49,729 nt of DNA from Bacillota bacterium (GTDB taxonomy: Bacteria > Bacillota_I > Bacilli_A > RF39 > UBA660), in NCBI GenBank assembly GCA_015059305.1, contig SVAQ01000009.1, forward strand, positions 1 through 49,729. The letters run 5' to 3'. This document shows positions 1-49,729 of this stretch, in pieces (the stretch's first letter is position 1; every line of letters begins with the position of its first letter). The notes beneath the pieces were generated by a model. That model searched no databases, was not told the DNA's origin, and saw nothing but the letters and a program-made list of their open reading frames with translations. A program made the translations under genes and the position numbers.

Positions 1-323
<323 letters not shown>

Positions 324-391
324 TTTTAATTTTATTTAATGAGTGAGATATAATTTACATTATCAAGTTTTTAAAGGACAAAATCCTTTTA
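324..391 (+). other. 23S-5S spacer with a small processing-type hairpin
   Basis: AT-rich spacer with no tRNA. A six-base-pair hairpin (AAAGGA at 373-378 with TCCTTT at 384-389) sits directly before the 5S gene, and a TATAAT box lies at 349-354. The hairpin may be an rRNA processing signal; this is an inference from position only. Confidence 0.4.
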
Positions 392-493
392 TTGGTAACG
401 ATAGCTTAGGTGGTACACCTCTTCCCATACCGAACAGAGAAGTTAAGACCTAATACGCCGAAGATAGTATATGCGAAAATAGGTAGTTGCCAA
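392..493 (+). rRNA. 5S ribosomal RNA (short form)
   Basis: The conserved loop block CCCATACCGAACAGAGAAGTTAAG is centred near 425-448, and the ends pair as the terminal helix (TTGGTAAC at 392-399 with GTTGCCAA at 486-493, one G-U). The gene is about 102 nt, against about 116 nt in Bacillus. The shortening lies in the helix IV arm (about 465-481), which is reduced to a few base pairs, as in Mollicutes 5S. A run of eight T follows the terminal helix immediately, so that helix plus U-run may itself end the operon transcript. Confidence 0.93.
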
Positions 494-534
494 TTTTTTT
501 TTGCAATTAATTAGTAAAGTATAGTTAAATTACT

Positions 535-543
535 TGTTATAAT
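535..543 (+). promoter_or_regulatory. Extended -10 promoter for the tsaE operon
   Basis: TGTTATAAT (TGn plus TATAAT at 538-543) lies 36 bases before the tsaE start, and no good -35 box is present. It follows the T-run after 5S, so it starts a new transcription unit. Confidence 0.6.
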
Positions 544-579
544 TTCAATTTTTATCTTATAATTAAAATGGTGATTATA

Positions 580-1032
580 ATGAATTTTAAATATACTTCA
601 AAAAATGAAAATGATACAATGACTTTAGCTCAAAATTTTGAGTCTGAGAAATTTCCAAATATGGTTATATGTTTAGATGGAGAATTAGGTAGTGGTAAAA
701 CCGTTTTTGTTAAGGGCTTTGCAAGAGCGTTAGGAATAGAAGATAATATTACTAGTCCTACATTTAATTTAATAAAAGAGTATGATTCTGGCGAACTTCC
801 TTTATATCATATGGACGTTTATCGTCTTGAAGAAGGAGATGAAAGTGTCGGAGTTACTGAATATTATAACAAAGGTGGTATTACAATTATTGAGTGGTCA
901 GATATTATAAAAGATAAATTGCCTGAGGAGCGTGTGGAAATTACATTTAAATTTGTTGATGAAAATACTAGAGTATTGTATATCGTTCCTTATGGTTCTG
1001 TGTATGAAGAATTATGTGAATCTGTATTATAA
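580..1032 (+). CDS. tsaE: tRNA t6A biosynthesis ATPase TsaE
   Basis: A 150-residue P-loop protein of the TsaE family, the ATPase partner of the TsaB-TsaD complex that makes N6-threonylcarbamoyladenosine at A37 of ANN-decoding tRNAs. The Walker A motif GELGSGKT is at residues 34-41, followed by the family SPTF motif near 59-62 and an EWSD motif near 107. An upstream in-frame ATG at 568 exists, but only the ATG at 580 has a spaced ribosome site (GGTGAT at 570-575). It is the first gene of tsaE-tsaB-rimI-tsaD, the typical Bacillota arrangement. Confidence 0.95.
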   Translation: MNFKYTSKNENDTMTLAQNFESEKFPNMVICLDGELGSGKTVFVKGFARALGIEDNITSPTFNLIKEYDSGELPLYHMDVYRLEEGDESVGVTEYYNKGGITIIEWSDIIKDKLPEERVEITFKFVDENTRVLYIVPYGSVYEELCESVL

Positions 1033-1047
1033 ATTTCAAGGGGGATT

Positions 1048-1608
1048 ATGAAAACATTATTTATTGATACTCATTTATATGACATAAATGTTATTTTATT
1101 TGAGGACAATGTTATATTGAATGAAACTCATATTGTTGGTGAAAAACATAATAGTAAATTCTTATTGCCGTCTATTAAACAAGTTTGTGATAATCATGAA
1201 TATGATCAAATTGTTGTGGTTAATGGACCAGGGTCCTTTACTGGCGTTAGATTAGGGGTGACTGTTGCTAAAACGTTAGCATATACACAAAATATTCCGA
1301 TTAAGTCTGTGACTTCATTAGACTTAATGAATTATAGTTCTGATGCTAGTAAACATGTATTTGCAATTAATGATGGTAATGGCTATTTCATTGGTGAGTA
1401 TGAAAATCATCAAAAAATCAAAGATTTTTATTATTTGTCAAATGTTGAATATAAACAATTTATCAACAACAATACTGTAGAAACAAATGTTGCTATTAAT
1501 TATGAAGAAGTGTTAAATAGCATAAAAAAATTCAGCCTTGTAAATCCACATAGTGTAAATCCTATTTATATTAAGTTAATTGGTGTTGAAAGTGATAAGA
1601 AAAATTAA
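1048..1608 (+). CDS. tsaB: tRNA t6A biosynthesis scaffold TsaB
   Basis: A 186-residue ASKHA-fold protein that dimerises with TsaD. The N-terminal strand MKTLFIDTH and the family signature NGPGSFTGVRLG (about residues 58-69) are visible. It is shorter than many TsaB proteins (about 220-230 residues): the C-terminal lobe is trimmed, as in other small genomes. A strong ribosome site (AGGGGG) precedes the ATG. The next gene overlaps its 3' end. Confidence 0.92.
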   Translation: MKTLFIDTHLYDINVILFEDNVILNETHIVGEKHNSKFLLPSIKQVCDNHEYDQIVVVNGPGSFTGVRLGVTVAKTLAYTQNIPIKSVTSLDLMNYSSDASKHVFAINDGNGYFIGEYENHQKIKDFYYLSNVEYKQFINNNTVETNVAINYEEVLNSIKKFSLVNPHSVNPIYIKLIGVESDKKN

Positions 1609-2005
1609 AGAAGCTGATATTAGTGAAATATGTTTATTAGGGAAAAATTATATTGATAATTTTGAAATATTGTATGATTTAAAATCGTATATTAATAGTT
1701 CTATATATATAGTAAATTGCTTTGAAGAAGATAATATAATCAAAGGTTTTATTATAGCAAATTTTCTATATGAGAATGTTGAAATTTTGTTGGTTTTTGT
1801 AAAAGCGGAGTATCGCAACCGTGGAATTGCATCCGAATTACTTAAAAGTTTAGAGGTTGATTCTGTTGAAAAGTTGTTACTTGAGGTATCTGTTTTAAAT
1901 GATCCAGCATTAAAGTTATATGATAAAATGGGTTATAAAATCATTTCTACCCGGAAAAAATATTATAATGGTGTAGATGCATATGTAATGAGAAAGGAGT
2001 TATAA
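1592..2005 (+). CDS. rimI: GNAT acetyltransferase, RimI-like
   Basis: About 137 residues with a GNAT fold. The acetyl-CoA loop appears as VKAEYRNRGIASELL, and the C-terminal half ends in the usual NDPALKLYDKMGYK segment. Its place between tsaB and tsaD is the classical position of rimI, the N-terminal acetyltransferase of ribosomal protein S18. No ATG start exists: TTG 1580, GTG 1583 and GTG 1592 are all in frame. GTG 1592 is preferred because it gives the usual MIRKIKEADI start and has GGTG six bases upstream. The gene overlaps tsaB by 17 nt. The substrate is not shown by the sequence. Confidence 0.82.
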   Translation: MIRKIKEADISEICLLGKNYIDNFEILYDLKSYINSSIYIVNCFEEDNIIKGFIIANFLYENVEILLVFVKAEYRNRGIASELLKSLEVDSVEKLLLEVSVLNDPALKLYDKMGYKIISTRKKYYNGVDAYVMRKEL

Positions 2006-3012
2006 TGAAAGATGTATATATTTTAGCAGTAGAGTCAAGTTGTGATGAAACTAGTATTGCAGTAATAAAAAATGGCCAGGAATGTATTGCATTAACCGTT
2101 TTGACTCAAATGGATACACATGCAGAATTTGGCGGTGTGGTACCGGAGATAGCATCGCGTATGCATGCCGAAAATATTACTATGGTTTTAGAAGAAACTT
2201 TGAAAAAAGCAAATATGACTGTCGCTCAAATGGATGCGATTGCAGTGGCATATAAACCAGGTTTAATGGGTTCTTTATTAGTTGGTATTGAGTTTGCAAA
2301 AACTCTTTCATATGTCTATAAAAAGCCCCTTATTGGCGTTAATCATTTAATAGGACATATTTATGCCAATAATCTTGAAGATAAGTTAGAATATCCTCTT
2401 TTAGCATTAGTAGTTAGTGGCGGGCATACTGAACTTGTCGTAATGAAAAATGATTATGAATTTGAGCTTTTAGGTGCGACTTTAGATGATGCTATTGGTG
2501 AAGCTTACGATAAGGTTGCTAGAGTATTAGGGTATCCATATCCTGGGGGACCTAATATCGAAAAAGCTGCAGCTTTGGGTTCAAATAGTTATAAATTACC
2601 TAAACCGGTTGATGATGACAGTTATAATTTTAGTTATAGTGGTTTAAAAAGTCATATTATTAATTTAGCGAACACAGAAAAAATGAAAGGTAATCCACTT
2701 CGAAAAGAGGATTTAGCATGTAGCTTTCAAACTGCCGCTGTTGATGAACTTTCAAGAAAGTTAGAGTTAGCATTAAAAAATACAAATATTAAAAATGTCG
2801 TTTTAGCGGGTGGTGTTTCTGCTAATAAATATTTACGGAATGAAATTAATGCAGTTTGTAAAGTTTTTGATGCAAAATTATACATTCCAAGAATGCTTTA
2901 TTGTACTGACAATGCTGCTATGATTGGTGCAGCAGCGTATCCTTTATTTCTTAAAGGGGAATTTAAAGATTTAAGTTTAAATGCAGAAAGTCATGCTGGT
3001 GTATGTGATTAA
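2005..3012 (+). CDS. tsaD: tRNA N6-adenosine threonylcarbamoyltransferase TsaD
   Basis: A 335-residue full-length TsaD/Kae1 protein that transfers the threonylcarbamoyl group to A37. The metal-binding HxxxH is visible as NHLIGHIYAN (about residues 112-121), with VSGGHTEL shortly after and a C-terminal DNAAMIGAA motif. Its ATG overlaps the rimI stop (TAATG), so the two are translationally coupled. The end overlaps tspO on the other strand by 4 nt. Confidence 0.97.
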   Translation: MKDVYILAVESSCDETSIAVIKNGQECIALTVLTQMDTHAEFGGVVPEIASRMHAENITMVLEETLKKANMTVAQMDAIAVAYKPGLMGSLLVGIEFAKTLSYVYKKPLIGVNHLIGHIYANNLEDKLEYPLLALVVSGGHTELVVMKNDYEFELLGATLDDAIGEAYDKVARVLGYPYPGGPNIEKAAALGSNSYKLPKPVDDDSYNFSYSGLKSHIINLANTEKMKGNPLRKEDLACSFQTAAVDELSRKLELALKNTNIKNVVLAGGVSANKYLRNEINAVCKVFDAKLYIPRMLYCTDNAAMIGAAAYPLFLKGEFKDLSLNAESHAGVCD

Positions 3013-3455
3013 TTTAGAAACGCAACTCCTAAGTTTAAATAAAGTGCGAAAATTAACCATATTAAATAAGGAAATTGCAAATAGCCTGCAATTTTTTTTA
3101 TTGATAAAAAATTTCTAGTCATTAAATATACATAGTAAATTAAAATTAAAATCCATAATGCGGAGAAATAATATAATTCGAAATTAAAAAATAAAAAAGG
3201 CCAAATTAGGTTTATAAGAAGCTGTGCTAGAAATAAATTAATGCTTTTCTTGTTGCATTTATCCTTTATTATTGCGTATAAAGATATTCCCATAAGAATA
3301 TAAAGAATAGACCAGACAATTGGGAATACAATACCTGGAGGACTAAATGGCGGTTTATTAATAATTTGATAAGTATCAGTATTTATTAATAATCCAACAA
3401 TAATTCCACACACCAGTGGTCCAAAAAGAGTAATAATATTTTTTAATGTTTTCAT
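3009..3455 (-). CDS. tspO: TspO/MBR family tryptophan-rich sensory protein homologue
   Basis: A 148-residue protein with five predicted membrane helices and the family pattern KPPFSPPGIVFPIVWSILY (about residues 34-52). TspO proteins bind tetrapyrroles and act in porphyrin handling and stress responses; the role here is unknown. It is convergent with tsaD and divergent from ssrA. The minus strand before the ATG reads as two overlapping TATAAT boxes with no Shine-Dalgarno sequence, so the message may be leaderless or nearly so. Confidence 0.93.
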   Translation of the reverse strand: MKTLKNIITLFGPLVCGIIVGLLINTDTYQIINKPPFSPPGIVFPIVWSILYILMGISLYAIIKDKCNKKSINLFLAQLLINLIWPFLFFNFELYYFSALWILILIYYVYLMTRNFLSIKKIAGYLQFPYLIWLIFALYLNLGVAFLN

Positions 3456-3478
3456 ATTATATATTATATTTTGTTAAT

Positions 3479-3507
3479 TTTACTTTATGCTATAAGTATG
3501 ATAAAAT
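3479..3507 (+). promoter_or_regulatory. Promoter of tmRNA
   Basis: TTTACT at 3479-3484, a 17-base spacer and TAAAAT at 3502-3507 preceded by TG (3499-3500). The predicted start is a few bases before the mature 5' end at 3520. A second candidate, TGCTATAAG at 3488-3496, is slightly upstream. Confidence 0.55.
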
Positions 3508-3519
3508 ATTATATATATC

Positions 3520-3869
3520 GGGGTAGTTTGGTTTCGACATGTATTACTAGATATGATTGCAAGTAGTTGGCAAACTTTAAATGCACAAAAAAATAAATAA
3601 CGAAACTTCATATAGTTTCGCTCCACAATTTGCTTAATTAAGTAAAGGAGCACTTCTATCTTTTTCCCTTGTAGAAAAGACTAGGGGTTCATATATGCAA
3701 GGTATAAATTTATTATTGTTTAAGTAATAAATTCGAATGCTTATTAAACTTACTATTTAATAGGTACGTATATAGCCAGTTAAATAGGAAATTACAAATA
3801 GTACTAAACTTGTAGATATTGTATTATAGGATATATTGGACAGGAGTTCGACTCTCCTCTACTCCACCA
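3520..3869 (+). ncRNA. ssrA: Transfer-messenger RNA (tmRNA)
   Basis: A 350-nt one-piece tmRNA. The tRNA-like ends are clear: GGGGTAG at 3520-3526 pairs with CTACTCC near the 3' end, followed by the encoded ACCA (to 3869), with GGTTTCGACA and GTTCGACTC as D- and T-arm parts. The tag frame ends GCT CCA CAA TTT GCT TAA (stop 3635-3637). The best fit for the resume codon is AAA at 3587, giving the tag (A)KKINNETSYSFAPQFA; the resume point is inferred by comparison with Mycoplasma tags. GAAACT (3602-3607) and AGTTTC (3614-3619) form the helix inside the tag. tmRNA with SmpB rescues stalled ribosomes. Confidence 0.97.
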
Positions 3870-3878
3870 TTAGAGTTT

Positions 3879-3916
3879 AACTTGAACTTTTCTATAGTCT
3901 AGAAAATCAAGTTTTA
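3879..3916 (+). terminator. Hairpin terminator after tmRNA
   Basis: AACTTGA (3879-3885) pairs with TCAAGTT (3907-3913), and inside it TTTTCTA (3888-3894) pairs with TAGAAAA (3900-3906). The T-run behind it is poor. It may serve as 3' end signal or processing site for ssrA. Confidence 0.55.
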
Positions 3917-3923
3917 TATAGGA

Positions 3924-3952
3924 AATCACTGATTTAGAAAAGTGATTTTTTT
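3924..3952 (+). terminator. Rho-independent terminator
   Basis: AATCACT (3924-3930) pairs with AGTGATT (3941-3947), followed by a run of T to 3952. A second stop signal downstream of ssrA. Confidence 0.75.
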
Positions 3953-4045
3953 GTTTGAAATTTTGTAATGTCATGAAAGAAAAATAATCAGGAAATATAT
4001 GATATACTATAATTAGGTAGATAAATAGTTTTGTTAGGAGAAAAA

Positions 4046-4339
4046 ATGAAAAAGAAAGTTGTAAAAGTAATAATAAGTGTAATACTATCATTCATTTTGG
4101 CATACACATTATTTATTGTTGAAGAATCTATAAGATTATCAAATAATTCACTAGCAGAACCATTAATAGTTTTTGAAGAAAGTTATAGTGGCAGTGTTGG
4201 AGATGCTACTTATAAAAGTTTGGGATTTACTTTGATAACTAAATATGCTCATTTTGAGGGTTCAAGCGATAGAGTTTATCCAATAGCGCAAGAATTTTGG
4301 CTTTTTGATAGTTTCCTTATATGGGCATGGGTTAGTTAA
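4046..4339 (+). CDS. Small single-pass membrane protein, unknown
   Basis: 97 residues: a lysine-rich start (MKKKVVK), one membrane helix at about residues 8-25, then an extracytoplasmic part with YKSLGFTLITKYAH and an aromatic C-terminus ending FLIWAWVS. I do not recognise the family with certainty. Start chosen at ATG 4046 because TAGGAG at 4035-4040 precedes it; the upstream TTG at 4031 has no ribosome site. A TATAAT lies at 4008-4013. The protease gene follows after 27 bases, so the two are probably co-transcribed. Confidence 0.7.
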   Translation: MKKKVVKVIISVILSFILAYTLFIVEESIRLSNNSLAEPLIVFEESYSGSVGDATYKSLGFTLITKYAHFEGSSDRVYPIAQEFWLFDSFLIWAWVS

Positions 4340-4366
4340 GCAGATTACAATTTGAAAGAGAGACAA

Positions 4367-5068
4367 ATGATTATGAGAAAAGTATTTGAAAAATATGAAA
4401 CATTATTTTGTATGTTATTAATTGTATTATATGTAGTAGTAAATTCAATATATATTCAAAAATTTGGCTTAGTAGACTATAGATGTGTAATTATAAATAC
4501 TATGTTTTCAATTGGGCTAATTATATTAATTATAATACTTGGGAAAACGTCTTATTATGGATTAACAAAAGTAATAACTCCAAAAAAATATCTATATTTC
4601 ATTCCATTAATACTAATTGTATCAGTTAACTTATGGAATGGTATTAATATTAATAATTCAACATTAGAAATTACATTTCATATTTTAAATATGATTAATA
4701 TTGGTTTTATAGAAGAAATTATTTTTAGAGGATTTTTATTTAAAATGATGGCAAAAGACAATGTTAAAATTGCAATAATAGTAAGCTCGGTTACCTTTGG
4801 AATAGGGCATATTATTAATTTGTTTAATGGTGCAGACTTATTTCCAACGTTAATGCAAGTTTGTTATGCAATATCTATAGGATATTTATTTGTTACTATA
4901 TTCCATAAAAGTAAGTCACTTATTCCGTGTATAATAACACACTCATTAGTAAATTCATTTTCTATATTTAATGTTGATAATTTTATATCGTTATATATAT
5001 CATCAATATTTTTAATAATATTTCCAGTGATTTATGCAATTTATATTAATAAGATTATAAATAATTAA
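4367..5068 (+). CDS. CPBP family intramembrane metalloprotease
   Basis: About 233 residues with multiple membrane helices and all three CPBP (Abi/CAAX-like) motifs: EEIIFRG (motif 1), FGIGH (motif 2) and ITHSLVNS (motif 3). These glutamate-type membrane proteases process prenylated proteins in eukaryotes; in bacteria many are linked to bacteriocin self-immunity or peptide processing. No bacteriocin or radical-SAM peptide gene is directly adjacent, although a radical SAM gene lies 1.2 kb downstream. ATG 4367 is preferred over TTG 4352. The ribosome site (GAGAG) is weak, consistent with coupling to the small membrane protein upstream. Confidence 0.88.
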   Translation: MIMRKVFEKYETLFCMLLIVLYVVVNSIYIQKFGLVDYRCVIINTMFSIGLIILIIILGKTSYYGLTKVITPKKYLYFIPLILIVSVNLWNGININNSTLEITFHILNMINIGFIEEIIFRGFLFKMMAKDNVKIAIIVSSVTFGIGHIINLFNGADLFPTLMQVCYAISIGYLFVTIFHKSKSLIPCIITHSLVNSFSIFNVDNFISLYISSIFLIIFPVIYAIYINKIINN

Positions 5069-5086
5069 TTATACTAATAAATTTAT

Positions 5087-5110
5087 AGAGCAGAAGGTCG
5101 CTCTTTTTTT
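5087..5110 (+). terminator. Rho-independent terminator
   Basis: AGAGC (5087-5091) pairs with GCTCT (5100-5104), followed by seven T. It ends the membrane protein/CPBP unit. Confidence 0.75.
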
Positions 5111-5222
5111 GAATAGAAAAGGAGGTTAATCGGAAAGTGATTGGTAGTGATGTAATAATTTTATATTGCTGTTTTGGTGTTATTTACTTTTAAATTTCAT
5201 ATATTATGAAAGGAGTGATAAC

Positions 5223-6143
5223 ATGAATTATGATTACCATTATGGTAATAATTATTTTCAGTATAATGGAAAAACAGGTATTAAAAGTACATTATATAAC
5301 ATAATGGCCCCTGAACAATCACAAGATGTTCAGCCAGGAATGGAATATTTAATGGAGCCTAAACCTATATTTGATAATCCTGAGTATCAAGGTAGTGGTA
5401 AATTAAAAAATAAAGTAGCAATAATAACTGGTGGAGATAGTGGGTTAGGAAGAACTTGTTCTGTGTACTATGTAAAAGAGGGAGCAAAAGTTGTAATTGT
5501 TTATCTTAATGAAGACAAGGATGCTAATGATACTAAAAATTATATAAATAAATTAGGTGGCGAATGTTATTTAATAAAAGGCGATATTACTAATCATGAG
5601 TTTTGTAAAAAAGTAATTAAAGAAACAATAAACAAGTATGGTAGGATAGATATTTTAGTTAATAATGCAGGTGTACAATACCAACAAGATGCTTTAGAAA
5701 ATATATCGGATGATCAATTTGATTGGACTATGAAAGTTAATATATATGGTATGTTTTATTTAACTAAAGAAGCACTACCTTACCTTCGTTGTGGTGCATC
5801 TATAATTAATTTATCATCAGTTACAACATTTTATGGTGATCCACAATTAATTGATTATGTAACTACCAAAGGCGCCATTGTAGGTTTTACTAGAAGTTTA
5901 GCGAGAAATTTAGCGTTAAAAAACATTCGAGTTAATGCTATTGCCCCAGGATTTTTTTGGACCCCGCTTCAACCAAGTTGTTGGGTGGCTGAAAAAATAC
6001 CATCATTAGGATCTGATGCTGCAATGGCAAGGGGCGCAATGCCATATGAGCTAGGGCCAACATTTGTATTCTTAGCAAGTGATGATTCTAGTTATATGAC
6101 CGGTCAAGTTATACATAATAATGGTGGACAGGTAATGAGTTAA
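5223..6143 (+). CDS. SDR family oxidoreductase (YdaD/YghA-type)
   Basis: 306 residues. It has the long N-terminal extension typical of the YdaD/YhdF/YghA subgroup (PGMEYLMEPKPIF, residues 38-50), then the NAD(P) site TGGDSGLG (69-76), NNAG (147-150), the catalytic Ser near 198 and Tyr212-xxx-Lys216. The subgroup is often part of general stress regulons in Bacillus, but the substrate is not known. Start chosen at ATG 5223 with AAAGGAG about eight bases upstream; an in-frame TTG at 5166 has no ribosome site. It stands alone between two terminators. Confidence 0.92.
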   Translation: MNYDYHYGNNYFQYNGKTGIKSTLYNIMAPEQSQDVQPGMEYLMEPKPIFDNPEYQGSGKLKNKVAIITGGDSGLGRTCSVYYVKEGAKVVIVYLNEDKDANDTKNYINKLGGECYLIKGDITNHEFCKKVIKETINKYGRIDILVNNAGVQYQQDALENISDDQFDWTMKVNIYGMFYLTKEALPYLRCGASIINLSSVTTFYGDPQLIDYVTTKGAIVGFTRSLARNLALKNIRVNAIAPGFFWTPLQPSCWVAEKIPSLGSDAAMARGAMPYELGPTFVFLASDDSSYMTGQVIHNNGGQVMS

Positions 6144-6170
6144 AGTTAAAAATAATAATGTAATTTATTA

Positions 6171-6203
6171 AAGAAACAGCAGAAATTGTATGTTTCTTTT
6201 TTT
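6171..6203 (+). terminator. Rho-independent terminator after the SDR gene
   Basis: AAGAAAC (6171-6177) pairs with GTTTCTT (6192-6198), and the T-run continues to 6203. Confidence 0.7.
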
Positions 6204-6208
6204 GGTGA

Positions 6209-6217
6209 TGTTATAAT
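6209..6217 (+). promoter_or_regulatory. Extended -10 promoter for the radical SAM gene
   Basis: TGTTATAAT (TATAAT at 6212-6217), starting only 5 bases after the preceding terminator T-run. The gene starts 19 bases after the -10. Confidence 0.6.
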
Positions 6218-6235
6218 AAAATCAGTGGAGAAAAT

Positions 6236-7066
6236 ATGTATAAAAAAGTTTATGTTGAAATAACAAATAATTGTAATTTAAAATGTGATTTTTGTATTCA
6301 AAATAGTCGTGTTAAAAAGTTTATGTCTACAGAAGAGTTTAAAATAATTTTAAACAAATTAAAATCACATACAAAATATTTATATTTTCATGTACTAGGA
6401 GAACCTCTTGTGCATCCAAATGTTAGTGAATTTATTGATTATGCTAGTGATAACTATGCAGTCAATATAACTACGAACGGATATTTAATAAATAGAATAA
6501 AAGATAAGAAAAATATAAGGCAAGTAAATATTTCTTTGCATAGTTATGATGAAAAGTACAATATAAGTTTGGAAAATTATATGAAAAATATATTTGATTC
6601 TATTGAATTATTGAAGGAATATACTTATATTTCTCTACGTTTTTGGGTTAAAAATAAATTCTCTAAAAAGATTTTATCGTTAATAAGCAAAAGATACCAT
6701 CTTGATTTAGATATAAACAATTTAAAAGATAACACAAAACTTGAAAAAAATGTTTATTTAAGTACAAATGAAGAATTTATATGGCCAGATTTAAAGAATA
6801 ATTATTGGGATGAAGTTGGATCTTGTTATGGTTTAAAGCATCATATCGGAATATTAGTAGATGGTACAATAATTCCTTGTTGCTTAGATAGTAAAGGAAC
6901 AATTAATTTAGGAAATATTTTTAAAAATGATATTGATGATATAATTTCTAGTTCTAGATATCAAAAGATGTTAGAAGGTTTTAAGAATAATTTTAAAGTT
7001 GAATTACTGTGTAAAAAATGTCCTATAAAAAAGGGAATAAAGTCAAAACAAACAAATAAGAATTGA
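6236..7066 (+). CDS. Radical SAM/SPASM-like protein, substrate unknown
   Basis: 276 residues. The N-terminal 4Fe-4S site is CNLKCDFC (C13, C17, C20), followed by a GEP motif (VLGEPLVHPN). The C-terminal third has PCC (near residue 220), the NLGNIF motif and CKKCP, which is the layout of a short SPASM domain carrying an auxiliary cluster. Such proteins modify peptides (sactipeptides, ranthipeptides) or other substrates. No obvious precursor peptide gene flanks it, only a 13-codon reading frame downstream. It is flanked by housekeeping genes and looks like a stand-alone accessory gene. Confidence 0.85.
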   Translation: MYKKVYVEITNNCNLKCDFCIQNSRVKKFMSTEEFKIILNKLKSHTKYLYFHVLGEPLVHPNVSEFIDYASDNYAVNITTNGYLINRIKDKKNIRQVNISLHSYDEKYNISLENYMKNIFDSIELLKEYTYISLRFWVKNKFSKKILSLISKRYHLDLDINNLKDNTKLEKNVYLSTNEEFIWPDLKNNYWDEVGSCYGLKHHIGILVDGTIIPCCLDSKGTINLGNIFKNDIDDIISSSRYQKMLEGFKNNFKVELLCKKCPIKKGIKSKQTNKN

Positions 7067-7182
7067 TAATTTTTTAATTAATTAGGTAAATGAAATGAAA
7101 CTAGGTTTTTATTTAATAATAATTAGTACTTTTTAACATAATCATTTAATAGATACAATATATGAAATTTAGGCGAAATAAG

Positions 7183-7211
7183 TGGACAAAAGGTATGTAA
7201 TTTGTTATACT
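7183..7211 (+). promoter_or_regulatory. Promoter of rpsF-ssb-rpsR
   Basis: TGGACA (7183-7188), a 17-base spacer and TATACT (7206-7211), with a TG at 7203-7204 making an extended -10. Confidence 0.75.
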
Positions 7212-7217
7212 ACATTC

Positions 7218-7260
7218 GAGTAAAGAAATTACTCCTTGCTTCATATTAGAAGCCGAGTAG
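7218..7260 (+). promoter_or_regulatory. S6:S18-type ribosomal protein leader
   Basis: A stem-loop lies directly upstream of rpsF: TACTC (7230-7234) pairs with GAGTA (7255-7259) and, inside it, GCTTC (7238-7242) with GAAGC (7249-7253), leaving an internal loop with the CCG that is characteristic of the known S6:S18-binding leader. TTACTC (7229-7234) can alternatively pair with GAGTAA at 7218-7223. The family assignment rests on position and the CCG motif. Confidence 0.6.
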
Positions 7261-7281
7261 ACCATAAGGAGGTGAAATGAG

Positions 7282-7575
7282 ATGGACCGTTACGAAATTA
7301 TGTTTATAGTAAAAAATACTATTGAAGATGAAGCTGTAAAAAAAGAAGCAGATACTCTACAAAGTTTAATTACTAGCGACAAAGGTAAAATCATCGAATT
7401 CAAAGAAATGGGAAAAAGAAAATTAGCTTACCCAATTAAAAAGGAATTAACTGGTACTTACTATGTTATGACTGTTGAAGCTAATCATGATACTATTAAA
7501 GAATTTGATCGTAAAGTTTTAATTAATGAAAATGTTTTAAGACATTTAATTATTAAAAAAGAAGGAGAAAAATAA
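7282..7575 (+). CDS. rpsF: 30S ribosomal protein S6
   Basis: 97 residues starting MDRYEIMFIVKN, full length for the family. S6 binds 16S rRNA as a pair with S18, which is encoded two genes downstream. AAGGAGG precedes the ATG. Its stop overlaps the start of ssb (TAATG). It is the first gene of the conserved rpsF-ssb-rpsR operon. Confidence 0.98.
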   Translation: MDRYEIMFIVKNTIEDEAVKKEADTLQSLITSDKGKIIEFKEMGKRKLAYPIKKELTGTYYVMTVEANHDTIKEFDRKVLINENVLRHLIIKKEGEK

Positions 7576-8036
7576 TGAATAAGGTATTTTTAACTGGTAG
7601 ATTTACTAGGGATCCAGAATCAAGAATGGGATCAAATTCACTAGAAGTATCTAGATTTTCTCTTGCTTGTCAAAATGATTTTGTTACAAGAAATGGAGAA
7701 AGAGATGTAGAGTTTGTTAACTGTGTGGCATTTGGTAAGACTGCACAGACAATTAATAAATTTTGTAAAAAAGGACAACAAATTTGTGCTACTGGGAGAA
7801 TAAAAAATAATAGTTATGATGCTCAAGATGGTTCGAAAAGATATACAACTGATATTGTAGTTGATCAATTTGAATTTTTAGGTGCTAAAGGCGGTAGTTC
7901 AAATGAATCTAGTTATCCTATAGATGAAGTTCCTAGTTATGCAAGTAGTAATATTGAAACTACTGACGTAACAGAAGATCCTTATAAAGATTTTGGTGAA
8001 GAAGTAAACATTAGCAGTGATGATTTACCATTCTAA
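7575..8036 (+). CDS. ssb: Single-stranded DNA-binding protein
   Basis: 153 residues: an N-terminal OB fold (about 1-105, starting MNKVFLTGRFTRDPE), an acidic flexible linker and the C-terminal tip DDLPF, which recruits replication and repair partners. It replaces a Phe-rich Bacillus-type DDDIPF tip with one residue changed. It sits between rpsF and rpsR as in most Bacillota. Confidence 0.97.
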   Translation: MNKVFLTGRFTRDPESRMGSNSLEVSRFSLACQNDFVTRNGERDVEFVNCVAFGKTAQTINKFCKKGQQICATGRIKNNSYDAQDGSKRYTTDIVVDQFEFLGAKGGSSNESSYPIDEVPSYASSNIETTDVTEDPYKDFGEEVNISSDDLPF

Positions 8037-8053
8037 AAAGGAGGAAAGCAAAA

Positions 8054-8269
8054 ATGGCAGAATTTTATCATAAGAAAAAAAGAATATGTCAAATGTGTGC
8101 TGGAAAATCTGTTGATTATAAAGATGTTATGATTATTAATAAATATATAAACGAAAAAGGTAAGATTTTACCTCGTAGAATGACAGGTGCTTGCGCAAAA
8201 CATCAAAGACATATTGCAGAACAAATTAAATATGCAAGATTTATGGCATTAATACCATTTGTTAGATAA
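8054..8269 (+). CDS. rpsR: 30S ribosomal protein S18 (cysteine-containing form)
   Basis: 71 residues, full length. It carries CQMC near the start and a CAKHQRHI segment, the pattern of the zinc-binding type of S18. GGAGG lies upstream. Its last codons and stop form the left arm and loop of the operon terminator. Confidence 0.97.
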   Translation: MAEFYHKKKRICQMCAGKSVDYKDVMIINKYINEKGKILPRRMTGACAKHQRHIAEQIKYARFMALIPFVR

Positions 8270-8284
8270 CAAATGGTTTTTTTA
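8254..8284 (+). terminator. Terminator overlapping the rpsR stop
   Basis: ACCATTTGTT (8254-8263) pairs perfectly with AACAAATGGT (8268-8277), with a four-base loop and a run of eight T. The rpsR stop codon (8267-8269) is inside the hairpin. Confidence 0.9.
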
Positions 8285-8296
8285 TACTATCAATTA

Positions 8297-8305
8297 TGAT
8301 ATAAT
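8297..8305 (+). promoter_or_regulatory. Extended -10 promoter for rplI-dnaB
   Basis: TGATATAAT (TATAAT at 8300-8305), 25 bases before the rplI start. Weak -35. Confidence 0.65.
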
Positions 8306-8329
8306 AATAGCGATTTAGGAGGCGTAAAT

Positions 8330-8770
8330 ATGAAAGTTATTTTATTGAAAGATGTAAAAAATCAAGGAAAAAAAGACGATATCATTGATGTTTCAACTGG
8401 GTATGCCAATAACTATTTAATAAAAAATAAACTTGCAGTTATGTATACTGAAGGTAGTAAAAAAATTCTAGATCAAGAAATAAAACAAAGACAAGATGCA
8501 GAAGATGCATTAGTATCGGAATATAATGAAATTAAGAAGAAATTAAATAATAAAAAAATAGAATTTAAAGTTAAAACCGGAACACAAGATCGTGTTTTTG
8601 GGACGGTCTCTTCGAAACAAATTAGTGATGAATTAGCAAAAATGGGTTATAAGATAGACAAGAAAAAAATCTTTGTGAATGGGACAATTGACTCACTAGG
8701 TAGTCATAATGTGTCTATCAAACTACATAAAAAAGTAGAATTTAATATTATAGTAAATTTAGCAAAATAG
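8330..8770 (+). CDS. rplI: 50S ribosomal protein L9
   Basis: 146 residues: an N-terminal domain (MKVILLKDVKNQGKKDDI), then the central long helix and the C-terminal rRNA-binding domain. In Bacillus a gdpP (yybT) gene precedes rplI; here rplI follows rpsR directly after a terminator and promoter. AGGAGG precedes the ATG. Confidence 0.97.
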   Translation: MKVILLKDVKNQGKKDDIIDVSTGYANNYLIKNKLAVMYTEGSKKILDQEIKQRQDAEDALVSEYNEIKKKLNNKKIEFKVKTGTQDRVFGTVSSKQISDELAKMGYKIDKKKIFVNGTIDSLGSHNVSIKLHKKVEFNIIVNLAK

Positions 8771-8780
8771 GAGTTATATT

Positions 8781-10124
8781 ATGGCAAGAGTAATGCCTCA
8801 TAATCTTGAAGCAGAAATGTCTGTTTTAGGAGTTGCATTTATTTCTAAAGAACAAATTGATAAAATCTGTGAATCTGTTACTGAAGATATGTTTTATGAT
8901 GAAAAGAACAGATGTATTTTTAATGCAATAAAAGAATTACACGCTAATCGTACACCTATTGATATTACTACTATAAAAAATGAATTAGACCGTAATAAAA
9001 AACTTTCAGTAGTAGGACTTGATCATATTACGGAGGTTATAGATTCAGTTGTAACAAGTGCTAATATAGACTATTATATTAAGATACTTAGCGATTTTTA
9101 TATTCGCCGTAGTTTAATTGATACTGCAACTCAAATTATTGAAGAATCATACGAGGAGGATAATGTAACTCAGTTACAAGATCAAGCAGAAAAAAATATA
9201 TTACTAGCAGTCCGTAATCGGAGTGTATCGGAATTGTTGCCAATTTATGAAGCTCTTCGAACTGCACATGATAAATTAGAACAATTAGCTAAAAGCAAAA
9301 AAATTATTACGGGTTTAGAAACTGGTTTTTATGATTTTGATAAAATTACAACCGGATTTCAAGCTGGCGAAATGATAATATTAGCAGCTCGTCCAGGTAT
9401 GGGGAAAACTGCATTAGCTCTTAATATGGCAACATTTGCTGCGTCTACCACTAAGAAAGCAATTGCAATATTCAACTTAGAAATGCCCGCTGATATGTTA
9501 GTTAACAGAATGATAGCTTCTGTAGGAAGAATTGATTCTTATAAATTACAAACTGGTAAAATGTTAGAACGTGATTGGCAAAGATATAATGAGGCTATGA
9601 GTGAGCTAGCAGAAACAAATATTTATATTGAAGCGGATGCTAGTGCTACAATTTCTGAAATTCGTGCTAAATGTCGTCGACTTGCAAGTAGTGAAGAAGG
9701 CTTAGGTTTAGTAATTATTGACTACTTACAGCTTGTTAACAGTGGTAGTAAAAGAGTAGAATCAAGACAAGTTGAAGTTTCGGAAATATCAAGAGCTTTA
9801 AAAACAATGGCACTTGAGTTACAAGTTCCGGTTATTGCTTTATCACAATTATCAAGAACAGCTGAAAAACGTGAAAGTAATCAACCGATGCTTTCAGACT
9901 TAAGGGAATCGGGATCTTTGGAACAAGATGCAGATATGGTTCTATTCATAAATAGAAAAGACTACTATGAAGCAAAAAAAGATCAAAGAGAAACAATTGT
10001 ACCTGCAGAATTAGTAATAGCTAAACACCGTAAAGGAAGTTTAGCCACAATAGATTTAATGTTTGAACTTAATATCGGTTCATTTAAAAGTGTTTTAAAA
10101 GAATATAATAAGGATAATGAATAA
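8781..10124 (+). CDS. dnaB: Replicative DNA helicase DnaB
   Basis: 447 residues, full length for DnaB (called DnaC in Bacillus). The N-terminal domain is about residues 1-150. The RecA-type motor domain has Walker A ARPGMGKT (203-210), Walker B VIIDYLQL (about 311-318) and the SQLSR segment. It follows rplI by 10 bases, a conserved pairing. The stop overlaps the next start (TAATG). Confidence 0.97.
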   Translation: MARVMPHNLEAEMSVLGVAFISKEQIDKICESVTEDMFYDEKNRCIFNAIKELHANRTPIDITTIKNELDRNKKLSVVGLDHITEVIDSVVTSANIDYYIKILSDFYIRRSLIDTATQIIEESYEEDNVTQLQDQAEKNILLAVRNRSVSELLPIYEALRTAHDKLEQLAKSKKIITGLETGFYDFDKITTGFQAGEMIILAARPGMGKTALALNMATFAASTTKKAIAIFNLEMPADMLVNRMIASVGRIDSYKLQTGKMLERDWQRYNEAMSELAETNIYIEADASATISEIRAKCRRLASSEEGLGLVIIDYLQLVNSGSKRVESRQVEVSEISRALKTMALELQVPVIALSQLSRTAEKRESNQPMLSDLRESGSLEQDADMVLFINRKDYYEAKKDQRETIVPAELVIAKHRKGSLATIDLMFELNIGSFKSVLKEYNKDNE

Positions 10125-11605
10125 TGAAGGCTAAAGAAATAATTGTAACAATGTTTTTAGTGATACTAGTTAGTGGTTTATTTGCATTAAATTATGTTGC
10201 GAATAAACTTGTTTTGCGTGCTGATAGCGTTTATAAAGTTTATTTAAATGGAAGTGTAATTGGTTATTTAGAAAATGATGATGAACTATATAGCATTATT
10301 AATAAGCGTCAAAAAGAAATAAGGGAAAAATATGATGTTCAAAGCGTTTATCCTCCGGAAAATTTTGAAATAGTAAAAACTAATTCTTATAATGTAACAA
10401 TCTCATCAGCTGAAGAAATTTACGATAAAGTCGCAGATTTAGGATCATTTACAATCGAAGGTTATACCATCAAAATAACGCCTGAGAATGAAGAAGTAAT
10501 CACAGTAAATGTTCTAAATCAACAACACTTTGACGATGCTATTCATAATTTTGTTTTAGCTTTTTTAAGTGAAGAAGAATATACAAATTATATTAACAAT
10601 ACACAAGCAAAGATCGAAACTACAGGCAAAAATATTGAAATGATGTATTTCGATGAAACTATTACTATAAAAAAGGGATACGTTAGTGTTGATGAAAAAG
10701 TTTATACAAACGTCACTGAATTAAGTCAACTATTATTATTTGGATTTGACTATAAAAATAAAACATATACAATAAAAGCCGGTGATACAATTGAAACTGT
10801 TTCTGAAAAGAATAAGCTAAATCCTCAAGAATTTTTGATTGCTAATCCAAAATATACATCTAAGGAAAGTTTATTGAAAATTGGTGATAAAGTTAATGTT
10901 ACTTTAATTGATCCAATAATTACTTTTTCTTATGAAGTTAATGAAGTATCAGATAGTGAAATAGCTTATGATAAGAAAGTTGTAACTGATAAAACAAAAC
11001 CATATGGCTATTCAGAAATTACAACGGTTGGAGTTACAGGCGTTACGAGAATTACAGCTGAATATTTAGTAAAAAATGGTGAAACTCAACAAGGTGTTGT
11101 TATAACAAATCAAGAAGTAATTACAGAAAAAGTTGATCAGGTTACTACTGTTGGTGGACCACAATACAACGTTACTGGTTCATATATTGATACTGGAACT
11201 GAGTGGCAATGGCCTACTAATCAACCTTCTGTTGTTACTAGTTATTGGGGATATCGTGGTGGTTCTTTCCATGAAGGTATTGATATTTCTGGTACAGGAT
11301 ATGGTTCACCAATTTATGCAGCTGCAGATGGTGAAGTTGTAAATGCAAGATATGGTGGATTTGTTGGTGATGTATCAGGGTACAATGTAGTAATTAAACA
11401 TGACAATGGCTATTATACCGTTTATGCGCATATGGCTCCAAATACAATTGCGGTAAAAGAAGGACAAAGAGTTACAAGGGGCCAAACTATAGGAGGTATG
11501 GGACATAGTGGGCTAGCATATGGTACACACGTACACTTTGGTGTTACTTATGGTAAGCCATATGGTGGTGGATATACAGTCAATCCTATGTCTTTATGGC
11601 AATAA
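10124..11605 (+). CDS. Membrane-anchored M23 peptidase with LysM and G5 domains
   Basis: 493 residues. Order: membrane anchor (7-27), a long extracytoplasmic region (30-210), a LysM-like peptidoglycan-binding domain (213-260), a G5-like domain (about 262-345), then an M23 endopeptidase domain with zinc ligands H383 and D387 (HEGID) and H469/H471 (HVH). This is the layout of Bacillota cell-wall DD-/LD-endopeptidases that cut peptide cross-links outside the membrane. It is coupled to dnaB and walJ by overlapping start and stop codons, in the position where M23 genes occur near walJ in related genomes. Confidence 0.92.
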   Translation: MKAKEIIVTMFLVILVSGLFALNYVANKLVLRADSVYKVYLNGSVIGYLENDDELYSIINKRQKEIREKYDVQSVYPPENFEIVKTNSYNVTISSAEEIYDKVADLGSFTIEGYTIKITPENEEVITVNVLNQQHFDDAIHNFVLAFLSEEEYTNYINNTQAKIETTGKNIEMMYFDETITIKKGYVSVDEKVYTNVTELSQLLLFGFDYKNKTYTIKAGDTIETVSEKNKLNPQEFLIANPKYTSKESLLKIGDKVNVTLIDPIITFSYEVNEVSDSEIAYDKKVVTDKTKPYGYSEITTVGVTGVTRITAEYLVKNGETQQGVVITNQEVITEKVDQVTTVGGPQYNVTGSYIDTGTEWQWPTNQPSVVTSYWGYRGGSFHEGIDISGTGYGSPIYAAADGEVVNARYGGFVGDVSGYNVVIKHDNGYYTVYAHMAPNTIAVKEGQRVTRGQTIGGMGHSGLAYGTHVHFGVTYGKPYGGGYTVNPMSLWQ

Positions 11606-12366
11606 TGAAAATATGTAATTTAGCTAGTGGTTCTACTGGAAATTGTACATTTATTAGTACAAGTAAATATAAAATATTAATAGATTTGGGTAAAACAAAA
11701 AAATATCTTGTAGAAAAGTTAAACTCTATTGGTGTAGATTATCAGGATATCGATTATGTTTTCTTAACTCATACACATGATGATCACACTTCTGCACTTA
11801 AAACTTTTTTAAAAAATCATAAGGCAAAATTAGTTATTACTCAAAAAATGTTTATGGAACTAAGGGAAATTGATAATTTAAATATTTTAATTTATGAAGA
11901 TGATCCTGAAATTGAAGGATTGGATATCAAATCTTATCGAATGAGTCATGATACTGGAGATACTAGAGCATTTGTAATAACTGAAGGTGAATCATCGCTA
12001 GTATATATAACTGACACGGGTTATGTAAATTCGCGATATTTTAAAGAATTAAAGGGAAAATCTTTATATTTTATAGAAAGTAATCATGATATAGAAATGT
12101 TAACTCATGGGCCATATCCTGAATGGCTTCAGAAAAGAGTTTTGTCTGATGTAGGACATTTATCGAATAAATTTGCTGGAATTTATTTGTCAAAATTAAT
12201 CGATCAGAATACCAAAAATATTTTACTACTTCATTTAAGCGAAAAAAATAATAGTGAAGAGTGTGCTTTACAGACAGTGATTGGCTCTCTTAGTGAAATT
12301 AATTTTAATAGTAGTATAATTAAGTGCGCAAAACCAAATGAAATTAGTGAGGTATACACTATATGA
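11605..12366 (+). CDS. walJ: Metallo-beta-lactamase fold hydrolase WalJ (YycJ)
   Basis: 253 residues, starting MKICNLASGSTGNCTFI, with the metal-binding HTHDDH at 56-61. WalJ proteins resemble exonucleases and are implicated in coordinating replication with division in Gram-positives. In Bacillus walJ ends the wal operon shortly before rlmH; here the walJ-rlmH link is kept but walRK is not in the window. An alternative start at 11596 would overlap the peptidase gene by 10 nt; ATG 11605 (TAATG overlap) matches the other junctions here. Confidence 0.9.
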   Translation: MKICNLASGSTGNCTFISTSKYKILIDLGKTKKYLVEKLNSIGVDYQDIDYVFLTHTHDDHTSALKTFLKNHKAKLVITQKMFMELREIDNLNILIYEDDPEIEGLDIKSYRMSHDTGDTRAFVITEGESSLVYITDTGYVNSRYFKELKGKSLYFIESNHDIEMLTHGPYPEWLQKRVLSDVGHLSNKFAGIYLSKLIDQNTKNILLLHLSEKNNSEECALQTVIGSLSEINFNSSIIKCAKPNEISEVYTI

Positions 12367-12800
12367 TTAAAATAATTTGTTTTGGAAAAATCAAAGAAGA
12401 ATATTTAAAAAATGCAATTGAGGATTATCAAAAAAGATTATGTAAATATCATAAATTAGAAATCATTGAATTAAAAGACGATGAAAATATTTTTAAAGAA
12501 GAAGCACAGTTGATAAAAATGATTGACGCTAAAAGTTATAATATTCTCATGGATATTAAGGGTACGAAAGTTAGTAGTCCCAAAATTGCGGAAATAATCG
12601 ATCAGGTATTTAGTAATTATGGTACTATTACACTTATTATAGGTGGTTCTAATGGAGTTACTGATAAAATAAAGGAATTAGTAAATTATAGAATGAGTTT
12701 TGGTGATATAACATTACCACATGGTCTATTTAGAGTTATATTATTAGAACAAGTTTACCGGGCGTTTAAAATTATTAATAACGAACGTTATCATAAATAG
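12363..12800 (+). CDS. rlmH: 23S rRNA pseudouridine1915 N3-methyltransferase RlmH
   Basis: 145 residues, a SPOUT-class methyltransferase. The SAM-binding knot is seen as LIIGGSNGV and the conserved C-terminus as RVILLEQVYRAFKI..RYHK. It modifies pseudouridine 1915 in 23S rRNA. It overlaps walJ by 4 nt (ATGA) and has GAGGT upstream. Confidence 0.97.
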   Translation: MIKIICFGKIKEEYLKNAIEDYQKRLCKYHKLEIIELKDDENIFKEEAQLIKMIDAKSYNILMDIKGTKVSSPKIAEIIDQVFSNYGTITLIIGGSNGVTDKIKELVNYRMSFGDITLPHGLFRVILLEQVYRAFKIINNERYHK

Positions 12801-12809
12801 GAGTGCTTT

Positions 12810-14003
12810 ATGAAAAAGGAAACAAAGAAAATATTTTTAGTCTTAGCTTTTTTTGCTTTATCAGGTGGACTGTTTTATAATTTTCAAGAATTATGGATGG
12901 CTGATAATAGTCTATCAGTGAAAACAATAGGTATTGTTTTCAGTTTATGTTCTTTAATTACAGTTTCTACTATTTTTTTATGTTCAAATATTATTAAAAA
13001 GCAGAAAGTAAAAAAATTTTGTTCAGGTTTGTTACTTATAAAAGGATTAATAATATTATGTTTATTTATTCTTAATCATAGTGGATTAAATGTAGTTATA
13101 AAATTTTTAATTATGATTGATTATGCTATCGATACTGAAATATACGCTTGTATCTACCCAATGATTGCTATGGTGGGTAAAAATGACCGAACGTATGCCG
13201 CAAAAGATTTAATGTATAGTGCAATGTATAATACCGGCGTGCTTATTACAGGTTTTTTCTTGGGAATGAGTGTTGGGTATTTTAAGATAGACTATAATAT
13301 TTATTGTTTAGTTGCAGCATTATTAATATTTGTTTCTTTAGCTATATTGCATACAGTTAATCTAGAAAAATATTATGATAAAGAATCTGAAAACAATAAT
13401 AAAAAAAGTGATTTATTAAATAGACTGATAAAAAAAATACAGAAAGATAAAATTTCGTTGGTATATTTGCTCTTTATTTTTAATGGTCAAATATCTTATA
13501 CCTGCGTTTTAAGTTTGATTGTAACTATATTAACGACAGGACTATCTTTTACTCCTCAGGAAGCTTCGAATTTAATGGTATTTATGGGTGTGTTTGCTGT
13601 TGTATTAGGAATTATTGTTTTAGCTAAATTAACATTCAAAAATAGTTATATCACATTAACCATTAAATATGGCATAAGAGCTTTATTATATATTTTAGCT
13701 GTTATATTAAATAATAAAGTAATGTTTTTAATTGCTTTGATGTATCCAAAAATAATTTCAGAATCTTATTCACATATTACAGATGCTCCATATATTAATC
13801 GCTTTGATGATGAATATCAACTTGCCTTTTGTAATTTAAGGGAAATGGTAAATTACTTAGGGAAATCAATTGGTACTTTAATATGTGGATTAGCACTTAC
13901 CATAAGTATTAGATTAAATTTTGTTTTTGCTGCAATATTTGGTGTATTACAAGCCACTTTTAGTTTCTATGCTTTGCATTTACGCACCAAGGAGGCTGTA
14001 TGA
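12810..14003 (+). CDS. MFS-type membrane transporter, substrate unknown
   Basis: 397 residues with about 11-12 hydrophobic helices in two halves separated by a charged cytoplasmic loop (about residues 188-215, KESENNNKKSD). The first helix carries LFYNFQELWM. The organisation is that of the major facilitator superfamily, but no substrate signature is apparent. It sits between rlmH and ung; its stop overlaps the ung start (ATGA), so it is part of the same operon. Confidence 0.75.
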   Translation: MKKETKKIFLVLAFFALSGGLFYNFQELWMADNSLSVKTIGIVFSLCSLITVSTIFLCSNIIKKQKVKKFCSGLLLIKGLIILCLFILNHSGLNVVIKFLIMIDYAIDTEIYACIYPMIAMVGKNDRTYAAKDLMYSAMYNTGVLITGFFLGMSVGYFKIDYNIYCLVAALLIFVSLAILHTVNLEKYYDKESENNNKKSDLLNRLIKKIQKDKISLVYLLFIFNGQISYTCVLSLIVTILTTGLSFTPQEASNLMVFMGVFAVVLGIIVLAKLTFKNSYITLTIKYGIRALLYILAVILNNKVMFLIALMYPKIISESYSHITDAPYINRFDDEYQLAFCNLREMVNYLGKSIGTLICGLALTISIRLNFVFAAIFGVLQATFSFYALHLRTKEAV

Positions 14004-14659
14004 TTGGAAATAATTGGGATACCGCCTTGAAGGTAATTTGGGATAGTCCAGGTTTTAATAAGTTTTTTGGGGAGATTATTAATTTATATGAAGAAAAAAC
14101 AATTTTCCCAGAAAAAGAAAATATTTTTAATGCCTTTAAGTTAACTGATTTTGATAATGTTAAGGTAGTTATAATGGGACAAGATCCATATCATGGAATA
14201 GGTGAAGCTCATGGACTATCATTTAGTGTTCAAAAAGGAATACGGATTCCGCCTTCACTTCAAAATATTTATAAGGAACTACGTGATGATTTAGGTATAC
14301 CGCCGAAAGCCCATGGGGACTTATCTGGCTGGGCTAAACAAGGGGTTTTATTGTTAAATTCTGTTTTAACTGTAGAAAAAGATAAGGCTTCATCGCATAA
14401 AGGTTTAGGATGGGAATTATTTACTGATTATGTCATTAAATTATTAAATAGTAAAGATGATCCAATAGTTTTTATTTTATGGGGAAATTTTGCTAAAGAG
14501 AAAAAGAAATATATTACTAATAAAAAACATTTCGTTGTTGAATCACCACATCCAAGTCCATTTTCAGCTTATAATGGTTTTTTTGGCAGTAAACCGTTTT
14601 CTAAAACAAATAATTTTTTAATTCAAAATAAAAAAGAACCTATTGATTGGTCTTTATAA
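14000..14659 (+). CDS. ung: Uracil-DNA glycosylase
   Basis: 219 residues, family 1 UDG. It has the water-activating motif GQDPYHG (D62), LLLNSVLTV, and the DNA-intercalation loop HPSPFSAYNGFF (catalytic H184). It removes uracil from DNA at the start of base excision repair. The last codons (KKEP) are one arm of a bidirectional terminator shared with the convergent gene. Confidence 0.97.
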   Translation: MIGNNWDTALKVIWDSPGFNKFFGEIINLYEEKTIFPEKENIFNAFKLTDFDNVKVVIMGQDPYHGIGEAHGLSFSVQKGIRIPPSLQNIYKELRDDLGIPPKAHGDLSGWAKQGVLLLNSVLTVEKDKASSHKGLGWELFTDYVIKLLNSKDDPIVFILWGNFAKEKKKYITNKKHFVVESPHPSPFSAYNGFFGSKPFSKTNNFLIQNKKEPIDWSL

Positions 14660-14681
14660 CTAATCCTTTTTAGGTTCTTTT
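14632..14681. terminator. Bidirectional terminator inside the ends of ung and the LemA-like gene
   Basis: AAAAGAACCTA (14632-14642) pairs with TAGGTTCTTTT (14671-14681). Read on either strand it is followed by a T-rich stretch. Both arms are coding: they give KEP near the end of each protein. Confidence 0.8.
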
Positions 14682-15175
14682 ATTTCGTATGAAGTTTTAA
14701 CTGATATATGGTTAATTTTAGCTACAATTTTTGTATAACCCTTAAGTTGTTTTATAAGGCTATTATTGTTTTTATTAAAAAACTTTTTACTAGCAGTTAT
14801 ATTTTGATCAATTTCCTTAATAGTTTGTAAAGTGTCATTGAAATCATCGTTATTTAAGTCTTTATAATCTTCTTTAAAATTTTTCATAGTTTCAAGATGA
14901 GAAGCTAATTCCTTATCCAGTTCATAGTTACTTAGTTTTTGATTTTTTAATGAATTAAAATCTTTTAAATAGTCTTTCTTTTTGACTATTTTTTTTATTT
15001 GTGAATATAATTTATTCATAAGTTCATGTTTTTCTTTTAAATCATTGGTTATCTTATCGTTAGCATTATCCATCTTTATTTTAATAACGTTTATTTTATT
15101 ATAGGCATTAAAATAAAATATAGCTATTGTTACAATAATTGCAATTAACAATAGTATAATTAATAAAATTTCCAT
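14660..15175 (-). CDS. LemA-like membrane protein
   Basis: 171 residues: a membrane helix at about 3-23, then YNKINVIKIKMDNANDKITNDLKEKHELMNKL, which follows the LemA pattern (YNxL..vdnAwsqIdvqLkrRhdLIpnL) though divergently. The rest is a charged, helical coiled-coil-like region. LemA proteins are Nout-Cin or Nin-Cout membrane proteins of unclear function. AAGGTGAG precedes the ATG. It is convergent with ung with no base between the stop codons. Confidence 0.65.
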   Translation of the reverse strand: MEILLIILLLIAIIVTIAIFYFNAYNKINVIKIKMDNANDKITNDLKEKHELMNKLYSQIKKIVKKKDYLKDFNSLKNQKLSNYELDKELASHLETMKNFKEDYKDLNNDDFNDTLQTIKEIDQNITASKKFFNKNNNSLIKQLKGYTKIVAKINHISVKTSYEIKEPKKD

Positions 15176-15191
15176 ATTCTCACCTTAAATA

Positions 15192-15220
15192 ATTATATCT
15201 TATTTATTGAGGATTTGCAA
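15192..15220 (-). promoter_or_regulatory. Promoter of the LemA-like gene
   Basis: On the minus strand: TTGCAA, a 17-base spacer and TATAAT, starting in the gap behind the flippase gene. Confidence 0.65.
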
Positions 15221-15223
15221 AAT

Positions 15224-16825
15224 TTATTTCTTTAAAATTTTATTAACTTTTTGTCCTATAATTGAATTAATTATTTTAAAATTCAATATATAATATACTC
15301 CAAAAATAACAAGTGCCATTATTCCTAAATATATGATTTTAATAAGTCTATAATTTGGTGTTGGAATTATGGATTTTAAAAGTAAAGCTAAAATACTTAT
15401 TATAAGTACTGATAGTAATAATTTTGGTATAAGTTTAAATGTTTCTTTATAACTAAAATTATCCTTTTTATAAAGAGAATAAAGAGGAATTCCTAATGAA
15501 ACTGTATAACCAATAACAGTAGCAGTGATTGCCCCGTAAAATGGATAAAACCCTAGTTTATTAAATAAGAAAATTAATGGTAAATCTAAAATAAGATTAA
15601 TTAATAATCCTAGGATGACCGCTATATAAATTAATTTTGTTTTATATAAACCTTGCAACGCTGAACAAATCATAATATAAGCACTATCTAAAAAAGCTAC
15701 TAAAATTGTATACTGGAAAATTATTGGCCCATAATAACTATCTCCGTAAAATACATTCCAGATTTGTGTGGCAAAAATGCTCATAAATATAGTTAAAGGT
15801 AAAATTATAAATAATAGTACTTGTAGGGTTTTATTAAAATACATATTTACTTCTTTTTGATTTTTAATGGTGTATGCTGCAACTAATGATGGAATTAAAC
15901 TAATAACTAATCCTGTAGCAAATGAATTCACAATGCTTATTAATTTACTTCCCCATGTAGTAAAAATTGAAGATATCGTTTCAATATCTGCTGCGTTATA
16001 ACCTATTATATTTAAACCACGAATTAAAAGAATCATGTCAGTGGTATTATAAATACTATTAGCAATATTAATAATTATAAATGGAATACTGTAGCCAATT
16101 ATTTTTTTTATTATTTCTGATTTATCTTCTTTGCTTACGGTTTTAAGATCTATCTTCTTTAAGTTTTTAACTTTGCGCATTTTAAAATATAAATAAATGT
16201 ACCCGATAATTGCTCCGATACAAGCTGAAAATACTGATATACCTACTGCATAAGTAAGTGGGATATGTAAAATTTTGATTGCCACATAACTTCCGATTAA
16301 AATAACGGCAATTCTTACTACTTGCTCAATTACTTGCGATAATGATGAAGCGGTAATATATTTATGACCTTGTAAATATCCTCTTGAGATACTTAAAATA
16401 GGGACAATCAAAAGTGCAAAAGATACACATCTTATAACAAAAGTAACATCTTCGATGGTATTTCCACCAGATAATTCTCCTAAAATAAGAGAAGCAATAG
16501 GTTTTGCAAATAAGAAACAAATAAAAAATGACATAAATGAAAAGAAATAAATAACTCTCTTAGATATTTCAAACATCGCATTTTTCTTATCATATTCTTT
16601 CTTAGTTTCGTATTCACTAGTTATTTTACTTATTGCTAATGGTATGCCCGCAGAAGAGATTATTAAAAACATATTATATATATTATATGCATATCCGTAT
16701 AAAGCTCCACCCTTTTCACCGATAATATCATAAAAAGGTATTACATAAAGTACGCCAATGATTTTTGAAATGATTATAGCGAATGTGGCAATTATCGCAC
16801 CTTCCATAAAACTATTTTTTTTCAA
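15224..16825 (-). CDS. MurJ/SpoVB-type polysaccharide (lipid II) flippase
   Basis: About 533 residues with 14 membrane helices, MOP superfamily. The N-terminal signature YGYAYNIYNMFLIISSAGIP is that of the Bacillus YtgP (MurJ)/SpoVB group. YtgP-type proteins flip lipid II for wall synthesis; SpoVB acts in spore cortex synthesis. The sequence alone does not separate the two. The start is a TTG at 16825 with AAGGAG nine bases upstream; the in-frame TTG at 16834 abuts the ribosome site and is unlikely. It is the only such flippase in the window. Confidence 0.88.
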   Translation of the reverse strand: MKKNSFMEGAIIATFAIIISKIIGVLYVIPFYDIIGEKGGALYGYAYNIYNMFLIISSAGIPLAISKITSEYETKKEYDKKNAMFEISKRVIYFFSFMSFFICFLFAKPIASLILGELSGGNTIEDVTFVIRCVSFALLIVPILSISRGYLQGHKYITASSLSQVIEQVVRIAVILIGSYVAIKILHIPLTYAVGISVFSACIGAIIGYIYLYFKMRKVKNLKKIDLKTVSKEDKSEIIKKIIGYSIPFIIINIANSIYNTTDMILLIRGLNIIGYNAADIETISSIFTTWGSKLISIVNSFATGLVISLIPSLVAAYTIKNQKEVNMYFNKTLQVLLFIILPLTIFMSIFATQIWNVFYGDSYYGPIIFQYTILVAFLDSAYIMICSALQGLYKTKLIYIAVILGLLINLILDLPLIFLFNKLGFYPFYGAITATVIGYTVSLGIPLYSLYKKDNFSYKETFKLIPKLLLSVLIISILALLLKSIIPTPNYRLIKIIYLGIMALVIFGVYYILNFKIINSIIGQKVNKILKK

Positions 16826-16846
16826 GTCGTTCAACTCCTTATTAAT

Positions 16847-16875
16847 ATTATAGATAAATTAAGGATATAAAACAA
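16847..16875 (-). promoter_or_regulatory. Promoter of the flippase gene
   Basis: On the minus strand: TTGTTT, a 17-base spacer and TATAAT. Confidence 0.65.
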
Positions 16876-16929
16876 GTTAGTAATTTACTTGTTAAAATTG
16901 TAATGCTAGAATTTGAAGTAGGAGTAGAT

Positions 16930-17430
16930 ATGAAAATAGAAATATTAAAATTAGGTTATTTAGAAACAAATTGTTATTTATTAAAGAAAGATAAAAATGT
17001 AATTATTATTGATCCCGCAGCAGATGCAAGTACAATAATAAACTTATGTAAAAATTATCACGTAGAAGGTATTTTAGTAACACATCATCATGATGATCAT
17101 ATTGGTGCACTTTTAGAACTAGAAAAAAATTATGAACTTAATCATAATTCCTTTTTATCTAATAATTTTCACTTTGATGTAATCCCGACGCCAGGACATA
17201 CTCATGATTCACTTTCTTTTTATTTTCCAAAGGAGAAGATCCTATTTTCTGGTGATTTTATTTTTAAAAATTCAATTGGTAGATTTGACTTTCCAGAATC
17301 TAGTGCTATTCAAATGAAAGAAAGTTTAAACAAAATTTCAACATATCCTGATGACATTATAATTTATCCTGGGCATGGCCCCTCAACAATCTTGGGACAA
17401 GAAAAAACTTTGTTTAATTATTATTTTTAA
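16930..17430 (+). CDS. Short MBL-fold hydrolase (glyoxalase II-like)
   Basis: 166 residues. The metal site is complete: THHHDDH (H52, H54, D56, H57), PGHTHDS, SGDFIF and YPGHG. Family members hydrolyse thioesters such as lactoyl-glutathione or related metabolites, but this form is clearly shorter than GloB (about 200-250 residues) and lacks a separate substrate domain. ATG 16930 is chosen with TAGGAG upstream; TTG/ATG codons from 16903 lack one. It is convergent with gerQ, overlapping by 4 nt. Confidence 0.87.
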   Translation: MKIEILKLGYLETNCYLLKKDKNVIIIDPAADASTIINLCKNYHVEGILVTHHHDDHIGALLELEKNYELNHNSFLSNNFHFDVIPTPGHTHDSLSFYFPKEKILFSGDFIFKNSIGRFDFPESSAIQMKESLNKISTYPDDIIIYPGHGPSTILGQEKTLFNYYF

Positions 17431-17440
17431 AAGTTTTTTT
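17402..17440. terminator. Bidirectional terminator in the ends of the MBL and gerQ genes
   Basis: AAAAAACTTT (17402-17411) pairs with AAAGTTTTTT (17430-17439). It covers the last codons of the plus-strand gene; its right arm encodes part of EKNF at the gerQ end. Confidence 0.6.
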
Positions 17441-17789
17441 CAGAAAAAGCATGAGAGTAGTTAATTGGTTCCATAAATTCAACATAATCTAAATATAGAA
17501 TTCGAATTAAATACCATTTTCCATTTGTAACGTCATTAATTATTAAATGATCTTTTCCAGATTCTTCGATTAAACCAGTAAAGATGCTATTTTTCCATTC
17601 TGTACTATCTGGAAAAGATACATAAGCTTTAACCTTTCTTCCTTTGTTAAGTCTTAGAATGTTTTCAATATAACTCTGTTCGTTATAATCACCTTCCATA
17701 ACACTAATGTTACCCGGTGGTGTTTGATAGTTAGTAGTTGGGTTTTGATTAGTAGGGAAAGTAGGATTTTGATAAAAATTACCGTTCAT
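17427..17789 (-). CDS. gerQ: Spore coat protein GerQ
   Basis: 120 residues from ATG 17789 (AGGTG ribosome site; upstream in-frame codons to 17903 are not supported). Residues 38-111 match the GerQ core very closely: EQSYIENILRLNKG, SFPDSTEW, GKWYLIRILYLDYVEF and PINY. The N-terminus (1-37) is short and rich in N, P, T and Q. In Bacillus GerQ is a coat protein needed to place the cortex hydrolase CwlJ and is cross-linked by transglutaminase through lysines near its N-terminus; here the first lysine is residue 49. No other coat gene is in the window. Confidence 0.92.
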   Translation of the reverse strand: MNGNFYQNPTFPTNQNPTTNYQTPPGNISVMEGDYNEQSYIENILRLNKGRKVKAYVSFPDSTEWKNSIFTGLIEESGKDHLIINDVTNGKWYLIRILYLDYVEFMEPINYSHAFSEKNF

Positions 17790-17879
17790 ATTACACCTCA
17801 GTACATTATATGTTAAAGAGTTAAAATAATTGCTAAAAAAAATAAAATAAGATATACTTAAAATACGGAGAGGTTGATT

Positions 17880-18761
17880 ATGATAAATACTAGAGTTGAG
17901 CATATTGTTTTTAAAGGTGTATCATTTGTATTTGGAACATTTTTATTAGCAATGTGTTATAATACGTTGCTTCTTCCAAACAATTTAGTGGTTGGAGGAA
18001 TGAGTGGTCTTTCAATCGTTTTTCAAGAAATGTTTGGTTGGAATGCTACCATATTTATTTATCTTTCAAGTATCGCTTTGTTAATAATAAGTTATATTTT
18101 TCTAGGCAAAGATGTTACCTCCAATACAGTAATTGGATCTTTGCTTTATCCGCTTATGATTAGTTTAACAACGCCGATATCTAATTTTATATTAGAACGA
18201 ATGGATGTTAATGAAACTATTGTCCTTGTTTGTTTAGCCGGTTTCTTTTATGGTTTAGCAAACGGAATTATATATAAAATGGGCTTTACCACTGGTGGCG
18301 GCGATGTCATTATGCAATTAGTTAGTAAGTATTTAAGAATATCAACGGCACGTGCTAATTTTACTTATAGTTTAATTATTATATTATTAAGTGGTTACGT
18401 TTTTGGTGTATCTGCTTTAATTTATGCAATCATTATATTAATAATTAGTAATCTTTTAATTGATAAAATTATAGTTGGCATTTCAAATAGTAAAGTTTTC
18501 TTTATTAGTACTCAAAAACTTAATGAAGTTAAATCTGTAATTCATGACGAATATGATTCTGGTTTTACTATTTTACCCACAAAGTCTTCGCATTTTCATA
18601 AAAGAGGAGAACTTATTATGGTAGTTGTTCCTAATAGAGCATATTATTCCTTTAAAAATAGAATTTTAGAAATCGATCCTAAAGCATTCTTTATTATTAA
18701 TGATTGCTATGAAGTTGGTGGCGGACATCGTAAACAAAACATTCCATTTCTAAACATGTAA
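17880..18761 (+). CDS. YitT family membrane protein (DUF161/DUF2179)
   Basis: 293 residues: five to six membrane helices in the first 200 residues (NNLVVGGMSGLSIV and GFTTGGGDVI are the two repeated glycine-rich family motifs), then a soluble DUF2179 ferredoxin-like domain (about 205-285, ending YEVGGGHRK). The function is not established; homologues occur in many copies in Bacillota. ATG 17880 has GGAGAGG upstream. Divergent from gerQ, followed by a strong terminator. Confidence 0.9.
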   Translation: MINTRVEHIVFKGVSFVFGTFLLAMCYNTLLLPNNLVVGGMSGLSIVFQEMFGWNATIFIYLSSIALLIISYIFLGKDVTSNTVIGSLLYPLMISLTTPISNFILERMDVNETIVLVCLAGFFYGLANGIIYKMGFTTGGGDVIMQLVSKYLRISTARANFTYSLIIILLSGYVFGVSALIYAIIILIISNLLIDKIIVGISNSKVFFISTQKLNEVKSVIHDEYDSGFTILPTKSSHFHKRGELIMVVVPNRAYYSFKNRILEIDPKAFFIINDCYEVGGGHRKQNIPFLNM

Positions 18762-18788
18762 TCATCTAGAAATAGATGATTTTTTTTG
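18760..18788 (+). terminator. Rho-independent terminator
   Basis: AATCATCTA (18760-18768) pairs with TAGATGATT (18773-18781), tetraloop GAAA, then eight T. Confidence 0.92.
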
Positions 18789-18795
18789 TTATACT
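18787..18795 (+). promoter_or_regulatory. Extended -10 promoter for fkbH-acp
   Basis: TGTTATACT begins in the last T of the terminator just upstream. AGGAGG and the fkbH ATG follow within 25 bases. Confidence 0.6.
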
Positions 18796-18817
18796 TTTTA
18801 TAGGAGGAATATAAAAT

Positions 18818-20593
18818 ATGAAGGAACTAATGTATCCTTTTGACAATACATATATATTAAAGAATAAAAAAAAGTTAAAAAAAATATTAGAAGAAAATAA
18901 ATTTAGTATAGAAAAAAAGATTGCTATTTTAGGTGGATCTACTACAAATGATATTACAAAAGTATTAGAGCTTTTTTTATTAAATTATCGCATTAAACCA
19001 ATATTTTATGAGTCAGAATATAATAAGTATTATGAAGATGCTATATTTGATAATGAACAGTTAGAATCATTTCATCCTGAGATAATCTATATTCATACAA
19101 CATATCGAAATATAACAAGTTTTCCACATCCTGCCAATACAAAAGAAGAAGTTGAGTCATTAAAATTACATGAGTATAATCGTTTTGAAAGTATTTGGAA
19201 TAAACTTTTTGAAAGATTTCCAAATGTAATTATTATTCAAAATAATTTTGAAATGCCTTTTTATAGATTGTTAGGTAATCTTGAAGTAACTGATATTCAT
19301 GGGAAAATTAATTATATAAATGAGTTAAATAGCATGTTTTATAAATTTGCTAACGAGCATCGTAATTTTTATATTAATGATATAAATTATTTAAGTGCTG
19401 AATATGGGCTTGAAAAATGGCACGATTTATCAGTTTATTACTTATATAAATATGCTTTAGATATTAATGCAATACCAAATTTATCATTTAATATTGCAAA
19501 AATTATTAAAGCAATTTGTGCGCAAAATAAAAAAGTATTTGCTATAGATTTAGATAATACAATGTGGGGCGGTATTATTGGAGATGATGGTGTTGAAAAT
19601 ATTCAAATTGGTAAAGAAACAGCTGCGGGCGAAGGTTATTATGAATTTCAAGGTTACTTAAAAGAGCATAAGAATATTGGCGTTTCATTAACGATAGCTT
19701 CGAAAAATGAACATGAAAATGCCTTGATTGGGTTAAATCATCCAAGTGGAATTCTAAGACCAGAAGATTTCATAACCATTAAAGCTAATTGGAATCCCAA
19801 AAATATCAACATAGTCAGTACTGCAAACGAAATGAATTTAACTCCTGATAGTTTTGTGTTTTTAGATGATAATCCAATGGAAAGGGATATTGTTTATAAA
19901 AACATAGATAATATAGCGGTACCAGAATTAGATAAAATTGAAAATTACATAAAAATTGTCGACCGAAATGGATATTTTGAATCACTAGGTATTTCTAGCG
20001 AAGATCTTAAAAGAGATGCTATGTATAAAGAAAATTATCAAAGAAATGAATTATTAACAAAATTTGAAAATTACGAAGATTATTTACGTAGTTTAAATAT
20101 GATTTCTATAATAAAACCGTTTGATGAAATAGCGTATAATCGTTTATCGCAACTTAGTAATAAAAGTAATCAATTCAATTTGACTACTAAAAGATATTCT
20201 GTAAGTGAAATAGAGGCAGTTGCTAACGATAATACGTACATTACTTTATATGGGGACTTAAAAGATGTGTTCGGAGATAACGGTATTGTTTCGTTAGTTA
20301 TTGGAAAGATTAAAGAAAATGAATTACTTGTAGATTTATGGATTATGAGTTGTCGGGTTTTAAAAAGAGGAATGGAACAAGCGATGATGGATAAACTGGT
20401 TGAAAAGTGTCACGAATTTAATATTAATACAATAAAAGGATTTTACTATCCTACTGCTAAAAACAAGATGGTCAAAGATTTTTATTCAGAATTTGGATTT
20501 AACAAAATTTCTGAAGATGCTGAAGGCAATACCGTATGGCAGTTAAATGTTTCTGAATATAAAAAGAAAAATGAAATAATTGAGGTGAAATAA
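18818..20593 (+). CDS. FkbH-like HAD-IIIC protein (glyceryl-ACP loading enzyme)
   Basis: 591 residues in the full FkbH layout: an N-terminal SGNH-like domain (about 33-225, starting IAILGGSTTND), a HAD phosphatase domain with nucleophile motif DLDNTMWGG (D244, D246), ASKN (K296) and FLDDNP (349-353), then a GNAT-like C-terminal domain (about 410-575). Characterised FkbH proteins take the D-glyceryl-phosphate group from 1,3-bisphosphoglycerate, dephosphorylate it and load glyceryl onto an ACP. The discrete ACP directly downstream (start overlapping the fkbH stop) is the natural partner. Polyketide genes, the usual setting, are absent; the neighbours are membrane O-acylation genes. Confidence 0.9.
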   Translation: MKELMYPFDNTYILKNKKKLKKILEENKFSIEKKIAILGGSTTNDITKVLELFLLNYRIKPIFYESEYNKYYEDAIFDNEQLESFHPEIIYIHTTYRNITSFPHPANTKEEVESLKLHEYNRFESIWNKLFERFPNVIIIQNNFEMPFYRLLGNLEVTDIHGKINYINELNSMFYKFANEHRNFYINDINYLSAEYGLEKWHDLSVYYLYKYALDINAIPNLSFNIAKIIKAICAQNKKVFAIDLDNTMWGGIIGDDGVENIQIGKETAAGEGYYEFQGYLKEHKNIGVSLTIASKNEHENALIGLNHPSGILRPEDFITIKANWNPKNINIVSTANEMNLTPDSFVFLDDNPMERDIVYKNIDNIAVPELDKIENYIKIVDRNGYFESLGISSEDLKRDAMYKENYQRNELLTKFENYEDYLRSLNMISIIKPFDEIAYNRLSQLSNKSNQFNLTTKRYSVSEIEAVANDNTYITLYGDLKDVFGDNGIVSLVIGKIKENELLVDLWIMSCRVLKRGMEQAMMDKLVEKCHEFNINTIKGFYYPTAKNKMVKDFYSEFGFNKISEDAEGNTVWQLNVSEYKKKNEIIEVK

Positions 20594-20826
20594 TGGAAGA
20601 AATTTACGAAAGAGTTAATAAAGTTTTTTGCGATGTTTTTGATGATAATTCAATTAAAGTCGATGCGCAAACTACTAGCGAAGATATTGAAGACTGGGAT
20701 TCATTAGAACATATAAATTTAATTGTGGCAATAGAAAATGAGTTTGGAGTTAAGTTCGGGATGAATGAAGTAACTAGCATGAAAAATGTTGGTGAAATGG
20801 TTAAACTTATTAACGACAAAATTTGA
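20593..20826 (+). CDS. Acyl carrier protein (discrete, FkbH-partner)
   Basis: 77 residues with the phosphopantetheine site DSLEH (S37) in a four-helix ACP framework. It overlaps the fkbH stop (TAATG), so the two are made together. It is not next to fatty-acid genes. Likely carrier of the glyceryl thioester, comparable to DltC in D-alanylation. Holo-ACP synthase is encoded 6.3 kb downstream. An ACP for lipid synthesis cannot be fully excluded. Confidence 0.92.
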   Translation: MEEIYERVNKVFCDVFDDNSIKVDAQTTSEDIEDWDSLEHINLIVAIENEFGVKFGMNEVTSMKNVGEMVKLINDKI

Positions 20827-20856
20827 TTTACGTTATACTATCTAAAATGATATAAT
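20827..20856 (+). promoter_or_regulatory. Promoter of the SGNH-MBOAT operon
   Basis: TTTACG (20827-20832), an 18-base spacer and TATAAT (20851-20856) preceded by TGA. It begins right at the end of the ACP gene. Confidence 0.6.
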
Positions 20857-20885
20857 CAAAAGTGATACTAGAAAGGTTATAAGAT

Positions 20886-22127
20886 ATGCGAAAGGTATGG
20901 AAAAAAATTGTAGTTACCATTTTAATTAGTATAGGATTTATAACTTCATGGGCAGTATTGGGGATATTGGCTTTTGGAACTAATTTTATTAGCATTAGTT
21001 TAGTAGGAAATGACGAAATATATCTTAATATTAATAATGAATATTTTGAAAATGGATATCGAGGTAATTATTTATTAGCAGATGTTGATAAAAAAATCCA
21101 AGTTAATGGTTATATTGATAATAAAAAAATTGGAACATACGAACTAAAATATACATTAAGCGGTTTTCTTGGTGATGTTGAAAAAACAAGAAAAGTTCAC
21201 GTAGTAGACAATGAACCTCCCACAATTAAGCTTATAGGAGATACAACAATATATTTAACACAAAAACAAAAGTATATTGAATATGGTTATGCTGTTTATG
21301 ATAATGTAGATAAAAACTTATCTAAAAATGTTAAAATAGAATCAAATTTAGATAACTTTAAAATTGGAAAATATGAAATAAAATATACCGTTGAAGATTC
21401 CTCGGGAAATAGCGCTACAGTAACAAGACAAGTGGAAGTTATCAAAGCTAATTTATTATCAGCCCCACCAGAGGCATTTTGGTTAGTCGATGTTTATCAA
21501 GATATTATTTTATCACCTAGTGAAACGGAATATGATTATATAAATGATATGACTATTCTAGGAGATAGTAACATTCGTTATTTATATGTTCATGGTAAGT
21601 ACTTGCCAGGAAAACAAGTTTGGGGAAAAGATAATTTGAATGCAGTAGAACTAAGCACTTCCAAGATAAAAATACATGATGATAATAGTGAAATGCTAGC
21701 TAGCGAAGCAATTGAAAAATATCAGCCAAAATATTTAGTGGTATCTTTGGGATTTGGAAGTGTACTTAATTTAACTAAGAATAATTTTATTAGTTATTCT
21801 GAACAATTTATAATAAATGTCCTTGAAAAATATCCTCAAACTAAATTAATGATAGTATCCTTGCCTCCAATTGCTACGGATACTTTATACGCTAAATTTC
21901 AAAATAAAACTAATCAATTTAATTACTATTTACTTGAACTTTGCGCTAAATACAAAATAGGTTTTATTAATGTGGCAGATGAATTAAAAGGTGAAGATGG
22001 TTATGGAAATCCTGATTATTTTGCTTGTACTAGTGAGCTGGATTGTGGATTTCATTTAAATAATAAAGGAAAAGAATTATATATAAATCATTTAAAAAGA
22101 ATTGATATGAGTAAGGAGATGGAATAA
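20886..22127 (+). CDS. Membrane-anchored protein with two Ig-like (DUF5011) domains and an SGNH hydrolase-like domain
   Basis: 413 residues. Membrane anchor 8-31; two bacterial Ig-like DUF5011-type repeats (about 40-108 and 112-187, each ending in the GTYELKYT / GKYEIKYT pattern); then an SGNH-like domain with block I LGDSN (S228) and block V DCGFH (D386, H390). No clear GxND block III is seen, so the oxyanion hole is unusual. Homologues accompany MBOAT acyltransferases in many Bacillota. Likely extracytoplasmic acyl transferase or esterase acting with the MBOAT below; DltD and AlgX are the functional parallels. A paralogue lies at 25534. Confidence 0.85.
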   Translation: MRKVWKKIVVTILISIGFITSWAVLGILAFGTNFISISLVGNDEIYLNINNEYFENGYRGNYLLADVDKKIQVNGYIDNKKIGTYELKYTLSGFLGDVEKTRKVHVVDNEPPTIKLIGDTTIYLTQKQKYIEYGYAVYDNVDKNLSKNVKIESNLDNFKIGKYEIKYTVEDSSGNSATVTRQVEVIKANLLSAPPEAFWLVDVYQDIILSPSETEYDYINDMTILGDSNIRYLYVHGKYLPGKQVWGKDNLNAVELSTSKIKIHDDNSEMLASEAIEKYQPKYLVVSLGFGSVLNLTKNNFISYSEQFIINVLEKYPQTKLMIVSLPPIATDTLYAKFQNKTNQFNYYLLELCAKYKIGFINVADELKGEDGYGNPDYFACTSELDCGFHLNNKGKELYINHLKRIDMSKEME

Positions 22128-22574
22128 ATGAAAAAATTTATATTAATGATGGTTATAGCAATGGGAATTACGGCTTGTGGAGGAAATAGTAATCTAACAA
22201 GCGTCGATATTAATGGCGCTAGTATTGCCCTTGATGAAAAGCTAGGAAACATGTCTTCGGTAAACGAAGATGAATTAGAAAGTATATATCAAATAGACAC
22301 TAATTTAATGGAAGAGTATGTTATTAAAGCTAGCGATATTGCTAATGGAAATTTATATGCAATTATACTTGTTAGTGAAGAAAATAAAACTGAAGTAAAA
22401 AATCAAATGACTAATTATTTTGATATTTTAGTAGAGCAAAATGTATTATATTCTCCCGAAGCCGTAAACTTACTAAAAAATTATTTAGAAACATCAATTG
22501 GCGATTATTTAATTTACATTTCTTCAGAAGATAATCAAGCAACATATAATATTATAAAGGAATATACTAAATAG
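22128..22574 (+). CDS. DUF4358 lipoprotein
   Basis: 148 residues with a lipoprotein signal peptide and lipobox ITAC (cysteine 17). The mature part follows the DUF4358 pattern: a short acidic start, EEYVIKASDIANGN, and a C-terminal IGDYLIYISSED. The function is unknown; in Clostridia this family repeatedly sits beside MBOAT and DHHW genes, as here. It starts immediately after the SGNH gene stop. Confidence 0.82.
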   Translation: MKKFILMMVIAMGITACGGNSNLTSVDINGASIALDEKLGNMSSVNEDELESIYQIDTNLMEEYVIKASDIANGNLYAIILVSEENKTEVKNQMTNYFDILVEQNVLYSPEAVNLLKNYLETSIGDYLIYISSEDNQATYNIIKEYTK

Positions 22575-22576
22575 TT

Positions 22577-24022
22577 ATGGTTTTTAGTAGCACAATTTTC
22601 CTTTTCTTTTTTTTGCCAATAGTTTTAATTTTATACTATCTTGTTCCTAGTAAATTTAAAAATATTATTTTGCTTTTTAGCAGTCTAGTATTTTATGCTT
22701 GGGGAGAACCAATATATATTATTTTAATGTGCATTTCATCTTTTGTGGATTATCTAAATGGAAGATTACTTGCTAAAAATAATAATGAAAAAACGCGAAA
22801 AAGATTCTTAACAATTGCTATTTTTATTAATTTATCTTTATTAGGCTTTTTTAAATATAGTGATTTCTTAATAAGAATTTGCAATAGCATTTTTAATACT
22901 TCAATACCACTTTTAAATCTTGGCTTACCAATTGGTATTAGTTTTTATACATTTCAGACAATGAGCTATAGCATAGATGTCTATCGTCGTTCTGTAGATG
23001 TTGAAACAAACTATTTTCGTTATTTAACATACGTATCCTTATTTCCTCAGTTAGTGGCCGGCCCTATTGTAAGATACAGTACGATTGCTAATGAATTAAA
23101 GGATCGAAAAATAATTTTTGATAACATTGTTGAAGGATTTCTAAGATTTTTACGAGGGTTATTTAAAAAAATCTTAATTGCTAATAATATTGGTATAATG
23201 TACGAAACAATTTTAGCTTCAGATTTAAATCAGTTATCAGTTTTAACTTTATGGTTAGGAATTATTTGTTATGCTGTACAAATCTATTTTGATTTTTCTG
23301 GCTATAGCGATATGGCTATTGGTATTGGAAAAATGTTAGGCTTTAATTTTAATGAAAATTTTGATTATCCGTATATTTCAAAATCTATCAGTGAATTTTG
23401 GCGTCGTTGGCATATTAGTTTAGGGACATGGTTTAAAGATTATGTTTTGTATCCATTTTTAAAAAGTGATCATATTCAGAAATTACAAAGTGCTTTAAAA
23501 GATAAATGTGGAAAAACAGTTGGAAAAAATATAACTATTGCTTTAGGAACCTTATTAGTTTTTTTTCTAACAGGACTTTGGCATGGAGCTAATTATAATT
23601 TTATATTCTGGGGACTATATTATGCTTTCTTTTTAATAATCGAAGATATTTTCTTAAAAAAGGCTTTACGGTCTCACAAAATTTTAAGTCATATTTATGT
23701 CTGTATGGTTGTATTAATTGGTTATGTTATTTTTAGTATTGAAGATTTATCGATTTTAAGTTCATATTTTAATGGCTTATTTGGATTATCCTCTTTACCG
23801 TTAATAGACCAATCATTTGTATTCTATTTAACTAATTATGGATTAATGATTTTTATTGGAATAATATTTTGTATGCCTATTATGCAGATTATTCCTAATA
23901 AAATAAAAGATAGTATGATATTTAATATATTGAAAGGGATTGTGTATGTAATACTTTTCTTGGTTTGTATCTGTTTTATAGTGAGTGACTCATATAATCC
24001 ATTTTTATATTTTAGATTTTAA
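22577..24022 (+). CDS. MBOAT family O-acyltransferase
   Basis: 481 residues, about 11-12 membrane helices. The MBOAT catalytic elements are present: FWRRWHISL (H279) and GLWHGANYNF (H336), with the entry motif SGYSDMAIGIGKMLG before them. The family includes DltB (teichoic acid D-alanylation) and AlgI/PatA (polysaccharide acetylation), which pass an acyl group from a cytoplasmic carrier to an extracellular acceptor. The fkbH-acp pair upstream supplies a plausible acyl-ACP donor, which makes the DltB-like route the better model. The first codons follow the lipoprotein stop by 2 bases. Confidence 0.95.
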   Translation: MVFSSTIFLFFFLPIVLILYYLVPSKFKNIILLFSSLVFYAWGEPIYIILMCISSFVDYLNGRLLAKNNNEKTRKRFLTIAIFINLSLLGFFKYSDFLIRICNSIFNTSIPLLNLGLPIGISFYTFQTMSYSIDVYRRSVDVETNYFRYLTYVSLFPQLVAGPIVRYSTIANELKDRKIIFDNIVEGFLRFLRGLFKKILIANNIGIMYETILASDLNQLSVLTLWLGIICYAVQIYFDFSGYSDMAIGIGKMLGFNFNENFDYPYISKSISEFWRRWHISLGTWFKDYVLYPFLKSDHIQKLQSALKDKCGKTVGKNITIALGTLLVFFLTGLWHGANYNFIFWGLYYAFFLIIEDIFLKKALRSHKILSHIYVCMVVLIGYVIFSIEDLSILSSYFNGLFGLSSLPLIDQSFVFYLTNYGLMIFIGIIFCMPIMQIIPNKIKDSMIFNILKGIVYVILFLVCICFIVSDSYNPFLYFRF

Positions 24023-24031
24023 GGTGATACG

Positions 24032-25144
24032 ATGAAAGAATTAATAAATAAAATTATATTTATAATTACAATTAGCATAATAGGAGTCTTTAGTATTTGG
24101 TTTCTGTTAAAAAAGCCGATATTATTTTCAGAAAATGAAAATCGTTATTTAACTATGTTTCCCAAAATTTCTTTAAAAAGTCTTGCTGAAGGAAAACTAA
24201 CGTCAAAGATTGAAGAATATATTAACGATCAATTTCCTCTTCGGGATTTCTTAGTAGGGATAAAAACTAATGTTGAAATTTTGTTAGGAAAAACAAAAAT
24301 TAATGATATATATATTGGTAAGGATAATTATTTAATTCCTACATTCAATAAAAATAATAATTTTCAAAAAATTATTGATACATTAAATACCTTTGAAAAT
24401 AGAATATCAGTTCCTGTTGATTTAATAATAGCTCCGAATTCAATTGAAATATATAGTGAAAAATTACCTATTAATGATGAAAAAAATAATGGTATTAAGG
24501 AAATAGAAAAGATATATAATTCATATGATGGGAATGTAATCAATGTTCATGAGATTCTTTTAAAGAATAAATTAGAATATGATTTGTATTATCGCACTGA
24601 TCACCATTGGACTACATATGGAGCTTATTATGCATATAACGAATATATTAGGCAAATTGGAAAAGATAAAAAGTTATTATCTAATTATAATATTAATTTG
24701 ATTTCTAGTGATTTTTATGGTACTTCATATTCTAAAGCAAATTATTATTCATTACCTGCAGATGACATATATCTTTTTGAAGATAATTTTAATTACAAAG
24801 TTAATTATGTTGTAGAAAATAAAATAGAAAATAGTCCATATAATATGAATTATTTAAATAAAAAGGATAAGTATTCAGTTTTTTTAGATAATAATCATGC
24901 ATTAATTGAAATTGATAATTTGGATAATTCTAACGGCGAAAATTTATTACTAGTTAAAAACAGCTATGGTAATAGTTTTGCCCCATTTATAGCCGCGGAT
25001 TTTGATACAGTAAGTGTTATTGATTTAAGATATTATAAAACAGATGTATCAGCTTATGTACAAGAAAATAATATAACGCGGGTGCTTATTTTATATGATA
25101 TTAATGGAATATATACTGACCCATCAATATATAAGTTGAGGTGA
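24032..25144 (+). CDS. DHHW family protein (AlgJ/AlgX-like SGNH)
   Basis: 370 residues: membrane anchor 5-27, then the DHHW domain with FSENENRYL (32-40), TDHHWTTYGAYYA (189-201) and the late serine motif KNSYGNSF (309-316). In alginate acetylation AlgJ/AlgX carry the same DHH-W and Ser set and receive the acyl group after MBOAT transfer. It is one of three extracytoplasmic SGNH-type proteins in this cluster. AAGGTGA precedes the ATG. Confidence 0.9.
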   Translation: MKELINKIIFIITISIIGVFSIWFLLKKPILFSENENRYLTMFPKISLKSLAEGKLTSKIEEYINDQFPLRDFLVGIKTNVEILLGKTKINDIYIGKDNYLIPTFNKNNNFQKIIDTLNTFENRISVPVDLIIAPNSIEIYSEKLPINDEKNNGIKEIEKIYNSYDGNVINVHEILLKNKLEYDLYYRTDHHWTTYGAYYAYNEYIRQIGKDKKLLSNYNINLISSDFYGTSYSKANYYSLPADDIYLFEDNFNYKVNYVVENKIENSPYNMNYLNKKDKYSVFLDNNHALIEIDNLDNSNGENLLLVKNSYGNSFAPFIAADFDTVSVIDLRYYKTDVSAYVQENNITRVLILYDINGIYTDPSIYKLR

Positions 25145-25146
25145 AT

Positions 25147-25455
25147 ATGATAGATAATTTATATCAAGACTCTTTATCTTTTAAAGATAAGATACTTTCT
25201 ATAGTGTGTTATATATGGTTAGTTCCTTTAGTTATTTTATTTATTCCCAAAAAAGGTCGATTTATAAAAAGAAATTTAATAATAGGAATTATATTAAGTA
25301 TTATAATTACAGGTTGGATAATTACAATATTAGTGGTTGTAAGAAAAAATTGTGATTTACAATTATTAAATGTTATTAATTGTATTGTATTTGCTTTTTT
25401 AATAATATTTCAGATAATACAAATTATTAGAATTATAAGAAGAAAGAGTTACTAA
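25147..25455 (+). CDS. Small two/three-helix membrane protein (paralogue of the 26776 product)
   Basis: 102 residues. A short soluble start (MIDNLYQDSLSFKDKILS), then hydrophobic segments at about 15-33, 44-65 and 75-95 and a basic end (RIIRRKSY). The spacing and the KDKILSIVCYIWLVPL...FIKRN pattern recall Tic20/DUF4870-like proteins. It is overlapped by the DHHW stop region (GAGGTGA serves as ribosome site for ATG 25147; GTG 25141 is the alternative). It ends in a terminator, closing the operon. Confidence 0.65.
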   Translation: MIDNLYQDSLSFKDKILSIVCYIWLVPLVILFIPKKGRFIKRNLIIGIILSIIITGWIITILVVVRKNCDLQLLNVINCIVFAFLIIFQIIQIIRIIRRKSY

Positions 25456-25470
25456 ACTTTTTCTTTTTTT
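25441..25470 (+). terminator. Terminator overlapping the end of the small membrane gene
   Basis: AGAAAGAGTT (25441-25450) pairs with AACTTTTTCT (25455-25464, one G-U), then a T-run to 25470. Confidence 0.75.
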
Positions 25471-25489
25471 GTTCATTTAATTAAATACA

Positions 25490-25498
25490 TGATATAAT
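25490..25498 (+). promoter_or_regulatory. Extended -10 promoter for the second SGNH gene
   Basis: TGATATAAT, with TTGTTC 18 bases upstream of the hexamer as a possible -35. Confidence 0.65.
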
Positions 25499-25533
25499 AG
25501 TCTAATAGTAGAAGGGTTATTGATAGGTGAAGC

Positions 25534-26766
25534 ATGAAAATTAGTATTAATATCATGAAATCTGTGTTCGTAATTTTATTCTTTTTATTATCATGGTTTA
25601 TAACTCTCTTTTTATTTTATGGGCCTGAATTTATCAATATATCTCTTATTGGGGAAGAGAAAGTAAAACTTAATATAAATAGTAATTACTTTGAAACAGG
25701 ATTTATAGCCAACATTGGCCCTGTTAAACTTACTAAATTTGTCAATGTAAAATCAAATGTTGATAACTCGAAATTAGGAAATTATGAAGTTAAATATTAT
25801 GTTGATTATTTAATCGGGCGTAAGGAAATTACAAGAGAAGTTGAAGTAATTGACGGAATATCACCTGTTATTAATTTAAAGGGGGAGACCAATATTGTTC
25901 TTAATAAATATTATAATTATGAAGAACCTGGGTATGAAGCATCTGACAATTTGGATGGTGATTTAACTGAAAGTGTTAAAGTAGTATCTAATGTTGATAC
26001 ATCAACATTAGGAACATATTCTGTAAAATATAGTTTATCCGATAAAGCTGGGAATAAGACTGTGGTAGAAAGGTCTGTGGAAATAGTAGATAATAATATT
26101 TTAAGTAATCCTGTTTCAACTTTTAGATTAAATGGTTTATTTGGCAATGTTATGCTTGAAAAAAGCGATATAGAATATTCGTTTATGGATGATGCGGTAA
26201 TTGTCGGTGACAGTAATATTCGTTTTCTTTATCAAAAAGGACAATATTTAAACGCTGATCAGGTTTGGGGCAAAAACAACTTAAATGCCGGTGATATGAG
26301 TACTGCGAAAGTTATGATTCATGAAACTGGTGAAGAATTAACGGTAATTGATGCTGTTAAAAAGTATAAGCCTAAATATTTAATTGTTTCATTTGGAATA
26401 ACTAGTACTTCTTTTTTAACCAAACAAGTATTTATAGATAAAGTTAGTAGTTTCTTTGAATTAATGAAAGAGGAATGTCCAGATACAAAACTAGTTGTAG
26501 TTTCAATATTACCAGTTAGTATTGATTATGCCGTATTACAAAGTCCAATTAATAAATATAATTATTATTTATTAGAATTATGTGATAAATATAAAATAGG
26601 TTATATAAATATAACTGATTCATTAAAAGATGAGTCAGGATATGGTTCGCAAAATTATTTTTATTGTGCAAGCCAAGAGGATTGTGGTTATCATTTAAGC
26701 GAAGCTGGTAAGGAATTTTATGTAGATTACTTAAAACATGTTGATTTATCAAAAGTAATTGACTAA
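25534..26766 (+). CDS. Second Ig-like/SGNH membrane protein (paralogue of the 20886 product)
   Basis: 410 residues with the same order as the first copy: anchor 8-29, Ig-like repeats (about 38-106 and 110-186, including YEASDNLDGDLTESVKV and GTYSVKYSLSD), SGNH-like domain with VGDSN (S227) and DCGYH (D383, H387). The two proteins align along their whole length, with shared motifs such as QVWGKxNLNA and NYYLLELCDKYKIG. This looks like a duplication followed by divergence, perhaps for two acceptors or two acyl groups. AGGTGA precedes the ATG. Confidence 0.85.
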   Translation: MKISINIMKSVFVILFFLLSWFITLFLFYGPEFINISLIGEEKVKLNINSNYFETGFIANIGPVKLTKFVNVKSNVDNSKLGNYEVKYYVDYLIGRKEITREVEVIDGISPVINLKGETNIVLNKYYNYEEPGYEASDNLDGDLTESVKVVSNVDTSTLGTYSVKYSLSDKAGNKTVVERSVEIVDNNILSNPVSTFRLNGLFGNVMLEKSDIEYSFMDDAVIVGDSNIRFLYQKGQYLNADQVWGKNNLNAGDMSTAKVMIHETGEELTVIDAVKKYKPKYLIVSFGITSTSFLTKQVFIDKVSSFFELMKEECPDTKLVVVSILPVSIDYAVLQSPINKYNYYLLELCDKYKIGYINITDSLKDESGYGSQNYFYCASQEDCGYHLSEAGKEFYVDYLKHVDLSKVID

Positions 26767-26775
26767 GGAGTTGTT

Positions 26776-27102
26776 ATGAAAAAAATAACATTTGATGAAA
26801 AGTTAGATGCCATTGTAAGTTATCTTTTTGTTCTAGGGTTTATTCCTTTTTTTAAAAAAGATAAGTCAGTATTTCTAGAAAAACATTTACGTCGAGGTAA
26901 ATTGTTAAATATTATAATTTTTATATGGTTAATTTTTTCCATAATAAGTTTTAGGATTTTAAATATTACTAACATTTTATCAACAGGAGCAGTACAAATT
27001 ATACGTTTAATTTTATATGTTATTAACGCTATTTTTTGCATATTGATTCTTAGTTATCAATTAGTTTGGATAGTAAAAATTATCAAGAAAAAAGACTGTT
27101 AA
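26776..27102 (+). CDS. Small membrane protein, Tic20/DUF4870-like
   Basis: 108 residues. FDEKLDAIVSYLFVLGFIPFF, then KHLRRGKLLNIIIF and two further helices, a layout seen in DUF4870/Tic20-like proteins. It pairs with the second SGNH gene as the 25147 product pairs with the first module, so SGNH plus small membrane protein is the duplicated unit. Its last codons (KKKDC) form an arm of the terminator shared with acpS. Confidence 0.65.
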   Translation: MKKITFDEKLDAIVSYLFVLGFIPFFKKDKSVFLEKHLRRGKLLNIIIFIWLIFSIISFRILNITNILSTGAVQIIRLILYVINAIFCILILSYQLVWIVKIIKKKDC

Positions 27103-27113
27103 TCAGTCTTTTT
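27089..27113. terminator. Bidirectional terminator between the membrane protein and acpS
   Basis: AAAAAGACTG (27089-27098) pairs with CAGTCTTTTT (27104-27113), loop TTAAT. Both gene ends lie inside it. Confidence 0.88.
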
Positions 27114-27435
27114 GTATACATACATAACTTATTGCGTATTCTTTTTCGTGAGATATAGAAATCAAAATATTATAATTTTTATATAAAAATTTAGGTTTAT
27201 TTTTTTCATAAATAATATTTATATCAGGCATGGCAATAATATCCTCTGATGGTAGAGCTTTAATAATTGCCTCTTTAGCACAAAAACGACCTGCTAGAAA
27301 TTCAATTTTATTATATCCTTTTTTTTGATTATATAATTTTAATTCATCTTTAGATAATATTTTGCTTATAAAATTTATATCTTTATTCGAAAAACGATTG
27401 ATATTTGTGATATCACAACCAATTCCAATAATCAT
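27103..27435 (-). CDS. acpS: Holo-[acyl-carrier-protein] synthase
   Basis: 110 residues from ATG 27435 (AAGGAG upstream; in-frame codons to 27468 are unsupported). Starts MIIGIGCDI with D8 of the metal site, then FLAGRFCAKEAIIKAL. It transfers 4'-phosphopantetheine from CoA to the ACP serine. Because the discrete ACP of the glyceryl cluster lies nearby, AcpS is the likely activator of that carrier as well as of the fatty-acid ACP. Confidence 0.93.
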   Translation of the reverse strand: MIIGIGCDITNINRFSNKDINFISKILSKDELKLYNQKKGYNKIEFLAGRFCAKEAIIKALPSEDIIAMPDINIIYEKNKPKFLYKNYNILISISHEKEYAISYVCIQKD

Positions 27436-27530
27436 AATATACTCCTTAATTATTTTTAATTTTACCATATTTTTATTTGCTGTAAAACTTAATAATTCTA
27501 ATAATTACCATTTATTAAACGACATAAAAG

Positions 27531-27539
27531 TGATATAAT
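27531..27539 (+). promoter_or_regulatory. Extended -10 promoter for ftsEX
   Basis: TGATATAAT, 22 bases before the ftsE start. No good -35. Confidence 0.65.
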
Positions 27540-27560
27540 CTACATTAGAATGGAGGTTCT

Positions 27561-28262
27561 ATGAAGTTTATAGAGTTTAAGGATGTAACAAAGACCTATA
27601 GTAATGGGATTACTGCATGCGCAGATATTTCTGTTTCAATAGACAAAGGTGAATTTGTTTTTGTTATTGGTTTGACCGCTAGTGGTAAATCAACATTTAC
27701 TAAGATGTTATATCGTGAAGAAAAACCTACCAGAGGAATTGTTTCTGTAGGAGGGGTTAATGTTGGAAAATTACGAAATCGCAAAGTATATAAATTTCGT
27801 CGAAAAGTAGGAATTGTTTTTCAAGATTATAAATTGCTTCCTCAACTTACAGCATATGAAAATGTGGCATTTGCATTGGAATGTGTTGGTATGAAATCAA
27901 GTGAAATTAGACCTAAAGTTTTAAAGGCATTAGAGAGAGTGGGATTAAAAGATAAAGTAAGAAGTTTTCCAAAGGAGCTTTCAGGCGGTGAGCAACAAAG
28001 GGTTTGTATAGCAAGAGCCATTGTAAATGAACCAAAATTGCTAGTTTGCGATGAACCAACAGGAAATTTGGATCCTAAAACAAGTAAAGAAATAATGAAT
28101 GTTATTTCGTCTGTTAACAAAGAATTAGGAACAACTGTAATTATGGCTACCCACGATAAAGAAATTGTTAATCGGATGAAAAAACGTGTTTTAGTTATTA
28201 ACAACGGTATGTTAGTTGGTGATTATGAGAAAGGAAGTTATAAGGCAAATGAGAGCGATTAG
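27561..28262 (+). CDS. ftsE: Cell division ATP-binding protein FtsE
   Basis: 233 residues, ABC ATPase. Walker A GLTASGKST (37-45), signature LSGGEQQR and Walker B LLVCDEPTGNLD. The Walker A has Leu-Thr-Ala where most FtsE proteins have Pro-Ser/Thr-Gly/Ala, but all functional residues are kept. With FtsX it couples ATP use to activation of a wall hydrolase outside the membrane. It overlaps the ftsX start. Confidence 0.95.
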   Translation: MKFIEFKDVTKTYSNGITACADISVSIDKGEFVFVIGLTASGKSTFTKMLYREEKPTRGIVSVGGVNVGKLRNRKVYKFRRKVGIVFQDYKLLPQLTAYENVAFALECVGMKSSEIRPKVLKALERVGLKDKVRSFPKELSGGEQQRVCIARAIVNEPKLLVCDEPTGNLDPKTSKEIMNVISSVNKELGTTVIMATHDKEIVNRMKKRVLVINNGMLVGDYEKGSYKANESD

Positions 28263-29142
28263 AATATTTTTTCGAAGTATAAGAGATGCGCTTAAAAGCA
28301 TTACACGTAACTTTTCTTTATCAATGGCTAGTATTTTATGCGTTACGATTACTTTAATCATTGTTTCGGTGTCTATTGTTTTGGCTGCGAACATTAATAA
28401 TGCTACTAAAAACATTGAAGACGAAATGAATATAGTAGTTTATATACAAAAGGAAGCAACAGATAATGATATAGATAATTTAGAATCGGAAATAAATAAT
28501 ATTCATGGCGTTACAGAAGTAGAATTTATTAGTAAAGAAGAACAAAAGAAAAATATGGCTGAATACAATGATGCTTTTGAAACAATTTTAAATTATTTAG
28601 ATGAAAACCCTTTGCTTCATAGTTATGTAGTGTTTGTTGAAGATGTAAGAGATATTAGTGAAATAGCTAAACAAATAACAGAGCTTCCAAACGTTGAGAC
28701 AGTAAAATATGGTGAAGGTATGGTAGAAGAAGTTGTCTCAGCATTTGATATTATTCAAAATGTGACTATAGCAATTGTGATAGCATTAATTCTTGTAACA
28801 ATTTTCTTAATAAGTAATACAATAAAATTAACTATTTATTCTCGTAAAAATGAAATTGAAATTATGAGACTAGTTGGAGCCAGTAACGGAACAATAAAAT
28901 TACCATTTATTTTTGAAGGGTTAATGTTAGGGGTTATTGGTTCAATTATTCCTATATGTATTACGATATATGGTTATGTGATTTTATATAATACAATGAA
29001 CGGATATTTATTTAGCGAAATGCTAAGATTAGTAGAACCATATAATTTTGTGTTTATAGTTTCAGGTATATTAGTTTTAATTGGTTCTGTAGTAGGTATG
29101 TATGGTAGTGTTAAATCTGTAAGGAAGTATTTAAAGATATGA
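28249..29142 (+). CDS. ftsX: Cell division membrane protein FtsX
   Basis: 297 residues from ATG 28249: MRAIRIFFRSIRDALKSITRN is the usual FtsX start. One membrane helix at about 25-46, a large extracytoplasmic loop (about 47-170) that would contact the hydrolase, then three helices. An ATG at 28225 is an alternative start. It overlaps the ftsE end by 14 nt, and its stop overlaps the peptidase start (ATGA). Confidence 0.93.
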   Translation: MRAIRIFFRSIRDALKSITRNFSLSMASILCVTITLIIVSVSIVLAANINNATKNIEDEMNIVVYIQKEATDNDIDNLESEINNIHGVTEVEFISKEEQKKNMAEYNDAFETILNYLDENPLLHSYVVFVEDVRDISEIAKQITELPNVETVKYGEGMVEEVVSAFDIIQNVTIAIVIALILVTIFLISNTIKLTIYSRKNEIEIMRLVGASNGTIKLPFIFEGLMLGVIGSIIPICITIYGYVILYNTMNGYLFSEMLRLVEPYNFVFIVSGILVLIGSVVGMYGSVKSVRKYLKI

Positions 29143-30341
29143 TGAAAAAAGTAGTAAAAATATTAATTGTTGCATTATTTTCTTTTAGCTTTGCTTATAG
29201 TGATGTAAATGCAACAAAAACACTTGGTGATTTAAAGGCTGAGCTTAAGCAATTTAAATCTGAGTATGCTGCTGCTAATAGCGATAAGAAAAAAACTGAA
29301 TCTGAAATAAATGCACAAAAAAACAACATTTCAAATGCATACTCTGAAATAGAAAAAGCAGAGACAGATATCGAAATTGCCAAAAAAGATATTGAACAAA
29401 CTGAGAAAAAAATTGAAGGTGCCAAGAAAGAAATTGAAGAATTATTGGTGTTCTATGAAATATCACAAGGAGAAAACAATTTTCTACAATATATAAGTGG
29501 TTCAACTTCAATGACAGATATGATGATGAGAATCGAGTCTGTAGCTCAAGTTTTAAGTTATACACAAAATAAGTTAAATGAAATGGAAACGCTTATTACA
29601 TCAAATAAGCAATTACAAATTGATTTAGCTAAGAAACAAGTTGATTTAGAAGGTAAAATTGTTACCTACGAAAATAGTATTGAAGAATTAGAATCTGATT
29701 TATCTTCGCTTGTTCAATTATCTGCGAGCGTAGAAGTTCAAATTAAATCATTAGAAGAACGTATTAAATCATACGAAAGCGCGGGATGTAAAGACAATGA
29801 TTTATTATCGTCATGTGCTAATGTAGATGACACTTTATATTGGATGAAACCAACTGCTAAAGGGTATATCTCTTCTGGATTTGGTTGGAGAAGTTATTAC
29901 TTAAATGGGGTTTTAAGAAATGAATTTCATAATGCTGTCGATATAGCTGGCGCTGGTGCTAGATCCCCTTTATATGCAGTAGCAAATGGAACAGTAGCTG
30001 CAATATGGTGGAGACAAGAGTATGGTGGTAACCAAGTATTTATACATGTAAAAGTTAACGGAAAAAAATATACGGTTCGTTATGCTCATATGCTTGATGT
30101 AAACGTAAAGGTTGGAGAAAAAGTAACGCAACAAACTGTAATTGGAACAATGGGCGGAGGCGGCGAAACTTTATATGCAAATGGCGGTTGGGATAAAGGT
30201 TCAACTGGCTGGCATTTACATTTAGAAGTAGCAAATGGTTGGTATTTAGAAGATTATAAAACATATTCAAAATACGTAGCGAACTGTATAGAACCACCGT
30301 TTGTACCAAAATATGGACAATGGTATTATTCTAGAATTTAA
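29139..30341 (+). CDS. FtsEX-linked coiled-coil M23 peptidase (EnvC/PcsB-like)
   Basis: 400 residues: signal peptide 1-25 (cut after VNA), two long coiled-coil arms (about 28-108 and 135-213) with a hinge between, a Cys pair (C217, C226), and a C-terminal M23 domain with H264/D268 (FHNAVD) and H359/H361 (WHLH). EnvC in Proteobacteria and PcsB/CwlO in Gram-positives are hydrolase partners of FtsEX with the same coiled-coil hairpin. EnvC has a degenerate M23, PcsB a CHAP domain and CwlO NlpC/P60; here an M23 domain with all ligands is fused and co-operonic with ftsEX, so it is probably the active effector. Confidence 0.9.
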   Translation: MMKKVVKILIVALFSFSFAYSDVNATKTLGDLKAELKQFKSEYAAANSDKKKTESEINAQKNNISNAYSEIEKAETDIEIAKKDIEQTEKKIEGAKKEIEELLVFYEISQGENNFLQYISGSTSMTDMMMRIESVAQVLSYTQNKLNEMETLITSNKQLQIDLAKKQVDLEGKIVTYENSIEELESDLSSLVQLSASVEVQIKSLEERIKSYESAGCKDNDLLSSCANVDDTLYWMKPTAKGYISSGFGWRSYYLNGVLRNEFHNAVDIAGAGARSPLYAVANGTVAAIWWRQEYGGNQVFIHVKVNGKKYTVRYAHMLDVNVKVGEKVTQQTVIGTMGGGGETLYANGGWDKGSTGWHLHLEVANGWYLEDYKTYSKYVANCIEPPFVPKYGQWYYSRI

Positions 30342-30364
30342 GAAAGATTAAAATCTTTCTTTTT
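30340..30364 (+). terminator. Rho-independent terminator after the ftsEX operon
   Basis: AAGAAAGATT (30340-30349) pairs with AATCTTTCTT (30352-30361), followed by T to 30364. It begins in the peptidase stop codon. Confidence 0.8.
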
Positions 30365-30367
30365 CTA

Positions 30368-30376
30368 TGCTATAAT
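30368..30376 (+). promoter_or_regulatory. Extended -10 promoter for the lipoprotein gene
   Basis: TGCTATAAT, starting 4 bases after the terminator T-run. Confidence 0.65.
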
Positions 30377-30392
30377 TTTTTATGAGGGTATT

Positions 30393-31076
30393 ATGAAAAA
30401 ATATATTTTAATTATAGTAGTTTTTATTTTATGTGGTTGTGAATTTTCTTTAAATCGAACGGATGTGAATGAATTGATATTTAATCAGGAAGATGAAAAA
30501 GAAGAACTTAGCATTTCGTATGAAGATGAAAATCCAGTTAAAATCTCCTTATATGTTGATAATACATCAGGCGGTCTTGATAAAGTAACTGACGAATTTA
30601 GAGAGACTTGGAGATTAAAAAGGGATATAGTTGTATTTGGTAGTGTGTTTAGTGATGAAGAAGAACTAGCATCTGATTATTTTCAAAATATTTGGAAAAA
30701 TAATGCCCAAAATTATGAAAATTTTCAAAAATATAAAACAGGCTGGCATGTCAGTTTTCAACTTTTGGATGGTACAATATATGACCAGATGATATTTAAC
30801 CCTATAGATGTTACAGATTTTTATGACTATTTAGAACTTTATTTATACGATAGCGCTAATCAGCCAATAGGTAAATGGTATTCGCATTTAACTGAGGAAG
30901 ATATGAAAGATGATACTGTGATGACATCTTTAAAATTAACAGCAGGAAGTAAATTTGAACAGATCGCTAGTGAAATAACAGTAAGCGTATTTACATATGA
31001 TAGTGAAGATGACTTTGATGTAAATGGTAAATATCGTGGAAATAGTATGTCTACTGTCAAAGTTTACAATGATTGA
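30393..31076 (+). CDS. Lipoprotein of unknown function
   Basis: 227 residues with a signal peptide and lipobox LCGC (Cys 16). The mature protein is acidic (NQEDEKEELSISYEDEN) with two mixed alpha/beta stretches and no motif I recognise. It lies between the ftsEX operon and the repeat-protein operon, with its own extended -10 and a separate promoter downstream. The ATG has GAGGG upstream. Confidence 0.75.
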   Translation: MKKYILIIVVFILCGCEFSLNRTDVNELIFNQEDEKEELSISYEDENPVKISLYVDNTSGGLDKVTDEFRETWRLKRDIVVFGSVFSDEEELASDYFQNIWKNNAQNYENFQKYKTGWHVSFQLLDGTIYDQMIFNPIDVTDFYDYLELYLYDSANQPIGKWYSHLTEEDMKDDTVMTSLKLTAGSKFEQIASEITVSVFTYDSEDDFDVNGKYRGNSMSTVKVYND

Positions 31077-31079
31077 TTG

Positions 31080-31108
31080 TTGTTATCTAATTTTTGTTGT
31101 GCTATAAT
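31080..31108 (+). promoter_or_regulatory. Promoter of the repeat-protein/signal peptidase operon
   Basis: TTGTTA (31080-31085), a 17-base spacer with TGC, then TATAAT (31103-31108). Confidence 0.75.
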
Positions 31109-31132
31109 TTTATTAGAATAAGGAGATCCGAA

Positions 31133-33178
31133 TTGAACGAAATTGACAAAGAAAAAGCAATTTTAGAAGAAGCTCCTGATTTTGACAACCAGTTAAAAAT
31201 ACTCGAGGAAGAACAAGCAGAAGTAGTCAAAAAAAGGAAATGGTATATACTTATTTTAAGTATCTTTCTTTGCGTTGTCTTAATTTTTGTGGTTTCGTAT
31301 TCAACGGTTTATCATTATCGTGAATATGGTCCGGGACAAGGCAATGCTAGTAATTGTCAATATGTAAATTTAAAGATTAATGGTAGCCCTGTACCTAACT
31401 TAAATATTACAGATGGCAAGGACTGTAAGCCTGTATATAATATTGATTATTATAACAATCGTAAACCAACATTTAATATAGATATTTACGGTGATAGAAC
31501 TGTTATTTTTAATAAAACTAATCAATTAGATTCTACAGGTAGCTATTGTGTATTAAACTGTGATAGTAATGGTGATGGTTGGCCAGATTATAACTTAGAT
31601 TTAGATGGTAATGGAACTGCAGACATTAACATTGTTAAAAATCCAAATGGTAGTAAAAATTGCAATTTAAATTGTGATATTAATTTTGATACTATTCCTG
31701 ATTTAAATATTGATACTGATGGTGATGGAATAGCTGATATAAATATTACTGATGGTGAGGATAATAAACCTAAATATAATATTGATTATAAAGGTAATCG
31801 TAAACCAATATTTAATGTGAAAGACAATGGTGAAATATTAAATTTAGTTACAGATATTAATGATAATCCTAATTGTGAACGCAATTGTGATCTTGATGGA
31901 GATGGCTGGCCAGATTATAATATTGTATTATCGGAAAATAGCATAGCAATAATAAATGAATTAATTGAAAAAGGAACCAAGAAGGTAGAGTATAATAATT
32001 CAAAAAATATTGATTGGAAATGTGGTTTTGAAAATTTTGAACATTGCAAAACTAAAATTGAAACATATGATAATAAGTATATAAATATTGATATAAATGG
32101 AGATGGAATACCTGATGTAAATATTTCTAATGATGGTGGTAAAACAATAAGTAATCCAATTAATAAAGACGAAATAATAAATGTTGATGATAACAATGAT
32201 GGTTTTCCTGACTATAATATTGACATAAATGGAGATGGAATACCTGATTTAAATGTTATTGAGAATAATAAAAATAAATGTGAAAAAAATTGTGATACTA
32301 ATAAAGATGGAAAAAAAGATTATTTAATAGAGTATCCTAATAATACAGTTTCGATTAGTAATTTAAATATTGATATTGATTATGATGGTATTTGTGATAT
32401 TAATTGTGATTTAAATTTTGATTTAATACCAGATCTAAATATAGATATAGATGGAGATAATATCGCAGATCTAAATATTGATTATAATCATGATAAGATC
32501 GCCGATTTTAACATTGATACTAATGGAGATGGAATAGCAAATAACAATTTAGATGCATATGGTATTGGGGTTTGTAATTTCAATTGTGCTGGATTAAATA
32601 ATGTAAATAATACGGTTGCTTGCACAAAAAATTGTGATACGGATAATGATGGCTGGCCAGACGTTAACGTTGATTTAGACGGTAATGGAGTATGTGACTT
32701 TAATTGTGAAGGAAATAGTAGTACAATAGATAAAGATAACAATTATTATTTAGATTCTGAATATAATTCAAAAGCAATCTTAGATATTATAGATAATGGG
32801 GATGCTGACTTTTATATTATGAATCCTTTGGAAATTAAATCAGAATCAATTGAACCAGGATGGAATGACAAGTATGTTATTGAAGTGAAAAATAATGCGC
32901 ATTACGCTGTAGCTTATCGAATTGTTTGGGAAAATGTTGTAAATGAATTTACGGATGTCAATAACTTAGATTATAGTTTAAGCCGTAGCAATACTGGATT
33001 TTTAGATAATTTAAAAGCTCCGCGAAATAGTATTGTTTTAAAAGATAATTTAATAATAAGAAATAATAGTAGTGCAAAATTTGTCTTAGATATTAGTTTC
33101 AAGGAAACTGGTATAAATCAAAATATTGATAGTGGAAAGACATTTAAAGGACAATTAAAAATTGAAGTAATTAAATAA
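31133..33178 (+). CDS. Large surface protein with acidic DxDGDG-type (Ca-binding-like) repeats and TasA/camelysin-like C-terminal domain
   Basis: 681 residues from TTG 31133 (AGGAG seven to eight bases upstream; upstream codons to 31094 are unsupported). A cytoplasmic acidic start (1-37), a membrane helix (38-58), then about 15 repeats of the form DxDGDGxPDxNID with interspersed NCD cysteines (about 145-545). The repeat loop matches calcium-binding loops of thrombospondin type 3/dockerin/EF-hand type. A longer unit (ITDGxDxKPxYNID..NRKPxFN) occurs twice. The end (about 555-681) resembles the TasA/camelysin fold: IEPGWNDKYVIEVKNNAHYAVAY..., a late GKTFKGQLKIEV. It is followed by a SipW-like signal peptidase, its probable processing enzyme. 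Confidence 0.82.
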   Translation: MNEIDKEKAILEEAPDFDNQLKILEEEQAEVVKKRKWYILILSIFLCVVLIFVVSYSTVYHYREYGPGQGNASNCQYVNLKINGSPVPNLNITDGKDCKPVYNIDYYNNRKPTFNIDIYGDRTVIFNKTNQLDSTGSYCVLNCDSNGDGWPDYNLDLDGNGTADINIVKNPNGSKNCNLNCDINFDTIPDLNIDTDGDGIADINITDGEDNKPKYNIDYKGNRKPIFNVKDNGEILNLVTDINDNPNCERNCDLDGDGWPDYNIVLSENSIAIINELIEKGTKKVEYNNSKNIDWKCGFENFEHCKTKIETYDNKYINIDINGDGIPDVNISNDGGKTISNPINKDEIINVDDNNDGFPDYNIDINGDGIPDLNVIENNKNKCEKNCDTNKDGKKDYLIEYPNNTVSISNLNIDIDYDGICDINCDLNFDLIPDLNIDIDGDNIADLNIDYNHDKIADFNIDTNGDGIANNNLDAYGIGVCNFNCAGLNNVNNTVACTKNCDTDNDGWPDVNVDLDGNGVCDFNCEGNSSTIDKDNNYYLDSEYNSKAILDIIDNGDADFYIMNPLEIKSESIEPGWNDKYVIEVKNNAHYAVAYRIVWENVVNEFTDVNNLDYSLSRSNTGFLDNLKAPRNSIVLKDNLIIRNNSSAKFVLDISFKETGINQNIDSGKTFKGQLKIEVIK

Positions 33179-33195
33179 ATTTTAAAGAAGGGTAT

Positions 33196-33855
33196 ATGAA
33201 AAGAAATAGTGTGAAGCTGAAATCAATTATTAACTATTTATCAACAATTATAACGTGGTCAATCTTTGTTATACTTGTTTCGTGTGCCGCTTGTTTAGTT
33301 TATTATTATATTTCAATGCAAATCTATGCACGAAAAGGTGAAAGTTTTGCGCCGACCTTTTCTATTTATACGATAGTAAGCCCGAGTATGACGCCAAAAA
33401 TAAAGGTCTACGATGTTATTATTAATACTAAAATAGAAAGCCCGAATGAAATTAAAGTGGGAGATATCATAACTTTTAAATCATCAAGTTCCTTAACTTA
33501 TGGAATGACAATTACTCATAGAGTTATGGATATTCAGATTGTTAACGGACAATATCAATATACAACACAAGGAGATAACAACTTAACTCCAGATCTTTCT
33601 CCGGCGTTATATAAAAATGTCATTGGCAAAGCGGTACTGAAGCTACCACAACTAGGAAGAATTCAGTTCTTTGTTGCAAGCAAGTTTGGTTGGTTATTAG
33701 TAGTAATATTACCTGCTTTATATGTAATTATTAAGGATGTTTCTAAACTTATTAAAATTAGTAAACTTAAGAAAAAAGCTGATGCAGCCAATAGAGAATT
33801 AATTGAACGTGATAATATAAATAATAATGAAAGGAATGATATAAATGAAAGTTAA
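33196..33855 (+). CDS. Signal peptidase I, SipW (ER)-type
   Basis: 219 residues. Catalytic serine in VSPSMTP (S64), and His in place of the usual lysine (MTITHRV, H108), the mark of the SipW/archaeal/eukaryotic type; QGDNN follows (D127). Membrane helices at about 17-40 and 163-185; basic, hydrophilic C-terminal tail. SipW-type enzymes process TasA-type fibre proteins in Bacillus. It follows the large repeat protein by 17 bases. GAAGGG precedes the ATG. Confidence 0.92.
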   Translation: MKRNSVKLKSIINYLSTIITWSIFVILVSCAACLVYYYISMQIYARKGESFAPTFSIYTIVSPSMTPKIKVYDVIINTKIESPNEIKVGDIITFKSSSSLTYGMTITHRVMDIQIVNGQYQYTTQGDNNLTPDLSPALYKNVIGKAVLKLPQLGRIQFFVASKFGWLLVVILPALYVIIKDVSKLIKISKLKKKADAANRELIERDNINNNERNDINES

Positions 33856-34087
33856 TGATATTATAGTTTTAGAGAATCAAGAACGTTTTACCCTATTAGA
33901 AGAAGTAGAAGATGAAGGATTTCGTTATTTTCTAGCGGCTGGTATTGATGAAGAAGAAAATATCGATTCTAAAAAACTGGCTTTATTAAAATTGGTAGAG
34001 CAACCAGATGGAGCTTATGTAGAGCTAATCAAAAATCAAGAATTAATGACCAAATTAACTCAAAAAATTAAAGATGCTAATTGCTAG
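33845..34087 (+). CDS. DUF1292 family protein
   Basis: 80 residues, starting MKVNDIIVLENQERFTLLEEV, with the acidic, aromatic DUF1292 fold. The family has no firm function. It overlaps the signal peptidase gene by 11 nt and has AAAGGA upstream. The last codons (KDANC) form an arm of the terminator shared with the symporter gene. Confidence 0.85.
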   Translation: MKVNDIIVLENQERFTLLEEVEDEGFRYFLAAGIDEEENIDSKKLALLKLVEQPDGAYVELIKNQELMTKLTQKIKDANC

Positions 34088-34097
34088 CATCTTTTTT
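34070..34097. terminator. Bidirectional terminator in the ends of DUF1292 and the symporter gene
   Basis: AAAGATGCTA (34070-34079) pairs with TAGCATCTTT (34085-34094), T-run to 34097. Both arms are coding and give KDA at the ends of both proteins. Confidence 0.88.
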
Positions 34098-35279
34098 CAT
34101 GAAACGATCAACAAGTAAAGAAGCTGAAGTATCACCAAGAGCATTTAACATTGTAGCTGGAGCATCAGTTATCGTTGCTATGACAGTTAGGATTGGTAGT
34201 GCTGATAATGGAAATCCTAAAAGTGTAATAATACACATTTCTGAGATTGTTCCTCCGCCAACAGGGACTGCTGTAATTAATAAGGTTGCTATTAAAGCAA
34301 CAACAATAATTTCTATAATACTAATACTACTATTAAATAAATAAACTAAGAACATAATTTTAAATACACTATCAATTACAGATCCGTCCTTATGAAAGCT
34401 GGTTCCTAAAGAGGAAGTGGTTTTACTTACTTCATCTGAAACTCCTAATTTTTTAGTAACTGCGATGTTAATTGGTAAACAAGATGCTGAAGAACAAGTA
34501 CTTAAGGAAGTAAGTATAACGGGCATTGATTCCTTCCAAAACTTTCTTATACTTTTGCCAGAAATTTTAGCGATGATAGAATAGATTATAATGGCAAATA
34601 GAATTGATACTATTGTATAGTATATAAATACTTTTAGATAATCCGCTGCTATTTGCGCGCCTAAATTACCTACCATCGTAGCGAAGAAAGCGGCAATTCC
34701 AATGGGGGCATAGTACATAATTATCTGAATTACTTTCATTAATATTTCTTCAATACTTTCCAAAAGATTAATAAATGCATGTGCCTTTTCTCGGGATCTA
34801 TAAGCAGCAATACCTATAATTAATGAAATTAATATTAAAGCTATCATGTTATCTTTAGTTAGTAATTGATTAAAATCATTAACGGTAATCATGCTTGCTG
34901 TTCGTTCTAATATGTTTAAACTTTCTTCTTGAATTATCTCACTTTCAGAAAGTTCAATCGTATTAGCTTCTGAAACGAATTGATAGGTATGGGTAGTAAT
35001 TATACCAACAAAAACTGCTATTAATGACATTATTATAAATGCTAACAAAATATTTTTAAGTAGTTTAGCTACAGCTAATGGCTTTATTTTAGCAATTGAT
35101 AGTGTAATTGTAGTAAAAATAAGTGGAACTATAATCGTACTAAGAAGATTAATGAAAATATCTCCTAAAGGGGATAAAACAGCGGCTTTTTCTTTAAAAA
35201 TTAAGCCAATTATAAGCCCTACTATCATACTTAATATTAAGATGAATGAGGCTTTATAATTTTTAAAAAATTTTTTCAA
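34077..35279 (-). CDS. Dicarboxylate/amino acid:cation symporter (DAACS family)
   Basis: 400 residues, eight or more membrane helices with the two re-entrant loops of the GltP/DctA family: the serine-rich loop (LSTCSSASCLPINI) and the later PVGGGTISEMC region. These proteins import glutamate, aspartate or C4-dicarboxylates with protons or sodium. The serine motif differs slightly from the usual STxSSxATLP, so the substrate is open. The start is TTG 35279 with AGGTGAT seven bases upstream. Convergent with DUF1292. Confidence 0.92.
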   Translation of the reverse strand: MKKFFKNYKASFILILSMIVGLIIGLIFKEKAAVLSPLGDIFINLLSTIIVPLIFTTITLSIAKIKPLAVAKLLKNILLAFIIMSLIAVFVGIITTHTYQFVSEANTIELSESEIIQEESLNILERTASMITVNDFNQLLTKDNMIALILISLIIGIAAYRSREKAHAFINLLESIEEILMKVIQIIMYYAPIGIAAFFATMVGNLGAQIAADYLKVFIYYTIVSILFAIIIYSIIAKISGKSIRKFWKESMPVILTSLSTCSSASCLPINIAVTKKLGVSDEVSKTTSSLGTSFHKDGSVIDSVFKIMFLVYLFNSSISIIEIIVVALIATLLITAVPVGGGTISEMCIITLLGFPLSALPILTVIATITDAPATMLNALGDTSASLLVDRFMKKDASN

Positions 35280-35334
35280 AATATCACCTATTAAATTATA
35301 TTTATTATTGTAAAATTTTTTCCATTTATCTAAA

Positions 35335-35363
35335 TTGACTACGTATTTTTTATATGTTAATAT
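35335..35363 (+). promoter_or_regulatory. Promoter of rubrerythrin
   Basis: TTGACT (35335-35340), a 17-base spacer and TAATAT (35358-35363) with TG at 35355. Confidence 0.75.
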
Positions 35364-35392
35364 ATAAGTGTTATTGATTTAAGAGGTGAATT

Positions 35393-35932
35393 ATGGAATT
35401 AAAAGGTAGTAGAACTGAACAAAATTTAATGACTGCTTTTTCTGGAGAAAGTCAAGCTAGAAATAAGTATACTTATTATGCTTCTCAAGCAAAAAAAGAT
35501 GGTTATGAACAAATTGCTGCGATTTTTGAAGAAACAGCAAATAATGAAAAAGAACATGCTAAATTATGGTTTAAACAATTAAATAGTGGAAGTATACCTT
35601 CAACTATAGATAATTTAAAAGATGCTGCTAGTGGCGAAAATTATGAATGGACAGAAATGTATAAAGGTTTTGCTGAAGTAGCTAAAGAAGAAGGCTTTGA
35701 TGAAATTGCTTTCTTATTTGAAAAAGTTGGAGAAATTGAAAAACATCATGAAGAAAGATATCTTCAATTAGTTAAAGCGGTTGAAGATGATACTGTTTTC
35801 CATAAAGAACAAGAAGTAATTTGGATTTGTAGAAATTGCGGACATGTTTACTATGGAAAAGACGCATTAAAGGTATGTCCTGTATGTAAACATCCAGAAT
35901 CATATATGGAACTTAAAAGTACAAATTATTAA
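35393..35932 (+). CDS. rbr: Rubrerythrin
   Basis: 179 residues. Ferritin-like di-iron domain (about 1-135; ligand segments [22 protein letters not shown] and [11 protein letters not shown]), then a C-terminal rubredoxin domain with CRNC and CPVC. It reduces hydrogen peroxide in anaerobes and fits a strict anaerobe. It has its own strong promoter and no obvious terminator before the T-box region. Confidence 0.97.
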
Positions 35933-35959
35933 TATACAATGATTTATTCTAAGTAGTTT

Positions 35960-36135
35960 TAGGAAATTAAAAGAGAATAATACATTTGGTGAAAGTATTA
36001 TAAAAACTTAAAATGAATTTCAAATAATGAGTATAATCGGGTAATAGCGTTAAATATTAAAAGTGTATGAAGACTTCATAAAGTAAGGTGGTACCGCGGG
36101 TATATATCTCGTCCTTATATTTATGAGGTCTTTTT
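35960..36135 (+). promoter_or_regulatory. T-box leader controlling pheST
   Basis: The conserved T-box sequence AAGGTGGTACCGCGGG is at 36085-36100. The terminator is AGACTTCATAAA (36071-36082) with TTTATGAGGTCT (36120-36131, one wobble), then a T-run. The alternative antiterminator is formed by the T-box stretch. A stem I hairpin is ATAATAC (35977-35983) with GTATTAT (35995-36001). A TTC at 36019-36021 could be the Phe specifier, but this is not certain. Uncharged tRNA binding would allow read-through into pheST. Confidence 0.88.
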
Positions 36136-36155
36136 ATTTTAAGGAAGGAAAAAAG

Positions 36156-37199
36156 ATGGAAGAAAAAACAAAAAATATACTAAATGAAGCTACAGAAAAA
36201 ATAGAAACGGCCTGTAGTCTTGAAGAAGTCAATGAAATAAAAGTAACATATTTAGGTAAAAAAGGACCAATCAGTGAACTTACAAGTCAAATGCGTGAAT
36301 TGAGTGTTGATGAAAAGAAAGTGTTTGGTAAAGCTTTAAACGAATTAAAACAAGAATTAACAACAATGATTGAAGCAAAAATTAAATTCTTTGAAGATGA
36401 AAAATTAAATGCTAAACTAGCGAATGAGCAAATAGATATTACTTTACCAGCAACTAAAATTCCAGTTGGCGCTCCAAATATATTAGAAAAAGTAATCGAA
36501 GAAGTAGAAGAAGTATTTATGTCACTGGGCTATGATGTAGTAGATGGTCCTGAAATTGAAGAGGACAAATATAATTTTGAATTATTAAATATCCCTCTAG
36601 GTCATCCTGCAAGAGATGCTCAAGATACTTTTTATATTGAAGATGAGAGAATTTTACTTCGTAGTCAAACGTCTCCAGTTCAGGCAAGAACAATGATAGC
36701 AGCTGGTGGTGATAAACCTGTTAGAATGATTTGTCCTGGTAAAACTTATCGTCGTGATAGTGATGATGCAACTCATTCTCATCAATTTATGCAAATTGAA
36801 GGTTTATTAGTAGATAAAGATATTAAATTATCTGATTTAAAAGGAACGTTCGATGTAATCGTAAAAAAACTATTTGGCGATGATATTGAAACAAGATTTA
36901 GACCAAGTTATTATCAATTTACCGAACCTTCAGTAGAAACTGATATAACCTGTTTTGCTTGTAAGGGTAAAGGCTGTAGTTTATGTAAAAATACAGGTTG
37001 GATAACCGTAAGCGGTGCTGGTATGGTTCACCCAAATGTACTAAGAAATTGTGGATACGATCCTACTGTATGGTCTGGTTTTGCATTTGGTTTCGGAGCT
37101 GAAAGATTGGCTATGCTTAAATACGGTATTAATGATATAAGAACTTTCTATAATACAGATTTAAGAGAGTCAAAAACATTTGATAGAAGGGATGTGTAA
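36156..37199 (+). CDS. pheS: Phenylalanyl-tRNA synthetase alpha chain
   Basis: 347 residues. N-terminal coiled coil (about 1-85), then the class II catalytic core with GHPARDAQDTFY, RTHTSPVQAR-type (LLRSQTSPVQAR) and FGFGAERLAM. CFACKGKGC..C is seen near residue 265. ATG 36156 is the start (AAGGAAGG upstream); an in-frame ATG at 36123 lies in the T-box terminator and is not a start. Forms alpha2beta2 with PheT. Confidence 0.96.
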   Translation: MEEKTKNILNEATEKIETACSLEEVNEIKVTYLGKKGPISELTSQMRELSVDEKKVFGKALNELKQELTTMIEAKIKFFEDEKLNAKLANEQIDITLPATKIPVGAPNILEKVIEEVEEVFMSLGYDVVDGPEIEEDKYNFELLNIPLGHPARDAQDTFYIEDERILLRSQTSPVQARTMIAAGGDKPVRMICPGKTYRRDSDDATHSHQFMQIEGLLVDKDIKLSDLKGTFDVIVKKLFGDDIETRFRPSYYQFTEPSVETDITCFACKGKGCSLCKNTGWITVSGAGMVHPNVLRNCGYDPTVWSGFAFGFGAERLAMLKYGINDIRTFYNTDLRESKTFDRRDV

Positions 37200-37201
37200 A
37201 A

Positions 37202-39568
37202 ATGATAAATCTAGATTGGGTAAAAGATTATATTGATATTGCAGATGAAGATTTAAAAGAATTGGCAGTAAAAATTACTAAAGCAGGTATTAATGTAGAA
37301 AAAGTAATTTCATCACGCATTGATAATATAGTAATTGGCAAGGTTCTAAGTTGTGTAGACCATCCAAATAGTGATCATTTACACATTTGCGAAGTAGATT
37401 TAGGGAGCAACGTGGAGCAAATTGTTTGCGGAGCTCCAAATGTTAAAGAAGGTATTAAAGTAATAGTAGCATTACCTGGATGTATTTTACCTGGTGATTT
37501 TAAAATTGAAAAAGGCGTAATTCGTGGTGTTGAATCTAATGGGATGATTTGTGCTTTATATGAATTGGGTTTAGAAGAAAAGAACGAAGAAACCCATGCA
37601 AAAGGAATTGCAATTTTAGATACAGATTTAGAACCTGGAACAGACGCTAATATTTATCTTGGAACTGATACTACAACTTATGAATTAGATATTCATAAAC
37701 ATCGTAACAATGATTGCTATTACCATATTGGTTTTGCATATGAAATAGCATCAATATTAAATAAAAAAGTAACATTACCTGAAAGTGATCATAAAGAGTG
37801 TGCTGAAGATATAGCAGATTATATGAGTATAGAAGTTGATACTGATAAGTGTCCTTATTATACTGCTAAAATGGTGAAAAATGTTAAGATTGGCGAATCT
37901 CCAAAATTTATTAAACAAAGACTCGCTGCTGTTGGTTTAAGATCCATTAATAACGTAGTAGATATTTCTAATTACGTAATGCTAGAGTATGGTCAACCAC
38001 TTCATTTCTTTGATAAAAATAAATTAGGAAATAAAATCTTAGTTAGAGATGCACGTGAGGGTGAACAAATAATTACTTTAGATGGAAATCAAAGAGTTTT
38101 ATGTGAAGCTGACATAGTTATTACGGATGGCGATAAGCCTGTATGTATTGCTGGCGTAATGGGCGGAGAAAACACAGAAGTTGATGAAAATACAGTTGAT
38201 GTATTAATTGAAAGTGCTATTTTTGATGCTACAGCAATTCGATATACAGCAGCTCGCCTTGATTTGAGAAGTGAAGCTTCAATTAGATATGGTAAAGGTC
38301 TTTCTTTTGAATATACTGATGCCGCAATTGAAAGAGCGTGTTATTTGCTAGAAAAATATGCCGGTGCTACTGTTTTAAAAGGAACTTTGAAACACGATGT
38401 AGTAAATAAAGATAAAAAAGTAGTAAATTTTATTACTAAAGAAGTAAATACGCTTCTTGGTATGCAATTAACTGATAAAGATATTGAGCATGAATTAGAA
38501 AGATTAGATTTTAAATATACAAATGATGAAGGTAATTTTAGTGTTGAAATACCTTATCGTCGTTTGGATATTGACCCAAATGTTAATGATATTGCTGAAG
38601 AAATTGGTCGTTTATATGGATATCAAAATCTTGCTTCAACACTTCCTTTGGTACCGTCTCGTCGCGGTGTTTATGTTGGGGATGTAAAAATAAGAAAAGA
38701 AATTTCTAAAAGATTACGATCATTAGGATTAAATGAGACAAAAACATATACACTAGTTAGTCCAGATATTGATTCGTTATTTAAATATCAAGATGTAACA
38801 GCAATTAAATTACCGAATCCAATGAGTATTGATAAGTCAATAATAAGAACTTCGTTACTAGGATCTTTAATGGAAGTTTTTGAATATAATAAAGCTCGTA
38901 ACGTCAAAGACATAATGCTATATGAAATTGCCAAAACTTATGATGTTAATTATAAAGAAGATACAAAGGTGGCAATGTTAATTAAAGGTAATTATTTAGT
39001 TAATAATTGGCAAAATACTACAACTAAGTGCGATTTTTATTTATTAAAAGGCATTGTAGAAAACTTACTTGATTATTTAGGATTTAAAAATCGCTATACT
39101 TTTGTTAAGGATATAATTAATAGTGTACATCCTGGAATTGGTGCAAAAATTATATTAGACCGTGAAGAGATTGGTATAATTGGTCGTGTTCATCCTAGTG
39201 TTCAAAAAGAAGATGTTTATGTGGCTGAATTATCATTGACTAAATTATATGAAAAACAAATAAAAGCAATTAAATTTAAAGAAGCTTCAAAATACCCAGA
39301 TATTGTTAAGGATGTTGCTTTTGTAGTGAGTAACGATGTTGAAAGCGAAATAATTAAAAAGCAAATAAAAAGTTCTGGGGGAAAAATTCTTGATACAATT
39401 GATGTTTTTGATATATATAACAACATCGAAGATGGTAAAAAATCAATTGCATTTAAGCTTACATTTAAAGATGCAACTAGAACGTTGCAAGATGATGAAG
39501 TAATGGCTGTCTTTAATAAAATAATTTCTGATGTCGAAGAAAAAGTAGGAGCAAAATTAAGAGGTTAA
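37202..39568 (+). CDS. pheT: Phenylalanyl-tRNA synthetase beta chain
   Basis: 788 residues, full length: N-terminal OB/tRNA-binding domain (about 38-150, CSMICAxxELGL-type site GMICALYELGL), B3/B4 editing domain (about 200-380), B5 and the catalytic-like core, then a C-terminal FDX-ACB anticodon-binding domain (about 695-788). It starts 2 bases after pheS. The stop codon lies in the left arm of a terminator. Confidence 0.96.
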   Translation: MINLDWVKDYIDIADEDLKELAVKITKAGINVEKVISSRIDNIVIGKVLSCVDHPNSDHLHICEVDLGSNVEQIVCGAPNVKEGIKVIVALPGCILPGDFKIEKGVIRGVESNGMICALYELGLEEKNEETHAKGIAILDTDLEPGTDANIYLGTDTTTYELDIHKHRNNDCYYHIGFAYEIASILNKKVTLPESDHKECAEDIADYMSIEVDTDKCPYYTAKMVKNVKIGESPKFIKQRLAAVGLRSINNVVDISNYVMLEYGQPLHFFDKNKLGNKILVRDAREGEQIITLDGNQRVLCEADIVITDGDKPVCIAGVMGGENTEVDENTVDVLIESAIFDATAIRYTAARLDLRSEASIRYGKGLSFEYTDAAIERACYLLEKYAGATVLKGTLKHDVVNKDKKVVNFITKEVNTLLGMQLTDKDIEHELERLDFKYTNDEGNFSVEIPYRRLDIDPNVNDIAEEIGRLYGYQNLASTLPLVPSRRGVYVGDVKIRKEISKRLRSLGLNETKTYTLVSPDIDSLFKYQDVTAIKLPNPMSIDKSIIRTSLLGSLMEVFEYNKARNVKDIMLYEIAKTYDVNYKEDTKVAMLIKGNYLVNNWQNTTTKCDFYLLKGIVENLLDYLGFKNRYTFVKDIINSVHPGIGAKIILDREEIGIIGRVHPSVQKEDVYVAELSLTKLYEKQIKAIKFKEASKYPDIVKDVAFVVSNDVESEIIKKQIKSSGGKILDTIDVFDIYNNIEDGKKSIAFKLTFKDATRTLQDDEVMAVFNKIISDVEEKVGAKLRG

Positions 39569-39591
39569 AATCCAGGATTCCTGGATTTTTT
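39567..39591 (+). terminator. Rho-independent terminator after pheT
   Basis: AAAATCCAGG (39567-39576) pairs with CCTGGATTTT (39580-39589), loop ATT, then T to 39591. Confidence 0.92.
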
Positions 39592-39593
39592 GT

Positions 39594-39622
39594 TTGACAT
39601 AACATATAATTGAGTTGATAAT
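39594..39622 (+). promoter_or_regulatory. Promoter of the ttcA-like gene
   Basis: TTGACA (39594-39599), a 17-base spacer and GATAAT (39617-39622). Only six bases separate the -10 from the ATG at 39629. Confidence 0.7.
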
Positions 39623-39628
39623 AAAAGT

Positions 39629-40435
39629 ATGAAAGCAAAAGAAGTAGAAAGAAGTATATTAACAAGCTATCGGAAACAAATATTTAGACCATTTACAAAA
39701 GCAATTACGGACTATAATCTTTTAGAGGACGGTGATAAAATTGCTGTTTGTATAAGTGGTGGTAAAGATTCTTTGGTTTTGGCAAAATGTATGCAAGAAA
39801 TACAAAAGCATGGTAAGAAGAAAATCGAGTGTATCTTTATGGTAATGAATCCTGGCTATAGTGATGATAATTTAAAGCAAATTATTGAAAGTACAAAAGA
39901 AATAGGAATTGAAGTTACAGTTGTTAATTCACTGATCTTTTCAGCCGTAAAAAATTCTGGTCATAAATCTCCTTGTTATATTTGCGCTAAAATGCGTCGA
40001 GGTTGTTTATATAGTGCAGCTCAAAACCTTGGCTGTAATAAAATTGCCTTGGGTCATCATTTTGATGACGTAATTGAAACAACTGCCTTATCCATCTTTT
40101 ACAATGGAATATTTAATACTATGTTGCCAATGCTTGATAGTCAAAACTTTGAAGGTATGAAACTTATTAGGCCTCTTTATTTAGTGAGAGAAAATGATAT
40201 TATAAATTTTGTGAAAAAGCATAATATAAAATGTAGTCCTTGTAATTGTCCTTTAAAAAAAGAAGATTCTAAAAGAGCAAAGGTAAAAGAAATAATAAAA
40301 AATTTAAAAGAAGAAAATGATCTGATTGACTATAATATATTTAAAAGTTCAGAAAATGTTGAAATTGATTATGTAAGAGGTTTTATCAGGAATAAAAAAC
40401 ACTATAATCGCGAGGATTTTTTTGACAAATTCTAA
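39629..40435 (+). CDS. TtcA-like tRNA 2-thiolation ATPase
   Basis: 268 residues. PP-loop VCISGGKDSL (about residues 34-43); the two metal/cluster-type Cys motif CYICAKMRRG (about 112-121) and GHHFDDVIET downstream. TtcA-type enzymes thiolate C32 of tRNA with a 4Fe-4S cluster; the family also includes close relatives with other tRNA positions. Two further cysteines (CSPCNC, near 205) could be cluster ligands. No Shine-Dalgarno sequence precedes the ATG and the promoter is too close for a leader. Confidence 0.85.
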   Translation: MKAKEVERSILTSYRKQIFRPFTKAITDYNLLEDGDKIAVCISGGKDSLVLAKCMQEIQKHGKKKIECIFMVMNPGYSDDNLKQIIESTKEIGIEVTVVNSLIFSAVKNSGHKSPCYICAKMRRGCLYSAAQNLGCNKIALGHHFDDVIETTALSIFYNGIFNTMLPMLDSQNFEGMKLIRPLYLVRENDIINFVKKHNIKCSPCNCPLKKEDSKRAKVKEIIKNLKEENDLIDYNIFKSSENVEIDYVRGFIRNKKHYNREDFFDKF

Positions 40436-40449
40436 TATTATGATATAAT
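40422..40449 (+). promoter_or_regulatory. Strong promoter of the tetR operon
   Basis: TTGACA (40422-40427), a 16-base spacer and TATAAT (40444-40449) with TGA. The -35 lies in the last codons of the upstream gene. An inverted repeat TATGATA (40439-40445) / TATCATA (40462-40468) flanks the -10 and could be the regulator's own operator. Confidence 0.8.
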
Positions 40450-40489
40450 GGAAACATAAGTTATCATATAGTAGGGGATGGGATCATAT

Positions 40490-41038
40490 ATGGCAAAAGC
40501 AATTGCTCTTACAAAGGAAAACATTGTAAGATCAGCGGTAAAATTAATTAATAAAAACGGGTGGGATGCGTTAAACGCACGTAGTCTTGCAAAACATATT
40601 GGTATAAGTACTAAACCACTTTATCGTATTTATGAAAATATGGACGAAATAAAGAAGGATGTTCTAGTAGAAATTTACCGGCAATATGATGAATTTATAA
40701 CAAGTAAGATAGATAATAAAAAAGCATTATTAACTTTATGTATAGCATATGTTGAATTTGCTAATGATTATAAAAATCTTTTTATAAGCTTATTTTTATC
40801 AGATAATTTAAAGTGGAAAAAGATTGAAGACGTATTTGATGAAAAATGGAATCAAGGAGCAATTATTAATTTAGTTAATAAACATGGCTTTAGTTTTGAT
40901 GATGCAAAGGAGCTTTTTTTACACATGTGGCTTTATTCAAACGGTCTTGCAACATTAATTGCTACAAATCAAATTAAACTTGATGAAGAAAAGATTATGG
41001 TAAGACTTGTTAAAATTTATAAAAATTTAGTTAAATAG
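40490..41038 (+). CDS. TetR family transcriptional regulator
   Basis: 182 residues from ATG 40490. N-terminal HTH (about 23-45, ARSLAKHIGISTKPLYRIYENMDE), then a helical ligand domain of the TetR_C_33 type or similar. The ATG at 40478 is directly behind the GGGG and therefore less likely. It is co-transcribed with the thioredoxin-like gene 10 bases downstream; the ligand is unknown. Confidence 0.88.
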   Translation: MAKAIALTKENIVRSAVKLINKNGWDALNARSLAKHIGISTKPLYRIYENMDEIKKDVLVEIYRQYDEFITSKIDNKKALLTLCIAYVEFANDYKNLFISLFLSDNLKWKKIEDVFDEKWNQGAIINLVNKHGFSFDDAKELFLHMWLYSNGLATLIATNQIKLDEEKIMVRLVKIYKNLVK

Positions 41039-41048
41039 TGGAGATATA

Positions 41049-41585
41049 ATGAAAAAAATTACAATTATTTTGTGTATGCTATTTACCGTTTTCATAAGTA
41101 TGTTTTCAGTAGATGCTAGCGAGAAAGTTACGGTTTATATTTTTACAAAAGCTGATGAGCCAATTTGTGATAAAACAATTGAATATTTTAAAACTTTGCA
41201 TAAAGAATTTAATAAATATTTTGAATATGAAGAATATCAGGTATGGGATGCCCAGTGGAAAGAAGATTCTTTTAATAGAGAGTTAGCTGAAAGAGTCGCT
41301 CAAAAATTTAATGATGAAATAATTGGCGCTCCATATATAGTAATTGGAAGTAATTATCGATTTGATGAATATAGTGAAGAATTAAACGATGAAATAAAAG
41401 ATGCTATATTAGCAGAGTATGATAACGAAAATTATTCTGATTTAGTTAAGCGTACTTCGATTGACTTAAAAGATGAGAGATCTAAAGAGGGAATTTATAC
41501 TGGTGCAATTTTAATTGGAGTTTCAACTTTACTTATTACAATTATTCTTTTAGCAAGAAAAGCAAATAAAAAAAATAAGGATTAA
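41049..41585 (+). CDS. Exported thioredoxin-like membrane protein without CxxC
   Basis: 178 residues: signal peptide (1-24, VDASEK), a thioredoxin/glutaredoxin-like start (VTVYIFTKADEPICDKTIEYF) in which the first cysteine of the CxxC is replaced by Glu, a cis-proline-like GAPYIVIG segment, and a C-terminal membrane helix (about 149-168) with a basic tail. It probably cannot do dithiol chemistry and may act as a chaperone or through the one Cys. Operon with the TetR gene. Confidence 0.7.
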   Translation: MKKITIILCMLFTVFISMFSVDASEKVTVYIFTKADEPICDKTIEYFKTLHKEFNKYFEYEEYQVWDAQWKEDSFNRELAERVAQKFNDEIIGAPYIVIGSNYRFDEYSEELNDEIKDAILAEYDNENYSDLVKRTSIDLKDERSKEGIYTGAILIGVSTLLITIILLARKANKKNKD

Positions 41586-41606
41586 ATTAAAATCCTTATT
41601 TTTTAT
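41571..41606. terminator. Bidirectional terminator
   Basis: AAAAATAAGGATT (41571-41583) pairs with AATCCTTATTTTT (41591-41603), followed by T on both strands. The plus gene ends inside it; the minus gene ends at its edge. Confidence 0.85.
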
Positions 41607-42655
41607 TGTGCTATATCAAATTTATTAATTTCGTATTCACGAGTTTTATCGCTACGAATATAATATGATAACTTTAAGTTTTCGTCAGAATCAACAGGAC
41701 CAGTTGAAGAAGCGTCTGCAACATATACTTTAACGTGAATTGCATAACCTACTAGGCCTTTTACTTCAGCATTTAAGATTGAAATATAACGTGGATACGC
41801 AACAATTTTTGCTCCATTTGGGAAGTTCTTTTCAAGTGCTGATTGCAATTGAGTTTTTAATCTAGTGTAATCTGCATCATATAATGCGTTAACTGGGCTT
41901 TGTACTGTATCATTATCCCACAAATCTCTGTCTAAGGCACAACCATTAATTTCGTCACCAACAATCACTGCGATTGGATAATAGTGCTTATTAGTATTAA
42001 CTGTTAAATCACCATAATTACAAACTGCTGGGGTTGGTTCGGTTGATTGTCCAGCGCCGATTGTTAAATTTACTGATTGAATATCTGATGCATTTCCAGT
42101 TTCGTCTTTAGCCAAAATTTTAATTGAATATTTTCCATCTTCAGTAAATGAAGCGTAGTCTATTGGATTTCCATATTGGTCAAGAGATTCTGAGTAGTAC
42201 TCAACAATACAATCGCCACCAGAGTTATCTTCACAAGTTAATAGAAAATCTGAAATTTCGTATATACCACCAGATTCTATTTCTAAATCTTGTAACGTTA
42301 ATACAGGTGGAGTAGTATCTACTACATTAACTTTAATTTCTGCGGAACCTTGACCTTCTGCTGTAACGGTTACTATATATTCTCCAACAGTTGTAATATC
42401 AAAATCACCGATTGTAACTAAATTTTCATCAAAGTTTTCAAATTTAGTGAAAAAGTCCATTTTTTCTGGCCATTCACTATTTACTTCGATATCAAATGAT
42501 TCTTTTAGCTCTAAAACGACGTCGCTTTTTTTATTTTTTCCTGCTGCAATTAATACAAATAAAATTATTATTAAAAGTACGCCAGCAGCTATCACACCAT
42601 ACTTAATCAAAGTGCCGCGATCTTTACGTACTTTTCCATTAAAAAATTTTCCCAT
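41603..42655 (-). CDS. Membrane-anchored Ig-like protein, unknown
   Basis: 350 residues: a basic cytoplasmic start (1-18), a membrane helix (19-40), Ig-like DUF5011-type domains (about 46-111 and 115-198, with DTTPPVLTL and KDETGNAS), a linker (STEPTPA) and a C-terminal domain (about 208-350) with two cysteines that I do not recognise. The Ig-like domains are like those of the two SGNH proteins at 20886 and 25534, but the SGNH part is absent. It has its own promoter and no operon partner. Confidence 0.75.
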   Translation of the reverse strand: MGKFFNGKVRKDRGTLIKYGVIAAGVLLIIILFVLIAAGKNKKSDVVLELKESFDIEVNSEWPEKMDFFTKFENFDENLVTIGDFDITTVGEYIVTVTAEGQGSAEIKVNVVDTTPPVLTLQDLEIESGGIYEISDFLLTCEDNSGGDCIVEYYSESLDQYGNPIDYASFTEDGKYSIKILAKDETGNASDIQSVNLTIGAGQSTEPTPAVCNYGDLTVNTNKHYYPIAVIVGDEINGCALDRDLWDNDTVQSPVNALYDADYTRLKTQLQSALEKNFPNGAKIVAYPRYISILNAEVKGLVGYAIHVKVYVADASSTGPVDSDENLKLSYYIRSDKTREYEINKFDIAQ

Positions 42656-42675
42656 AATTCTCTATCCTCATAATA

Positions 42676-42704
42676 ATAATATCACTAAATGTCTAGGCAA
42701 GCAA
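42676..42704 (-). promoter_or_regulatory. Promoter of the Ig-like protein gene
   Basis: On the minus strand: TTGCTT, a 17-base spacer ending in TGA, then TATTAT. Confidence 0.6.
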
Positions 42705-42809
42705 TTAAAAAATATAAAGTATTAACATTTTATTTATATTAATGAAAGAAAATTTCTATTTAATAATATAATAAATAAACAAATAATTTTAATAAAATTA
42801 AGGAATTGC

Positions 42810-42838
42810 TTGTATATTTCAACTTTTTATGTTAGTAT
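42810..42838 (+). promoter_or_regulatory. Promoter of rplK-rplA
   Basis: TTGTAT (42810-42815), a 17-base spacer and TAGTAT (42833-42838) with a TG at 42830. Confidence 0.6.
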
Positions 42839-42860
42839 TTTAGTTGCAATTTATTTGCGT

Positions 42861-42896
42861 TAAGTGGGAGGGAAGAGCGGATGCCCATACCACTTA
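42861..42896 (+). promoter_or_regulatory. Leader hairpin of rplK-rplA, possible L1 site
   Basis: TAAGTGG (42861-42867) pairs with CCACTTA (42890-42896), with TGGG/CCCA and a GATGCCC segment in the loop. L1 autoregulates its operon by binding a mimic of its 23S site near the start of rplK; the GGGAGGG...GATGCC pattern fits that site. Assignment is inferred from position and motif. Confidence 0.5.
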
Positions 42897-42928
42897 CATG
42901 AAAAGATATTTTATAGGAGGTGTTTTTC

Positions 42929-43516
42929 GTGGCAAAAGAAGTCGTAAAGAAAATTAAATTACAAATTGAAGCCGGTAAAGCTACACCAGCTCCACCAGTT
43001 GGAACTGTTTTAGGACCTGCAGGTATCAATTTACAAGAATTCTGTACAAAATTTAATGATGCTTCTAGAGACAAAATGGGAGATGTAATTCCTTGTGAAA
43101 TTACAATTTATGATGATCGTTCATTCGATTTCGTATTAAAAACTCCACCTGCTTCATTCTTATTTAAGAAAGCTGCTGGTATTACAAAAGCTGGATCTAA
43201 AGGAGCAAATGAAATTGTTGCTACAATTTCAAAAGAAGATTTAAGAAAGATAGCTGAAACTAAGTTACCTGACTTAAATGCATATGATGTTGAAAGTGCA
43301 ATGAAAATTGTGGCTGGAACAGCTAGAAATATGGGTATCGCAATTAAGGGATACAATGATGCTGAACTTCAAGAACAAGCTGCTGAAGCTAAAAGGGAAG
43401 AAGCAGAAAGAGCTAAAAGAGAATCTGAACTTGCTGAACTTGAAGCTGAAGCTCAAGAAATGGCTGAAGCAACATCTATGGAAATTCCTGAAGAAAACGA
43501 AGAAACAGAAGAATAA
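42929..43516 (+). CDS. rplK: 50S ribosomal protein L11 with acidic C-terminal extension
   Basis: 195 residues from GTG 42929 (AGGAGG upstream). Residues 1-141 are a complete L11: PPVGTVLGPAGIN near 22-34 and the C-terminal RNA-binding domain ending GTARNMGI. L11 normally stops near 141; here 54 more residues follow, a highly charged Ala/Glu/Lys helix ending EEAERAKRESEL...EENEETEE. The extension has no stop or frameshift before it, so it is real in this sequence. Confidence 0.95.
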   Translation: MAKEVVKKIKLQIEAGKATPAPPVGTVLGPAGINLQEFCTKFNDASRDKMGDVIPCEITIYDDRSFDFVLKTPPASFLFKKAAGITKAGSKGANEIVATISKEDLRKIAETKLPDLNAYDVESAMKIVAGTARNMGIAIKGYNDAELQEQAAEAKREEAERAKRESELAELEAEAQEMAEATSMEIPEENEETEE

Positions 43517-43572
43517 ATTTAAATTAATAATAATTACTTATCCGCTAATAAACCACAGTTAGGAGGGAAATA

Positions 43573-44271
43573 ATGAGAAATTTTGGAAAGAAATATGTGG
43601 AAGCATCAAATAAAGTTGATAAAACTCAAAGTTATTCAATTACTGATGCAATTAAACTAGTTAAAGAAACTTCTATTACTAAATTTGACAGTACTATTGA
43701 AGTAGCTTTAAAACTTAATGTTGACCCTAAGAAACAAGATCAATTATTACGTGGTTCACTTGTTTTACCAAATGGTAGTGGTAAATCAAAAAGAATTTTA
43801 GTACTAGCTAAAGGTGAACAAGCAGAAATAGCTAAAGAACTTGGTGCAAACTATGTTGGAGATAAAGATTTAGTTGAAAAAATCAAAAATGAAAATTGGT
43901 TAGATTTCGACGTAATCGTTGCTACTCCAGATATGATGCCAGAAGTTGGAAAAATTGGTAACATTTTAGGACCTAGAGGTTTAATGCCTAATCCTAAAAC
44001 TGGTACAGTTACTCCAAAAGTTGAAACTGCTATTAATGACATTAAGAAAGGTATGGTTGAATATCGTACTGATAGTTATGGAAATATCCATACTATTATT
44101 GGAAAAGCTTCATTTACTGAACAAGCTTTAGAAGAAAATTTAAGATATGTTGTTTCTACAATATCTAAAAATAAACCTAATACTGTTAAAGGTGCTTTAA
44201 TTGAAAATATTTCAATATCATCAACTATGGGACCTGGTATTAGACTTGCAAAAAATAGTTTTGACAATTAA
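43573..44271 (+). CDS. rplA: 50S ribosomal protein L1
   Basis: 232 residues, full length: [23 protein letters not shown] motif and [19 protein letters not shown]. It forms the L1 stalk and represses its own operon. AGGAGGG precedes the ATG. The final codons contain the -35 box of the rplJL promoter. Confidence 0.98.
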
Positions 44272-44289
44272 TTGAAACTATAATATAAT
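44261..44289 (+). promoter_or_regulatory. Consensus promoter of rplJ-rplL
   Basis: TTGACA (44261-44266, inside the rplA end), exactly 17 bases, TATAAT (44284-44289). A perfect match to the housekeeping consensus. Confidence 0.92.
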
Positions 44290-44302
44290 ATCGAATAGAA
44301 AA

Positions 44303-44398
44303 AACGAGGAACCAAAGACAGTAGGGGCGTACAGCTTAATAATCCTACCGAGGGGAAAGTTATAAGTCTTTTAAAACTTCCCCATGGGAAGTTTTTTC
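44303..44398 (+). promoter_or_regulatory. L10 (rplJ) leader with attenuator
   Basis: The L10/L12-binding leader core GAGGAACCAAAGACAGTAGGGG (about 44305-44326) pairs through CAGTAGG with CCTACCG (44344-44350). An attenuator follows: AAAACTTCCC (44373-44382) with GGGAAGTTTT (44386-44395) and T-run. The left arm can instead pair with GGGGAAAGTT (44352-44361). L10(L12)4 binding would favour termination. Confidence 0.85.
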
Positions 44399-44419
44399 TA
44401 AATATAATAAGGAGGAAAT

Positions 44420-44917
44420 ATGGCAAGCGAGAGAATTCTAGAAGAAAAAAAGCTAGTAGTAAGCGAAATCGTTGATAAGATTAAAAACAGTGAATCTGTT
44501 ATCTTATTCCAATATCAAGGTTTATCAGTTGCTGAACTTACTGAACTTAGAACTAAGTTAAAAGAAGTTAATGCTGAAGTAAAAGTGTATAAAAATACAT
44601 TATTAAAATTAGCTTGTGATGAATTAAATATTGATATTAATGAATTCCTTGAAGGACCAAATGCAATTTTATTTGGAACTGATTTATTAGAACCAATTAA
44701 AATCATTTCTAATTATGCTAAAGATCATGATAAACTTGATATTCGTGTAGGTGTATTAAGTGGATCTGTTTCAGATAAAGATGTAATTAGAGAATATGCA
44801 TCAATACCATCAAGAGAAGGACTACTTACTATGTTAGCAAGTGGAATGATTCAATACGTAAGAGATTTAAGCATTGCATTAAATCTTTATGCCGAAAAAA
44901 TGGAGGGAGAAGAATAA
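44420..44917 (+). CDS. rplJ: 50S ribosomal protein L10
   Basis: 165 residues, the stalk base that binds L7/L12 dimers. Typical segments: EIVDKIKNSESVILFQYQGLSV and LEGPNAILF. The C-terminal helix that holds L7/L12 is complete. AAGGAGG precedes the ATG; rplL starts two bases after its stop. Confidence 0.97.
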   Translation: MASERILEEKKLVVSEIVDKIKNSESVILFQYQGLSVAELTELRTKLKEVNAEVKVYKNTLLKLACDELNIDINEFLEGPNAILFGTDLLEPIKIISNYAKDHDKLDIRVGVLSGSVSDKDVIREYASIPSREGLLTMLASGMIQYVRDLSIALNLYAEKMEGEE

Positions 44918-44918
44918 T

Positions 44919-45287
44919 ATGGCAAAATTAACAAGAGAAGATTTTATTAGCGCATTAAAAGAAATGACTATTCTTGAAGTTAAAGAATTAGTTGACGCTA
45001 TGAAAGAAGAATTTGGTGTTGATCCTAGTGCTGTAGCAGTTGCTGCTGCTCCTGCTGCATCAGTTGAAGATGCTGGATCATCAACTAAAACAGTTGTATT
45101 AAAATCAGCTGGTGGCAATAAAATTGCTGTTATTAAAATCATTAAAGAAATTACTGGCCTAGGATTAGTTGAAGCTAAAGCTCTTGCAGACAATGGCGGA
45201 AATATTAAAGAAAACATTGCTGCTGATGAAGCTGAAGCAATCAAAACACAATTAACTGAAGCTGGCGCTGAAGTTGAATTAGCTTAA
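44919..45287 (+). CDS. rplL: 50S ribosomal protein L7/L12
   Basis: 122 residues: N-terminal dimerisation domain, an Ala-rich hinge (AVAVAAAPAASVE), and the C-terminal factor-binding domain (KTVVLKSAGGNKIAVIKIIKEITGLGLVEAK). ATG 44919 is the start; its ribosome site GGAGGGAGAAG is in the end of rplJ. Confidence 0.97.
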   Translation: MAKLTREDFISALKEMTILEVKELVDAMKEEFGVDPSAVAVAAAPAASVEDAGSSTKTVVLKSAGGNKIAVIKIIKEITGLGLVEAKALADNGGNIKENIAADEAEAIKTQLTEAGAEVELA

Positions 45288-45303
45288 TTTACTTTAGTCA
45301 ACC

Positions 45304-45326
45304 AAACCCACATAAGTGGGTTTTTT
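45304..45326 (+). terminator. Rho-independent terminator after rplL
   Basis: AAACCCAC (45304-45311) pairs with GTGGGTTT (45316-45323), then T to 45326. Confidence 0.92.
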
Positions 45327-45327
45327 G

Positions 45328-45356
45328 TTGAAAAAAAATATGAACTATTTTATACT
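45328..45356 (+). promoter_or_regulatory. Promoter of the two small membrane protein genes
   Basis: TTGAAA (45328-45333), a 17-base spacer and TATACT (45351-45356), starting just after the rplL terminator. Confidence 0.65.
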
Positions 45357-45371
45357 TAAAATGGTGATAGT

Positions 45372-45686
45372 ATGGCAGAAAATGCTGAAGTAAGAGAATT
45401 AAAAAAGAGAAAAATTATTAAAATAATTGGCTTTGCAATATTAACTGTTGTAATTTTGTGGTTTTCTTTAGTTTTAGTAGAAATGTATCGTGTTAAAACA
45501 GATCGTAGACCAATGCTTTGCTTAAATGAAGTTAAGGATGTTGAGGATAACGATGAGTATTCTATAACTTGCTATGGAATCTTATATAAATATCGCGAAT
45601 ATCATTATAATGAAACAGATGAATTATCCGCAAGAGAGTTCACTTTAATTTTCAAAGAATTTGCAAGGAAAATAGAAAATAAGTAG
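45372..45686 (+). CDS. Small single-pass membrane protein, unknown
   Basis: 104 residues: a short charged start, a membrane helix (about 16-36), then a soluble, charged part with two Cys (LCLNEVKDV, ITCYGILYKY). No family recognised. It stands where rpoB would be in related genomes and is 6 bases upstream of the pseudopilin-like gene. Confidence 0.7.
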   Translation: MAENAEVRELKKRKIIKIIGFAILTVVILWFSLVLVEMYRVKTDRRPMLCLNEVKDVEDNDEYSITCYGILYKYREYHYNETDELSAREFTLIFKEFARKIENK

Positions 45687-45692
45687 GGATTT

Positions 45693-46070
45693 ATGAAATT
45701 AAATAATAAAGGTTGGGGACTTAAAGAAATGATGATAATTAGTTCCATTTTGCTATTATTTTTATTGTTTGCAGCGTATTATATTTATATGCTTTATAAT
45801 AACTTGGATACTTCAAGTGCGTCCGTATATGGTAAATTGGAATTAAAACTGCAAACATCAGCAGTAAGTTACGTTAATAAACATAATTTGCAAAATTCAA
45901 AGGTTATTATTTCTTTAGATGATTTACAAAAGGCTGGTTATATTGATATTTTTACAGATCCTAATGACGATGCTTGTAATGGCTATGTAATATATGAAAA
46001 TCAAGATTATAAATCGTATATTTCATGTAATTATTATACGTCATTTGGATATAACCGAAGTTATGAATAA
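45693..46070 (+). CDS. Pseudopilin-like protein
   Basis: 125 residues. The N-terminus MKLNNKGWGLKEMMIISSILLLFLLFAAYYIY has a type IV prepilin pattern: a short basic leader, Gly at the cut site (G7), then WGLKE with the Glu at +5, and the hydrophobic helix. The soluble part has two Cys (DACNGY, ISCNYY), which could form a disulphide. The +1 residue is Trp instead of Phe/Met. No prepilin peptidase or assembly ATPase gene is in the window, so its partners are unknown. Confidence 0.65.
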   Translation: MKLNNKGWGLKEMMIISSILLLFLLFAAYYIYMLYNNLDTSSASVYGKLELKLQTSAVSYVNKHNLQNSKVIISLDDLQKAGYIDIFTDPNDDACNGYVIYENQDYKSYISCNYYTSFGYNRSYE

Positions 46071-46074
46071 TATA

Positions 46075-46103
46075 TTGACAATAAACTAATAAATTGATAT
46101 AGT
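46075..46103 (+). promoter_or_regulatory. Promoter of rpsL-rpsG-fusA
   Basis: TTGACA (46075-46080), exactly 17 bases, TATAGT (46098-46103) with TG at 46095. Confidence 0.85.
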
Positions 46104-46117
46104 AATAGTGCTTTTAT

Positions 46118-46144
46118 TTAGGTTCAGTCTAAGATTGGACCTAA
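46118..46144 (+). promoter_or_regulatory. Leader hairpin before rpsL
   Basis: TTAGGTTC (46118-46125) pairs with GGACCTAA (46137-46144, one wobble). A second small stem (ACAC/GTGT, about 46163-46176) follows. Possible ribosomal-protein regulatory leader; I know no family for it. Confidence 0.4.
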
Positions 46145-46198
46145 TTTAATGGGGAAAATGATACACCAGGTTGTGTGTTAATGAAGGGAGGAAGAAAA

Positions 46199-46609
46199 AT
46201 GCCAACAATTAATCAACTTGTAAAGAAAAGCCGTGGAAAGAAAACTAGAAAAAGTAAAAGTCCAGTTTTAAACGTAGGTTTTAATACAATCGAAAGAAAA
46301 CAAACTAACGATAAGAGCCCACAAAAAAGAGGAGTATGTACTCGTGTAGGTACTAAAACACCTAAAAAACCAAACTCAGCTTTAAGAAAATATGCTCGTG
46401 TTAGACTTTCAAATGGTAAAGAAATCGATGCTTACATTCCAGGTGAAGGACATAACTTACAAGAACACAGCGTAGTTTTAGTACGTGGTGGTCGTGTAAA
46501 AGACTTAATCGGTGTTCGTTATCATATTGTACGTGGTACACTTGATACTCACGGAGTTGAAGACCGTAAACAAGGTAGAAGTAAATATGGTACAAAAAGA
46601 CCTAAGTAA
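46199..46609 (+). CDS. rpsL: 30S ribosomal protein S12
   Basis: 136 residues from ATG 46199 (GGGAGGAAG upstream). Decoding-centre protein; the streptomycin-related KKPNSALRK and [22 protein letters not shown] segments are intact, with wild-type-like lysines. In-frame ORF codons to 46175 are unsupported. Confidence 0.98.
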
Positions 46610-46644
46610 TTAGGCAAAAAAAATAAATAAAGGAGGAAGAGAAT

Positions 46645-47112
46645 ATGCGTAAGAGAAGAGCAGTAAAAAGAGATGTACTTCCAGATCCTATATATAATTC
46701 AAAAGTAGTTACAAGACTAATTAATACAATTATGGTTGATGGTAAGAAGGGTACAGCTCAAACTATTTTATATGATGCTTTTAAAATTATTGAAAAAGAA
46801 ACAAATAGACCAGCAATGGATGTTTATAATGAAGCATTAGAAAATATTAAACCAGCACTTGAAGTTAAATCTCGTCGTGTTGGTGGTAGCAATTACCAAG
46901 TTCCAATCGAAGTATCAAGTGATAGATCACAAGCATTAGCGCTTCGTTGGTTAGTAAATTATGCAAAACTTAGAAATGGAAAGGGCATGGCTATTAATTT
47001 AGCTAATGAGATTATGGATGCTGCTAAAGGTGTAGGCGGTGCAGTTAAGAAAAGAGACGACATGCACAAAATGGCTGAAGCTAATAAAGCGTTCGCTCAT
47101 TATAGATGGTAA
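46645..47112 (+). CDS. rpsG: 30S ribosomal protein S7
   Basis: 155 residues, full length: [47 protein letters not shown]. Assembles the 3' domain of 16S rRNA. AGGAGG precedes the ATG. Confidence 0.98.
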
Positions 47113-47118
47113 TTATTT

Positions 47119-49191
47119 ATGGCAAGAGACGTTTCATTAGATAAAACAAGAAATATTGGTATAATGGCTCATATTGATGCTGGTAAAACAACATTCACTG
47201 AAAGAGTTTTATATCATACTGGTAGAATTCATAAAATTGGAGAAACACATGATGGTGCTTCTCAAATGGACTGGATGGACCAAGAAAAAGAAAGAGGTAT
47301 CACAATTACTTCAGCTGCAACAACAGCTCATTGGAATGGATACCGTTTAAATATTATAGATACTCCAGGTCACGTAGACTTTACAATTGAAGTTGAACGA
47401 AGCCTAAGAGTTCTAGATGGTGCTGTAACTGTAATTGATGCACAAAATGGTGTTGAACCTCAAACTGAAACAGTTTGGAGACAAGCTACAGAATTTAAAG
47501 TACCAAGAATGATTTTTGCAAACAAGATGGATAAGATGGGAGCAGATTACCAATATAGTCTTGAAACAATTGATAAAAGATTAGGCGTAAATGCAAAACC
47601 TATTGCTTGGCCAATTGGAGCAGAAAATGATTTTAAAGGAATTATTGATATTCTTAATCGTAAAGCCATGTTATTTAAAGGTGATAACGATGAATCATAC
47701 GAAGAAATTGAAATTCCTGCAGAATTAAAAGATTTAATTGAAGAAAAGAGAACAGAACTTATTGAAGCTGCTGCTGAATTCGATGATGAATTAATGGAAA
47801 AATATCTAGAAGGCGAAGAACTTCCTATTGATATGGTTAAAAAAGCTATTAGAAAAGGAACTTTGGCTGTAGAATTCTTCCCAGTTATGCCTGGTAGTGC
47901 AAAAGCTAATATTGGTGTTAAATTTGCACTTGATGCAGTTATTGATTACTTACCAAGCCCAACTGACATCGGAGCTGCTGAATGTGTAGACTTAAAAGGT
48001 AACGATGTATTAAGAAAAGCTGATGACAATGAACCATTCACTGCATTAGCATTCAAAGTTATGACAGACCCATTCGTTGGAACATTAACATTCTTCAGAG
48101 TTTATTCTGGAAAACTACAAAGCGGTAGTTATGTAATGAATTCAACTAAGGGAGAAAAAGAAAGAGTTGGACGTATTTTACAAATGCATGCTAATCAAAG
48201 AAAAGAAATTGATTGCGTATATGCAGGTGAAATTGCTGCTGCTGTTGGTTTAAAAGATACAGGTACAGCTGACACATTATGTGATGAAAAGAATGCTGTT
48301 ATCTTAAAAGGTATGGAAATTCCAGAACCAGTTATTGATCTTGCAATTGAACCAAAAAGTAAATCTGACCAAGATAAAATGGCAGTTGCTTTATCTAAGT
48401 TAGCAGATGAAGATCCATCTTTCAAATATCATACTGATCATGAAACTGGTCAAACAGTTATCAGTGGTATGGGTGAACTTCATTTAGACGTATTAGTAGA
48501 AAGAATGCGTAGAGAATTTAGCGTTGATTGTAATGTTGGTAAACCACAAGTTGCTTACCGTGAAACGTTAACAATGGCTGCTGAATGTGAAGGTAAATAT
48601 ATTAAACAATCAGGTGGTCGTGGACAATATGGTCACGTATGGGTTAAATTTGAACCAAATCCTGAAAAAGGTTATGAATTCGTTGATGCAGTAGTTGGTG
48701 GTGTAGTTCCTCGTGAATATATACCAGTTACTGATAAAGGATTACAAGAAGCTATGGCAGGCGGAGTTCTTGCTGGTTATCCATTAGTAGATGTTAAAGC
48801 TACATTATTTGATGGATCATACCATGATGTAGACTCATCTGAAATGGCATTTAAAGTTGCTGCTTCATTAGCGTTAAAAGAAGCTGCTAAAAAATGTAAG
48901 CCAGTTTTACTTGAACCAATTATGAGAGTTGAAGTTGTAGTTCCTGAAGAATATTTAGGAAATGTAATGGGGGACTTAACTAGTAGAAGAGGTAAACCTA
49001 TGGGTAACGAATCAAGGGGTAATGCTTTATCAATTAAAGCTATGGTGCCACTTGCTGAAATGTTCGGTTACGCTACTTCATTAAGAAGTAATACTCAAGG
49101 TAGAGGAACATTTAGTATGTTCATGGATCACTACGAAGAAGTGCCTAAATCAATCTCTGAAGAAATCATCAAGAAAAACGGCGTAAACTAA
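47119..49191 (+). CDS. fusA: Elongation factor G
   Basis: 690 residues, full-length EF-G: GTPase domain with [18 protein letters not shown] and NKMD, then domains II-V (SGRGQYGHV in domain IV). Catalyses translocation. It begins 6 bases after the rpsG stop and has no clear Shine-Dalgarno sequence, so it probably depends on translational coupling to rpsG. Confidence 0.98.
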
Positions 49192-49227
49192 AATAATACT
49201 TGAATTTTATTCAGGCATTAGATAAAA

Positions 49228-49233
49228 TATAAT
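49228..49233 (+). promoter_or_regulatory. Possible -10 of a tuf promoter
   Basis: TATAAT at 49228-49233, 26 bases before tuf. TTGAAT at 49200 is too far for a regular -35, so read-through from rpsL may be the main source. Confidence 0.35.
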
Positions 49234-49259
49234 AGTATAAGAAAAGGAGGAAATATTAT

Positions 49260-49729
49260 ATGGCAAGAGAAAAATTTGATCGTTCTAAAGAACACGTTAA
49301 TATAGGTACTATTGGACACGTAGACCATGGTAAAACTACTTTAACTGCTGCGATCACTAAATATTTTGGTAACTTTGTAGATTATGCAGATATCGATAAA
49401 GCTCCAGAAGAAAGAGAAAGAGGTATTACTATTAATACTGCTCACGTTGAGTATGAAACTGAAAAACGTCACTATGCTCACGTTGACTGTCCAGGCCACG
49501 CCGATTATGTTAAAAACATGATTACTGGTGCTGCTCAAATGGATGGTGCTATTCTTGTAGTTTCAGCAGCTGACGGTCCTATGCCACAAACTAGAGAACA
49601 TATCTTATTATCTAGACAAGTTGGTGTACCTAAGATTGTTGTTTACATGAATAAATGTGATCAAGTTGATGATCCTGAATTACTTGATTTAGTAGAAATG
49701 GAAATCAGAGAATTATTAGGAGAATATGG
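49260..49729 (+). CDS. tuf: Elongation factor Tu (5' part)
   Basis: Runs off the window end. 156 residues are visible: [27 protein letters not shown] (P-loop at 19-26), [12 protein letters not shown] (switch), [10 protein letters not shown] and NKCD. Delivers aminoacyl-tRNA to the ribosome. AAAGGAGG precedes the ATG at 49260. Confidence 0.97.

What the first reader, a model, noticed from the sequence alone, without database searches (positions are those of the whole stretch)
18818..27435. FkbH-ACP-MBOAT-DHHW cluster: a putative dlt-like machine that uses a glyceryl thioester to O-acylate the cell surface
Seen: an FkbH protein with intact HAD (DLDNT) and GNAT-like parts, overlapping start/stop with a discrete ACP (DSLEH), then an operon of Ig/SGNH protein, DUF4358 lipoprotein, MBOAT (H279, H336), DHHW protein and small membrane protein, a second SGNH-small membrane pair, and acpS. 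Known: FkbH loads D-glyceryl from 1,3-bisphosphoglycerate onto ACP; DltB-type MBOATs take a carrier thioester and acylate an extracellular polymer; AlgJ/AlgX DHHW proteins complete such transfers. Inference: glyceryl-ACP (or a derivative) is the donor and a wall polymer the acceptor. No polyketide gene is present to give FkbH its usual role.
Basis: partly seen in the sequence, partly recalled or inferred. Interest (0 to 1): 0.88.

Follow-up and report, generated by a model that had tools for sequence, protein, structure and literature searches.

The report
Carrier-fed cell-surface acylation gene cluster
A bacterium, probably of the Bacillota, carries a gene cluster that most likely loads a small acid from sugar breakdown (glycerate) onto a carrier protein and passes it through a membrane enzyme to decorate its outer surface, a wiring that recurs in many bacteria and that a recent account of such enzymes does not include.

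Summary
The genes are as described. In a sample drawn without reference to the window, 13 of 13 FkbHs of its clade are MBOAT-linked, against 2 of 31 others. The MBOAT is not DltB: it is PatA/AlgI-type with a C-terminal acyl-shuttle hexapeptide, FLYFRF. It lacks the YIPLGG segment of ordinary PatA-type enzymes and carries a longer one shared with another FkbH-linked MBOAT clade, where DltB docks its carrier. In 40 genomes, PLGG MBOATs have a carrier gene nearby in 1 of 35 cases, non-PLGG ones in 31 of 31; in new genomes 0 of 17 and 2 of 2. Exceptions exist. In G001, whose locus L001 has the window's gene order, this ACP and AcpS are the only ones found, with no FabF or FabH match. Best reading: FkbH→glyceryl-ACP→MBOAT Tyr478→DHHW Ser→wall polymer. 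Donor coupling is well supported; glyceryl and acceptor are inferred.

The parts
18818..20593 (+). FkbH: FkbH_N + HAD-IIIC + GNAT-like; predicted glyceryl loader. HAD DLDNT at 19547-19561; SCR-motif Cys512 at 20351-20353
   Evidence: site conservation; clade
20593..20826 (+). discrete acyl carrier protein, DSLEH, pantetheine Ser37 (20701-20703)
20886..22127 (+). membrane-anchored Ig-like x2 + SGNH-like (GDSN 226-229, H390)
   Evidence: AlphaFold2 pLDDT 90; PDB matches to Ig domains, SGNH esterases and, lower, C. jejuni PatB 8tlb
22128..22574 (+). DUF4358 lipoprotein
   Evidence: lipobox GITAC read directly
22577..24022 (+). MBOAT, PatA/AlgI-type; H279 (23411-23413), H336 (23582-23584)
23441..23536 (+). 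carrier-type cytosolic segment of the MBOAT (residues 289-320), in place of YIPLGG; aligns with the DltC-docking helix HC of DltB
24002..24019 (+). acyl-shuttle hexapeptide FLYFRF (476-481, Tyr478) at the MBOAT C-terminus
   Evidence: motif FXYXXF from PMC12148441 passages; F476, Y478, F481 invariant in A4
24032..25144 (+). DHHW protein, PatB1-like; DHHW 190-193, Ser311 aligned with the Ser of KDS in PatB1
25141..25455 (+). small membrane protein 1, no family
   Evidence: also in L001
25534..26766 (+). second Ig/SGNH protein (43% identical to the first)
26776..27102 (+). small membrane protein 2, no family
   Evidence: also in L001
27103..27468 (-). AcpS holo-ACP synthase, convergent with the operon
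   Evidence: its counterpart is the sole PF01648 match in G001

Best explanation
A carrier-protein-fed MBOAT/SGNH surface acylation system. (1) AcpS puts phosphopantetheine on the ACP. (2) FkbH takes glyceryl from 1,3-bisphosphoglycerate, its HAD part removes the phosphate, its invariant Cys (C512) holds the acyl, and it charges the ACP (inferred from FkbH literature and recall; motifs shown). (3) Glyceryl-ACP docks on the carrier-type helix of the MBOAT (residues about 289-320), which replaces the YIPLGG segment of relatives without a carrier (association shown, docking inferred). (4) H336 helps move the acyl to Tyr478 of the C-terminal FLYFRF shuttle (motif shown, mechanism from PatA/DltX). 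(5) The shuttle hands it to Ser311 of the PatB1-like DHHW protein, which esterifies an extracellular polymer, most likely a wall polysaccharide (inferred). The two Ig/SGNH proteins would be extra transferases or editing esterases (weak). The cluster lacks the MaoC/SDR and VOC genes of related loci, so the acyl is probably unmodified D-glyceryl.
For: Linkage: ACP 74/80, MBOAT 65/80 FkbH loci; independent sample 13/13 in the clade against 2/31 outside. The FkbH clade (45 rows, 99/95*) spans Bacillota and alphaproteobacterial plasmids; KS-linked FkbHs fall outside. MBOATs of several clades sit at FkbH-ACP; holding the two DHHW-type groups together is rejected (p-AU 1.5e-5), so the pairing arose repeatedly. 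MBOAT segment: the window is closer to PatA-type enzymes in every 12-residue block except 289-324, where it is closer to the FkbH-linked clade (0.51 against 0.12 over 289-320; 10 and 11 proteins); score 65.1 against 18.9 +/- 2.1 for shuffles. Segment class goes with a carrier gene: non-PLGG 31/31, PLGG 1/35; new genomes 2/2 and 0/17. It lies where DltC binds DltB. In seven genomes of ten without FabF and FabH matches (G001-G005, G007, G008), all 11 discrete carriers found with A5 lie within 8 kb of an MBOAT. D244, D246, S295, D350, D351 and C512 of FkbH are kept in 80/80 rows, polyketide ones included.
Against: The window's DUF4358-MBOAT-DHHW type also exists without FkbH: G001 has a second, similar trio. 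Ig/SGNH relatives share contig lengths with PLGG MBOATs (18945, 44310, 36247); whether FkbH is there is unknown, since one search lists 120 of 7998. The full window operon is seen in one other locus, L001; equal longest-contig lengths suggest FkbH+MBOAT together on four further contigs (20527, 97603, 39338, 6720). The segment rule has exceptions: in 80 FkbH loci the nearest full-length MBOAT is PLGG in six (L008, L021, L055, L074, L077, L106), of which L077 and L106 lie beside FkbH-ACP; and one 70%-identical relative of the window MBOAT, P0131, has YIPLGG. Glyceryl is inferred; FkbH substrates can differ. There is no evidence on the acceptor.
Confidence: 0.67

Rival explanations
1. Carrier-fed MBOAT as above, but the acyl that reaches the polymer is not plain glyceryl: FkbH uses another phosphorylated acid, or glyceryl-ACP is changed by enzymes encoded elsewhere (for example to lactyl).
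For: In 82 FkbH loci with an MBOAT within 6 kb, 22 have a MaoC dehydratase, 15 an SDR and 15 a VOC protein, MaoC and VOC never together (families), so the ACP-bound acyl may be tailored in related systems. Dehydration plus reduction of glyceryl would give lactyl (inference; the bryostatin parallel is recalled).
Against: None of those genes is among the cluster's ten proteins or near FkbH in L001; 19 of the 20 DHHW loci counted carry none of the four extra families sought and the twentieth only another SGNH protein.
Confidence: 0.17
2. Two neighbouring but separate functions: DUF4358-MBOAT-DHHW is an ordinary PatA1/PatB1-like O-acetylation module using acetyl-CoA, and FkbH-ACP serves something else.
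For: A FkbH-free copy of the module is in G001; DHHW is closest to PatB1 among solved structures; the MBOAT body is PatA-type; L077 and L106 show PLGG MBOATs beside FkbH-ACP; P0131, 70% identical, has YIPLGG.
Against: The window MBOAT lacks YIPLGG and carries a segment otherwise found at carrier loci, while the second G001 MBOAT keeps YIPLGG. Of the 22 nearest relatives classified, the window's own included, 21 have the long segment; of the next 95, 94 have PLGG. No FabF or FabH match in G001 for the ACP to serve.
Confidence: 0.13
3. A cryptic polyketide or lipid pathway: FkbH-ACP makes a glyceryl or methoxymalonyl unit for a metabolite, with the MBOAT acting on it.
For: Classical FkbH-ACP role; KS genes beside FkbH in 6 of the 44 independent-sample loci and in L085 and L087.
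Against: No KS family among the 20 window proteins scanned; the window FkbH is in the MBOAT clade, not with KS-linked FkbHs; no FabF/FabH match in G001.
Confidence: 0.03

Closest known systems
Dlt pathway (DltA-DltC-DltB-DltX-DltD), D-alanylation of teichoic acids
   Same: Carrier-protein thioester donor; MBOAT; SGNH-fold partner; AcpS; carrier docks on a cytosolic helix of DltB, HC (PMC11035591 passages); predicted MBOAT fold closest to DltB in the PDB
   Different: Loader is FkbH, not an AMP ligase; MBOAT is PatA/AlgI-type with its own shuttle motif, no DltX; DHHW in place of DltD; acyl predicted glyceryl; MBOAT below the LTA_dltB cut-off (156 against 375 bits)
PatA1/PatB1 of Bacillus cereus and PatA/PatB, AlgI/AlgJ/AlgX (MBOAT-SGNH O-acetylation)
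   Same: MBOAT body, C-terminal FXYXXF shuttle, DHHW/PatB1 partner with aligned residues
   Different: Such pathways are described as acyl-CoA users without a carrier (PMC12148441 passages); here a carrier, its loader and AcpS are in the cluster and the YIPLGG segment is replaced
FkbH-ACP pairs of polyketide clusters (FK520, tetronates such as tetromadurin)
   Same: FkbH domain, discrete ACP, conserved HAD residues and SCR Cys; 1,3-bisphosphoglycerate to glyceryl-ACP is the assigned reaction (PMC7489565 passages)
   Different: Different FkbH clade; no KS seen; partner is an MBOAT
FkbH-ACP-(MaoC-SDR or VOC)-MBOAT-SGNH loci of Bacillota and relatives in Alphaproteobacteria (found here)
   Same: Same FkbH clade, ACP family (WDSL) and, in Bacillota, the carrier-type MBOAT segment
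   Different: MBOAT of another clade (about 510 aa), often with tailoring enzymes and another SGNH partner, usually without DHHW

Membership tests
FkbH family (TIGR01686) | Score over curated cut-off, intact HAD core | tested here: met
   259.7 bits against 146.65; window has D244, D246, T248, S295, K296, D350, D351
FkbH family (TIGR01686) | Loads glyceryl from 1,3-bisphosphoglycerate onto ACP | not testable with these tools
   Needs enzyme; Cys512 kept in 80 of 80 rows is only consistent
Dlt pathway | DltB equivalog | tested here: not met
   TIGR04091 156 bits against cut-off 375; groups with PatA/AlgI-type in trees
Dlt pathway | DltA ligase, DltX, DltD in the cluster | tested here: not met
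   No AMP-binding match and no DltD or DltX family among the ten proteins; a dlt-like operon for comparison is L175
Dlt pathway | Carrier protein feeds the MBOAT | tested here: inconclusive
   Strong association and docking-site signature, no biochemistry
PatA/PatB-type MBOAT-SGNH transferase | MBOAT with C-terminal FXYXXF shuttle and catalytic His | tested here: met
   FLYFRF 476-481, H279, H336
PatA/PatB-type MBOAT-SGNH transferase | SGNH/DHHW partner with catalytic residues | tested here: met
   PatB1 5v8d E 7e-22, DHHW and Ser311 aligned
PatA/PatB-type MBOAT-SGNH transferase | YIPLGG segment of members without a carrier | tested here: not met
   Window has DYVLYPFLKSDHIQ; that PLGG marks acyl-CoA use is inferred from 34 of 35 and 17 of 17 lacking a carrier gene nearby
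Polyketide methoxymalonyl/tetronate cassette | KS and other cassette genes beside fkbH-acp | tested here: not met
   None among the 20 window proteins scanned; FkbH outside the KS-linked rows

The most novel reading that the evidence does not exclude
A third class of bacterial MBOAT/SGNH machine: PatA-type enzymes, with their shuttle Tyr fused, that take acyl groups from a dedicated carrier protein. One cytosolic segment (YIPLGG or carrier-type) tells donor class from sequence. The window MBOAT looks like a natural segment exchange, in which an acetyl-CoA-type enzyme acquired the carrier-docking segment of another MBOAT and was rewired to glyceryl-ACP. FkbH-ACP with optional MaoC/SDR or VOC would be a PKS-like loading module that makes glyceryl, lactyl or epimerised acyl groups for surface polymers.
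Probability: 0.5. Interest if true: 0.9.

Novelty: new variant of a known kind. Interest (0 to 1): 0.8.

Why it matters
It would link glycolysis directly to surface decoration: a glycolytic intermediate becomes an ester on the cell surface. It would give PatA-type MBOAT/SGNH systems a carrier-fed branch that a 2025 mechanistic paper says such pathways lack (PMC12148441 passages), and a sequence rule for donor type that can be tested by swapping one segment. It also offers a function for 'HAD-IIIC phosphatase - acyl carrier protein - MBOAT' neighbourhoods in Bacillota and on alphaproteobacterial plasmids, Sinorhizobium meliloti included, that carry only domain-type names in the records seen, and a reason why genomes without FabF/FabH matches keep an ACP and AcpS.

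Tried and rejected
Fatty-acid or polyketide ACP: disfavoured for this lineage, since G001 has one carrier match and no FabF or FabH match. A first census with PF00550 missed the second carrier of G003, so it was repeated with alignment A5; PF00550 also hit a 988-aa frame in G008, not a discrete carrier. Completeness of these genomes is not told, so absences are provisional. DltX role for the small membrane proteins: neither ends in FXYXXF (read), and the MBOAT has its own. Chance neighbours: rejected. Simple DltB homology: rejected. One MBOAT recruitment for both DHHW-type groups: rejected by AU test, with the caveat that the groups were named after seeing a tree.

The shuffle compares segments only. 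In one search the PatA identity in the segment is low partly because those proteins have a gap there, so convergence rather than exchange is not excluded. An earlier count said that the nearest homologues all have the long segment; P0131 does not.

Papers: searches for FkbH+MBOAT (2 papers, listing only), HAD-IIIC+MBOAT (0), FkbH+exopolysaccharide (1, listing), FkbH with glycerate, glyceryl-ACP or lactate terms, gellan/glyceryl, and MBOAT/SGNH/DltB (listings) showed no title or abstract start on this system; subscription papers and preprints are mostly not held. Passages only were read of PMC12148441, PMC7489565 and PMC11035591. The bryostatin lactate parallel and the FkbH Cys mechanism are recalled; so is the presence of L-glyceryl esters in gellan, which led me to without result.
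Full report
What is there. The window encodes an FkbH protein, a discrete ACP, an Ig/SGNH protein, a DUF4358 lipoprotein, an MBOAT, a DHHW protein, a small membrane protein, a second Ig/SGNH protein, a second small membrane protein, and AcpS on the other strand. FkbH and ACP overlap by one base; the genes from SGNH1 to the first small membrane protein are at most 9 bases apart. A locus with the same order throughout, including AcpS, is L001 from another Bacillota genome, G001.

Linkage. Of these 80 loci, 74 have an ACP gene and 65 an MBOAT within the stretch held, although many contigs are short. Because those 80 were chosen by similarity, I drew a second sample: 47 places over the TIGR01686 cut-off in 291 genomes of one class, read as 43 loci (one place was already L011, and three pairs shared a stretch), plus one locus from a draw of 198 genomes of another class. 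In the FkbH tree (80 rows) the window lies in a clade of 45 rows (99/95*), of which 39 are MBOAT-linked, 5 have only an ACP and 1 neither; KS-linked FkbHs fall outside. Of the 44 loci of the second sample, 13 of 13 in the clade have an MBOAT and 2 of 31 outside. Background MBOAT density predicts 1.8%. FkbH itself is patchy: 2 of 198 genomes over the cut-off in the class of G001 and 35 of 291 in the other. The clade includes plasmids of Sinorhizobium, Tistrella and a Rhodobacteraceae with an MBOAT, while Streptomyces and Methylosinus plasmids show the classical polyketide setting.

The carrier is probably not for fat. Of ten genomes that hold such loci, seven (G001-G005, G007, G008) have neither a FabF nor a FabH match (each search rings in 13 of 14 control genomes). 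G009 has FabF-like matches with stops and no FabH; G006 and G010 have both, G006's FabH under the cut-off. In those seven, all 11 discrete carriers found with A5 lie within 8 kb of an MBOAT. G001 has one carrier and one AcpS, both at this locus. AcpS lies within 8 kb of FkbH in G001, G002, G007 (both copies) and G008, beside another MBOAT in G003, on another contig in G004, and was not found in G005. Completeness is not told for these genomes.

The MBOAT. Two histidines and the C-terminal hexapeptide FLYFRF (Tyr478) are present. [quoted passage not shown] The strict motif ends 18 of 19 FkbH+DHHW-locus, 47 of 68 FkbH-locus and 32 of 38 unlinked MBOATs; 17 of the 21 FkbH-locus misses keep FIY with I or V in the last place. 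In trees, FkbH-linked MBOATs fall into a clade of about 510 aa (32 rows, 31 in FkbH loci, SH-aLRT 99), an Oscillospiraceae MBOAT-DHHW clade (16 rows), the window/L001 type among PatA/AlgI-type enzymes, and some others. Holding the window type and the Oscillospiraceae type together is rejected (p-AU 1.5e-5). By FkbH the window and L001 are sister to five loci with 510-type MBOATs, so MBOAT and FkbH have different histories.

The donor-side segment. Between the two histidines, 34 of 36 unlinked MBOATs have the PLGG form, typically DYVYIPLGGNR in 32 residues. The 510-type has about 49 residues, DY..YP.LKS...K.KFGKK.GKK; the Oscillospiraceae type has DYLLYVPIFGK; the window has DYVLYPFLKSDHIQKLQSALKDKCGKTVGKN. 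Of 80 FkbH loci, the nearest full-length MBOAT is long in 54, other in 20 and PLGG in 6. Over 289-320 the window is on average 51% identical to ten 510-type and 12% to eleven PatA-type proteins; elsewhere 29% and 56%. Against 53 long segments it scores 65.1 on average, shuffles 18.9 +/- 2.1. Of the 22 nearest homologues classified (window's own included), 21 have the long segment and one, P0131 (70% identical), YIPLGG; of the next 95, 94 have PLGG and one YISLGG. This stretch aligns with DltB 298-317, where PMC11035591 (passages) places the DltC contacts Met302, Val305, Ile306, Met309, Lys312 and Arg317; the alignment has gaps there. The AlphaFold2 model puts a confident helix at 298-311 and matches DltB best in the PDB.

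A rule and its test. In 40 genomes, PLGG MBOATs have a carrier gene within 8 kb in 1 of 35 cases and non-PLGG ones in 31 of 31 (20 long, 3 long read in L172-L174, 6 other, 2 DltB-like; Fisher p 5e-18, which ignores kinship). Twenty-five of these genomes had been chosen for FkbH, so much of this is built in. Not built in: the long-segment MBOATs of L170-L174 have no FkbH but an AMP-ligase and a carrier, so the segment follows the carrier rather than FkbH. In 55 further genomes drawn without regard to FkbH, 17 PLGG MBOATs had no carrier within about 8 kb and the two others (one long, one DltB-like) had one. Exceptions: L077 and L106 have PLGG beside FkbH-ACP; L055 and L074 PLGG beside FkbH with no ACP found; L021 reads VPIGG; L008 has a PLGG MBOAT beyond a broken long one.

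Chemistry. D244, D246, S295, D350, D351 and the SCR Cys (C512) are kept in all 80 rows, polyketide ones included; T248 in 76 and K296 in 77. FkbH-ACP pairs are assigned 1,3-bisphosphoglycerate to glyceryl-ACP (PMC7489565 passages). In 82 of the 131 loci L001-L131 an MBOAT lies within 6 kb of FkbH; 22 of these have MaoC, 15 SDR, 15 VOC, 30 another SGNH protein and 20 DHHW, and MaoC and VOC never occur together (chance of no overlap 0.005). The window's cluster has no such tailoring gene, so plain glyceryl is expected. The DHHW protein matches B. cereus PatB1, with DHHW and a Ser aligned. The Ig/SGNH protein folds as Ig domains and an SGNH domain, with distant matches to O-acetylesterases and PatB.

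Verdict. Gene cluster confirmed; a carrier-fed MBOAT/SGNH system very likely; glyceryl likely; wall polymer as acceptor plausible but untested.

Noticed in passing
L171:11451-15917, L172:8421-12904, L173:6255-10700, L174:6246-10797, L170:5373-11582: FkbH-free loci of AMP-ligase, carrier, long-segment MBOAT and SGNH protein (in L171 and L172 also a PLP decarboxylase/racemase-like protein): a second dlt-like family, perhaps for an amino acid or its amine.
   Followed up: partly
L002, L004, L010, L018, L075, L092, L119 and others: FkbH-ACP-MaoC-SDR with MBOAT and usually SGNH (order varies); glyceryl-ACP could become lactyl-ACP. FkbH-ACP-VOC-MBOAT is the alternative layout; a VOC epimerase could invert glyceryl.
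   Followed up: partly
L151:5405-8361 (G001): Second lipoprotein-MBOAT-DHHW trio without FkbH, with YIPLGG: the probable acetyl-CoA counterpart in a genome whose FkbH locus has the window's gene order.
   Followed up: yes
P0131 (one search list): A protein 70% identical to the window MBOAT but with YIPLGG; comparing it with its long-segment sisters could date the segment change.
   Followed up: partly
L008:12142-16378: 510-type MBOAT in two reading-frame pieces, with an intact YIPLGG MBOAT-DHHW pair further downstream of FkbH-ACP; may be a replacement in progress or a sequence error.
   Followed up: no
L082:7785-12265: Niveispirillum plasmid FkbH-ACP with a WcbI-type putative acetyltransferase and an SDR protein instead of an MBOAT: another acyltransferase at the same position.
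   Followed up: no
L111, L123: Short FkbHs (about 350 aa, another FkbH branch) with MBOATs within 4 kb that lack PLGG.
   Followed up: no
window 31094-33178: 694-aa protein with an N-terminal hydrophobic stretch and Asp/Asn/Gly-rich repeats, no Pfam match.
   Followed up: no
window 3520-3869 and 44294-44407: tmRNA with tag ARYKFIIV and an L10 leader.
   Followed up: no
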